From contig JAKCEB010000003.1 in assembly GCA_021838305.1 (NCBI GenBank), positions 1 to 42,968 on the forward strand: DNA of 42,968 nucleotides, read 5' to 3'. The stretch's first letter is position 1, and each line of letters starts with the position of its first letter. A model generated the notes under the pieces. It did not search any database. It was not told the origin of the DNA and saw only the letters and a list, made by a program, of their open reading frames with translations. Shown in pieces: positions 1 to 42,968 of this stretch. Both the position numbers and the translations under genes were made by a program. Origin of the DNA: Actinomycetes bacterium (GTDB lineage: Bacteria; Actinomycetota; Acidimicrobiia; Acidimicrobiales; Palsa-688).

Positions 1-531
1 GTGACCGATGTGATCGAGGAGTTCACGGAGAAGGGTATTCGTCTCGCGTCGGGCGACGAGCTGACCGCCGACATCGTCGTCACCGCGACGGGCTTCAACC
101 TAAGTGTTCTCGGCGACATCAACTTCATCGTCGACGGCGCCGAGGTGGACTTCGCGAACTCGGTCACCTACCGGGGCATGATGTTTACCGGGGTGCCGAA
201 CATGGTCTGGGTTTTCGGGTACTTCCGGGCGAGCTGGACGCTGCGCGTGGATCTCGTCGCCGACTTCGTTTGCCGGCTTCTAGCGCACATGGACGATCTG
301 GAGGCGGCCCGCGTCGTGCCTCAACTCCGAAGCTCCGATCGAGATGCCGATATGGCGGTCCTCGACTGGGTCGACCCCGAGAACTTCAACCCCGGCTATC
401 TGATGCGCTCAGCGCACCTCATGCCCCGGCGGGGAGACAAGGCGGAGTGGCAGCACAGCCAGGACTACTGGTCCGAGAAGGACGTCTTGGCCACCGTCGA
501 CCTCGACGACGGCTGCCTGGTCTTCGAGTGA
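1..531 (+). CDS. Flavin-containing (Baeyer-Villiger type) monooxygenase, C-terminal part
   Basis: This is the last 176 residues of an FAD/NADPH-dependent monooxygenase; the 5' part lies outside the window and the GTG at base 1 is most likely an internal valine. The hallmark is the segment DIVVTATGFN near residue 24, the conserved 'ATG' loop of flavin-containing and Baeyer-Villiger monooxygenases, followed by the family's usual C-terminal region (YRGMMFTGVPN, then VFGYFRASW). Full-length relatives have about 480-500 residues. Such enzymes insert oxygen into ketones or oxidise soft heteroatoms. The exact substrate cannot be read from this fragment. It converges on glgA, with a strong hairpin between them. 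Confidence 0.85.
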   Translation: MTDVIEEFTEKGIRLASGDELTADIVVTATGFNLSVLGDINFIVDGAEVDFANSVTYRGMMFTGVPNMVWVFGYFRASWTLRVDLVADFVCRLLAHMDDLEAARVVPQLRSSDRDADMAVLDWVDPENFNPGYLMRSAHLMPRRGDKAEWQHSQDYWSEKDVLATVDLDDGCLVFE

Positions 532-623
532 CGTGGACCGGCGGCGGGCTGCATTAGCGGCTTTTGCGGCTATCGGGTCGGCCAGCTACTAGCGGAAATA
601 CGACATGGCGCCTTCCTGGAGCA

Positions 624-670
624 GACTGTGCGTGTAATTGCACGAAAACTGTGCAATAACACGCACAGTC
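624..670. repeat. Long inverted repeat (20-bp stem, 7-nt loop)
   Basis: Bases 624-643 and 651-670 are reverse complements except for one A-A mismatch (636/658), leaving a 7-nt loop (GAAAACT). It lies between the convergent monooxygenase and glgA genes, so a bidirectional terminator is possible, but no T-run follows the stem on the plus strand. Its size is close to that of the hairpin at 30974-31022, though the stem sequences differ. Confidence 0.8.
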
Positions 671-672
671 TT

Positions 673-727
673 GCCGGGGTGCGGCAAGGGCGCTGCCGGG
701 GTGCGGCAAGGGCGCTGCAAGGGCGCT
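673..727. repeat. 22-bp tandem repeat, two copies plus a partial copy
   Basis: Bases 673-694 and 695-716 are identical 22-mers (beginning GCCGGGGTGCGGC), followed by an 11-bp partial copy at 717-727. The array directly follows the hairpin at 624-670 in the non-coding gap between two convergent genes. No coding role is visible. Confidence 0.8.
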
Positions 728-797
728 GCGAGGGCCCGCTCGTTGCATCCGTTACGAGCGAAATGCAGCGATTGCGTAGCAGAAGAAGGGGGCTCAG

Positions 798-1997
798 TTA
801 GACCCCGCCGGCGGCTTGGGGATTGTCGATCGCCCGGCGGTACACCTCGAGCGTCCGCTCGGCGATCGCCGACCAGGAAAAGGCGTCCACCGCCCGGGTG
901 CGACCCGCACGCCCGAGGGCCGCCGCGCGGTCGGGATCGCGGACCAAGGAGTTGAGAGCTTCGGCCATCGCGGCTGCGAAAGCGTCCGGATCTTTCGGCT
1001 GCGCCCCCGGCTCGGCCTGGTCGATCGGCACCAGTACGCCGGTCTCGCCGTCTGCGACGACTTCAGGGATACCCCCTGTCGCCGTCGCGACGACCGCCGT
1101 TTCGCAGGCCATCGCTTCGAGGTTGACGATGCCCATAGGTTCGTAGACAGACGGGCAGCAGAAGACGGTCGCGTGGGTTAGGACCTGGATCACAGCGGGC
1201 TTCACCAGCATCTCGCGCACCCAGATGACGCCGCTGCGAGAGGCTTGCAGCGAAGCGACCGCTGCCTCGGTCTCGGCGGCGATCTCTGCCGTGTCAGGGG
1301 CGCCGGCGAGCAGGACGAGCTGCGCGTCGGGGTCGAGGAGTCTGGCAGCGGCGAGAAGGTGGTCCAGGCCCTTTTGGCGGGTGATGCGCCCGACGAAGAC
1401 TACGCTCGGCCGGTTCGGGTCCATCCCAAGGCGCTCCACCACGTCCGTGGCGTGATCCGGTCGGTACTGGTCTGTGTCGATCCCGTTGTGCACGACGCTG
1501 ACGCGGTGGGGGTCTAGTAGCGGGTAGCAGTCGAGCACGTCGGCTTTCATCGCCGCCGAAACAGCGATGACAGCGTCTGCGGCTTCGAGGGCTGTGCGCT
1601 CGGCCCAGCTCGACAGGGCGTAGCCGCCGCCGAGCTGCTCAGCTTTCCACGGTCGTCGGGGCTCCAAGCTGTGGCTGGTAACGACGTGCGGTATCCCGTA
1701 GAGAAGCTTCGCCAGGTGGCCCGCTAGATTCGCGTACCAGGTGTGGGAATGCGCGAGATCGGCCCCGGCTGCCAATGCGCAGAGCCGCAGGTCGACCGAA
1801 AGCGCCTGCAGCGCAGGATTTGCGCCGGCGAGTACCGTGTCCGGATCGGCCGACGTGGCTCCAGGGCGGGGCGCCCCGAAGCACAGAACGGACAGGTCGC
1901 AGAGCCGGCCGAGCCGCTCGGCAAGGTACTCGACGTGGACGCCGGCGCCTCCGTATACGTCGGGCGGGTACTCCCTGGTCATGAGTGCTACGCGCAT
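798..1997 (-). CDS. glgA: GT4 glycogen synthase / maltose-1-phosphate synthase
   Basis: GT4-family glucosyltransferase of the actinobacterial GlgA/GlgM type, about 399 residues, using ADP-glucose for glycogen or for maltose-1-phosphate in the GlgE route. The N-terminal acceptor domain opens with MTREYPPDVYGGAGVHVEYL, which carries the donor-site glycine loop. The C-terminal Rossmann domain has FVGRITRQKGLDHLL and the E-x7-E segment in CCPSVYEPMGIVNLEAMAC. I chose ATG 1997 over the TTG two codons upstream. The gene is divergent from glgC across about 60 bp, the standard actinobacterial arrangement, so the two probably share a regulatory region. In mycobacteria this family makes maltose-1-phosphate more readily than linear glycogen, and sequence alone does not decide which product is made here. 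Confidence 0.93.
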   Translation of the reverse strand: MRVALMTREYPPDVYGGAGVHVEYLAERLGRLCDLSVLCFGAPRPGATSADPDTVLAGANPALQALSVDLRLCALAAGADLAHSHTWYANLAGHLAKLLYGIPHVVTSHSLEPRRPWKAEQLGGGYALSSWAERTALEAADAVIAVSAAMKADVLDCYPLLDPHRVSVVHNGIDTDQYRPDHATDVVERLGMDPNRPSVVFVGRITRQKGLDHLLAAARLLDPDAQLVLLAGAPDTAEIAAETEAAVASLQASRSGVIWVREMLVKPAVIQVLTHATVFCCPSVYEPMGIVNLEAMACETAVVATATGGIPEVVADGETGVLVPIDQAEPGAQPKDPDAFAAAMAEALNSLVRDPDRAAALGRAGRTRAVDAFSWSAIAERTLEVYRRAIDNPQAAGGV

Positions 1998-2059
1998 GGA
2001 CAACGCTAACCCGAGCCGAGGGTCCCGCGACGCCTAGCTGAGCATGTACGCTCGGCTGT

Positions 2060-3286
2060 GTGATACGAGGCCAGCGTGTGCTCTCTATCGTGTTGGCCGG
2101 GGGGAAAGGCACTCGACTGTCGCCCCTAACCGACCAGCGCGCGAAACCGGCGGTTCCTTTTGGGGGTAGCTACCGGATCATCGATTTCGTCCTGTCGAAT
2201 CTCGTCAACGCCGACTTCCGCCACATCGTGGTTCTCACCCAGTACAAGAGCCACAGCCTCGACCAGCACATCACGACCACTTGGCGGATGTCGTCGCTAC
2301 TCGGCAACTACGTCACCCCGGTACCTGCGCAACAGCAGCTCGGCCCCTATTGGTACCAGGGCTCCGCCGATGCCATCCACCAGAACCTTAACTTGATCTC
2401 CGACGAACGCCCCGACTACGTGCTGGTGTTCGGGGCTGACCACATTTACCGCATGGACCCGAGCCAAATGCTCGACCAGCACATCCACTCGGGTTGTGCG
2501 GCGACCGTTGCGGGTATCCGGGCACCTCTGTCGGAGGCTTCGCAGTTCGGGGTTATCGAGACCGACGGTTCCTCGCAGGTCACGGCTTTTCGGGAAAAGC
2601 CGACCGACGCCCGCCCGCTCGCTGACTCGCCGGACGAGATCCTTGCGTCGATGGGCAACTACTGCTTTAGCGCCGAGGCGCTCATAGATGCAGTGAGGGC
2701 CGACGCTGCGGACGAGGGTTCCATCCACGACATGGGCGGATCGATCATTCCGGGCCTGGTGGCATCCGGCGATTGCGAGGTCTACGACTTCAAGGACAAT
2801 GACGTTCCCGGAGCCACCGACCGCGACAGAGGATACTGGCGTGACGTAGGCACCATTAGGTCCTACTACGACGCGACTATGGACCTCGTGTCTGTGCACC
2901 CGGTGTTCAACTTGTACAACCTCGACTGGCCCATACACACGCTGCCGTCGCCGTTACCTCCCGCCAAGGTCGTCCATAACCGCAGTCGAATGGTGGACTC
3001 GCTCGCAGCACAGGGGGCGATAGTCTCGGACGCCACAGTCGAGCGATCGGTTCTGTTCCCTGGCGTGCGGGTCGAGGCGCGCTCGCACGTGTCGGACTCG
3101 GTCCTGATGAACCGCTGCGTCGTGAGCCCTACTGCGACGGTGCGCAACGCAATACTCGACAAGAACGTGGTCGTGGGTCCGGGGCAACGCGTCGGTGTCG
3201 ACGAGGACGAGGACAAGGCCCGAGGTTTCACGCTTACAGGCGACGGGATAGTCGTAGTACCGAAGGGATTCAAGGTCGGTGGTTGA
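2060..3286 (+). CDS. glgC: Glucose-1-phosphate adenylyltransferase
   Basis: ADP-glucose pyrophosphorylase (ATP + glucose-1-P to ADP-glucose + PPi), 408 residues, the usual length. The N-terminal nucleotidyltransferase domain begins [14 protein letters not shown], followed by [15 protein letters not shown]. It continues with [11 protein letters not shown] and [11 protein letters not shown], then the glucose-1-P-binding region around FREKP. The C-terminal left-handed beta-helix repeats ([15 protein letters not shown] and similar) carry allosteric and oligomerisation functions. It starts at GTG 2060 and is divergent from glgA, for which it supplies the donor substrate. Confidence 0.96.
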
Positions 3287-3310
3287 CCGGTCTTTCGCCG
3301 GTACCTGGAG

Positions 3311-4486
3311 TTGAGCGACCTGTACGACTTCGACGACGTCGACATCGAAGTTCTACGCAGGCGGGGAACCTCCAAATGGTCACGCTACGATCCGGGTGTC
3401 CTGGCGCTATGGGTCGCAGAGATGGACTTCCGGACCGCTCCTCCGGTCCACGACGCGTTGCGAGATGCGGTAGAGCGCGAGGAGTTCGGCTACCCATCTG
3501 ACAGGTCCGTCGCCGCGATGGTCGAGGCGCTCGCCGGGTGGCAGAAGCGGCGATACGGCTGGGAGATCGACTCGGCCGGGGTCGTCGTTCTACCGGACGT
3601 GCTTAAGGGTGTGGAGCTGGCGCTCGACGCCTTCAGCCCCGCTGGATCGCCGGTCGTGGTGCCCACGCCTGCCTATATGCCCTTCTTCGATGTGCTCCAC
3701 GCGCTGCGCCGGCCGATCGTCGAAGTGCCCGCAGTACGCGACGGGGCCGTATGCCGCCTCGACCTCGAGCGCATAGCCGGTGCGTTCAGCGACGGGGCGG
3801 CGAGCCTCATACTCTGCAATCCGCACAACCCTCTCGGCCGCTCCTACAGCACCGGGGAGCTGAGCGCGCTTTGCGAGGTTGTCGCCGAACACGGTGCGAG
3901 GGTCGTTTCGGATGAAATACATGGTCCGCTCACCTACCCGGGAGGTGTCCACGTTCCGTACGCGACGGTGTCTCCGGCTGCTCCAATGCACTCGGTCACG
4001 TTGGTGTCGGCCTCCAAGGGTTGGAACCTCCCGGGGCTTCGGTGCGCGCAGATGCTCCTCACCAGCGAAGTCGACCGGCAGCGCTGGAAGGCCGTGCCGT
4101 CGATCAAGAGCCACGGGGTCTCCACGTTGGGTATCTCAGCGACGACGGCCGCCTACCGTGACGGCGAGAATTGGTTGAACGAGCTTCTCGCCTACCTGGA
4201 CTCCAACCGCTACCTGCTCGAGAAGCTCCTCGCCGAGATGCTGCCCGCGGTGCGCTACAGCGTGCCCGAGGCGACGTACCTGGCGTGGCTCGACTTCAGC
4301 TCGATGAACCTCGGAGCGAGGCCTGCGGAGGCTCTTTTGGACAGCGCTCGAGTCGCCACCAACCCGGGAGCCCTGTTTCGCGGCGGCGGCGAAGGGCACG
4401 TGAGGCTCAACTTCGCGACCTCGAAGGCTATTCTCGTCTCGGCGATCGATCGGATCGCAGACGGCCTTTCAAGTCGGGCAGTTTAG
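3311..4486 (+). CDS. MalY/PatB-type PLP-dependent C-S lyase or aminotransferase
   Basis: Fold-type I PLP enzyme of the MalY/PatB group, 391 residues, which typically cleaves cystathionine or cysteine conjugates to thiol, pyruvate and ammonia. Visible motifs are the N-terminal KW-x4-GVLALWVAEMDF block, CNPHNPLGR, VSDEIHGPL (PLP-ring aspartate) and SASKGWNLPGL, whose lysine forms the Schiff base. The C-terminal RLNFATSK has the carboxylate-binding arginine. TTG 3311 is the likely start: little conserved sequence could be lost and no better start is visible, although a GGAG lies directly against it. It sits between glgC and a P450. Cystathionine beta-lyase is the most common activity, but the substrate is not certain. 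Confidence 0.88.
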   Translation: MSDLYDFDDVDIEVLRRRGTSKWSRYDPGVLALWVAEMDFRTAPPVHDALRDAVEREEFGYPSDRSVAAMVEALAGWQKRRYGWEIDSAGVVVLPDVLKGVELALDAFSPAGSPVVVPTPAYMPFFDVLHALRRPIVEVPAVRDGAVCRLDLERIAGAFSDGAASLILCNPHNPLGRSYSTGELSALCEVVAEHGARVVSDEIHGPLTYPGGVHVPYATVSPAAPMHSVTLVSASKGWNLPGLRCAQMLLTSEVDRQRWKAVPSIKSHGVSTLGISATTAAYRDGENWLNELLAYLDSNRYLLEKLLAEMLPAVRYSVPEATYLAWLDFSSMNLGARPAEALLDSARVATNPGALFRGGGEGHVRLNFATSKAILVSAIDRIADGLSSRAV

Positions 4487-4507
4487 GAGTACCGGAAAGG
4501 CGGAGCT

Positions 4508-5722
4508 ATGACCACTTCGGTCACCGAGATGGACCTACCTGAGGTCGACCTTGTCGGTCTCGGCCGTGACGAGATGCTGCGCGCGTTCGCCGAGGCTGCA
4601 GAGCAAAGCTGGCTCATTCGAACGCCCCTCGGCTACGCAGTAACCCGCTACCACGACGTCAATGCCGTCCTTCGGGACCGGCGCTTCCATTCGGCGATAT
4701 CGCTTATCCCCGAGATGGCGGGGGTCGAAAGGTCACCCGGCCCGCGCCGACAGCAATCCATCCTGGCGATGGAAGGCGACGAGCACACCCGGCTGCGCCG
4801 TCTAGCGTCCCCGACGTTCACGCCGAGGGCGACCGACAAGCTCCGGCCGTTCATGCGTGAGGTCATCAACGAGCTAGTCGACTCCGTCGTCGCCGAGGGC
4901 GCTTGCGAGTTCGTTGCGGACATATGTGAGCCTTATCCGATACCCGTCATCTGCGAGCTGCTAGGCGCTCCGAAGTCCGATTGGCGGCGGTTCTCGAAGT
5001 GGGCGGTCGACATCTTCCGGATATTCAACAACGACGTTGCGAATGACATGCCGGCGATCCAGGAAGCGATGGCCGAGCTCGATTCTTACGTGGGGGCGAT
5101 GATCGAAAAACGCCGCCACGCTCCCGCCGACGATCTTCTGAGCCGTCTGATAGCAGCCGAGGAGGAAGGGGATCGTCTGAGCACCGCGGAGCTCGTCATG
5201 ATGGCCGAGGCTGTGCTGATGGCGGGCACGGATACGACACGGAACCAGCTTGCGTGCTGTGTGGCACTGCTCGCCGGAAAGCCCGATCAGTGGCGGGCGT
5301 TGGCGCAGGACCCCGAGCTCGCTGCACCGGCAGTGGAGGAATGCTTACGTCACCTGGGAGCTGTCCGAGGAACGATACGTTTTGCGTCAGACGACATCGA
5401 CTACCGGGGAGTGACCTTCCCGAAAGGCACCCTGGTGATGGCCAGTCTCGCAGCCGCGAATCACGACCCGGAGGTGTGGTTCGATCCCGGCCGATTCGAC
5501 ATCGCCCGGCAGGCCGGCGCTGCATCGCAAATGACGTTCGGAAGCGGAATCCATTTCTGCCTCGGGGCTTCCCTAGCGCGAGCCGAGCTGCAGGAAGCAC
5601 TGCCAGTACTCGCTCGGCGGATGCCGGACCTCCGCGTCGACGGCGAGGTCGAATGGAAGCCGCCGACTGTCGGCATTTGGGGCCCGAGCCGTCTCCCAGT
5701 GGCGTTTACCCCGACTCGCTGA
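4508..5722 (+). CDS. Cytochrome P450 (soluble, bacterial)
   Basis: Soluble class I P450 of 404 residues. The oxygen-binding I-helix motif is AGTDTTR, the ExxR motif is EECLR, and the heme-thiolate loop is FGSGIHFCLG, whose cysteine ligates heme iron. The N-terminal half has the EGDEHTRLRRL segment common in CYP105/107/125-like bacterial enzymes. A GGAAAGGCGGAG ribosome-binding stretch precedes ATG 4508. It needs a ferredoxin and a reductase, neither of which is next to it. It lies 21 bp after the MalY-like gene and is probably co-transcribed with it. The substrate is unknown. Confidence 0.93.
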   Translation: MTTSVTEMDLPEVDLVGLGRDEMLRAFAEAAEQSWLIRTPLGYAVTRYHDVNAVLRDRRFHSAISLIPEMAGVERSPGPRRQQSILAMEGDEHTRLRRLASPTFTPRATDKLRPFMREVINELVDSVVAEGACEFVADICEPYPIPVICELLGAPKSDWRRFSKWAVDIFRIFNNDVANDMPAIQEAMAELDSYVGAMIEKRRHAPADDLLSRLIAAEEEGDRLSTAELVMMAEAVLMAGTDTTRNQLACCVALLAGKPDQWRALAQDPELAAPAVEECLRHLGAVRGTIRFASDDIDYRGVTFPKGTLVMASLAAANHDPEVWFDPGRFDIARQAGAASQMTFGSGIHFCLGASLARAELQEALPVLARRMPDLRVDGEVEWKPPTVGIWGPSRLPVAFTPTR

Positions 5723-5774
5723 GTAGCTTCTCTGGCGGTCGGAGGTAGATCCCAGCAGCTGCTCCGGGTGCCGT

Positions 5775-6995
5775 CTACGGGTTGGACGAACCGTATTGAA
5801 TGTTCACGTTGATTGTCTGCGAGTCCACCCAGGTTCCGGCGGATGGATTGAGCGTCCAGATGCGCAGGGCCGTGCCTTTGACCGCTAGAGCCTCAAGTGT
5901 TCCTCCGTGCCCGGCTGCGAGCGTCGCTGTCCCCGGCGGAACCGGCGGGAGTGTCGTCCAGTTCGATCCTGGCCCTGCGACAGTGTAGGCGACGAGCGAC
6001 GTCCCCGGTCCGCGCGTGATGACGAACAAGTCGTTGCCCGACGCAGCGCCGAACGATACGACGGCGTCAGTCGATCGGAGGGCTATCGACGGCGATTCTT
6101 GCCATGTCAAGCCGTCGGCGCTCCAGGCTGCGACGAGATGCGGTGCAGCGCCTTTCGGTCCTGTCACGCCGAGCAGGGCGGCGACACCGGAACCCCCCGG
6201 TGCCGGCCTGAGGGCAAGGGCGGTGACCGTGAGGTGCGCTATCCCGTTGATCGCCGGCCCCGTCGGTACCCATCCGTTGGAGGTGCTAACAAACAAACCG
6301 GTGGATCCCGGGTTGGTGCACGACGCCCCGACCACGGTACTGTTACCTGCGTAAGCCACGGCATTGAACGAATGTGCAGCACAAACCCGCCCGGCTTGGG
6401 TCGAGTCGAAGCTTTGCAGGCTCTCGATGGTCTTCCAGGACGACAGGCTCCCATTCGTTGCGATGACGTTGCCGCCGGGAATCGCTTTGCCGCCTGCGCT
6501 CGATGCGGTGATTGCCGTTGCCTGCCCGGAGGGCCCGAGAGCGAGCGCTGAGGGGGTTGCGGTGATCGCCTCGTCGATCAGGCCGGTCGACCAGGCGAGT
6601 CCACCGTCGGTCGTGGAGATCAGCGGCGTGTAGGTGAGGTCGACAGACGGCCGGACTGCTACTGCTAGATCTTTGCCGTTCGCGGCGAGAACGAGTCCGC
6701 CGTTCGTGGCGGTGCCGGTAGCCTTCACTTGGTTTGTCCAGCTGGACGCGCCGGTCGGCCGGAACGGGAGCTGCCAGAAAGTGTTGAGCGGGTCCTGAAG
6801 GTGGCCCATTGCCAATGTCGTCCAAACGCCGCTTGGAGTCGTCACAGACGTTGACAAAGGTAGGGCCCAGGTTGTCGACGTGTCGAGCGAAGCGCTGGTA
6901 GAAGTGCTAGAGCATGCGCCTAAAGTGGCAGCCAGCGCAGCAGCCGCTAACGCGGAGCGCACGGCGCCGATATGACGCGGCGGGGGGCCGTTCAT
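5775..6995 (-). CDS. Lipoprotein with beta-propeller-like repeats
   Basis: Secreted lipoprotein of about 406 residues. The signal peptide is followed by the lipobox LGAC at about residues 25-30, then a Ser/Thr-rich linker. The rest is beta-rich and Gly/Ala/Thr-rich, with repeated W-T/W-S motifs (TDGGLAWSTGL, SADGLTWQES) that resemble Asp-box/BNR-type propeller blades. ATG 6995 overlaps the stop of the upstream Sco-like gene by four bases (ATGA), so the two are translationally coupled, and I prefer it to longer starts inside that gene. The role is unknown. Coupling to a Sco-domain protein suggests a partner on the outer face of the membrane. Confidence 0.75.
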   Translation of the reverse strand: MNGPPPRHIGAVRSALAAAALAATLGACSSTSTSASLDTSTTWALPLSTSVTTPSGVWTTLAMGHLQDPLNTFWQLPFRPTGASSWTNQVKATGTATNGGLVLAANGKDLAVAVRPSVDLTYTPLISTTDGGLAWSTGLIDEAITATPSALALGPSGQATAITASSAGGKAIPGGNVIATNGSLSSWKTIESLQSFDSTQAGRVCAAHSFNAVAYAGNSTVVGASCTNPGSTGLFVSTSNGWVPTGPAINGIAHLTVTALALRPAPGGSGVAALLGVTGPKGAAPHLVAAWSADGLTWQESPSIALRSTDAVVSFGAASGNDLFVITRGPGTSLVAYTVAGPGSNWTTLPPVPPGTATLAAGHGGTLEALAVKGTALRIWTLNPSAGTWVDSQTINVNIQYGSSNP

Positions 6996-8860
6996 GAACC
7001 AGAGGCAACTTTTTTCAAAGTGTCTGCCAGCAGGACAGAAAATGACGACTGCGTCGCGGTCGTCCCCGGACCCGGGTCGGCGTTTAGCACGTAGCGCAAA
7101 TGTCCACCGGGTCCGATGATCGCCACGAACTCGCTGTGGCCGATCATTGCGCCGCCGGGGGACAACTCGGTTGCATTGCCGAATGCCGACCAAACGCCTT
7201 CAAGGTCGTGGAGCGTCTTTCCGGTCAGGAACTTCCAATTGGGAAGCGACGCCATTTTCTCTTGGACGTCGAAAGCCTGCAGATAGTCGGGAGCCACGAA
7301 GATCGGGTTGGCGTTGACAGCAACCAACTCGACTTGCGCCGCGGTCGCCCCGAGCAGGCCGTCTGCTTGACGGAAGTACTGGGCGATCAGCGGACAGGTG
7401 GAGGTGCAGACGTCATCGAGAAATGTGAGAGCCACCGTCTTGCCTCTAAGCGTTGCGGAGCTGACCGGCGATCCCGTCTGGTCGATCAACTGAAACGACG
7501 GCGAGGGTGCGTACTCTTGCTGAGGCGGCCCCGCCACCGCCTGAGCGAGGATCGCGTCGGCGTTTGGGTTCGTTGCGGCCGCCGCCGCAGGAACGGTGCC
7601 TACCAGCACCACGGCGATAGCAGCGACAGATGCGGCCACCCGCAGTGCGTACGTCGGATCCAAAGCGAGGCGGGCAAACGGCGACCTGACGGCGACGTCC
7701 GGGCCTTGGACAGAGGCAGCCTCGAACGACACACGAGGAGCGGGCCGGGTGAACGCCAGGTATCCCGCGAAGAGGATTACGAGGGTCGGGATCATCGAGT
7801 TCGGGTCCGTACCTACGCCTCCAAGGAAGCCCAGATCCTCGATGAGAAGCCAGTCGGCGAGCAACAGGACTACGGCGGCGGCGAGGCCAGCACGAAGAAG
7901 GAGAGGCCTGCCTGAGAGGAACACGACTCCGAGGGCACCGATCGCCACGACGGCGAACAGGTTCACCCCCCAACCGTGCGAAGCGTCGAAGCTTGCGAAC
8001 GCCGAAACGGCGCTAGCGATGGCGTGTGGCTGTGGCGTGGAGGCCATGTGGCGAACCATCGACGCGAGCTGTCCGGCGGTGCCGTTCGCCAGAGTAGGAC
8101 CGGCCCAGAAGCCGCGTCCGGGCCAGGCTTGAAGAACCGCCATCGCAACAAGAAACGACCCCATGCAGCGGAGCATGAACCGGCCTGTCCGAGCCCGCTC
8201 CCAAAACTCGTCAGGCAGGGCAATCAGCACACCTGCAACAGAGTAGAAAAGAGCGGCCCCCGGGAGTCCGAAGAGGAACGACTGGCCCGGTGCGAAGATC
8301 TGCCCGAACGCTTCGCCGAAGATCCATACGACCAGGCCCCACCCGACGCTCAGCACACCCGCGAGCCGCGACCACAGTCCTCTCGGTGCGACGAGAAGCC
8401 AAAGTCCGATTCCGACCTGCACCCACACGGCCGCGGCGGGTGCTGTGATCGGGTGGTAGCTCCAGATCGTTGCGAGTTGATTGTCGAGGTGTTGCACCCA
8501 CGTCGGCGACGAGGCCGCCGCGGGCTGGATGACGTTGGGAGCCATTCCGAGCGGGATCGAGGCCTGGCCTTGGAGGATCCCGTCGAAAATCCACAGGATG
8601 CCGAACGACAGGCGAAGAAGGCGGCGGGCGGCAGGCTCGGTCGATGCTGTCGCAGTTTCGCGGGGCGCCGCTGCGGTTCCACCGGGCGCCGCTGTGGACT
8701 CAGCGTAGGCCCGCAGACGGCGGGCTCGCAGGACGTTCCAGGCGACCCAGAGCACCGCCAGGACGACCAGGCAGACAAGGCCCTGGCGTAGGAGCAGGCG
8801 GTGAAATGCCGTGACGATGAGCGAGTTGGTGGCAGCGAGGCCGGTGTTCATGCCTGGCAT
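6992..8860 (-). CDS. Multi-pass membrane protein with C-terminal Sco1/SenC-like thioredoxin domain
   Basis: About 622 residues (ATG 8860; a GTG at 8941 would add 27 residues). The first two thirds hold many hydrophobic segments, for example LVCLVVLAVLWVAWNVL, ALFYSVAGVLIAL and AAVVLLLADWLLI. The C-terminal part is an extracytoplasmic thioredoxin-fold domain starting at about FQLIDQTGSPVS. It has the Sco signature C-x3-C in DDVCTSTCPL and a downstream GHSEFVAIIGPGG histidine, the three copper ligands of Sco proteins. Sco proteins deliver copper to, or reduce, the CuA site of cytochrome oxidase. Fusion to such a large membrane module is unusual. It is followed, with overlap, by a lipoprotein gene. 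No oxidase genes are in the window. Confidence 0.8.
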   Translation of the reverse strand: MPGMNTGLAATNSLIVTAFHRLLLRQGLVCLVVLAVLWVAWNVLRARRLRAYAESTAAPGGTAAAPRETATASTEPAARRLLRLSFGILWIFDGILQGQASIPLGMAPNVIQPAAASSPTWVQHLDNQLATIWSYHPITAPAAAVWVQVGIGLWLLVAPRGLWSRLAGVLSVGWGLVVWIFGEAFGQIFAPGQSFLFGLPGAALFYSVAGVLIALPDEFWERARTGRFMLRCMGSFLVAMAVLQAWPGRGFWAGPTLANGTAGQLASMVRHMASTPQPHAIASAVSAFASFDASHGWGVNLFAVVAIGALGVVFLSGRPLLLRAGLAAAVVLLLADWLLIEDLGFLGGVGTDPNSMIPTLVILFAGYLAFTRPAPRVSFEAASVQGPDVAVRSPFARLALDPTYALRVAASVAAIAVVLVGTVPAAAAATNPNADAILAQAVAGPPQQEYAPSPSFQLIDQTGSPVSSATLRGKTVALTFLDDVCTSTCPLIAQYFRQADGLLGATAAQVELVAVNANPIFVAPDYLQAFDVQEKMASLPNWKFLTGKTLHDLEGVWSAFGNATELSPGGAMIGHSEFVAIIGPGGHLRYVLNADPGPGTTATQSSFSVLLADTLKKVASGS

Positions 8861-9072
8861 GAGGTCGTAGGGTAGCTGGCGTCGGGGGGCTACATCGCGC
8901 GCCCGAGGTGACCTGGTCCAGCCTTTCCGCTCCGACGTCACCTACGCTTTGACGCGTGTCAGAGACCGTCCGCTTGGACAGACCCCATGAAGGCGTCGCC
9001 GTCGTCACGATGTCCAGCGCTGCCGTGTCCAACTTCGGGACCTCTGCGGGCCGCCTCTGAGCTAGACGCTTG

Positions 9073-10617
9073 TCACCACTGTGGCCATCCGGGAGGCAGG
9101 TCCCCGGTGGCAGGGCTGTTCTGTAGCACCCCGGCCGGCGCGCCGAGTGAGGCCAGAAGGAGCGAGAAGTTGTATCCGAAGGCGGTCGAGTTGGAGCCGT
9201 TGAACTGGCCGGCCCCGTAGGCCATGGTGGCGCCGGTCCCAGCGTAGCTTGCCCAACCGGTTTCCACCCCGTCGGGCCCCTCGAACATCGTGCCGAGGAC
9301 TGTCGAAGCGGTCACCGACTCGCCGAGGGTGACAGACGGGAGGATGTCCTCGGCGGCATAGACGGTTAGCCCGGCGGCTGGTCCGTCAGTGAGGCGGTAG
9401 GCGATGAAAGTTGCGCCCGGCCATCCCGAGTTCGTCACCGACAGGACGACCCCGTCCCCGATAGCGTATATGGGCCCGATGCCGCTGTAGTCGACCCCCT
9501 GATCGACGCGCTCTGGGTACAGGTTCGATACGGCGCGAAGCGGATTGGCGTACGTTCCTGGGGACGGAACTACCGGCGCCGGGGCCTGGACGAGTTGCAG
9601 AACGGGAGCCGTGACCGGTGGGTACGTCGTGACGGGAGCAGCCGTGATTGGGGTCGGAGGTTCGGTTGGCACCGGCGTCGGCGTCGACACCGGCCGGCTT
9701 GCGACGCTCTGGGCCGAGGTGTTCGGGGGCGCGACGTTCTCTTGGGGTGGACTTTGGGGTTGGGAATTCTGAGGGGGGACTTCGACTGGAGGGTTGACGG
9801 GAGGCGCCGACGTCGTCGCGGGGGCACTTGCCCGGATCTGCACGGCCGCCACCTGCTGCGCGGCTGCGTTGGCCTGCGCCGCCAGAGCAGCCTCGGACGC
9901 TTGCTGTGCAGCGGTCTGGCGTGCCTGGGCTGCGGCGAGAAGAACGGCGAGATTGCCCTTGACCTGGCTCAGCGTTGTCTCTTCGGCGTTGAGCGCCTGC
10001 TGAGCGGCTGCGCGGTCTGCGTTGAGCGAGGACAGGGCCTTCGTTTCGGCGCCGGCCAGGGCCTTGGTGTGGGCTTCGGCCGATGACACCAGCTTCTGGT
10101 CTTGGGCGTAGGCGTGAATGGCGTCCGAGACGTTTACACCTGCGGCGCTCACGTACTCGCTCTCGATCATCGCGGCCTCGGCCTTGGCGGCCAAAGACGG
10201 GACCTGCGACACCGAGGTGGCCAGTGACCTCGACCCGTTGACGTATTCGTAAAGGGCGACGGCTCGCAGTCGCGCGGCTGCAGAGGCGGAGGCCACTTGG
10301 TCGGAGTGGACTTGGCGTTCCTGGGCAACAAGGTCGCCTTGGAGTGCCGTCAGATGGATCTGCGCCTGATTGGATTGTGCGACCAGCTGCTGGATGGCGG
10401 ATCCTTCGTCTGCTATCTGGGCTTGGAGTTGGGCGAGCTGGGTCTGATCTGAGGCCACCGTGTTCGCGTGAGCGGCCGGTGCTGCACTAGACAGCACGGC
10501 CCCGAACATGACAGCGATGCTGGCCAAAGCCACGCCAACCCGTCGCGACCCATCGCCAAGCCGTCGTGGGGCGGCCTGGTCTACGGTGACCCGTCGCCGG
10601 GGATGCCACGATGCCAT
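9073..10617 (-). CDS. Secreted coiled-coil protein with degenerate M23-like domain
   Basis: About 514 residues from ATG 10617. A basic N-terminus and a hydrophobic segment (VALASIAVMFGAVLSSAA) form a signal peptide. An Ala/Gln-rich coiled coil of about 200 residues follows, like those of CwlO/RipA-type cell-wall hydrolases. A Pro/Thr/Val-rich linker of about 90 residues leads to a C-terminal LytM/M23-like fold (RVDQGVDYSG, then AIGDGVVLSV). In active M23 enzymes the first motif is H-x-G-x-D and a later H-x-H is present; here the first histidine is Q and the later motif reads YAAED, so zinc should not bind. It is probably a non-enzymatic activator or scaffold for peptidoglycan hydrolases rather than a peptidase. 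It is divergent from the SDR gene at 10765. Confidence 0.8.
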   Translation of the reverse strand: MASWHPRRRVTVDQAAPRRLGDGSRRVGVALASIAVMFGAVLSSAAPAAHANTVASDQTQLAQLQAQIADEGSAIQQLVAQSNQAQIHLTALQGDLVAQERQVHSDQVASASAAARLRAVALYEYVNGSRSLATSVSQVPSLAAKAEAAMIESEYVSAAGVNVSDAIHAYAQDQKLVSSAEAHTKALAGAETKALSSLNADRAAAQQALNAEETTLSQVKGNLAVLLAAAQARQTAAQQASEAALAAQANAAAQQVAAVQIRASAPATTSAPPVNPPVEVPPQNSQPQSPPQENVAPPNTSAQSVASRPVSTPTPVPTEPPTPITAAPVTTYPPVTAPVLQLVQAPAPVVPSPGTYANPLRAVSNLYPERVDQGVDYSGIGPIYAIGDGVVLSVTNSGWPGATFIAYRLTDGPAAGLTVYAAEDILPSVTLGESVTASTVLGTMFEGPDGVETGWASYAGTGATMAYGAGQFNGSNSTAFGYNFSLLLASLGAPAGVLQNSPATGDLPPGWPQW

Positions 10618-10764
10618 CAGAGGTGTTTCTCTCCTGTCGATCAGGGCTGCTGGGAAGCGTTTGCTTACGACCAAATCTCGACGCCAGATTGGGCGAACTT
10701 GGGGTTTTTCCTGGTTTGCCCCTTTTGCGTGGGTGGCGCTGCGGGGGCGGATGTACTAACCAAG

Positions 10765-11568
10765 GTGTCCGTGGACCTCGAATTGCATGGAAAAAAGGCA
10801 ATCGTCACGGGTGCGAGCCGTGGCATAGGCAAGGCCGTGGCGGCAGCACTGCTGGCCGAGGGAGTTTCAGTGGTTATCGGTGCCCGAGGCGAGGAGGCGT
10901 TGCGCGCCTCCGCCGACGAACTGCGCACCACTGGCGGCTCGATCGCCGCTGTTACGGTCGATACCGGCGACGACGCTTCGGTGCGTGACTTCGTGTCGAG
11001 GGCTTCGGACGTCCTCGGCGGAGTCGACATCCTCGTCAACAGCGCCGCTCGCCCGAGCGGTCAAGCAGCTCCAGCTAAGGTCGTGGACGTCCAAGGAGAG
11101 GCATTCTGGGAAGACGTGAACGTCAAAGTCCTCGGCTATCTCCGAATGATTCGCGAGGTTGCACCCGCGATGAAAGCCGCAGGTTGGGGGAGGATCATCA
11201 ACGTCGACGGCCTGGGTGCGCGCATGACCGGGTCGGTCGTCACGTCGATGCGCAATGCTGCCGTCGCCGCGCTCACCAAGAATGCGGCAGACGAGCTAGG
11301 CGGGTCAGGGATCAATGTCGTGGCGGTCAGCCCGGGCGTGGTGCGCACCGAGGCTACCGAGAGGGTGATGTCAGCGAGGGCCGCCGAACAAGGGGTGAGC
11401 CTCGAGGCGATGGAGGCCAAAGTTGGTTCGGCGTATGCAATCGGTCGAATCGTCACCGCACGAGAAGTAGCGATGGTAGTGACATTTCTGGCTTCTCCGC
11501 TCAGTGTCGCTATCAGCGGGGATGTGGTTGCGTGCGGAGGCGGGGTGAAAGGGGCGATCTACTATTGA
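10765..11568 (+). CDS. SDR-family oxidoreductase lacking the YxxxK pair
   Basis: Rossmann-fold short-chain dehydrogenase/reductase, about 267 residues from GTG 10765 (GTG 10771 has an AAGG at better spacing). The cofactor loop TGASRGIG and the NSAA motif are intact, and INVVAVSPGVVRTEA is the usual strand after the active site. At the expected Tyr-x3-Lys position the sequence reads TSMRNAAVAALTK, so both Tyr and Lys are replaced. A known SDR subgroup shares this MRN-x-AVAALTK pattern, so it is not simply a damaged gene. It may bind NAD(P) without normal SDR chemistry. The substrate is unknown. Confidence 0.88.
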   Translation: MSVDLELHGKKAIVTGASRGIGKAVAAALLAEGVSVVIGARGEEALRASADELRTTGGSIAAVTVDTGDDASVRDFVSRASDVLGGVDILVNSAARPSGQAAPAKVVDVQGEAFWEDVNVKVLGYLRMIREVAPAMKAAGWGRIINVDGLGARMTGSVVTSMRNAAVAALTKNAADELGGSGINVVAVSPGVVRTEATERVMSARAAEQGVSLEAMEAKVGSAYAIGRIVTAREVAMVVTFLASPLSVAISGDVVACGGGVKGAIYY

Positions 11569-11607
11569 TGTCGCGGCTCGCGGACTGCGTTGCTCTTGGC
11601 GCCGAGG

Positions 11608-12189
11608 TCAAGTAGGAAACCCGGTTAGGCCGGGGTCGAGCGCTATTTGAAGAGCGTTCAGCGTCATCGCAACCATGTGATAGTGCCCAACGAGCATCGG
11701 AAGCTCGATGAGTTGAGCCTCGTCGTATCGTTCGCTCAGGGCGGCCCACGCCGAATCGCTCAGTCGAAAGGTGGCGTGTAATTCGTCCGCCACTTTGATC
11801 AGAGTTTCGTCGAAGCCATCCCATGCGCCTGCAGGGACACGTTCGATCTCTTCCCTGCTGAGCCCTACCGAACGTCCGATCACGACGTGCTGTGCCCACT
11901 CGTACTCGGCGCGGCAATTCCAGGCTGTCCGCAATATGAGTAACTCGCGGTCGCGCGCTGGCAGTTTCCCAGCCAAAAGTTTTCCTCCGAAGGGCAGCCA
12001 ACGACGTGTCAGCCCTTCGGCCCTGATCAATGTCGTGAAGATGTTCGCGTCGGCACCGGCGACGGCAACCGAGTCGAGCAGCGCTTGCGCAGACGGCGTA
12101 CGCTCGTCGGCGGGTAGAGGCAATATCCGGGGCGTGGCGGGCGTGGCGGGCGTGGCGGCCGTGGCGTGCTCGGCGGGCGTGGAGGTCAC
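11608..12189 (-). CDS. Carboxymuconolactone-decarboxylase-like (AhpD fold) protein
   Basis: All-helical CMD-family protein of 193 residues. The core RELLILRTAWNC-x-AEYEW-x2-H is typical of the family branch in which the second cysteine of the AhpD CxxC pair is replaced. The single Cys and the His remain. A low-complexity Ala-Thr-Pro repeat near the N-terminus is encoded by a 9-bp tandem repeat (12131-12166). The GTG start at 12189 is 72 bp from the divergent P450. Members act as decarboxylases, peroxidase-like enzymes or lactone-handling proteins. No substrate can be assigned here. Confidence 0.85.
   Translation of the reverse strand: MTSTPAEHATAATPATPATPRILPLPADERTPSAQALLDSVAVAGADANIFTTLIRAEGLTRRWLPFGGKLLAGKLPARDRELLILRTAWNCRAEYEWAQHVVIGRSVGLSREEIERVPAGAWDGFDETLIKVADELHATFRLSDSAWAALSERYDEAQLIELPMLVGHYHMVAMTLNALQIALDPGLTGFPT
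12131..12166. repeat. 9-bp tandem repeat inside the CMD-like gene
   Basis: Three perfect GGCGTGGCG units (12131-12157) and one imperfect unit (12158-12166) encode an Ala-Thr-Pro repeat near the N-terminus of the CMD-like protein on the minus strand. Copy number may vary between strains by slippage without a frameshift. Confidence 0.8.
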
Positions 12190-12261
12190 CGTCGGAGGTT
12201 AGCGCTGCATCGTGAGTCCCGCGCTATGCTGCGCTTCGCGGCCGGGGATCGGAGGTTCCGC

Positions 12262-13500
12262 GTGGTAATCGACCAGACGGGTGCGCCGCAGATAGCGCTC
12301 GACGACCCGTCTTCATTCATGCAAGGCCAGCCGCACGACCAGTACGCATGGCTGCGCGGAAACCATCCGGTCTGGTGGCATCCCGAGGCGACGGGACGCG
12401 GGTTTTGGGCGGTGACTCGATACGGGGACGTGCAGGCAGTCAACAGAGACACGCAGACGTTCTCGTCGTGGCTCGGTGGGGTGATGCTCCCCGACGCCGA
12501 CGAGGAGCAGCTTCGGGGCTCGCGTCTGATGATGCTCTTCATGGATCCCCCCGATCACACCCGCTACCGCCGCCTCGTGAGTCGGAGTTTCACCCCGAGG
12601 AATGCGCAGTCCTGGAAGGCCAGTATCGATTCGCTCGCCGCCACGATCGTAGATCGGGCCTCAGCCGACGGATATTGTGACCTCGTCGGCGATGTAGCGG
12701 GGGAGATGCCCTCGCAGGTGATTGCACGCCTTATGGGAATCCCCGGCGACGACGGCCGCCGCCTGTATCACCTGACAGAGGTGATGCACTCGTCCGCCCC
12801 GGAGGTCACCGACTCGGATCGGCTGTCGGCCGTAATCGAGATGCACACCTACGCTACCCAGGTCGCAGCCGACAAGCTCCGCCACCCCGGGGACGACTTG
12901 GCGAGCGCCCTCCTTCGGGCGGAAATGTACGGTGAACGCCTGAGCGAGGAGGAGTTCAACTGGTTCTTCCTGCTTCTGGTCAACGCCGGTGGCGACACGA
13001 CCCGCAATCTCATATCGGGCGGCGTCGAAGCTCTCCTCGACCAGCCGGACCAGATGGCGAAGCTGCAAGGCGACCCGGAGGGGCTCATGGCGAGCGCCGT
13101 GGAAGAGTTGTTGCGCTTCGTGAGCCCGGTGGTGCACATGCGCCGCACGGCTAGTGCCGATGCCAGCCTCGCAGGAACGCAAATACAAGCGGGGGACAAG
13201 GTAGTGCTGTTCTACGGCTCAGCCAACCGCGATGAATCTGCGTGGTCGAATCCTGACCGTCTCGACCTCGCAAGATCGCCGAACCATCATCTCGCATTCG
13301 GGGGAGGCGGCCCTCACATGTGCCTGGGTGCGCACTTCGCGAGGATAGAAACCGCAGCAGTCCTACGAGAGATCGCGACGAAGTGGCGTGACATTGAGCT
13401 TGCCGGCACGATCGAGAGACTCCCGTCGACTTTCATAGCCGGCTTGCGGCACCTTCCCATTTCGTTTCGGCTCAGTTCGCTAAACCGTCTGACACATTAA
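12262..13500 (+). CDS. Cytochrome P450 (second, CYP124/125/142-like pattern)
   Basis: P450 of 412 residues starting at GTG 12262, six bases after a perfect GGAGG. Motifs are FMDPPDHTRYRRLVSRSFTP (C-helix region), the I-helix AGGDTTR, the ExxR motif EELLR, and the heme loop FGGGGPHMCLGAHFAR. The FMDPPDHTR and GGGGPHMCLGAHFAR forms are common in actinobacterial CYP124/125/142-type enzymes that oxidise sterol or branched lipid side chains. That resemblance is by eye, and the family should be confirmed. With the monooxygenase, SDRs and esterase in this region it may take part in terpenoid or steroid-like catabolism, which is inference. Confidence 0.92.
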   Translation: MVIDQTGAPQIALDDPSSFMQGQPHDQYAWLRGNHPVWWHPEATGRGFWAVTRYGDVQAVNRDTQTFSSWLGGVMLPDADEEQLRGSRLMMLFMDPPDHTRYRRLVSRSFTPRNAQSWKASIDSLAATIVDRASADGYCDLVGDVAGEMPSQVIARLMGIPGDDGRRLYHLTEVMHSSAPEVTDSDRLSAVIEMHTYATQVAADKLRHPGDDLASALLRAEMYGERLSEEEFNWFFLLLVNAGGDTTRNLISGGVEALLDQPDQMAKLQGDPEGLMASAVEELLRFVSPVVHMRRTASADASLAGTQIQAGDKVVLFYGSANRDESAWSNPDRLDLARSPNHHLAFGGGGPHMCLGAHFARIETAAVLREIATKWRDIELAGTIERLPSTFIAGLRHLPISFRLSSLNRLTH

Positions 13501-13530
13501 CCTTCCACGCGCGCGCCGCCGGGCCGGGTC

Positions 13531-15294
13531 GTGCATACTCGTGGCGTGGCACGCGCCAGAACTGTATGGGCAGAGGTTGAAGCTTCGAGGACCACACTCG
13601 AGGCGATGCTGCGTGCCAGGCCTCGTTTTCACGTCCTGATGCGGGCGGCGGCGCGTGCCTCGACGATCGAGGCTCTCGGCTCGCGCCGCACCCGGCGGCA
13701 CAATCTTGCGATCGCTGCGTGCGCGGCCGTCGACGCTGCCACGTACGGCTTGCTGAACCGAACCTCGGATCCGCATCTGATCAAGAGGCTCGCTGCAGAC
13801 CTCGTAGACGTTACCCTTTGGGCAGAAGCCCTGGACGTGCCGTTCGACCCAGCCACGCTTTGTGTCACACCGCTCGGTATCGAGGCGGGTCTGCGGTTCG
13901 GGTTCTCGGCGGTTGCTATCCCCCTCGTCGAAGCGGCGGTCGTATCCGGGCTGCGCAAGCTTCGCGGTCGCCGCTCGGGCTGGGAAGCCTTCGTGTGGCA
14001 AGCCGTCGCGGTTGCAACCGGATGGGGACTGCGGGCGTACCAACTGAGGTCGCGCAGGGCGGCGGAGGCACGATTCAACAAGGAGTTGTCCGCACGCGAG
14101 TCGTATGCCTTCCTGAGCGGTCAAGCGTCGGTTGCGCTCGGGGCGGATACCGTCGTCGACCGTTTGTGGTCTATCGCCCCCCTATTGGCGGCAGTCGGTG
14201 CGGCGGCCGGCGGGTTGGACGCGTCGGCTCTTCGCGAATGGCGCAACAAGCTCGGCGATCGGCTTGGTGGTTCCGAAGTGTTCCTCGGACAGGCTCTCCT
14301 TAGATGGGAGAATCGCGTCAACGACACGCCCCGCCTCGACCGTGACGTGCACGTTCATGTGACGCCCGGCCACGGGACAGTCGTGGTGTCCCCGAGGCAG
14401 TCACGCCAGCTGGAGCTGCACCTCGACCGACTGGGAGTTGTCGGAAGCGTGGAGGTTTCAGTGGTCGACCTCGACCAGGCGGCCATTCCAGGCGCTCCCC
14501 GACAGCTGAACATCAACGCCAGCAGGATCGTCTTGGAAGCAGATCCCAGCTGGAAAGCCGGGCCGGTCGATCCGGCCCCCGTGGTGCTCGGTCTTGGCGC
14601 GCTGTGGCAACTTTTGTTGCTCTCTGATCTCTACGGTGGTGCGCCCCCCTCTACGGTGCTGCCGTGGGCTACGGCGATGGCGGCGCTCGCCTGGCAAGTT
14701 CACCGAGAACCGCCTACCTCCAACGACGGTCGCCACGCGAGAGTGCTCGCCGCTGTCATGGCGATAAGTGCCGGCTGCACTGTCACTACGACGCCTCGCC
14801 TCAGGAGTCCTCTGGACGCGAGGGGCCGGCAGCACTACCCGTTCTTCGATGTGGGCAGTACGGCTGTCATTGTGGCGGGATTGTACTGGCCTGCGCTCAG
14901 CACAGGCGAGCGGACCACCTTCGTGGCGAGTGCAGTCGCGTTGTCCGCCGTTGGCGTCTCAGCACTTCAAAACCCGGTTCGCTGGATTCCTCTACTCCTC
15001 GAACCTATGTGGCTCATAGCGGAAGCCATACCCGCCAGGCTGATGTCCGTCTCATATGAGGAGTTCGCCCGCGACCTGGACGAGCGCCTGGCCGCCTCAA
15101 TCGCCGAGAGGATGCGAAGTGCCGTTGTTGAAGGCCAGAGGAGCGTCGTGGAGCTCGTTCGAAGTGCAAGGCAGTCAATCGACGCGGCGCTTCCGACCCT
15201 TGACGAGCGGACCCGGGCGATTGTGGACGGGCGCCTCGCCCGTGCCGACCAGCTGATGGAGGATCTGTCTCGCAGCGCGTCGGGCACGCTCTGA
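13531..15294 (+). CDS. Unrecognised large membrane protein with C-terminal helical tail
   Basis: About 587 residues, function not recognised. The N-terminal third is Arg/Ala-rich and helical. Hydrophobic segments are seen around APVVLGLGALWQLLLL, AVMAISAGCTV, STAVIVAGLYW and TFVASAVALSAVGVSAL. The last 90 residues are charged and helical (YEEFARDLDERLAASIAERM onward), recalling the linker and dimerisation helices of actinobacterial sensor kinases, but no histidine-kinase H-box or ATP-binding motif follows. GTG 13546 is an equally possible start. It is convergent with the toxin-antitoxin pair and has no operon partners. Confidence 0.65.
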   Translation: MHTRGVARARTVWAEVEASRTTLEAMLRARPRFHVLMRAAARASTIEALGSRRTRRHNLAIAACAAVDAATYGLLNRTSDPHLIKRLAADLVDVTLWAEALDVPFDPATLCVTPLGIEAGLRFGFSAVAIPLVEAAVVSGLRKLRGRRSGWEAFVWQAVAVATGWGLRAYQLRSRRAAEARFNKELSARESYAFLSGQASVALGADTVVDRLWSIAPLLAAVGAAAGGLDASALREWRNKLGDRLGGSEVFLGQALLRWENRVNDTPRLDRDVHVHVTPGHGTVVVSPRQSRQLELHLDRLGVVGSVEVSVVDLDQAAIPGAPRQLNINASRIVLEADPSWKAGPVDPAPVVLGLGALWQLLLLSDLYGGAPPSTVLPWATAMAALAWQVHREPPTSNDGRHARVLAAVMAISAGCTVTTTPRLRSPLDARGRQHYPFFDVGSTAVIVAGLYWPALSTGERTTFVASAVALSAVGVSALQNPVRWIPLLLEPMWLIAEAIPARLMSVSYEEFARDLDERLAASIAERMRSAVVEGQRSVVELVRSARQSIDAALPTLDERTRAIVDGRLARADQLMEDLSRSASGTL

Positions 15295-15335
15295 CGGCGC
15301 GCTACTGGAGCCGGGTTAGGCTGAGGGCCGGCGAA

Positions 15336-15647
15336 TCAGCAGTCGGCGAGGGTACGTAGAGCTGAGCAGATCAACCTTCGGCCAGACGAGCCCAGGCTGC
15401 CAAGTCGGATCGTGAGGAGAGCCTTTGGAACTGATGCAATGTTGTCGAAGGTGGCAACGCTGTCGTGATCGATCCCCTCGTCGGGTCCGATCGGAACGCA
15501 GGTTGGAATGTCACGGATGGTGCTCGTGACAGGTGCAACGACCACGTTGTGCAAGACGGGGATCGCTTCGTCGCGCGACACCACGAGGACGGGGCGACGT
15601 TTGTCATTCGGCGTCTCTAGGAGCCAAATTTCACCTTGCGCTACCAA
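15336..15647 (-). CDS. PemK/MazF-family toxin (ribonuclease-type)
   Basis: About 103 residues from TTG 15647. The pattern GEIWLLETPNDKRRPVLVVS, then VVVAPVTSTIRDIPTCV and DSVATFDNIASVPK, matches the SH3-like PemK/MazF toxins, which cut mRNA at short sequences. The RRPVLVV loop and the T/S of the PVTST segment are the usual active-site neighbourhood. It overlaps the last 7 bp of the upstream antitoxin, so translation is probably coupled to it. A longer start exists inside the antitoxin gene but would add residues unlike the family. Confidence 0.82.
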   Translation of the reverse strand: MVAQGEIWLLETPNDKRRPVLVVSRDEAIPVLHNVVVAPVTSTIRDIPTCVPIGPDEGIDHDSVATFDNIASVPKALLTIRLGSLGSSGRRLICSALRTLADC

Positions 15648-15892
15648 GGCTCCGCCTCGGTCATAGCCATAGCGTTCGTCAAAGCCAGTTGGCTGTCGTC
15701 GGCTGACTGCGGGAGGTCTAGATAGGAGCAAGCGATCGAGGCCCCGTCTTCAGCCCGTCGAACTGCGTCGGCCAGGCGGACAACCGCTTCTCGGACGACG
15801 GCAGATCTGGTCTCGCCGATGCCGGACGCCACCAGCTTGTCAAGCACCACTATCTCCTCGTCGCTGAACCTCGTCGGCACAGGGGTCGTCAT
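15641..15892 (-). CDS. Antitoxin with ribbon-helix-helix-like N-terminus
   Basis: 83 residues from ATG 15892. The N-terminus (TTPVPTRFSDEEIVVLDKLV) and the helix IGETRSAVVREAVVRLADAV look like a ribbon-helix-helix DNA-binding domain. The acidic C-terminus would neutralise the toxin encoded immediately downstream with a 7-bp overlap. A 21-bp interrupted palindrome lies 11 bp upstream of the start, as expected for an autoregulated toxin-antitoxin operon. Confidence 0.8.
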   Translation of the reverse strand: MTTPVPTRFSDEEIVVLDKLVASGIGETRSAVVREAVVRLADAVRRAEDGASIACSYLDLPQSADDSQLALTNAMAMTEAEPW

Positions 15893-15902
15893 ACATAGCA
15901 GT

Positions 15903-15923
15903 ATACAGTTCGTAGAACGGTAT
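15903..15923. promoter_or_regulatory. Candidate toxin-antitoxin operator palindrome
   Basis: Arms ATACAGTTC (15903-15911) and GAACGGTAT (15915-15923) pair at 8 of 9 positions around a GTA centre, just upstream of the antitoxin start on the minus strand. Autoregulation by the ribbon-helix-helix antitoxin is the likely use, inferred from position. Confidence 0.5.
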
Positions 15924-15965
15924 GGAGTGGTCGGCGTAGTGCGGATTGGTGGAATCCCGGCGAGG

Positions 15966-16718
15966 CTAAATGGCCGTCTCGCCTCCATCTGCGACTAGGA
16001 CGGTACCTGTGATGAAGCTTGCCTCGTCGGAGAGTAAGAAGCAGACCGGGGCGGCGATCTCGTCCGGTTCGGCGACGCGCTTTTGGGGGTTCGCGGCGCC
16101 GAAAGACTTCGCGCCCTCCTCCAGGCTGCCTTGTCCACGATTGAGCATGAGCGGTTCGGTCATGCCGGTTCGGACCCTGCCGGGCGCAACCGCATTGACC
16201 CTGACGGTCGGCGCGCAGTCCAGGGACAGCTGGCGCGTGAAGGCAGCTATCGCACCTTTAGCGGCTCCGTAGACGGAGTTTCGCTGCTGGGCGACGAGCG
16301 CGGCGACGGAGGCGACGTTGACAATCGAACCGCCACCTTTTGCCCTCATCTGGCTTAGAACGTGCTTGCAGACGAGGAACGTGCCTCCGGCGTGGACCGC
16401 CATCATCTTTGTCCAGCTGTCAAGGGTCCAGTCCTCGACGGGTCCGAACTCGGCGTGGCCCGCCGCATTGAGAACGCTATCGACTAGACCGATCTCGCGG
16501 CGTGTCTGCTCCAGGGCATCTCGCACCGAAACTTCGTCGGAGACGTCGACTCCGATTCCGACTGCGTTGCCGAGCGACGATGCTACCGACTTCGCTTTCG
16601 TTGCGTCGAGATCGGCGACAGCGACAGCTCCGCCTTCCGCCGCGAAGCGTTTGGCGGTGGCAGCGCCGATGCCAGAGCCGCCACCGGTTACGAACAGTAC
16701 CCGCCCGTCGAACCTCAT
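15966..16718 (-). CDS. SDR-family oxidoreductase
   Basis: Classical short-chain dehydrogenase of 250 residues. The start is ATG 16718, six bases after GAGGAG. It has the glycine-rich loop TGGGSGIG, an acidic residue after beta-2 (VADLDA) that favours NAD(H), NAAG, the catalytic Tyr-Lys in YGAAK, and a C-terminal TGTVLVADGG. Unlike the SDR at 10765 its active site is complete. It is followed by the toxin-antitoxin genes and preceded on the same strand by the esterase-like hydrolase. The substrate is unknown. Confidence 0.92.
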   Translation of the reverse strand: MRFDGRVLFVTGGGSGIGAATAKRFAAEGGAVAVADLDATKAKSVASSLGNAVGIGVDVSDEVSVRDALEQTRREIGLVDSVLNAAGHAEFGPVEDWTLDSWTKMMAVHAGGTFLVCKHVLSQMRAKGGGSIVNVASVAALVAQQRNSVYGAAKGAIAAFTRQLSLDCAPTVRVNAVAPGRVRTGMTEPLMLNRGQGSLEEGAKSFGAANPQKRVAEPDEIAAPVCFLLSDEASFITGTVLVADGGETAI

Positions 16719-16803
16719 CAAGTCTCCTCTCGTTTGACCATCCATGTAGTTCGAATGGCGGTGATCCGATTGCGCTGCCGAGCACGGTCCTTTGTCTGTC
16801 TCA

Positions 16804-18027
16804 TCAGTCGACGAGCGCTGCGTACACCAGCGACTTGAGTTGGCCGGCGAAGTTGAAAGTTCCCGACGGGAGCAGCTGCGTCATGAACACCACTACGAGA
16901 TCCTCGACGGGGTCGACCCAAAACGTCGTGGACGCCGCTCCGCCCCACATGTACTCGCCGGCGGAGCCGATCACCCCGGTAGCCGCAGGACCGGTCGATA
17001 CCGCCATCGCCAGGCCAAAGCCGCGACCCTCGAAGCCGGTCTCGCCGTAGCTGCCTGGAAGGGCGAAGTCCGACATTGTCCCTCCGCCCGGAAGGTGGTT
17101 CGTGGTCATCAGCTGGACTGTCTTCCGGCCGAGGATGCGCGTTCCGTCGAGCTGTCCTCCAGAGCGCATCATCTCGGCGAATCGCAGATAGTCGCCGATC
17201 GTCGAAACGAGGCCGCCCCCGCCGGCCAGGAACGTCGGCTCGGTAAGGTAGACGCTTTGTGCAGGGTCGTCGACGAGCACCAGTTCCTTGCGGTAGCTGC
17301 GAGTGTACGCAGCGGCGAACCGGCCAACGTCTTTCTCGTTGACCTTGAACGCAGTGTCGTGCATTCCCAGTGGCGCGAATATCTCCCTGCGAAGGTACTC
17401 GTCGAAACGGATCCCTGAGATGATCTCAACCAGTCGACCGCAAACGTCGAGTCCAAGAGAGTAAAGCCAATGCGTTCCCGGATGAAAGCGCAGAGGCGTC
17501 CGTGAGAGGCGTTCGGTCATCGAAGCAAGATCGGCGTCGACGCGGAAACGGGCGCCCGCCCTACTCGCCAAGGGAGCCACTTCGAGGTCGGCGTTTCCCT
17601 CGCCGTAGCCGATACCCGACATATGCATCATGAGGTCCCGGATCTGCATGGGTCGGGCGGGCCGCACAAGGCGAGTACTGCCGTCCTCGCCAACCTCGGC
17701 CACCTCGAGGCCCGCCCATCCGGGTAGAAAACGAGACACGGGGTCGGTCAGGGCGAAAGCGCCCCTCTCATAGAGCGTCATCAGCGCGACGGCTGTGATC
17801 GGCTTGGTCATCGAGTAGATACGCCAAATGGTGTCCTCGCTTACCGCGACCTTGCGTTCACGGTCCGCATACCCGATCTCGCAATAGTGAGCGAGGACAC
17901 CGCGACGCATGACCGCCACCTGGCATCCGGCTATCTTGCCTCCTTCGACGTATCTCCGGCGAAGGTGCTCGTCGATCCGCGCGAGTCTGACTGGGTCGAG
18001 TCCGACGGCGCTCGCGTTGGTCTTCAC
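16804..18027 (-). CDS. Serine hydrolase, beta-lactamase / family VIII esterase type
   Basis: 407 residues with a class C beta-lactamase-like fold. The catalytic S-x-x-K is in IYSMTKPITAVAL, the tyrosine motif is in HWLYSLGLDV, and a W-G-G box (EYMWGGAAST) near the C-terminus replaces the KTG of true beta-lactamases. That replacement is typical of family VIII carboxylesterases such as EstB. No signal peptide is apparent, so it probably acts in the cytoplasm on esters. It starts at GTG 18027, 10 bp after the end of yceI on the same strand, and may be co-transcribed with yceI under the MarR operators at 18582-18612. Confidence 0.88.
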   Translation of the reverse strand: MKTNASAVGLDPVRLARIDEHLRRRYVEGGKIAGCQVAVMRRGVLAHYCEIGYADRERKVAVSEDTIWRIYSMTKPITAVALMTLYERGAFALTDPVSRFLPGWAGLEVAEVGEDGSTRLVRPARPMQIRDLMMHMSGIGYGEGNADLEVAPLASRAGARFRVDADLASMTERLSRTPLRFHPGTHWLYSLGLDVCGRLVEIISGIRFDEYLRREIFAPLGMHDTAFKVNEKDVGRFAAAYTRSYRKELVLVDDPAQSVYLTEPTFLAGGGGLVSTIGDYLRFAEMMRSGGQLDGTRILGRKTVQLMTTNHLPGGGTMSDFALPGSYGETGFEGRGFGLAMAVSTGPAATGVIGSAGEYMWGGAASTTFWVDPVEDLVVVFMTQLLPSGTFNFAGQLKSLVYAALVD

Positions 18028-18037
18028 CAGCGCAAGG

Positions 18038-18562
18038 CTAGCCTTTGTTGAATCGGGCTTTCACGGAGACCTGGTTGTGGATCCCGGCGCCCATCTTGGC
18101 CCACGTCATGCCCCACTGGCTGCGATCTATCGGGAATTCGGCAGTGACGTCGACGGTGTCGGTCGACGCTCGGAACTCCGCCGGTACCGTGAGTGGTCTT
18201 GTCTGGCCGTGCACGTTCAACGTGCCGGTCAGTGTGGCCCTACCTGGACCGCTCAGGTGCGACGAGGTGAACTCAAAGGTCATCGTGGGAAACTTCGTCG
18301 TGTCGAAGAAGTCGGCGCTCTGGAGGTGATCGTCGCGTTTCTTGTTCCCCGTCGATACCGAGGACATATCAACTTCGAAGCGCCCGCTCACCGCTTCCCC
18401 GTCGCCTACCACCCCGGAGCCGGCCAGAGCCTTGGCGGTGCCTTTGACGTTCATGACCCACATAGCCTTGGTTCGGAACTCGATCGTCGTCCGGCTTGGG
18501 TCGAGCACCCACGTTCCGGTGAGCGACGCCAAGTCGGTTGCGCTGTTGTTGGTAGAGCTCAC
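18038..18562 (-). CDS. YceI-family lipid/isoprenoid-binding protein
   Basis: 174-residue YceI lipocalin-like beta-barrel protein; the family binds polyisoprenoids or other long lipids. Typical features are GTWVLDPSRTTIEF, KKRDDHLQSADFFDTTKFP, FTSSHLSG and the end strand ADVTAEFPIDR-like block followed by WGM. No signal peptide is present, so this is a cytoplasmic member. It starts at GTG 18562, preceded by GGAGG. It is divergent from marR, and two copies of a palindrome in the shared region suggest direct control by that regulator. Confidence 0.92.
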   Translation of the reverse strand: MSSTNNSATDLASLTGTWVLDPSRTTIEFRTKAMWVMNVKGTAKALAGSGVVGDGEAVSGRFEVDMSSVSTGNKKRDDHLQSADFFDTTKFPTMTFEFTSSHLSGPGRATLTGTLNVHGQTRPLTVPAEFRASTDTVDVTAEFPIDRSQWGMTWAKMGAGIHNQVSVKARFNKG

Positions 18563-18581
18563 TGCGTTCCTCCATCGTCAG

Positions 18582-18612
18582 TTCGGATATCCGAATAGTT
18601 TGGTTATCCGAA
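18582..18612. promoter_or_regulatory. Two MarR-type operator palindromes
   Basis: TTCGGATATCCGAA at 18582-18595 is a perfect 14-bp palindrome. A second copy at 18599-18612 (TTTGGTTATCCGAA) matches 12 of 14 bases, with centres 17 bp apart. Both lie between the starts of yceI and marR, so binding of a MarR dimer to each could control both directions. Confidence 0.7.
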
Positions 18613-18647
18613 GCATAGTATCGGCTTGGAAGCAGTAACGTGGGAAT

Positions 18648-19187
18648 GTGTCAAAAAATGAGGCGCGGTCGATGGCAGTGGGTCATGGCCTTGATGGCAC
18701 CTCCGCGGAGTTCGATCCGCCGGCCGAACCAACATGCAGCGTCCACGAAGGCGTTCGCAACCTTGTGCAACTTCTGCCGAGGGTGATGCGAGGACTGCGA
18801 CGCAAGGATGCGCCCAACGTCGACAGCGGATCCGGTCTCGGAAATCGGCATCGGTCGATGCTTGCGGCAATCTTCGAAGGCGAAGCCACCGTCGGTGCTC
18901 TCGCCGAGTCTCTCGGGCTGAATCTCGCCACCACAAGCGGTCTCGTCGCCGACTTGGAGCGGGCCGGCTTCGCCGAGCGCTATAGCGATCCAGCAGACAG
19001 GCGGCGCACGATCGTGGGTGTGCCTGCTGCGCGGCGGTCTTGCGCGCAGAAGTGGCTAGATGGTTCCACTGCTCCACTCGTCCGGGCCCTCGAGCATTTG
19101 AGCTCCGAAGAGCGCGCCGCGCTCGTCCGGGCGATGACATTCCTGGATACCGAATTGAATACTCCTGGTCGCCATGCCGGCGAGTAA
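18648..19187 (+). CDS. MarR-family transcriptional regulator
   Basis: 179-residue winged-helix regulator. The central wHTH is readable as MLAAIFEGEATVGALAESLG, then LNLATTSGLVADLERAGF (recognition helix) and RYSDPADRRRTIV (wing with the conserved D-x-RR). Flanking helices would form the dimer interface. The start is GTG 18648, though an ATG at 18675 in the same frame is possible. It is divergent from yceI, with two palindromic operators between them, so autorepression and control of yceI and the esterase gene are likely. It overlaps the acylphosphatase gene by 14 bp. Confidence 0.9.
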   Translation: MSKNEARSMAVGHGLDGTSAEFDPPAEPTCSVHEGVRNLVQLLPRVMRGLRRKDAPNVDSGSGLGNRHRSMLAAIFEGEATVGALAESLGLNLATTSGLVADLERAGFAERYSDPADRRRTIVGVPAARRSCAQKWLDGSTAPLVRALEHLSSEERAALVRAMTFLDTELNTPGRHAGE

Positions 19188-19509
19188 CCCACACTCGGCC
19201 GTTTCGCCGTTGGACTCTGCAACTTCGCCTGTTCTGCGTCGCCGTGTGCTTGTGTCAGGACGCGTCCAAGGTGTCGGCTACCGCCAGACATGTGCAGAGG
19301 TTGCCCGCCGCAACGGCGTACAGGGTTGGGTGCGCAACCGTCGCGACAGACGCGTCGAAGCTTTGCTGGAAGGGCCAGCCCCCGCAGTTCATGCGGTGAT
19401 CGAATGGTGCCGGCAAGGTCCGCTCGGAGCGGTGGTTAGCGACGTCGAGGTCGTCGAGGAGACTGGGGTCGAGGTGCTCGTGGGATTCAGGATCGCATCC
19501 ACCGTTTGA
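19174..19509 (+). CDS. acyP: Acylphosphatase
   Basis: 111-residue protein with the small acylphosphatase ferredoxin-like fold; it hydrolyses carboxyl-phosphate bonds. The signature GRVQGVGYR contains the catalytic arginine and GWVRN the catalytic asparagine. About 20 extra N-terminal residues come from using ATG 19174, which overlaps the end of marR. A later GTG in frame would give the typical length of about 90 residues. Confidence 0.93.
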   Translation: MPASNPHSAVSPLDSATSPVLRRRVLVSGRVQGVGYRQTCAEVARRNGVQGWVRNRRDRRVEALLEGPAPAVHAVIEWCRQGPLGAVVSDVEVVEETGVEVLVGFRIASTV

Positions 19510-19640
19510 ACGGGTGCGGTGTGCCTCGGGTGTGGCTAAGACTTCTAGGTTTCACACGGACGTAACAGAGGTAGCCACGCGGTCGCGTGGGTGCCAAGTA
19601 TCCTCGTGGCCATGCTGATCGACCTGGGACGCTTCGACAT

Positions 19641-19943
19641 TTGAATCTGAGCCCTCACGAGAAGGACAAGCTGCTGCTCAGTGTGGCAGCAATCGTCGCT
19701 AGAGATCGACGTACCCGGGGAGTCCTGCTCAACCATCCTGAAGCGGTGGCGATCATTGCGAGCCATGTGATCGAAGGGGCGCGCGACGGTCGGAGCGTGG
19801 CCGAGCTAATGACCGAGGCGAGGAGCATCATCAGTCGCTCGGAAGTGATGGAAGGTGTTCCTGAAATGCTCGACCAGGTGCAAGTCGAGGCGACGTTCCC
19901 AGACGGCACCAAGCTCGTCACCGTCCATGAGCCGATCCCTTGA
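19641..19943 (+). CDS. ureA: Urease gamma subunit
   Basis: 100 residues. UreA proteins begin M[10 protein letters not shown]; here that block follows TTG 19641, so I take TTG as the start. Recognisable segments are [43 protein letters not shown] and [14 protein letters not shown]. The subunit packs with UreB and UreC as (ABC)3 in the cytoplasm. A mini-ORF (ATG 19612, peptide [10 protein letters not shown]) ends across the TTG and could couple translation. It is the first gene of ureABCFGD; its stop overlaps the ureB start. Confidence 0.94.
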
Positions 19944-20251
19944 TACCAGGTGAGATCATCACCGGAGACGAGCCGATCGTGATCAACGCGACTCGCACTA
20001 CGCGGCGAGTCCTCGTCGTCAACACAGGCGACCGGCCGGTGCAGGTCGGTTCTCACTACCACTTTGCCGAGGTCAACGATGCATTGGATTTCGATCGGAC
20101 CGTAGCTCGCGGGACGCACTTGGGCGTTGCGGCCGGGACGAGCGTGCGCTTCGAGCCGGGGATCGATCAAACCGTCGAGCTCGTTGACTTCGGAGGCAGG
20201 CGGTTCGTCGCAGGATTTCGTGGGCTCTTCGCAAGCCGGTTAGATGACTAG
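19940..20251 (+). CDS. ureB: Urease beta subunit
   Basis: 103 residues, the normal length. It starts at TTG 19940, overlapping the ureA stop. It has the family opening [13 protein letters not shown], then [35 protein letters not shown] and VELVDFGG. It is a structural subunit of the urease core that helps shape the flap over the UreC active site and contacts accessory proteins during nickel loading. ureC follows after 9 bp. Confidence 0.96.
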
Positions 20252-20260
20252 CTTCCTACG

Positions 20261-21982
20261 ATGACTACGATCGGCCGCGATCGCTACGCCGATTTGTACG
20301 GCCCAACTTTGGGTGACCGCATAAGGCTGGCCGACACTGACTTGCTGATAGAGGTCAGTGAGGATCGCTGCGGAGGTCCCGGGCTCGCCGGCGACGAGGC
20401 GGTATTCGGCGGAGGCAAAGTCATCCGGGAATCCATGGGCCAGGGAAGCATGACCCGCCTAGCAGGCGCTCCGGACCTGGTGATAACCGGCGCGGTCATC
20501 CTCGACCATTGGGGAGTAGTAAAGGCAGACGTCGGGGTGCGCGACGGGCGCATCGTCGGTATCGGCAAGGCGGGAAACCCCGACGTGATGGATGCCGTAA
20601 CGCCAGGGCTCGAGATCGGTCCGTCGACAGAGATAATCGCCGGGAACGGCAAGATTCTCACAGCCGGGGTCATCGACTGTCATGTTCATCTCATCTGTCC
20701 CCAGATCCTCGAGGAGGGTCTTTCGGCTGGGGTCACCACCGTTATCGGAGGAGGAACAGGTCCAGCTGAGGGCACGAAGGCTACGACCGTAACCCCGGGG
20801 GCGTGGTGGCTTGCGAGGATGCTCGAGGCTCTCGACGACTGGCCAGTAAACGTCCTGTTGCTTGGCAAGGGCAACACAGTCTCCGAAGAGGGCCTGTGGG
20901 AGCAGCTTCGAGCTGGAGCTGCGGGCTTCAAACTTCACGAAGACTGGGGAACCACACCGGCAGCCATCGACGCCTGCCTCAAGGTTTGCGACGCTGCCGG
21001 AGTCCAAGCGGCTATCCACACCGACACTCTCAACGAAGCCGGCTTTGTTGAGTCTACCCTCGATGCAATCGCCGGCCGCGTGATTCACGCCTATCACACT
21101 GAGGGTGCAGGGGGCGGTCACGCCCCGGACATCATCCGGGTCGCCGGCGAGCTCAATGTCCTGCCCTCGTCTACAAACCCGACCCGCCCGCACACGATCA
21201 ATACCATCGATGAGCATCTCGACATGCTGATGGTGTGCCATCACCTAAATCCGAATGTCGCGGAAGACCTCGCATTTGCTGAAAGCCGCATCCGACCGTC
21301 GACGATCGCCGCCGAGGATCTCCTCCACGATCTGGGGGCTATCTCCATGATCGGCTCGGACTCACAGGCAATGGGACGTATCGGCGAAGTGGCTCTGCGG
21401 ACCTGGCAAACCGCGCATGCAGCAAAACAACGTTGGGGATCGCTGCCCGGCGATGGTCGGGCTGACAACGTCCGGGCTCAGCGATACATCGCCAAGTACA
21501 CTATCTGCCCGGCGGTCGCACATGGAATCGACTTGGACGTCGGGTCGGTGCAAGTCGGCAAGATGGCAGATCTCGTCTTGTATCATCCTGCATGGTTCGC
21601 AGTGCGGCCTTCGCTCGTCATCAAAGGCGGGGTTATCGCTCGAGCCGCAATGGGCGATGCGAACGCATCTATTCCAACACCGCAACCGGTTTGGTCGCGC
21701 CCAATGTTCGGGTCACACCCGAAAGTAGCTGGTGCGACCTCAGTGGCGTTTGTCGCACTAGCTGCAATTGAAGATGGGCTGCAGGATCGACTCGCAGTTA
21801 GGCGAAGCCTTGTGGCGGTCCGTGACACCCGCCGACTCTCGAAGGAGGATCTTCCCAACAATACGGCCCGGCCGGAAATCCTTGTCGATCCGGACACCTT
21901 CCAGGTACGGGTGGATGGGACAGTCGTGACCGAGCAGCCGGCGACCGAACTGCCAATGGCTCAGCGCTACTTCCTGTTCTAG
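20261..21982 (+). CDS. ureC: Urease alpha (catalytic) subunit
   Basis: 573-residue amidohydrolase that converts urea to ammonia and carbamate with two nickel ions. All ligands are present at a constant offset of +7 from the Klebsiella numbering: H141 and H143 ([10 protein letters not shown]), K224 to be carbamylated with H226 nearby (GFKLHEDWG), H253 ([10 protein letters not shown]), H279 and D367 (GSDSQAMGR). The flap motif VCHHLN carries C326 and H327. The protein is full length and looks active. It is followed after 23 bp by ureF. The upstream guanidinase reaction would supply its substrate from inside the cell. Confidence 0.98.
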
Positions 21983-22005
21983 AACTTGAAGATGCTCCGC
22001 TTACC

Positions 22006-22770
22006 ATGACCTCTGCCGTGCTACTTCTTCTCATGGATGGGCGTTTTCCAGCTGGTGGCCACGCTCACTCGGGAGGTCTCGAAGCGGCAGTGGCGGCTGG
22101 CCTAGTACGAGGTCTACCGGAACTGTACGAATGGCTCACGGGGCGACTGGTGACGCTAGGTAGCGTAGAAGCGGCGTTTGCAGCGGCTGCATGGTCGAAT
22201 GCACAAATGGCTGTTGAGGCTACTGGTGTCTGTGCGTGCTCTGCCTCCTTGCGGTCGAAGGTGGAGCGGCGCTGGATCTCACTGGATCGCGAGCTTGTTG
22301 CGCGAACCATATCTCCGGCCCAGCGGGCCGCGAGTCGCGCGCAGGGAAGGGGACTGGTTCGGGCGGCGCAACGCTGCTGGTCCTCGGACGTGATTGAGGA
22401 GATGGCGGAGCACCTCCAGACCACGACGGTGTCCGAGTCGCCGTTTGGAGTGGGGCCAATGTGGCCGATCGCGTTCGGGGCAACCGGATACGCCGCCGGG
22501 CTGTCAGTCGAGGAGGTAACGTTGGGCGCCTGTTCTGCTTCCATACAAGGTCCCGCATGGTCATCGACGCGACTCCTCGGCCTCGATCCCCTTGGCGTGG
22601 CTGATTGCTTAGCTCGATTAGCCCCTGCCATCGAGAAGACTGCTGAGGGAGCGCGTCAGTGGTCGGATTGGGCTCTGAGCCCCGGGGAGCTTCCTTCCGC
22701 ATCGGCACCTCTCCTCGAGATTGGTGCTGAAGACCATGCCAAGTGGGAGGTGCGACTCTTTGCATCCTGA
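22006..22770 (+). CDS. ureF: Urease accessory protein UreF
   Basis: 254 residues, somewhat longer than typical. Visible motifs are [21 protein letters not shown] (the UreF opening), a central GRGLVRAA segment and [20 protein letters not shown], followed by the C-terminal helical region. UreF, UreD and UreG form the complex that loads nickel into apo-urease; UreF acts as a fidelity factor for the GTPase. It is positioned as in mycobacterial ureABCFGD clusters, and ureG overlaps its 3' end. Confidence 0.93.
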
Positions 22771-23389
22771 CAGTTATGGCGCGGGCCGTCCGACTCGGTC
22801 GTTGCGGGTCGGTGTCGGTGGCCCGGTCGGCAGTGGAAAGACTGCCTTGCTTGCCGCTCTTTGCCGAAATCTAACGCCTGACCTGTCCGTGGCGGCTGTA
22901 ACCAACGACATATACACGACTGAGGACGCAAAGATACTCCGTCGAACTGGAGTCCTGTCAACGGATCGGATCGTGGCTGTAGAAACAGGTTGCTGCCCGC
23001 ACACCGCGATCCGCGATGACATTACTGCCAACCTCGACGCTATTGAAGCGCTCGAAGCGCGAATCGGGGACCTCGACGTGGTGCTCCTCGAGTCAGGCGG
23101 GGACAACCTGACCGCCACGTTCAGTACGGGGTTGGTTGACGTTCAGATCTTCGTTATAGACGTTGCTGGCGGTGACAAAGTGCCCCGCAAAGGTGGACCC
23201 GGCATTACCTTCTCGGACCTGCTCGTAATCAACAAGACCGACCTAGCGCCGTACGTCGGAGCGGACTTGGATGTAATGGAGCGTGACGCAGCAGTAGCAC
23301 GGAGAGGTAAGCCGGTCCTCTTCACCAGTTTGGCTGAAGATCCAAGGGCCAGCACCGTGGCCGGGTGGCTTCGCAGCCGACTGAGGTGA
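22760..23389 (+). CDS. ureG: Urease accessory GTPase UreG
   Basis: 209-residue SIMIBI-class GTPase that powers nickel delivery to urease. Walker A is [14 protein letters not shown], the nickel-binding C-P-H motif is [21 protein letters not shown] is the switch region, and [10 protein letters not shown] is the base-recognition motif. I chose TTG 22760, nine bases after GGGAGG and overlapping ureF by 11 bp, because longer starts run deep into ureF. No ureE is present in the cluster, so nickel must reach UreG by another route, for example a HypA/HypB-like protein. Confidence 0.95.
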
Positions 23390-24162
23390 GAGCACGAACG
23401 GAAGTGATTTTTGGACCTCCTGCCGGTGTCGGCGGGAGGTATCGCGTCGAGCGGATGACGCAGACGCCACCATTTGCTTGGAGGATGACTCCAGAAGCGA
23501 TGTTCATGGTGGGAAGCGCAGCAGCGCCAGTCGGCAAAGACGATCTTAGAATCGACCTCACGCTACATTCGGGTGCGGACGTTGCCGTCCGTTCGGCGGC
23601 AGCAATGGTGGTCTGGGCTGGCGAGGGAACGAACCATCACGTATCGGTGAGGGTCGGCGACGAAGCGAGCCTTGATTGGCAGCCGGAGCCAGTGATCGTC
23701 ACTGGCTCGGCGTGCCACTATCAAAGCACGAGGATCGAACTTTCGGGAAGTGCAGCGCTCCATTGGAGGGAAATTATGGTCCTCGGGCGCCATGAGGAGA
23801 AGGTAGGGATGCTGAGATCGACTCTCGACGTGGAGCGAGATGGCGTTGCGCTTTTGCGCCACAGTCTTGCTATGGGGACCGACTCTTGCGCGTGGGACGG
23901 CCCTGCAATCCTTGGCCCTGCGCGAGTCCTCGCACTTGACCTTACGGTTGGTGACGCCGCGGAGGCAGATGCCCGCCGGAGTGGACCGGGTTGGGCAGTG
24001 ATGCCTTTAGGTGGTGGGTCTGCTTCATTAGTCCTCGCCGTCGGGAAGACGGTCGATTCAGTGCGGACGGCCCTGGCGGAACAGGTGCATGTTCACATTC
24101 CAGTAACAAGGCCGAAATCACTTAGAAACCCCCCTCGCCTAGCAGCTGAGTCAAGGAGATAG
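23386..24162 (+). CDS. ureD: Urease accessory protein UreD/UreH
   Basis: 258 residues from GTG 23386, whose bases overlap the ureG stop (GTGA). It has the UreD beta-helix pattern: [51 protein letters not shown] and RHSLAMG. UreD is the scaffold that binds apo-urease and carries nickel through an internal tunnel. It is the last accessory gene; the guanidinase frame opens within 100 bp, so one transcript may cover both. Sequence conservation in UreD is low, but position and motifs leave little doubt. Confidence 0.92.
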
Positions 24163-24259
24163 ACGCAATACCCGAGTCGCGGGCACGATCAGTGCCGGAA
24201 GCTGGCGAGGAACAATCGATGGGAAGGAGTTTCGCACTAAGCGGGCCGAAAAACTGAAT

Positions 24260-25219
24260 ATGTATGTGCCTAGGGTTCCGCACCGATCTCGGTGGCTGGT
24301 CCGAGAGGCGCACACGGAGTATGTCGAAGATGTCAAAGAGTGTGGCAAATACGACGTCGCAGTTCTGGGTGCCCCTCACGATGCCGGAACTACCTACCGG
24401 CCCGGAACTCGGTTCGGACCTCAAGGCATGCGGCGGATCTCTGCGCTCTACGGTTCGTACAGCTTCGAACTCGGTGTGGACTTGCGGGAGTCGATAACTA
24501 TCGCCGACCTAGGCGATATCTTCACCATTCCCGGGAACATCGAGAAGAGCTTCGACCAGATTGCAAAAGGGGTATCCCACGTGTTCGCCTCCGGCGCCTT
24601 TCCGGTCGTCCTTGGCGGGGGCCATTCCATCGGCTACCCGACCGTTCGCGGCGTCGCAGAACATCTCTCCGGTAATCTCGGGATCATCCATTTTGACCGT
24701 CATGTCGACACCCAGGAAACGGATCTCGATGAGCGTATGCATACGACGCCTTGGTATCACGCCACTGATCTTCTGAACGTTCCAGCTAAGAATCTGGTCC
24801 AGTTAGGCATCGGTGGATGGCAGGCGCCACGGCCTGGCGTCAAGGTTTCGCGTGAGCGGGAGACGACCATATTGACCGTGAATGACTGCGTCGAGATGGG
24901 AATGGAAGCTGCAGCCGAGCGTGCGTTGGAGGTTGCGTGGGATGGGACAGACGCAGTGTGGTTGTCGTTTGACGTCGACTGCCTCGACGTTGCCTTCGTC
25001 CCGGGGACCGGCTGGCCCGAGCCCGGCGGGTTCCTGCCGAGGGAAGTGCTCGAACTGGTCCGGCGCATCTCCGAGCCGGGACTGGCTGGAATGGAGATCG
25101 TAGAATGCTCGCCTCCTTATGACTCGGCTGACATCACGTCATTGGTAGGAGTGCGAGTGATCTGCGACGTGCTCGGAACGCTGGTCCGCAGCGGAAGGCT
25201 ACCTAGAGGCGACCGTTAA
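24260..25219 (+). CDS. gdmH: Guanidine hydrolase (GdmH-type ureohydrolase), 5' end anomalous
   Basis: 319-residue arginase/agmatinase-fold enzyme that best resembles the nickel-dependent guanidinase GdmH of Synechocystis (guanidine + water to urea + ammonia). Metal ligands are complete: GGGHS (H122), FDRHVD (D146, H148, D150) and FDVDCLD (D238, D240). FDRHVDTQETDLDERMHTT and PGTGWPEPGG are patterns I associate with GdmH; agmatinases usually read FDAH and GTGTPEPGG. The recognisable core starts at residue 31 (YDVAVLG), and a long N-terminal region of GdmH appears to be missing. Residues 4-20 are encoded by a guanidine-I riboswitch-like sequence. ATG 24260 is the first canonical start, with no good ribosome-binding site; the frame is open from 24143. 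Enzyme identity is fairly sure; activity of this form is not. Confidence 0.85.
   Translation: MYVPRVPHRSRWLVREAHTEYVEDVKECGKYDVAVLGAPHDAGTTYRPGTRFGPQGMRRISALYGSYSFELGVDLRESITIADLGDIFTIPGNIEKSFDQIAKGVSHVFASGAFPVVLGGGHSIGYPTVRGVAEHLSGNLGIIHFDRHVDTQETDLDERMHTTPWYHATDLLNVPAKNLVQLGIGGWQAPRPGVKVSRERETTILTVNDCVEMGMEAAAERALEVAWDGTDAVWLSFDVDCLDVAFVPGTGWPEPGGFLPREVLELVRRISEPGLAGMEIVECSPPYDSADITSLVGVRVICDVLGTLVRSGRLPRGDR
24270..24319 (+). promoter_or_regulatory. Guanidine-I (ykkC) riboswitch relic, 3' third missing
   Basis: Conserved ykkC blocks occur in order: CTAGGGTTCCG (24270-24280), CTGGTCCGAGAG (24296-24307) and ACACGGAG (24312-24319). Between the first two lies a variable hairpin with five perfect pairs (CACCG/CGGTG around ATCT), as the aptamer has. 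The usual 3' block, of the form GGGA-x-AAAAGCCCGGGAGA, is absent; the sequence instead continues as the guanidinase frame. Without it the ligand pocket should not form. The element lies inside the reading frame that begins at 24260, so it is probably a remnant fused to the gene. Confidence 0.75.
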
Positions 25220-26059
25220 ATGACTGACGGACTCCCAACGAAGATCGTTCCGCTGACGCTCGGATGGGAGTTCGTTCCTCGTTCCGTATCGGTCTTCGGC
25301 GACGAGTCGGGCTCAGTGCTGTGCGAACCGGTCCCAGGGGTGCTCGTCGAGACACCAGCCGGCTGGGTGTTGCTCGACACCGGGTACAACACGGCCCTGA
25401 TCTGGGATGCGGCTCTAGCAGCTCGCTTCCATGGTCGGGGCCGTCTTCCAACGCTGCCCGGAAGTGGCGATCCGCTCGAGCAGGCCTGTCGAGCTGCGGG
25501 GGTGGCTTTCGACGATATTGTTTTGGTTGCGGTAAGCCACCTCCACCTCGACCATGCCGGGGGTTTGAAGCACTTTTCGGGTCGGTCTACGCCGGTAGCG
25601 GTCCAGCAGGCAGAACTGGACTTTGGCCTTCACGCCCCACATCCGGTCGCCGAGTCACACGGCATATATAGGATCGACTTCGACGATCCGAACTTGCAGT
25701 GGAGAACGCTCGATGGTGACACCGCGCTTATGGCGGGTGTCACTGCCATATCAACTCCTGGTCACACGCTCGGCCATCAGAGCTTTTTCGTTGAACTGGA
25801 CCCCGACGTCGGCGGCGGGGGATACGCCTTCGCATTCGACGCTGCCGATCTCACCGTGAATCTCCGCGACGAACTTTCTCCGGGGGGTCTTGTTGATGCC
25901 ACCCCCGAAAGCGCTGTCGCCTCGATTCGGCGCTTCAAGCAGTTGGCGGTGTCGCGCGGTTTGGCCATGGTGCCCGGGCACGACCCCGACGTGTGGCCGG
26001 AGCTGACGAGCGTCCTTGGTGGAGTCGCGTTATCACCATGCGGAAAGACTGCGAGGTAG
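25220..26059 (+). CDS. Metallo-beta-lactamase-fold hydrolase, lactonase-like
   Basis: 279-residue MBL-fold metallohydrolase. The dinuclear zinc motif SHLHLDHAGG (H-x-H-x-D-H), STPGHTLGH, FAFDAADLT (bridging aspartate) and VPGHDPDVW (last histidine) are complete. The pattern and length fit the N-acyl-homoserine-lactone lactonase branch (AiiA/AttM-like), which also includes hydrolases of other small lactones. Its ATG follows the guanidinase stop with no spacer, so the two are surely co-transcribed. A role with guanidine or a guanidino compound is suggested by position only. Confidence 0.85.
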   Translation: MTDGLPTKIVPLTLGWEFVPRSVSVFGDESGSVLCEPVPGVLVETPAGWVLLDTGYNTALIWDAALAARFHGRGRLPTLPGSGDPLEQACRAAGVAFDDIVLVAVSHLHLDHAGGLKHFSGRSTPVAVQQAELDFGLHAPHPVAESHGIYRIDFDDPNLQWRTLDGDTALMAGVTAISTPGHTLGHQSFFVELDPDVGGGGYAFAFDAADLTVNLRDELSPGGLVDATPESAVASIRRFKQLAVSRGLAMVPGHDPDVWPELTSVLGGVALSPCGKTAR

Positions 26060-26219
26060 TGGTCGGTCCAATCGGCTGAGGTTGGCCAGGAATTGTTGCC
26101 ATATTTATGGCCGCGCCCTACAGCCTATCGGCGAGATCAAGACCTAGCTCTGGTCTGGAGCAAGCTTTCAAGACCCGTGTCATCTACGGGTAAGTCACAC
26201 AAGTCGGCAGGTAGCAGCA

Positions 26220-26465
26220 GCATCGCCGAGGTTCCTGCTGGCGATGAAACTCTTCGTTTCTCGCGTCGAACGGGACCAGGACGACATCCGGGAGCTTTAT
26301 CGGCTGTGCGGGTTCACTACGGCCGAGGAGGGACTGCACGTGGTTGCTGCCGCCTACCCGTCGCGGAGCATCCCGCCTCGCAGTCGATTCATGGTCGAGG
26401 AGATGTATCCCACCATCGAGCGTGGCACCGATCGAGAGGGACCCGACCTGGGAATGGGACTTTGA
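26220..26465 (+). pseudogene. Fragment of a DUF6036-like nucleotidyltransferase
   Basis: The frame reads FLLAMKLFVSRVERDQDDI, then RELYRLCGFTTAEEG and IPPRSRFMVEEMYP. This is the C-terminal portion of DUF6036-type nucleotidyltransferase-like proteins found in AbiEii/MNT-type antitoxin contexts. The upstream sequence lacks the nucleotidyltransferase GS-x-D region, so the 5' part has been lost. An ATG at 26244 could still give a 73-residue peptide. It lies in the accessory stretch between the guanidinase operon and tRNA-Ser. Confidence 0.5.
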
Positions 26466-26846
26466 TTCCCGCTCCGGTCGATTAGCTCAGGCGCTCAGGC
26501 CCGGTCGAGAGCCCCGGGGTCACCCGATCACCGTACCGACCACGGTTGCGGGAAGTGTGGCCCTCTTTATGGCCACACTTCATGGACATTTGGACATTCG
26601 TTCCGACCGAAACGAGTCATCCGGCGGTGTCAGGTTGGCGCCAACGGCATTTACCCTCGTACGGCAAGGGTCTTCTCCGAGTTGCGGACGAGTCCACCCG
26701 AGATTCGTGTAACGAGCGGGGTGGTTACGAAATCCCAGAGGCCCAGGTAGGAGGGCTAGCGCCTTGGACGGCTCCCGAGGCCGTGCACGGGATTCGGCCC
26801 TCTGCGTGCACACCTCCGCACAGGGCGCAGCGGCATGCTCGCAGGC
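26466..26846. other. Gene-free stretch with one hairpin
   Basis: No frame here gives a recognisable protein. The only structure I see is the hairpin at 26553-26580. The stretch separates the DUF6036-like fragment from the PIN-domain module and is probably remnant accessory DNA. Confidence 0.5.
26553..26580. repeat. Perfect 10-bp hairpin
   Basis: AAGTGTGGCC (26553-26562) and GGCCACACTT (26571-26580) are perfect reverse complements around an 8-nt loop (CTCTTTAT). No T-run follows. It may be a terminator for the minus-strand PIN gene or a scar of past insertion. Confidence 0.65.
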
Positions 26847-27347
26847 TCAACGGCGGCGACCTCGGCGCATCGCGTCGGTTCGCTTCACGAAGTCTCCCGA
26901 CGTGACCACCGGCGTTCCCCGCCACGGGGACATCGACAGCAGGTCGTGGTCGTCGCTCACGATCAGCACTGACCCGCTGGCCGCAGCGCACTCAAGGATC
27001 CGGTTGTCCTCGTGGTCTTGGCAGTCGCTGACCGTGATCTGGGGCTCGATGACATCTCCACCGGAGGCAAAGGCGATCTCTGCAAGCACGGCGACATAGT
27101 CCTCTGCCTGCTGTTCTTCCCAGCCGTACCCGTCGGGTGGAGTTCCTACGAGGACTCGCACGACGTTAGTGAGGATGTGCTCGCTGAGGAACAACCCGAA
27201 CTCCCGGGCGTCGTTGAGGATGCCGACCACGTTGGCGGCCAGGTTGCCCCGCACGGGCGGAGGTGACGGCCATGACCGGAAGTCGTCGTTGCCACCCGCA
27301 ACTGCGCTGACCAGGACATTGACGTCGACTGTGACGGGTTGGCTCAC
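26847..27347 (-). CDS. PIN-domain toxin (COG1569-like)
   Basis: 166-residue PIN-domain ribonuclease-type toxin. The first acidic residue is in VDVNVLVSA, and the C-terminal cluster is in DCQDHEDNRILECAA followed by LIVSDDHDLL. Together they form the Mg-binding site. It overlaps the upstream antitoxin by four bases (ATGA), the usual toxin-antitoxin layout. It lies in the accessory stretch on the 3' side of tRNA-Ser. Confidence 0.85.
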   Translation of the reverse strand: MSQPVTVDVNVLVSAVAGGNDDFRSWPSPPPVRGNLAANVVGILNDAREFGLFLSEHILTNVVRVLVGTPPDGYGWEEQQAEDYVAVLAEIAFASGGDVIEPQITVSDCQDHEDNRILECAAASGSVLIVSDDHDLLSMSPWRGTPVVTSGDFVKRTDAMRRGRRR

Positions 27348-27592
27348 CGCCTTCTCAGGGCGCGCCGCACGACCTGCACCGCGTCTACGTGGGAGAGGCC
27401 CGCTGCGGCGGAACGCTCAACGCCGTACGCCTGCAACTCGGCGAGCCGACCGGCGCGGTCGACCACCTCCATCTGATGCATCGCCTCGCGCAAGAAGGCC
27501 GACCGGTTCCCGTGCCCGAACCGCTGAGTGAGCCGCTCCAAGCGAGGTTCGTCCTCCTCGGCGACGGCGAAGCCGATGGTCTTGGTACTCAT
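27344..27592 (-). CDS. Antitoxin partner of the PIN toxin
   Basis: 82 residues from ATG 27592; ATG 27610, seven bases after GGAG, would add six residues. The sequence STKTIGFAVAEEDEPRLERL, then FGHGNRSAFLREAMHQM, looks like a ribbon-helix-helix DNA-binding domain. The rest is helical, ending in a basic tail. A small TTGCA/TGCAA inverted repeat (27612-27628) just upstream could be its operator. The gene is divergent from a second toxin-antitoxin-like pair. Confidence 0.75.
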   Translation of the reverse strand: MSTKTIGFAVAEEDEPRLERLTQRFGHGNRSAFLREAMHQMEVVDRAGRLAELQAYGVERSAAAGLSHVDAVQVVRRALRRR

Positions 27593-27687
27593 GCCTCCCA
27601 CTGTACCCATATTGCACTCCAGATGCAACGAGGGTTGGCCGGGATTCGTCCATCCGTTCCGTCGTGACGCCTATGGGCCGGTACTCT

Positions 27688-27894
27688 ATGCACATGTCCA
27701 TCTCGGTCGACGAGCTTCGTGCGCTGGGCGCCCGGGTGCGGGCCGAGGCCGAGGCCGCAGGTGAGTTGGCAAGGCCGGGCGCCTCCCACTGGGATCTTCC
27801 GAGGGAGGCGCGGGAAGCGCTTCTGGACTACCTGCACTCGGGCGCGTACGACGAAGCCGCGCGAGCCTGCATCTCAGACGAGCCAGAGATCTAG
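27688..27894 (+). CDS. Putative antitoxin of a second module
   Basis: 68 residues from ATG 27688 (ATG 27694 also possible). A helical, Ala/Glu-rich small protein (MSISVDELRALGARV, then DLPREAREALLDYLHSGAYD). I recognise no DNA-binding motif. It is called an antitoxin because it precedes, by 12 bp, a PIN-like gene and because the neighbouring genes form another such module. It could be any small regulatory partner. Confidence 0.5.
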   Translation: MHMSISVDELRALGARVRAEAEAAGELARPGASHWDLPREAREALLDYLHSGAYDEAARACISDEPEI

Positions 27895-27906
27895 GCTCTC
27901 ACTCTG

Positions 27907-28344
27907 TTGTTCGTCGTCGACGATCGCCTTCTCTTCGAGGTTGTCGCAGAGAGCGAAGCGGACGCGATGCCTCCCTACCTGGAAGCTGGGGATCGGGGCG
28001 AGTTGTACACGACGGGCTACTGGTACTGGCGTCTCGCTCGGGCGATCGCCCATCCAGTTGGCGGCGCACTCTCCGGTCCCTTCCGGAACCTGACTGAGGG
28101 AGTGCAACGGATGGTCGCAGCGGCGATGGCCGATCTGCCGCCGAGCATCGGGATTCTCAACCTCCGGCGGCTGGTTCCGATCATGGCCGCGCTCCCCGGC
28201 AACTTGAACGTTCTCACGGCGGAGGCAATCGCTACGGCTGTTGCCATCGATGGGACGATCCTCGTGACAACGGAGTCGGAGATGCTCAGCCGGGTCGCCG
28301 TGGCTGCGAGCGTTCCGGTCGAACTCGTCACATTGGGTCAGTAG
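27907..28344 (+). CDS. PIN-like putative toxin
   Basis: 145 residues from TTG 27907. The N-terminus FVVDDRLLFEVVAE and the C-terminal LTAEAIATAVAIDGTILVTT, followed by a Val-rich end, resemble the first and last strands of VapC-like PIN domains. The middle is diverged. The acidic residues DD (near residue 5), E (LTAEA) and E (TTESE) could form a metal site, but the canonical D-x-x-L-A pattern is not clear. Its pairing with the small upstream gene supports a toxin-antitoxin role. Confidence 0.55.
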   Translation: MFVVDDRLLFEVVAESEADAMPPYLEAGDRGELYTTGYWYWRLARAIAHPVGGALSGPFRNLTEGVQRMVAAAMADLPPSIGILNLRRLVPIMAALPGNLNVLTAEAIATAVAIDGTILVTTESEMLSRVAVAASVPVELVTLGQ

Positions 28345-28483
28345 CAGACTTTGTGCGGGTTGATCCGCCCAGTCGTCTGGTCGTTGTTCTAGATCGAGCG
28401 GCTCCCACTCGGCCAGTACGGAGCTTGCATGGCGATCGGTACGCGATCCGTGGGGTTGGCCAGAATTTTCGTGGCTCCTCTCC

Positions 28484-28700
28484 CATGGTCAGGACCTCGT
28501 CCTTGCCCGCCTGAACAGTAGTGGTGTCCGTCGCGTTGCCAAAGTCGACGTGCCCAAGGAGAACTTCGGGACGCGACCGGCCATCGTGATTGATCCCGCC
28601 GATCGGCTGATATACCAAGCCTTGGTCGATCGTGAAAGTCGCAGGTTAATCTCATCGAGGAGCTGCTCGATAATCCTTCCACCGCTGATAGGACGCTCGT
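28484..28700 (+). pseudogene. Fragment resembling a bacterial reverse-transcriptase-family protein
   Basis: A frame around 28550 reads VDVPKENFGTRPAIVIDP, then ADRLIYQALVDRES. This resembles the segment with VPK-x-TRP and DR-x-x-YQALVD near the N-terminus of some bacterial reverse-transcriptase-like proteins. The frame soon loses any resemblance. A second coding-like stretch in another frame follows (28652-28860, VNLIEELLDNPSTADRTL, then KFGAWFRSPTG), which suggests a decayed gene with frameshifts. No catalytic YxDD is present. Assignment is tentative. Confidence 0.35.
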
Positions 28701-28851
28701 CAAGTTCGGCGCTTGGTTCCGCTCACCGACCGGGCGACGTAGTCGTAGCGCCCAGTGGAAGGGTCGCGTCCGAATCCGAGCGACACCCGCACCTGCCAGT
28801 GCTCGTCGCCCCGGTCTCGGATGCTCCCGTGCATAGCGAACCGGTAGCACG

Positions 28852-28888
28852 GATTATGGACAGATTATGGACAGATTATGTATGGACA
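28852..28888. repeat. 11-bp tandem repeat, three copies
   Basis: GATTATGGACA occurs at 28852-28862 and 28863-28873, and a third copy with a 4-base insertion (GATTATGTATGGACA) at 28874-28888. It lies 50 bp from the 3' end of tRNA-Ser in the accessory stretch. Confidence 0.75.
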
Positions 28889-28938
28889 GCGAACCAGCCA
28901 GCGAATTCACCGCCGAAGCAAAAACAGTCTCTGACCTG

Positions 28939-29023
28939 CGGAGGGAGAGGGATTTGAACCCCCGGGGACTTGCATCCCAAAGCTTTTCAAGAGCTTCGCA
29001 TTCGGCCACTCTGCCATCCCTCC
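28939..29023 (-). tRNA. tRNA-Ser (anticodon TGA)
   Basis: On the minus strand the acceptor arms GGAGGGA and TCCCTCC pair over 7 bp. The anticodon stem AAGCT/AGCTT encloses the loop CTTGAAA, giving anticodon TGA. The T-arm contains GGTTCAAATCC, and a long variable arm marks the type II tRNA structure of serine. The 3' CCA is not encoded. The 3' end faces the accessory stretch at lower coordinates, the side where elements that integrate into a tRNA gene would lie. Confidence 0.93.
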
Positions 29024-29174
29024 CGGAATGTCCATTGAGACTATCCGCTTGTCGAGCGGGGGATCGCCCCTCTCACCATTCCGGCCACCACTGCGACGGG
29101 GCCTCGGGACTGGGATTCAGTCGTCACAACCGTCGTCTAGCCTATGGCTCCTTCTGGAAGGTGCTTGGAGGCCA

Positions 29175-30536
29175 ATGGGTAAGCGCAACAGGGAGCGACG
29201 CGAGGCGAAGAAGCGCCAGAAGGACTTGCGCCGGAGCCGGTCCCGGCTGGGGGGTAGCCCTGATTGGGAATCCGCTGGCGTCGAGGGGTCTGCGAGTCGA
29301 GGACGGCCAGACTTTCGCTCGATCCTCCTGACTTACGGCCGAGCGTTCGGTGTCGCGGAGGCCGCCGAACTGCTTCCCGGCTTGGAGTCTGCGCTGCTAC
29401 ACGAGGCTTCGATGGTCGGCAGGGCTGCGGCGTCGCTCGTGTATGGAACGGTAGTGGGCGAGTGCTTGGCCGCGGTCTGGGAAGGCGGATGGCAACCGGG
29501 GGAAGTGTCGCGAGTGGTCAGGCGGAGATTGACCGTCCGCCACGCCGATCTTCTCGCCACCGCCTTCGCTGCCTACAATTGGCCGAAAGCTCAGATGCCC
29601 CCAAGGTGGGCCGCTCAACTCAGCGAGCTTAGTGCCACCGAGCGTGCCCCAGGATCGGACCAAGCATGGCTGACAAGCTGGGCGGACGCTGCGGGCCTCG
29701 ACTGGCCGGAAGCACTGATAGCAGGGGCGCAACTCCTCGGAGTCGTCTCGGTCCTGCATCGGCTCGAACCATTGATCGCGAGACCTTCGCAGTGGTCCGA
29801 GCACGCCGGGACGACCGGGCCGAGCGGTCTGGTAGACGAGTCTGTCCTGGCCAAAGTAAGGGCGCTTCTAGCAAAAGCTGAATCCACTACTTTCGAGGAA
29901 GAAGCCAATGCCCTCACTGCCAAGGCGCAAGAGCTCATCTCCCGGCACGCTATTGACGATGCGCTTGCGCAGGGCGCTGGCCATCAACCGCGCGAGGTCC
30001 CGCGCGCCCAGAGGATATGGGTGGACGATCCTTACGCTTCCGCCAAGGGGCAGCTCCTCGCAGTAGTGGGAGCGTCCAATCGCGCCCGTGTCATTTGGGA
30101 CGCTACCTACGGCTATATGAGCGTCGTAGGTTTCGAGTCGGACCTGGAGGCAGTCGAGATACTTTTCACGTCACTCCTCGTGCAGGCGTCGCACGCCATG
30201 CTGGCCCGAGGGAAAGTGTCGGACGAACGAGGCCGCTCCAGGACTAGATCGTTCCGTCAGTCTTTCTATCTGGCTTTTGCTAGCCGAATTCACGAAAGGT
30301 TGTCGGCGGCCAGCCGGGAGGCGGCAACTCAAGCGTCCGCTGACCTGGGTCGAGAGGTGCTGCCGGTGCTTGCGAGCCGCCAGGATGATGTCGACGCAGC
30401 CATGAAGAGGATGTTCCCTTCGGTACGCACGATGGCAGGCCCGGCAGCCAGCAATGCCGAAGGTTGGAACGCTGGTCGAGTCGCCGCTGAGATGGCGTCA
30501 CTCGGCCCGAAACACGAGGAACTCGCGACTTCGTAG
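29175..30536 (+). CDS. DUF2786-domain protein
   Basis: 453 residues from ATG 29175, just after GGAGG. A basic N-terminus (GKRNRERREAKKRQKDLRRS) leads to a helical region. The DUF2786 signature VLAKVRALLAKAESTTFEEE, followed by ANALTAKAQELISRHAID, sits near residue 230. The C-terminal half matches the pattern usually found with DUF2786 (the GYMSVVGFESDLEAVEILFT region). Function is unknown in the family. The basic start suggests nucleic-acid binding. It diverges from tRNA-Ser. Confidence 0.85.
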   Translation: MGKRNRERREAKKRQKDLRRSRSRLGGSPDWESAGVEGSASRGRPDFRSILLTYGRAFGVAEAAELLPGLESALLHEASMVGRAAASLVYGTVVGECLAAVWEGGWQPGEVSRVVRRRLTVRHADLLATAFAAYNWPKAQMPPRWAAQLSELSATERAPGSDQAWLTSWADAAGLDWPEALIAGAQLLGVVSVLHRLEPLIARPSQWSEHAGTTGPSGLVDESVLAKVRALLAKAESTTFEEEANALTAKAQELISRHAIDDALAQGAGHQPREVPRAQRIWVDDPYASAKGQLLAVVGASNRARVIWDATYGYMSVVGFESDLEAVEILFTSLLVQASHAMLARGKVSDERGRSRTRSFRQSFYLAFASRIHERLSAASREAATQASADLGREVLPVLASRQDDVDAAMKRMFPSVRTMAGPAASNAEGWNAGRVAAEMASLGPKHEELATS

Positions 30537-30602
30537 GCGGCTTCAAGGAATGTCGGCCGTCCCCGTCCTGAAGGGCTAGCGGCTACCCACTACCGTTAGT
30601 CG

Positions 30603-30857
30603 CTAGGTCTCGGGCAGGCGGTCGGGCTGGGCGCCCCGATTCAGCGAGCAACCCTGACGGTGATAGCCGCCGTCACACATCGAGCCGCATTCCGGACAAA
30701 GTAATCCGGCCCAGCACGCTGGGTCGCCGGCTTCGGTGGTTGCTTCGGGGTTGCCGCGCTCCCGTAGAATCGACGCTACGTCTGTGCTGTCGGGCCGCAT
30801 CCCCGAATGGGCACCGCTGCTCAGATGCCGACGATCCTTGACGGGAGGGCCATCCAC
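30603..30857 (-). CDS. Small cysteine-rich protein, possible zinc ribbon
   Basis: 84 residues from GTG 30857. The C-terminal half has CPECGSMCDGGYHRQGC, which could bind one zinc ion through Cys and His ligands; an upstream CWAGLLC adds cysteines. I do not recognise a family. The reading frame is short, but the spacing of the Cys/His residues is unlikely in a random frame. Confidence 0.45.
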   Translation of the reverse strand: MDGPPVKDRRHLSSGAHSGMRPDSTDVASILRERGNPEATTEAGDPACWAGLLCPECGSMCDGGYHRQGCSLNRGAQPDRLPET

Positions 30858-30973
30858 GCGCTGACTATACCGAGTCTCGTCTCGCTGAATCAGTGCCGCC
30901 CAGATCTTTTTGCTGGGTGAGCGGGTTCGTTGCAGATTCAGCCCTGAATCCCCTCGTCGCGCTTGGCGAGATC

Positions 30974-31022
30974 ATAGATTGGTACTTTATACAGCTATAG
31001 ACTGTATAAAGTACCAATCTAT
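30974..31022. repeat. Perfect 21-bp inverted repeat with 7-nt loop in an AT-rich island
   Basis: Left arm 30974-30994 and right arm 31002-31022 are exact reverse complements (the left arm begins ATAGATTGGTACTTTATACA), enclosing CTATAGA. Base composition from about 30960 to 31090 is far more AT-rich than the surroundings. A 23-residue basic reading frame (31024-31095, MELKQKRLKWH start) follows directly. It may be a transcription terminator, a mobile-element end or a folded RNA element. Confidence 0.85.
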
Positions 31023-31103
31023 CATGGAGTTAAAGCAGAAGCGACTTAAGTGGCACACAAATAGAAGAGCTCTCGGATTTCGGCGGCAGGGTTAAGCCTT
31101 CAG

Positions 31104-31793
31104 TCAGCTGTCCCCGCTCGCGTCCCACGTGTTCCAGTACGTGAGGGACTCGACCGGCGGTCGCGACGCCGGTTTGAAGGCGTTGCCGACCGTATAGGCC
31201 ACGGGAAGCAGCGCGACTTGGGTGACGGAATCGTACGGGATGCCGAGCACCTCGGCCGCCTCGCGCTCTTTCACGAGATGAAGCGTCGTCCATGCAGAGC
31301 CGAGCCCACGGGAGCGCAGGGCGAGCATGAAGCTCCAAACGGCAGGGAGGATCGATCCGTAGATCGAAGCGGACATGGCGTTGACGGTGCTCTCCGCTCG
31401 GCCCTGGATGCACGGCACCACGTGCACCGGAACCTTCTCGAGGGTTTCGGTCAGGTGGATGGCGCTCTCGTAGACACGCTTGGTCTGTGGATCCATCGCT
31501 TGCGACGCGGATGCCCTCAGGTAACCTTCGCCCCCTTCCCGGTAGAGGCGGGCGAGTTCTCGGCGCTTGTCGGCGTCGGTGACAACCATCCACCGCCAAC
31601 CCTGCGAGTTGCTGCCCGTAGGGGCTTGCACCGCCAGGCGCAGGCACTCGAGCAGCATCTCAGCCGGTACTGGTCGGTCGAGGTCTAGGCGCTTGCGGAC
31701 CGACCGCGTGGTCGATAGGAGCCTGTCCGTTACCGCCAGGTCGAACGGCGGGGAGGATGGCGCAGCGGAGGACAGGTCTGGTTCGTAAGTCAA
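31104..31793 (-). CDS. Nitroreductase-family flavoprotein
   Basis: 229 residues from TTG 31793, whose codon overlaps the pheA stop (TTGA) and follows GGGGGGAA. FMN-dependent family features are TTRSVRKRLDLDRPVP (phosphate-binding SxR region), LAVQAPTGSNSQGWRWMVVT, and the C-terminal GSAWTTLHLVKEREAAEVLG followed by VALLPVAY. Such enzymes reduce nitro compounds, quinones or other electron acceptors. Coupling to pheA suggests a shared transcript. The substrate is unknown. Confidence 0.9.
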   Translation of the reverse strand: MTYEPDLSSAAPSSPPFDLAVTDRLLSTTRSVRKRLDLDRPVPAEMLLECLRLAVQAPTGSNSQGWRWMVVTDADKRRELARLYREGGEGYLRASASQAMDPQTKRVYESAIHLTETLEKVPVHVVPCIQGRAESTVNAMSASIYGSILPAVWSFMLALRSRGLGSAWTTLHLVKEREAAEVLGIPYDSVTQVALLPVAYTVGNAFKPASRPPVESLTYWNTWDASGDS

Positions 31794-32839
31794 AGGTTCC
31801 CCCCTTGTGGTTCGGCCGAAGCGGTATCGGAAACGATGAGTGAGCGTATTGCATCGATCCAGCGGTCCGCTTCCTGCCACGCCTCCCGCGCTGCTCGGCG
31901 TATTCCGTCCCCGTGGTAGCCCGCAGCCGGGTAGGAGCCCAGGAACTTTAGGGAGCGGAGACTTGCATGCAGGTCTCGAAGGCAGTCGGCAACGATCTCG
32001 TCGCCGACGTGGCCTTCGAAGTCGATCAGAAAGCAGTATTCGCCGAGTCCCTGCTTCGTCGGCCTCGACTCGAGCTTGACGAGGTTCAGGTCCCTCGCAG
32101 AGAACTGGCCGAGTATCCCATGCAGAGATCCCGGATGGTCCGAGGACTGGAAGCAGACGACGCTGGTCTTGTCGTGGCCGCTCGGCGCCGGGATGCGCGT
32201 GTCGGAGCGGGCGACGAGCACGAAGCGCGTCATGTTGTCGGGGTTGTCCTCGATGCCTCTGGCGAGTACCTCAAGGCCGTAGATGGATCCGGCGAGGGTG
32301 GTGCCGATGGCAGCGGCGAAGCGCTGCGTTCCAGGAGCAGCGGAGACCCCCTCGCCGGCGTCCGGGCCTCTCGTGGTAGCGCCGGCGGGGCCGGCAACCG
32401 CCACCTGTCGGACGGCTTCCGCGGTCGATGTCGCTGCTACCTCGTCGACGTCAGGTAAGTGCTCGGCGAGCCACGTCCTACACTGCGCCGTCGCGTGAGG
32501 GAAGGAGACCACCTGGCGTATCGCATCGAGGCTGACCCCTGGAGGTGCAAGCAGGTTCTGAGTCACCGGCAGGACGGTCTCGCCGACGATGATCAGGTCT
32601 CGGTCGAAGACGAGCTGGTCAGTGGTGATGGACACCGATCCCTCGATGGAGTTCTCGATGGCGACGAACCCGTAGTCCACCTCGCCCGACGAGACCGCTT
32701 CAAAGACTTGAAAGAAGGAGGGCATGGCTACTAAGCGTGCCGACGCGAGCCCGGGCTCGCTTCGAAGCGCTTCCTCGGTGAACGTCCCGCTTGGCCCGAG
32801 AAAACCGACCTTTGCGTCTGAGGAGACAATGCCAGTCAT
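31790..32839 (-). CDS. pheA: Prephenate dehydratase
   Basis: 349 residues from ATG 32839. Prephenate to phenylpyruvate in phenylalanine synthesis. The catalytic domain begins VGFLGPSGTFTEEAL. It has FVAIENSIEGSVSITTDQL and MTRFVLVA, with the TRF motif that supplies the catalytic threonine. The C-terminal ACT domain (SSDHPGSLHGILGQFSARDL, then ESRP) binds phenylalanine for feedback control. It is divergent from larB by 20 bp and overlaps the nitroreductase gene at its 3' end. Confidence 0.94.
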   Translation of the reverse strand: MTGIVSSDAKVGFLGPSGTFTEEALRSEPGLASARLVAMPSFFQVFEAVSSGEVDYGFVAIENSIEGSVSITTDQLVFDRDLIIVGETVLPVTQNLLAPPGVSLDAIRQVVSFPHATAQCRTWLAEHLPDVDEVAATSTAEAVRQVAVAGPAGATTRGPDAGEGVSAAPGTQRFAAAIGTTLAGSIYGLEVLARGIEDNPDNMTRFVLVARSDTRIPAPSGHDKTSVVCFQSSDHPGSLHGILGQFSARDLNLVKLESRPTKQGLGEYCFLIDFEGHVGDEIVADCLRDLHASLRSLKFLGSYPAAGYHGDGIRRAAREAWQEADRWIDAIRSLIVSDTASAEPQGGNL

Positions 32840-32859
32840 TGCCGGGCAGGATAGGGGAT

Positions 32860-33600
32860 ATGGACGTCGCCGCAATTCGTAAGCTGCTGGACCGCCTGAC
32901 CGGGGGGGAGGTCGACGCGGACGAGGTCGTCCGTCTCCTGCGCTCGCTGCCGTACACGGAGATGGGATACGCCACTATCGACACCCATCGAGAACTGCGA
33001 CAGGGCGCGCCCGAGGCGGTATACGGCCCGGGGAAAAGCCCGGACCACTGCACAGGTATCATCGGTGAGCTGCTCTCGAGCGGTGACGGGCCGGTCCTGC
33101 TCAGTCGCGCAACGCGCGAGCAGATCGACGCGGTGACGGCCCAATTTGCTGGTGCCGAGATCCATGGTGGAACCGTGGCGTGGCGTCCGACGCCGTTGCG
33201 GACTGACCTCGACCCGGTTCCGGTAGTCACCGCCGGAACAGCCGATCTGCCGGTCGCAGACGAGTGCGTGGCGACTCTTCAAGCCATGGGCGTCCCTACC
33301 TGCCTGATGGCGGACCTGGGCGTCGCCGGCCTGCACCGGCTCCTCGACAGGGTGCCCGAACTTCAGAGGGCCCCGGCTGTCGTCGTCGTCGCGGGGATGG
33401 AGGGGGCCCTTTCCTCTGTAGTCGGCGGGCTTGTCGCCTGTCCGGTCGTCGCGGTGCCGACCAGCGTCGGCTACGGCTCGTCCCTCCAAGGGGTGACAGC
33501 CCTGCTGGCCATGCTCTCCTCCTGCGCGGCAGGCGTGACCGTGGTAGGGGTCGACAACGGGTTCGGGGCCGCGTTTGCCATCTGGCGGCTGCTGCATTGA
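32860..33600 (+). CDS. larB: Nickel-pincer cofactor biosynthesis protein LarB
   Basis: 246 residues from ATG 32860. LarB carboxylates and hydrolyses nicotinic acid adenine dinucleotide, the first step of the nickel-pincer cofactor. The C-terminal PurE-like domain is visible in VVTAGTADLPVADE, VVVAGMEGALSSVVGGL and VPTSVGYGSSLQGVTALLAM. larC follows, with the TTG of a possible larC start overlapping the larB stop. LarA and LarE are not in the window. Confidence 0.92.
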   Translation: MDVAAIRKLLDRLTGGEVDADEVVRLLRSLPYTEMGYATIDTHRELRQGAPEAVYGPGKSPDHCTGIIGELLSSGDGPVLLSRATREQIDAVTAQFAGAEIHGGTVAWRPTPLRTDLDPVPVVTAGTADLPVADECVATLQAMGVPTCLMADLGVAGLHRLLDRVPELQRAPAVVVVAGMEGALSSVVGGLVACPVVAVPTSVGYGSSLQGVTALLAMLSSCAAGVTVVGVDNGFGAAFAIWRLLH

Positions 33601-33608
33601 CAACCGAC

Positions 33609-34904
33609 ATGGTTCACACCGGCCCCGGCACTTTTGACTCGGCTAGCACCATCGCCTCGACAACCGTCGCGTGGTGGAACTGTTTCGCGGGCATCGCCGG
33701 GAACATGGCATTCGGAGCCCTCGTAGATGCCGGAGCAGACCTCGGCGAGGTCAAACGCGTGCTCCAAGGACTTCCGCTGCGGGGCTGGGTGATCCAAGCT
33801 CGCGAGGTGCTAAGGGCTGGTGTCGCCTGTACCCACTTGGAGGTTCTAGTCGACGACGATCCCGCCGAGCGCACCTACGCCAAGATCGTTTCTATCCTGA
33901 CGGAGGCGACGCTTCCGCCCCGGGTGCAGAAGCGTTCCCTTGCAGCCTTCGAGCGCCTCGGACGGGTGGAAGGTCGCCTCCACGGCGTCGCGCTGGAGGA
34001 GGTCCATTTCCACGAGGTGGGTTCCCTCGACGCGATCATCGACATCGTGGGGACCTGCGTCGCATTGGAGGTTCTGGGCGTCGACGAGGTATGCGCCGGG
34101 CCTGTCGCCCAAGGGTCCGGCATGGTCTCCTCTTCCCACGGGCTGCTGCCGGTTCCGGCTCCGGCAGTCGTCGAGCTTTTCGCAGATGCCGGAGCGCCGA
34201 TGTACGGGACGGCCGTGCAAATGGAGTTGACGACGCCGACCGGAGCGGCTTTGCTCACCAGCCTGTGTCGGAGATGGGGGCCGATGCCACAGATGTCTGT
34301 CAGCTCAACCGGCTTCGGGGCCGGCAGCAAGGACATCGACGGCCTACCCAACGCCGCCCAGGTGATCGTCGGAAAGATGGCGGTTGGAGGGGGCTCGGGC
34401 CTTCAAGGATCGCAGCCTTTGATCGTGCTGGAGGCCACCGTCGACGATGTGACAGGCGAAGTCCTGGCCGCGACGACGACGGCCCTTCTCGATCAAGGCG
34501 CTCTTGACGCTTGGACAACATCAGTTGTGGGCAAGAAGGGCCGACCCGCCCACGTAGTAACCGCGTTGTGCGATCCTTCCAAGGTCGACGCCTTGCGAGA
34601 AGCCCTTGTTCGTGAGACAGGCACGCTCGGTGTCCGCGCGTCGACATGGCATCGCTGGCCGTCCGCCAGGACCTTTGTCACAGTCGACGTTCGAGGCTTC
34701 GCGGTTCGAGTCAAGGTCGGTCCGCACCGCATGAAGGCAGAATACGAGGACACGGCGATAGTCGCAAGGAAGTTAGGCCTACCCGTGCGCGAGGTGGCGC
34801 GTATGGCGGAGTCGGAAGCACATGGGGCGGAACCGCACCGGGTGGGAGGGCATGCAGGGCAGGCATACTCAACCGAAGGAGTACTGGGAGCTGGATCGAG
34901 CTGA
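33609..34904 (+). CDS. larC: Nickel insertase LarC
   Basis: 431 residues from ATG 33609. LarC inserts nickel into the pincer cofactor using CTP. The opening AGIAGNMAFGALVDAGADL is the LarC signature, followed by FHEVGSLDAIIDIVGTC, ELTTPTGAALL and the C-terminal LEATVDDVTGEVLAATT block. In several species larC is split and joined by a programmed frameshift; here it is one continuous frame. A TTG at 33597 would overlap the larB stop and add four residues. Confidence 0.92.
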   Translation: MVHTGPGTFDSASTIASTTVAWWNCFAGIAGNMAFGALVDAGADLGEVKRVLQGLPLRGWVIQAREVLRAGVACTHLEVLVDDDPAERTYAKIVSILTEATLPPRVQKRSLAAFERLGRVEGRLHGVALEEVHFHEVGSLDAIIDIVGTCVALEVLGVDEVCAGPVAQGSGMVSSSHGLLPVPAPAVVELFADAGAPMYGTAVQMELTTPTGAALLTSLCRRWGPMPQMSVSSTGFGAGSKDIDGLPNAAQVIVGKMAVGGGSGLQGSQPLIVLEATVDDVTGEVLAATTTALLDQGALDAWTTSVVGKKGRPAHVVTALCDPSKVDALREALVRETGTLGVRASTWHRWPSARTFVTVDVRGFAVRVKVGPHRMKAEYEDTAIVARKLGLPVREVARMAESEAHGAEPHRVGGHAGQAYSTEGVLGAGSS

Positions 34905-34946
34905 CATTGCGGTACCGGTACCGGACAGGCGCCGGCTTAGGCCATC

Positions 34947-36548
34947 ATGGACGGAGTGTTGGAGGTAAAAGACCTGACGGTCGAGGTAGGAGGACGTGCG
35001 ACCCTGTCGGGAGCCTCCTTCCAGGTGCGCTCCGGGGACAAGGTCGGACTCGTAGGCCGAAACGGCGCAGGCAAGACCAGCCTTCTCAGGGTTCTCGCCG
35101 GTGACGCACCCCCTGCCGGTGGGCGCTCGACGATACGAGGCAGGCTCGGATTCCTCACCCAGGACCCGAGGGCGCTTCGTCAGCTGACCGACCTGACCGC
35201 GATGGAGCACGTTCTGTCGGGTAGAGGCCTGGACGAGGCCGCGAGGCGCATGGAGGACGCCCGGCGGGCCATGGAGGCCGATCCGAGCGACGCCAACATC
35301 GGCCGTTTCTCCAAGGCCGAGGAAAGGTTCGCAGGCCTTGACGGTTACGCGGCGGAGTCGGAGGTCCGCCAGCTCGTAGCCGGGCTCGGGCTTGACTCGG
35401 ACCGCCTTGACGGACCCCTAGGGGTGCTCTCGGGCGGTGAGCGCCGCCGAGTCGAGCTAGCCCGCATCCTCTTCGGCGGAACAGACGTGCTCATGCTCGA
35501 CGAGCCCACGAACCATCTCGACGGGGACGCCAAGACCTGGCTGATGGGCTTCCTTCGCGACTTTAGGGGGGCGCTGCTCGTCGTCAGCCACGACCTGGAC
35601 CTACTCGACGAGGCGATAACCCGTGTTCTGCATCTAGACGACGGAGAGATGGTCGAATACAAAGGGACGTACTCGCAGTACCGCAAGTCCCGTGCGGCGG
35701 ACGAGGAACGCCGCCGCCGCCTGGCCGACCGCCAGCAGAGCGAGATCAAACGGCTATCAGACCTGGCGGACTCGATGAGGCACCAGACGGCGAAAAGGGC
35801 GCGGGTCGCACGCTCGTTGGATCGGCGCGCCGAGCGCCTGGCGTCGGGGGCGGTCCCTGGCGCGGGCCGGGGCGAACGCAAGTACAAGGTCCGATTTCCT
35901 GACCCTCCACGAGCTGGGAGGGTGGTCTTGGAAGCAGAATGTCTCGGCCAGTCCTACGGCGGTCCGATGATCTTCGACGACGTCACATTCGCCCTCGAAC
36001 GAGGCGAGCGAGTCCTAGTGATGGGATTGAACGGGGCCGGAAAAACCAGCCTCCTGCGGATCCTTGCCGGTCGCAGCGACCCGAAGAACGGCTCTTGGCG
36101 TCTCGGTCTCGGGGTGGTCGCAGGCTATTACGCGCAGGAACACGAAGGCATCCGCGCGGGCAAAGGAGTCCTCGCCCACATGCGGGAGGCGTCCGACGCA
36201 CCGGAGCCCGAGCTGAGAGCCCTCCTCGGCATGTTCGGTCTGGTCGGAGACGTCGCGTTTCAGGATGCGGGCACGCTGTCGGGAGGGGAGAAGACGAAGC
36301 TGGCTCTAGCGCAGCTCGTGGCGGGCCGCCACAACCTGCTGCTCCTCGACGAACCTACCAACAACCTCGATCCGCCGTCGCGTGACGCTATCGGCTCGGC
36401 GTTGTCGGCGTGGCCGGGCGCGATGATCGTCGTCAGCCACGACGCTGCGTTCGTCTCGGAGCTGGCGCCGGGCAGGGTGATAACGATGCCCGAAGGAGTG
36501 GAGGATCGCTGGAGCGACGACCTCATCGAACTGGTAGCGCTCGCGTGA
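34947..36548 (+). CDS. ABC-F family ATPase
   Basis: 533 residues with two ABC domains and no membrane segment. Walker A motifs are GRNGAGKTSLL and GLNGAGKTSLL. The signature motifs are LSGGERRRVELARIL and LSGGEKTKLALAQLV, with Walker B blocks LMLDEPTNHLD and LLLDEPTNNLD. An arginine-rich linker (RRRRLADRQQSEIKRL) separates the domains, as in ribosome-acting ABC-F proteins. These bind the ribosomal E site to relieve stalling or antibiotic block. hisN-like starts on its stop codon (GTGA). Specificity is not predictable. Confidence 0.93.
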   Translation: MDGVLEVKDLTVEVGGRATLSGASFQVRSGDKVGLVGRNGAGKTSLLRVLAGDAPPAGGRSTIRGRLGFLTQDPRALRQLTDLTAMEHVLSGRGLDEAARRMEDARRAMEADPSDANIGRFSKAEERFAGLDGYAAESEVRQLVAGLGLDSDRLDGPLGVLSGGERRRVELARILFGGTDVLMLDEPTNHLDGDAKTWLMGFLRDFRGALLVVSHDLDLLDEAITRVLHLDDGEMVEYKGTYSQYRKSRAADEERRRRLADRQQSEIKRLSDLADSMRHQTAKRARVARSLDRRAERLASGAVPGAGRGERKYKVRFPDPPRAGRVVLEAECLGQSYGGPMIFDDVTFALERGERVLVMGLNGAGKTSLLRILAGRSDPKNGSWRLGLGVVAGYYAQEHEGIRAGKGVLAHMREASDAPEPELRALLGMFGLVGDVAFQDAGTLSGGEKTKLALAQLVAGRHNLLLLDEPTNNLDPPSRDAIGSALSAWPGAMIVVSHDAAFVSELAPGRVITMPEGVEDRWSDDLIELVALA

Positions 36549-37381
36549 GCCAGCAAACTCAGTGCTCCGTTCCTTCCGACCTAGACTTGGCGCTGCGTAT
36601 GGCGGACGCGGCTGACGAGATCACACGGCGCGCGTTTCGTTCGGCCGACCTTGTCGTAGAGACCAAAGCCGACCGGACGCCTGTGAGCGAAGCCGATCGG
36701 GCGGTCGAGGCCGAGCTGCGATCGATTCTCGCAACCGACAGCCCGGGGGATCGGGTCGTCGGGGAGGAGTACGGTGACACCGGAAGCGGCCCGCGACGCT
36801 GGATCGTTGACCCGATCGACGGAACGAAGAACTTTGTCCGCAGGATTCCGGTGTGGGCGACGCTAATCGCATTGGAAGTTGAGGGAACGGTATCGGTCGG
36901 TGTCGTGTCGGCGCCTGCGCTCGGGCGTCGCTGGTGGGCCGCGCTCGGGTTCGGGGCGTACGTCACCGACCTGGCGGGCGGAGCTCCCGAGGCTATGCGC
37001 GTGTCGTCGGTCGCTAGCCTCGCCGACGCACACCTGTCCGGCTCGGCCCTTTCGTCTTGGGATGACTGGGGTGGCCCGGACGGCTACGTGGCCCTTGCGC
37101 AGGGCTGCTACGCCGATAGGAGTTTCGGCGACTTCTGGTCGCACATGCTCGTCGCCGAGGGAGTGCTCGACATCGGGATCGACCCTATTGCGTCGCTTTG
37201 GGATCTTGCCGCCTTGGAAGTGATCGTCTTGGAGGCGGGCGGCAGGTTTACGAACCTTGCAGGCAGCCGGGGGCCGGATGGCGGCAGCGCTATCTCTACC
37301 AATGGGCTGCTGCACGACGAAGCGTTGAGCGTGCTCGGCCGAAGCCTCAGCGCCGCCTCGCCGCCCCCGCCTACTTCGTAA
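36545..37381 (+). CDS. Inositol-monophosphatase-family phosphatase, HisN-like
   Basis: 278 residues from GTG 36545. It has the Mg-dependent IMPase fold: VVGEEYGDTGSG, WIVDPIDGTKNFVRRIPVWA (metal-binding D-P-x-D-G-T), and WDLAALEVIVLEAGG. The start MADAADEITRRAFRS, then VETKADRTPVSEADRAVE, is the pattern of actinobacterial histidinol-phosphatase HisN, so that is the most likely activity. Inositol or other sugar phosphates remain possible. It overlaps the ABC-F gene and runs 11 bp into the convergent GerMN gene. Confidence 0.88.
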   Translation: MSQQTQCSVPSDLDLALRMADAADEITRRAFRSADLVVETKADRTPVSEADRAVEAELRSILATDSPGDRVVGEEYGDTGSGPRRWIVDPIDGTKNFVRRIPVWATLIALEVEGTVSVGVVSAPALGRRWWAALGFGAYVTDLAGGAPEAMRVSSVASLADAHLSGSALSSWDDWGGPDGYVALAQGCYADRSFGDFWSHMLVAEGVLDIGIDPIASLWDLAALEVIVLEAGGRFTNLAGSRGPDGGSAISTNGLLHDEALSVLGRSLSAASPPPPTS

Positions 37382-37964
37382 CCCTGCTTCCCGTCGCGAC
37401 GCTTGGAGCTATGAGCGCCGCATAGTTGGCTTTGTCGACCGGTCCCTCGGCGAGTGTGCCGTCGGGAAGCGGGGCGTTCACGCTTTGGCCTTTGATGGCT
37501 ATCTGGGCGGCTGTGACTCCGGGCGATACTGTTGTCGTGGCGACGATCTGCGCGAACGCAAGAACCTGCTCCTTGCCCGACACTGATGCAAGTGAGCTGC
37601 TGAAGTCCAGTTCGATGACCGTTCCCTGAAAGCCGATGCTCAGAAGCTTGGTTCCGGCAGGTATAGCGCTGGTCGTCCCGGCTTCGGTTTCCTGGGTGTT
37701 CGGGCCGGCGAGAAGCGCCTGAACGCTGGTGGTCAGTCCCCCGTAGGAGCTTGAATGGGTGACAGGTATCAGAAGGTTGTTTGCATTGACAAAATACAAA
37801 GTAACGGGAACAGAGGTCGGGCTCTGCTTGATTGAAGTGCTGGAGCTCACGGGGGGAAGACTGGCGTGATTGATCACCACAGGCGAGCTTTGATTCGAGA
37901 TGCCGCATGCCCCTGCCGTCAAGGCAAGGCTGAGCAACATAGCAAGTCGCCGTTGCGGTCTCAC
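37371..37964 (-). CDS. GerMN-domain lipoprotein (short LpqB-like)
   Basis: 197 residues. A signal peptide with lipobox TAGAC near residue 20 is followed by a GerMN (sporulation/germination) domain: PVTLYFVNANNLLIPV, SVQALLAGP and VIELDFSSSLASV. Its GTG overlaps the sensor-kinase stop (GTGA). In actinobacteria the MtrA-MtrB pair is followed by LpqB, a GerMN lipoprotein with an added beta-propeller. This one has the GerMN part only, so it looks like a minimal counterpart. Confidence 0.85.
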   Translation of the reverse strand: MRPQRRLAMLLSLALTAGACGISNQSSPVVINHASLPPVSSSTSIKQSPTSVPVTLYFVNANNLLIPVTHSSSYGGLTTSVQALLAGPNTQETEAGTTSAIPAGTKLLSIGFQGTVIELDFSSSLASVSGKEQVLAFAQIVATTTVSPGVTAAQIAIKGQSVNAPLPDGTLAEGPVDKANYAALIAPSVATGSRVTK

Positions 37965-39298
37965 GAAAGCGGCCTGCGGGTCGGGATTACGAGTACGAAA
38001 CGACTTCCGCTCGGGTTGACGGCATTGACACGGATCGACCCTCCCTGCAAACGAAGGTGCTCGGCAACCAAAGCCAAGCCGAGGCCCACCCCGCTACCAG
38101 ACGACCTGCGTCCCGCGGCCCGGCCTCGGGCGAAACGCTCGAAGATTGCATCGCGTTCATCGTCGCTGATACCAGGACCGTGGTCCTCCAAGGATATCTC
38201 CGTCCACTGCTCTCCCACGTTCACCGCGGCGGCGGTCAGCCCCCCAGCGTGGATTATGGCATTACGGATAACGTTTCGTAAGGCTTGGGCGAGGCGGCGG
38301 CGGTCGATAACGATGGTGGCGTCAGCACCCGTCGCGCTTACCTCGACTTTCTGATCCGCTTCTGCAAGCAGGCCCTTGGTCAATGCGACCACGTCTACTG
38401 GCTCGAGGTCGACGTGTACGACGCCGGCGTCGTAGCGGCTGATCTCCAGCAGGTCCTCCACGAGGTGATCGAATCGGTTTACCTCGTCGCCGAGGAGATC
38501 CAAGGCCCTGGCTGCCTTGGCGTCGAGCTGGTGTCGGCGACGCTGCATCACGGTAACAGCGGAGTGCAGAGTCGTGAGAGGAGAACGCAGCTCATGGCTG
38601 ACGTCCGATGCGAAACGAGCGTCCCGCTCGATACGGCGCTGCAAGGTATCAACCATCGAATTGAATCCCGTGGCGAGCTCCGCGAGCTCCTGGTCGCCCC
38701 CCGCGTCGAGGCGGGCATCGAGTCGCCCCCCGGATATGGCGGCGGCGGCAGCACCGATCTCGCGCACCGGACGCAGTACACGACGCGTAGCCCACGCACC
38801 TATGGCGAGGCTCACAAGGAAGCCGAGCACGCTCGCTGCGATCAGCGATTCGCCGAGCGCGCCAAGGGTGCTGTCTAGATTGCTTAAAGAAAAGATCTCG
38901 AAGTAGGAGTCGGTCGTCGACAACGGGATCCCTACTGCGAGCACCTGGGCACCGCTACGCTGGTAGCGCTGGCGGGCGGGGCGATCTTTCGATATGACGG
39001 CGTTGCGCAGCTCCGCGGGCAGGGCGTCGGGGCCTGCTAGCGCCGACGTTCCATACCAGCGGCCTGCGTGCCAAACGACCGACTGGGCGGTCGACGGCGT
39101 CTGCAACGAGTTGAGAAGTCGCGCTACGTCAGGGGAATGTGGCTCAAGAAGGGTCCGCATGAGTTGGGCGTTAGCGTCGGCTTGGTGCACGGCAGAGGTT
39201 TGCCGCTGGTCGACGAGGTATGTCCGCGCCCACAGGTATGTGAATGCCGAGAGAGTAGCCGAGACCACAAGACCGCCAACCGCAAACGCGGTCATCAC
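37961..39298 (-). CDS. Sensor histidine kinase (MtrB-like)
   Basis: About 445 residues if started at GTG 39298. Two membrane segments (TAFAVGGLVVSATLSAFTYL and LIAASVLGFLVSLAIGAWAT) flank an extracytoplasmic sensor domain. HAMP follows, then the H-box FASDVSHELRSPLTTL with the phosphorylated His. ATP-binding motifs are NVIRNAI (N-box), DHGPGISDD (G1) and GSGVGLGLALVAEHL (G2). The basic stretch KRRPRGLRFR before the first membrane helix would fit the inside-positive rule, but a canonical start before it is lacking; a CTG at 39349, overlapping the regulator's stop, or the GTG are the options. It pairs with the upstream response regulator. Confidence 0.9.
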   Translation of the reverse strand: MMTAFAVGGLVVSATLSAFTYLWARTYLVDQRQTSAVHQADANAQLMRTLLEPHSPDVARLLNSLQTPSTAQSVVWHAGRWYGTSALAGPDALPAELRNAVISKDRPARQRYQRSGAQVLAVGIPLSTTDSYFEIFSLSNLDSTLGALGESLIAASVLGFLVSLAIGAWATRRVLRPVREIGAAAAAISGGRLDARLDAGGDQELAELATGFNSMVDTLQRRIERDARFASDVSHELRSPLTTLHSAVTVMQRRRHQLDAKAARALDLLGDEVNRFDHLVEDLLEISRYDAGVVHVDLEPVDVVALTKGLLAEADQKVEVSATGADATIVIDRRRLAQALRNVIRNAIIHAGGLTAAAVNVGEQWTEISLEDHGPGISDDERDAIFERFARGRAAGRRSSGSGVGLGLALVAEHLRLQGGSIRVNAVNPSGSRFVLVIPTRRPLS

Positions 39299-39345
39299 CC
39301 GGAAACGCAGCCCCCTCGGGCGCCGTTTGGCTCCTATGGAGGTTC

Positions 39346-40026
39346 TCAGGGCGAAACCTTGTAGCCGAGCCCGCGAACCGTGATCACATGGCGGGGGGAG
39401 GCCGGATCGTCTTCGAGTTTCATCCGCAGCCGGTGAATGTGAGTGTCGACGAGCTTGCCGTCTCCGGCGAAGGCGTATCCCCACACGTTGTCGAGTAGTG
39501 TCTCGCGGCTGAATACCTGACCTGGATGAGTCGCCATTTCACAGAGCAGCCTGAACTCCGTCTTGGTCAGCGACACCGTCTCGTCGCGTTTGCGAACGAC
39601 ACCTTCGTCCGGTGTGATCTCGACGTCACCGAGACGAATGACAGATGCCGGCTGTCCGCCACCCGCCGCCCGCCGCAGCAGTGCCCGGACCCTTGCGGTC
39701 AGCTCCTTTGCGTGAAAAGGTTTTCTGACATAGTCATCGGCACCTGCCTCCAAACCGGCGACTACGTCGTGGGTGTCGTTCTTGGCGCTCACCACGACGA
39801 TCGGGACGTCGCTGCGCTGTCTGAGCGCACGGCAGCATTCGAAGCCGTCCATCTTGGGAAGCATGAGGTCGACTATCACGCATGCCGAAGGGCGACGCTC
39901 GAAGAGCGCCAAGCCATCCTCGGCGGAGCTTGCTTCCTCGACATCGTAACCTTCGTCTTCGAGCACAAGGCGGGTCGTCTCGCGGATCCGGTCGTCATCC
40001 TCGATAAGCAGTATCCGACTCGCCAC
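39346..40026 (-). CDS. OmpR-family response regulator (MtrA-like)
   Basis: 226 residues. The receiver domain has the acidic pocket ILLIEDDDRI, the phosphorylated aspartate in CVIVDLMLPKMDGFE and the conserved lysine in DDYVRKPF. The C-terminal winged helix reads SLTKTEFRLLCEMATHPGQV, LLDNVWGYAF and VDTHIHRLRMKLE. It starts at GTG 40026. Kinase and GerMN lipoprotein follow on the same strand, like mtrA-mtrB-lpqB, which links cell-envelope state to division. The target genes are not evident. Confidence 0.93.
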   Translation of the reverse strand: MASRILLIEDDDRIRETTRLVLEDEGYDVEEASSAEDGLALFERRPSACVIVDLMLPKMDGFECCRALRQRSDVPIVVVSAKNDTHDVVAGLEAGADDYVRKPFHAKELTARVRALLRRAAGGGQPASVIRLGDVEITPDEGVVRKRDETVSLTKTEFRLLCEMATHPGQVFSRETLLDNVWGYAFAGDGKLVDTHIHRLRMKLEDDPASPRHVITVRGLGYKVSP

Positions 40027-40163
40027 GTCCCCATTCTGGCATCTCGGCCATCACATGGAGCGGTCGCGGAGTAACGTGTCGGGGCGCCCGGCTTGCTCCC
40101 CGCCAGATATTGCCACCAGATCGCGACCTGTTCGCGGTCCAAGCGCGTACGGGGTGCACCATT

Positions 40164-40544
40164 ATGATCACTATGACCTTGTTGAAGACGGTCCCACCAG
40201 ACACCCTAAGCATCTACGTCTCTGTGACAGACGAGGGCTACACCCTCGTTCGTGTGGTCGGCGTGCTCGACGCGTTCACGGTCGCCCGGTTCCGCGAGGC
40301 TATTTCCGAGCTCTCATCGCCGACTGACCTGCTCGTTGACTTGTCGAGCGTGCCATTCATCGACTCGGCGGGGCTCGGTGCCCTGATCGGCGCCATCCGA
40401 CGAACCCGGCACTTCGGTGGTGCGGTTTCTGTTGCCTGCGGACGGGACCTGCTCGTGCGGCTGTTACGTACGACTGGAGTTGACCGGATGGTCCCAGTGG
40501 CGTCGAACGTCGAGGAGGCAGCCAAAGCTTTTTGCGCCGCCTAG
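40164..40544 (+). CDS. STAS-domain anti-sigma factor antagonist
   Basis: 126 residues from ATG 40164. SpoIIAA/RsbV-like STAS fold: LVRVVGVLDAFTVARF, LLVDLSSVPFIDSAGLGALI (the serine of DSAGLG is the phosphorylation site) and ALIGAIRRTRHFGG. Such proteins sequester an anti-sigma factor when unphosphorylated. No anti-sigma kinase or sigma factor lies in the window. It ends 4 bp inside the convergent XRE-cupin gene. Confidence 0.9.
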   Translation: MITMTLLKTVPPDTLSIYVSVTDEGYTLVRVVGVLDAFTVARFREAISELSSPTDLLVDLSSVPFIDSAGLGALIGAIRRTRHFGGAVSVACGRDLLVRLLRTTGVDRMVPVASNVEEAAKAFCAA

Positions 40545-41161
40545 GGACGCTGCGGGGTTCGTGGCGGCCGGGGCAATTCGCTAACGGTAGGTGGGTGCGC
40601 AGAGACCACGACCAGCGTGCGGGCTTTGACATCTCCAGACACGACGCAACGGTGGGGAATCTCTCCCGGATAAGCGGCGCTGCGACCTAGTTCGAGAAGT
40701 ATCGGCTCCTCGCCGCGTAGTTGCAGCTCAACCGCACCTTCGAGGACATAGACAAAGTCCTCGCCTTGGTGATGGAACCACTCACGAGGCATCTCGCCAG
40801 GCATGAACTCATGTTCGTAGGCTTCCAGAAGGGATGGTTTGGTACCGGAGGAATGCACCAGGACTATATCTGAAGCACGTTCATGTGCTTTCATCACCTG
40901 CGGAGCGGTCTCGTGAAGCACATGTCCAGCGCGGCGAGGCGGTCGAAGCAACTGGCCAGGTTGGACGCCCAGAGCCTCTGCCAAGGCGAAAATCGTCGTG
41001 AGGCTGGGCGTTGCAAGCCCGCGCTCGATCTGGCTGAGGAAGGGTTGTGAGACACCGGCCTTGGCCGCAAGCTCGACCATTGTGAGCGATGCCGCCCGGC
41101 GCTTGGCTCGGATCTCGCGCCCCACTGATTGAGCTTCAGGGACAGGACTTCTGCTCGGCAC
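40541..41161 (-). CDS. XRE-cupin transcriptional regulator
   Basis: 206 residues from GTG 41161. The N-terminal helix-turn-helix reads LTMVELAAKAGVSQPFLSQI, followed by ERGLATPSLTTIFALAEALG. The C-terminal cupin beta-barrel (EWFHHQGEDFVYVLEGAVEL, then PHRCV) could bind a small ligand. Such regulators often control transport or catabolism of amines and amino acids. It is divergent from an ABC importer with 145 bp between them, so it probably controls that operon. Confidence 0.9.
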   Translation of the reverse strand: MPSRSPVPEAQSVGREIRAKRRAASLTMVELAAKAGVSQPFLSQIERGLATPSLTTIFALAEALGVQPGQLLRPPRRAGHVLHETAPQVMKAHERASDIVLVHSSGTKPSLLEAYEHEFMPGEMPREWFHHQGEDFVYVLEGAVELQLRGEEPILLELGRSAAYPGEIPHRCVVSGDVKARTLVVVSAHPPTVSELPRPPRTPQRP

Positions 41162-41306
41162 CGTGTCAGTATGGCCGATCTTCAGTTAACGGATTCGTAA
41201 CCGCAAGAATATAGACAAGGTCGATATGGAGTTGTAGCGTTCGAGACATGGGTTTCGCGTGCATCCAGGGCGACACCCGGGTTGGTCCTCTTAGGGGCGG
41301 CTCCGC

Positions 41307-42179
41307 GTGGCGACTCTAACAACTCGACGCTTCCGGCCGGCTGCTGAGGTGACTCCCGAAACGGGGGAAACCGCCAGGCGTGCCAGCTCCGCCCCTGCCC
41401 ATATATTCCGGCAAAATGTAGCCGGACGAGTAGTCCGCACGGTAGCGACACGAATGGCCGTAGTGGTCTTGTGCCTTGTCGCGTGGGAAGTTGTCGCTCG
41501 CAGCGGGATCATAAGCAAAGCTCTCTTCCCAACCCCGCTCGAGACTTGGCAGGCGGCAAGATCGCTATGGCGTACTGGAGTGGTCGGTAGTGACTTGCGT
41601 GCGAGCCTAGGCAGGGTGGCGGTCGGGTTCGCTATTGGTGCGACAGTCGGCATCGCCATCGGATTCGCGACCGGATACTCCAAGGCTTGCAGCGCAGTGC
41701 TGGGGCCGATCATCACCTTCTTGAGGCCGATTCCCGCAATTGCAGTCGTTCCCCTTTCGACCGCATGGTTTGGCATCGGCCAGAAGGGCAAGTACTTCAT
41801 CGTCGCCTACGCGGTTGTCTTGGCGGTGTGGCTTTATGTCCACGATGGTGTTGCCAGGATCCCACCAGTGTACGTGCGGGTAGCCCGTGGCTACGGTTTG
41901 GGGCCGATCAAGATCCTCGGCAAAATTGTACTCCCTGCGACCGGTCCGTCGATTGTCTCGGCATTGCGCTACGGAAGCAGCGTTGCCTTCTTGGCCCTTG
42001 TTGCAGCCGAACTAGGCGGCGCGCAGAACGGAATCGCCTACCGGCTTCAAGTCGACTCGCAGTTCCTGCAAACCGGCCGGATCTTTGTCGGACTCATCGA
42101 ACTCGGAATCTTAGGTGTTGCCGCGGACTTCCTAATCGCCAAATTGGGAAACCGCTTCGTGCACTGGAGCGGCGCGTGA
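41307..42179 (+). CDS. ABC importer permease, SsuC/TauC type
   Basis: 290 residues from GTG 41307, preceded by AGGGGCGG. About six membrane segments, with the family start FPTPLETWQA. The EAA-like loop RVARGYGLGPIKILGKIVLP, which couples to the ATPase, is present. The subfamily imports nitrate, sulfonates, taurine, cyanate or organic nitrogen such as guanidine and urea derivatives. No substrate-binding protein is in the window. The ATPase gene overlaps its stop codon. Confidence 0.9.
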   Translation: MATLTTRRFRPAAEVTPETGETARRASSAPAHIFRQNVAGRVVRTVATRMAVVVLCLVAWEVVARSGIISKALFPTPLETWQAARSLWRTGVVGSDLRASLGRVAVGFAIGATVGIAIGFATGYSKACSAVLGPIITFLRPIPAIAVVPLSTAWFGIGQKGKYFIVAYAVVLAVWLYVHDGVARIPPVYVRVARGYGLGPIKILGKIVLPATGPSIVSALRYGSSVAFLALVAAELGGAQNGIAYRLQVDSQFLQTGRIFVGLIELGILGVAADFLIAKLGNRFVHWSGA

Positions 42180-42968
42180 CGAGCATTGCGGACAGCACTT
42201 CGACGTCAAACGAAATGACAGTCACGTCTCGCAGGAGTGCGGTGAGCGGAGCGTCCCGAGGTGAGGCGATTTTCCTGGAGCAGGCATCCGTCACCTATCG
42301 TTCGAAGCGTTCCGGTGAACTCACAGTCGCCCTCGCCGCCACAGACGTAACGTTTGATGCCGGCTCTTTTACAGCACTGCTTGGACCAACCGGCTGCGGG
42401 AAGACGACCCTCCTGAACGCGGTCGCAGGGTTCGTTGAGCTGACAAGCGGCAGTGTCCGCATCGGGGACCGGAGGATTACGAAGCCCGGACCCGACCGAG
42501 CGGTTGTACTTCAGCAATATGCCCTGATGCCGTGGATGACAGCCCTTGCCAATGTCGAGATGGCGCTGGAACGATTCCAGCTGTCGAGGTCCGAGCGCGC
42601 TACGCGTGCCAGGAACTTTCTCGACTCGGTCGGTTTGGGAGGCGCAACGCGGAAGTATCCGGGCGAGATGTCAGGAGGAATGCAGCAAAGGGTTGCCTTG
42701 GCGCGCTCTATGGCGGCCGAGCCGAGTGCACTCCTAATGGATGAGCCGTTTGGAGCTCTCGACGCGATCACGAGGATAGCAATGCAACGGCTGCTTATGC
42801 AGCTGTGGTCGCAGACGACGACTACCGTCCTGTTCGTCACGCACGACGTAAACGAAGCGTTGGACCTTGCCGAACGGATACTGCTCATGTCTCCCGGACC
42901 CGGAAGGATCGTCGCCGACCTGAACCTTAGTACCAGTGACCTGCGAACGAACGCGCTGGAGCGCGAAA
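42176..42968 (+). CDS. ABC importer ATPase, SsuB/TauB type (cut by window end)
   Basis: The reading frame opens at GTG 42176, overlapping the permease stop (GTGA), and runs off the window with at least 264 codons. Walker A is LLGPTGCGKTTLL, the Q-loop is VLQQYALMPWMTA, the signature is MSGGMQQRVALARS, Walker B is ALLMDEPFGALD and the H-loop is VTHDVNEALDLAERI. It is close to SsuB/TauB-type importers. It is probably near its end, since these ATPases have about 260-290 residues. A substrate-binding protein gene is expected beyond the right edge. Confidence 0.92.
   Translation, partial: MTSIADSTSTSNEMTVTSRRSAVSGASRGEAIFLEQASVTYRSKRSGELTVALAATDVTFDAGSFTALLGPTGCGKTTLLNAVAGFVELTSGSVRIGDRRITKPGPDRAVVLQQYALMPWMTALANVEMALERFQLSRSERATRARNFLDSVGLGGATRKYPGEMSGGMQQRVALARSMAAEPSALLMDEPFGALDAITRIAMQRLLMQLWSQTTTTVLFVTHDVNEALDLAERILLMSPGPGRIVADLNLSTSDLRTNALERE

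Follow-up and report, generated by a model that had tools for sequence, protein, structure and literature searches.

The locus studied here raises the question of what a perfect palindrome, with two 21-bp arms around a 7-bp centre, represents when it lies between two genes of an Actinomycetes bacterium. It was encountered in a stretch of 42,968 nucleotides, hereafter the window, which is contig C265 of an assembly of 2.81 Mb in 274 contigs (G000; 77.1% complete, 5.04% contamination). The original prediction had described an AT-rich island with an exact hairpin and a tiny basic reading frame, and had proposed recent acquisition, with a mobile-element end, a structured RNA or a terminator as possible identities. 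Based on the results presented below we favour, with moderate confidence, the reading that the hairpin belongs to a family of small palindromic repeats, dispersed between genes, non-autonomous and mobile, which resemble REP sequences in their behaviour. The features of the window that are relevant to this reading are collected in Table 1.

Table 1. Coordinates of the palindromes and of the adjoining reading frame in the window.
Feature	Position	Strand	Remarks
49-bp palindrome, subfamily A copy	30974..31022	-	Perfect arms, 21+7+21; scores 78.5 bits with covariance model R1; reads in canonical orientation, with centre TCTATAG, on the minus strand
Left arm, ATAGATTGGTACTTTATACAG	30974..30994	+	
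7-bp centre	30995..31001		CTATAGA on +, TCTATAG on -
Right arm, CTGTATAAAGTACCAATCTAT	31002..31022	+	
23-codon open frame, MELKQKRLKWHTNRRALGFRRQG	31024..31095	+	Judged chance, outside the element
Family N palindrome	623..671	+	21+7+21, one arm mismatch, sequence unrelated to A/B

The hairpin and the frame beside it

The hairpin is real and far beyond chance, and it stands out from its surroundings as claimed. RNA folding of positions 30964-31034 gave -31.9 kcal/mol (z = -8.65), with 0 of 200 dinucleotide shuffles as good, and in a first census of hairpins, covering 259 kb in 21 stretches including the window, it scored 21, against a maximum of 12 in the single Markov-randomised copy that served as control. 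When one mismatch is allowed, arm pairing reaches 30971-31025. A second census took in 41 stretches (627 kb) under a slightly modified score and without a randomised control; many of the added stretches came from contigs already known to bear copies, which enriches the sample. Here all 12 hairpins scoring at least 15 belonged to one of two repeat families, termed A/B and N, to which the two palindromes of Table 1 belong, respectively.

The GC-poor island shrinks to little more than the hairpin: GC is 0.286 over the palindrome and 0.633 over the whole window, and it stands at 0.581 over 30900-30973, before the palindrome, and at 0.50 over the 76 bases that follow (31023-31098). The AT-richness of the locus is, in consequence, mostly the palindrome's own composition. 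The short basic frame does exist, but a run of 23 codons is in itself ordinary. Since the flank that bears it is not common to other copies beyond shuffled controls, and no Shine-Dalgarno-like stretch is visible by eye in the 20 bases upstream of its ATG, we judge it a chance frame and not a component of the element. Rfam, at its gathering score, returned nothing at the palindrome; its matches in the window, tRNA and RF02514 (5' ureB sRNA), lie elsewhere, and the latter (20424-20715, minus strand; 48.1 bits, cut-off 40) perhaps reflects coding-sequence homology only.

Nine copies in two subfamilies

The palindrome has nine copies in the assembly, namely, six of subfamily A (on contigs C265, C56, C107, C257, C194 and C272) and three of subfamily B (on C260, C69 and C109). 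Seven of them were recovered by DNA search and all nine by a 16-base arm pattern with up to three mismatches; covariance model R1, built from ten copies with that of the window among them, recovered the same nine. The search for further copies suggested at the outset was thus productive, and it also extended to G006, a genome of the same family and another genus, which has two copies, one of them decayed. In 9 of 9 copies in G000 the arm matches of the 16-base pattern start 23 bases apart, and hence the centre measures 7 bp in every one; ten 49-base rows align without gaps (alignment A1). When the copies are turned to a common orientation, most have [GT]CTATAG or a close variant as the centre, whose sequence varies within the family. 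Of the 42 arm positions, 0-6 differ between A copies; among the B copies, of which three come from G000 and one from G006, the range is 2-9, and between A and B it is 7-13.

In the A/B alignment, standard pairing holds in 91.9% of 210 cells, and at five pairs both sides have changed. The covariation score exceeded all 500 shuffles, whereas the number of pairs changed on both sides was matched by 11 of 500 and that of further pair types by 385 of 500; two of the five measures used were not clear of the shuffles, which leave the relatedness of the copies in, and the contrast between A and B accounts for much of the covariation. Certain arm mismatches have been inherited, as at pair 20-30 in three B copies, which implies that the arms are not matched anew at each copying.

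These copies do not support the idea of a mobile-element end. In all nine the arms form a closed pair with 7 bp between them, the G000 assembly contains no unpaired arm at 0-2 mismatches, and the one isolated arm found with up to three (on C163, three mismatches) is at the level of the reversed-pattern control, which gave one forward and two reverse matches. Flank similarity above shuffled controls was absent within 200 bp of the copies, as was, by eye, any target-site duplication. The A copies are edged by TA, save for the decayed side of the C194 copy, and subfamily B is without this border; the TA could be part of the arm.

Genomic context

All nine G000 copies are centred outside called genes, in a genome of which about 15%, as sampled, is non-coding according to gene calls from a simple codon-usage script rather than a standard caller. 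Overlaps with gene ends are limited to 9 bp at C109, in the last codons, and 3 bp at C194. The neighbours in the window encode a nitroreductase and a DUF2786 protein; around the remaining copies are leucyl-tRNA synthetase and an AbiEi-like protein; a Na/Ca exchanger and an ABC-2 protein; an SDR and a DHDPS family protein; a Glycos_transf_3 (phosphorylase-type) protein and AsnC; an endonuclease/phosphatase-family protein; a sigma factor and ribosomal protein S2; a weakly matched P-loop protein and VapBC-like genes; and an SDR and an unassigned protein. A regulon was considered and rejected, as the neighbours scanned are unrelated and without common function.

The orientation of the A/B centre relative to genes is mixed, and 2 of the 11 A/B copies (C69 and G006:C8:1708) lie between divergent neighbours. 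Counting both families, convergent neighbours were found at 9 of 26 classified G000 copies and at 28 of 214 intergenic regions of at least 60 bp (p = 0.004), with C56 and C194 reclassified by hand. This count falls to 8 of 26 (p = 0.015) if an 84-codon frame at 30603-30857 (minus strand) is a gene, in which case the neighbours of the window palindrome are codirectional, not convergent. The frame in question contains CPECGSMC, and part of this stretch has a 75% match to the congener G001.

A second family of the same geometry

Family N occupies 26 places in G000, that of the window among them (23, two further ones and one at C107:21338), and one more in G006; judging from their nearly identical flanks, the copies on C121 and C105 may be one locus. 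For 24 of the 26, each arm is matched with at most two mismatches and the start-to-start distance is a constant 26 bases; the remaining two places retain a diverged second arm. An alignment of 25 rows and 49 columns has 94.6% of 504 cells paired, nine pairs changed on both sides and 17 further pair types, and all five covariation measures exceed all 500 shuffles. With 11 G-U cells, 27 unpaired and 19 changed on both sides among the 504, there is no obvious excess of G-U, a pattern that by rough reckoning leans to double-stranded DNA symmetry over RNA pairing.

Some N copies have flanking sequence in common, about TAGCGGGAATGCGACATC before and CGAATTGCGGCAATT after the palindrome, and N may for this reason be a portion of a longer element of roughly 150 bp. 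Short tandem repeats, with a period of at least 4, were present no more than 200 bp away at 15 of 24 N loci (labelled L171-L193, L197, L208 and window 623 in this comparison), at 2 of 9 A/B copies and at 23 of 92 control intergenic regions. Two N copies are found downstream of tRNA genes, at 38 bp from tRNA-Leu (L172 2035-2083, on C179) and at 86 bp from tRNA-Arg (L173 1979-2027, on C1), and another, L188, overlaps a called gene start by 21 bp.

Distribution among other genomes

Among 32 genomes of the family, the covariance model found the A/B palindrome in two, G000 and G006, with no match in either congener or in the remaining 28; for 16 of these genomes, G000 included, scoring covered the best 150 candidates. 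Within a sample of 397 genomes of the order, matches were obtained in G000, G006 and G127, the last being a partial match inside a 212-codon frame that we take as chance. A DNA search for N in the 32 family genomes also pointed to G000 and G006, to which the arm pattern added one isolated match with two mismatches in G007, and in the order sample N was found in the same two carriers as A/B. Since few candidates per genome were scored in the order-wide searches, which listed 2 of the 9 A/B and 2 of the 26 N copies of G000 itself, copies that have diverged may have escaped notice in other genomes. That A/B and N occur together in the same two genomes suggests one cause.

The good B copy of G006 lies at C8:946-994 and the decayed one, in the same orientation, at C8:1708-1756 (26.6 bits). 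The two contigs that carry the palindromes of this genome are short, at 7,835 and 4,010 bases, and their tetranucleotide composition is intermediate; the fraction of G006 fragments as G000-like came to 0.125 and 0.118, and that of G000 fragments as G006-like to 0.05 and 0.0. It is thus possible that these contigs are misbinned or horizontally acquired DNA. Within 946-2926 of C8 (L033), a ParD-like antitoxin gene and a P-loop frame of 86 codons lie between the two B palindromes, which are separated by about 760 bp; this frame contains GPNGAGKSTL and looks zeta-like by eye. Beyond them come a weak match of Xre/ParS type and a frame judged RES-like by eye, and the 51 bp at 998-1048 recur at 2243-2293.

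Phage and plasmid records had no match to the A palindrome, and plasmids none to N. Three viral-contig loci retrieved with A-type patterns were discarded as look-alikes with different surroundings, one of them being unrelated AT-rich DNA; viral contigs gave no loci for N. A scan of genome contigs for the palindrome gave seven loci, with an Actinomycetes MAG contig as the sole relative. Long hairpins of other sequence do exist in G001 (best score 15) and in G006, for instance at 11830-11881 of L243 on C5, where perfect 21-bp arms enclose 10 nt and the sequence bears no relation to A/B or N, and long hairpins as such are therefore not peculiar to G000.

In G001 the region matching this locus has retained the nitroreductase together with a portion of the frame that follows, and it lacks the palindrome; the distance between the aligned DNA blocks, the measure used for this locus, is 266 bp shorter than in the window. 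Comparing spacers by residue-matched differences, at the 5 of 9 A/B loci, 3 of 9 N loci and 6 of 10 controls (drawn from 23 candidates) with usable synteny, the excess over the congener was 266, 139, 289, 352 and 29 bp for A/B and 149, 261 and 60 bp for N, whereas the control pairs differed by 34, -31, 11, 1, 21 and 76 bp. The medians are about 205 bp for the eight palindrome loci and 16 bp for the six controls (Mann-Whitney p = 0.005), all of these comparisons resting on two congener genomes. A clean empty site was seen in none of the congener regions aligned (those of the window, C194, C260, C257, C272 and three N loci), and the extra DNA, mostly longer than 49 bp, does not align to the congener. 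Given that this DNA exceeds the palindrome and that no junction is clean, the comparison establishes spacer DNA particular to the species, and not insertion of the palindrome itself. In favour of the original suggestion, the palindrome is repeated, patchy and absent from the matching region of G001, and hence probably mobile or recently amplified; nor was the same sequence found at this locus as a plain terminator in all relatives.

Origin and possible function of the palindromes

The reading of a mobile repeat draws on multiple copies with lineage structure, unrelated flanks, intergenic placement and patchy presence, and it gains from family N, which has an identical geometry and was found, out of 397 genomes, in the same two. 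The palindrome has no gene of its own. It would most likely spread as DNA, in hairpin or palindromic form, through the action of an enzyme whose gene lies elsewhere. The constant arm spacing suggests a protein or enzyme that measures half-sites, and the trans-acting enzyme would recognise two inverted half-sites exactly 7 bp apart; family N would be spread by the same kind of machinery. The symmetry of the arms may be kept by selection or by template-switch repair of hairpins. Against mobility stand the lack of a clean empty site, of a target duplication and of a match to a Y1 transposase in this 77%-complete assembly, as well as the possible misbinning of the G006 copies and the inherited arm mismatches; an autonomous relative carrying A/B or N arms was not seen. 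A more tentative idea, which we hold as doubtful, is that A/B and N jointly mark one DNA-handling system, of the transposase/recombinase class but without the marks of REP transposases, which would read half-site geometry and keep its sites symmetric, so that families of new sequence would arise and spread.

Intergenic placement is also expected of binding sites, and the near-perfect dyad and constant arm spacing would suit a symmetric DNA-binding protein (regulator, nucleoid or segregation protein) whose sites are not mobile and whose two subunits are spaced by the centre. The common paired arm changes of N and its unremarkable G-U content, which by the rough reckoning above fit double-stranded DNA symmetry, point the same way. 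However, the A/B neighbours scanned share no function and orientation is mixed, the sites were not found in the congeners, and the linked differences between subfamilies resemble copy lineages rather than independently evolved sites, all of which renders this explanation rather unlikely. We consider it improbable that the palindromes act at the RNA level, as two-way terminators or transcript stabilisers behind genes: the enrichment of convergent neighbours and the very stable fold would be accounted for, but G-U cells show no obvious excess, centre orientation is mixed, and C69 and G006:C8:1708 lie between divergent genes. The terminator originally suggested is likewise disfavoured by these two copies, and no terminator-like site was found in 30500-31300.

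Two further explanations take the arms as parts of a recombination system. Sites of Cre, Flp and the lambda type have 6-8 bp between inverted arms, and the 21-7-21 geometry could accordingly denote lox-like sites of a tyrosine recombinase, with a 7-bp crossover, left singly after cassette loss, as the similarly oriented B pair around the ParD-like gene and P-loop frame of G006 might illustrate. Yet this is the only such pair among eleven A/B sites, no recombinase was found among the A/B neighbours scanned, and the centres vary within a family, which should hinder exchange; we see this as a distinctly improbable origin. Many transposon terminal repeats are of about the size of these arms, 21 bp, and the TA at the edges of the A copies other than the decayed side of C194 would also suit a minimal MITE, that is, the two terminal repeats of a cut-and-paste transposon whose inside was deleted. 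Against this, no full element was seen, both arms stand at fixed spacing in 9 of 9 A/B and 24 of 26 N places with a diverged second arm kept in the other two, target duplications were not visible by eye and B has no TA border, and we thus deem a minimal MITE highly improbable. The mobile repeat remains our preferred reading.

Comparison with known systems

In many bacteria the DNA between genes is shaped by small palindromic repeats, for whose spread REP elements with their transposases provide the best-worked candidate route. In this respect G000, with two unrelated families of one geometry, compensating changes in many copies and congeners in which neither family was found, offers a favourable natural setting in which to look for a further enzyme or binding protein behind such repeats; the moderate interest of A/B rests mainly on the second family. 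There is also a warning for annotation, namely, that such hairpins should not be read as terminators, nor the adjoining frames as genes.

The REP/RAYT (TnpA-REP) system is the nearest known kind in behaviour: like REPs and REPINs, A/B consists of short, dispersed intergenic palindromes in groups, presumably moved in trans. REPs are described as palindromes of 20-50 nt after a conserved tetranucleotide, those of group 3 being perfect in some cases (PMC8266576), and REPINs are miniature mobile DNA (PMC3116915). A/B does consist of repeated intergenic palindromic copies, although nine is low for REPs and not hundreds, and its 21-bp stem has a 7-bp centre. The tetranucleotide 5' of the stem, mostly GTAG in REPs, is absent, the flanks being unconserved by eye beyond the paired arms, and Y1 transposase (PF01797) has 0 matches in the 77% complete G000 assembly; the profile matches 8 of the 32 family genomes, in G006 once, over 36 profile positions. 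Because neither of these defining features was found, the second within the incomplete assembly, we do not file A/B as REP.

Other known kinds were set aside. An intrinsic terminator has a G+C-rich stem and a T-run, and here the GC of 0.286 goes with no T-run after the stem; a MITE of a DDE transposon was rejected as its terminal repeats were not found in a full transposon and no target-site duplication was seen by eye. The small dispersed repeats of Nostoc (cyanobacteria) are tiny and intergenic, 21-27 bp, and some adjoin short tandem repeats. Set beside A/B and N by description, they share nearby tandem repeats with N, where these are common, and not with A/B.

No description of such palindrome elements was found in the literature searched, and A/B is, on that literature, a real small repeat family that is apparently undescribed. 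A further likeness is to the SLS families, stem-loop-sharing repeats that were found by a genome census in a set of 40 genomes (PMC2267715). A/B resembles them in kind, as repeated sequences with a common stem-loop; what is special here is one fixed 21-7-21 geometry in two unrelated families.
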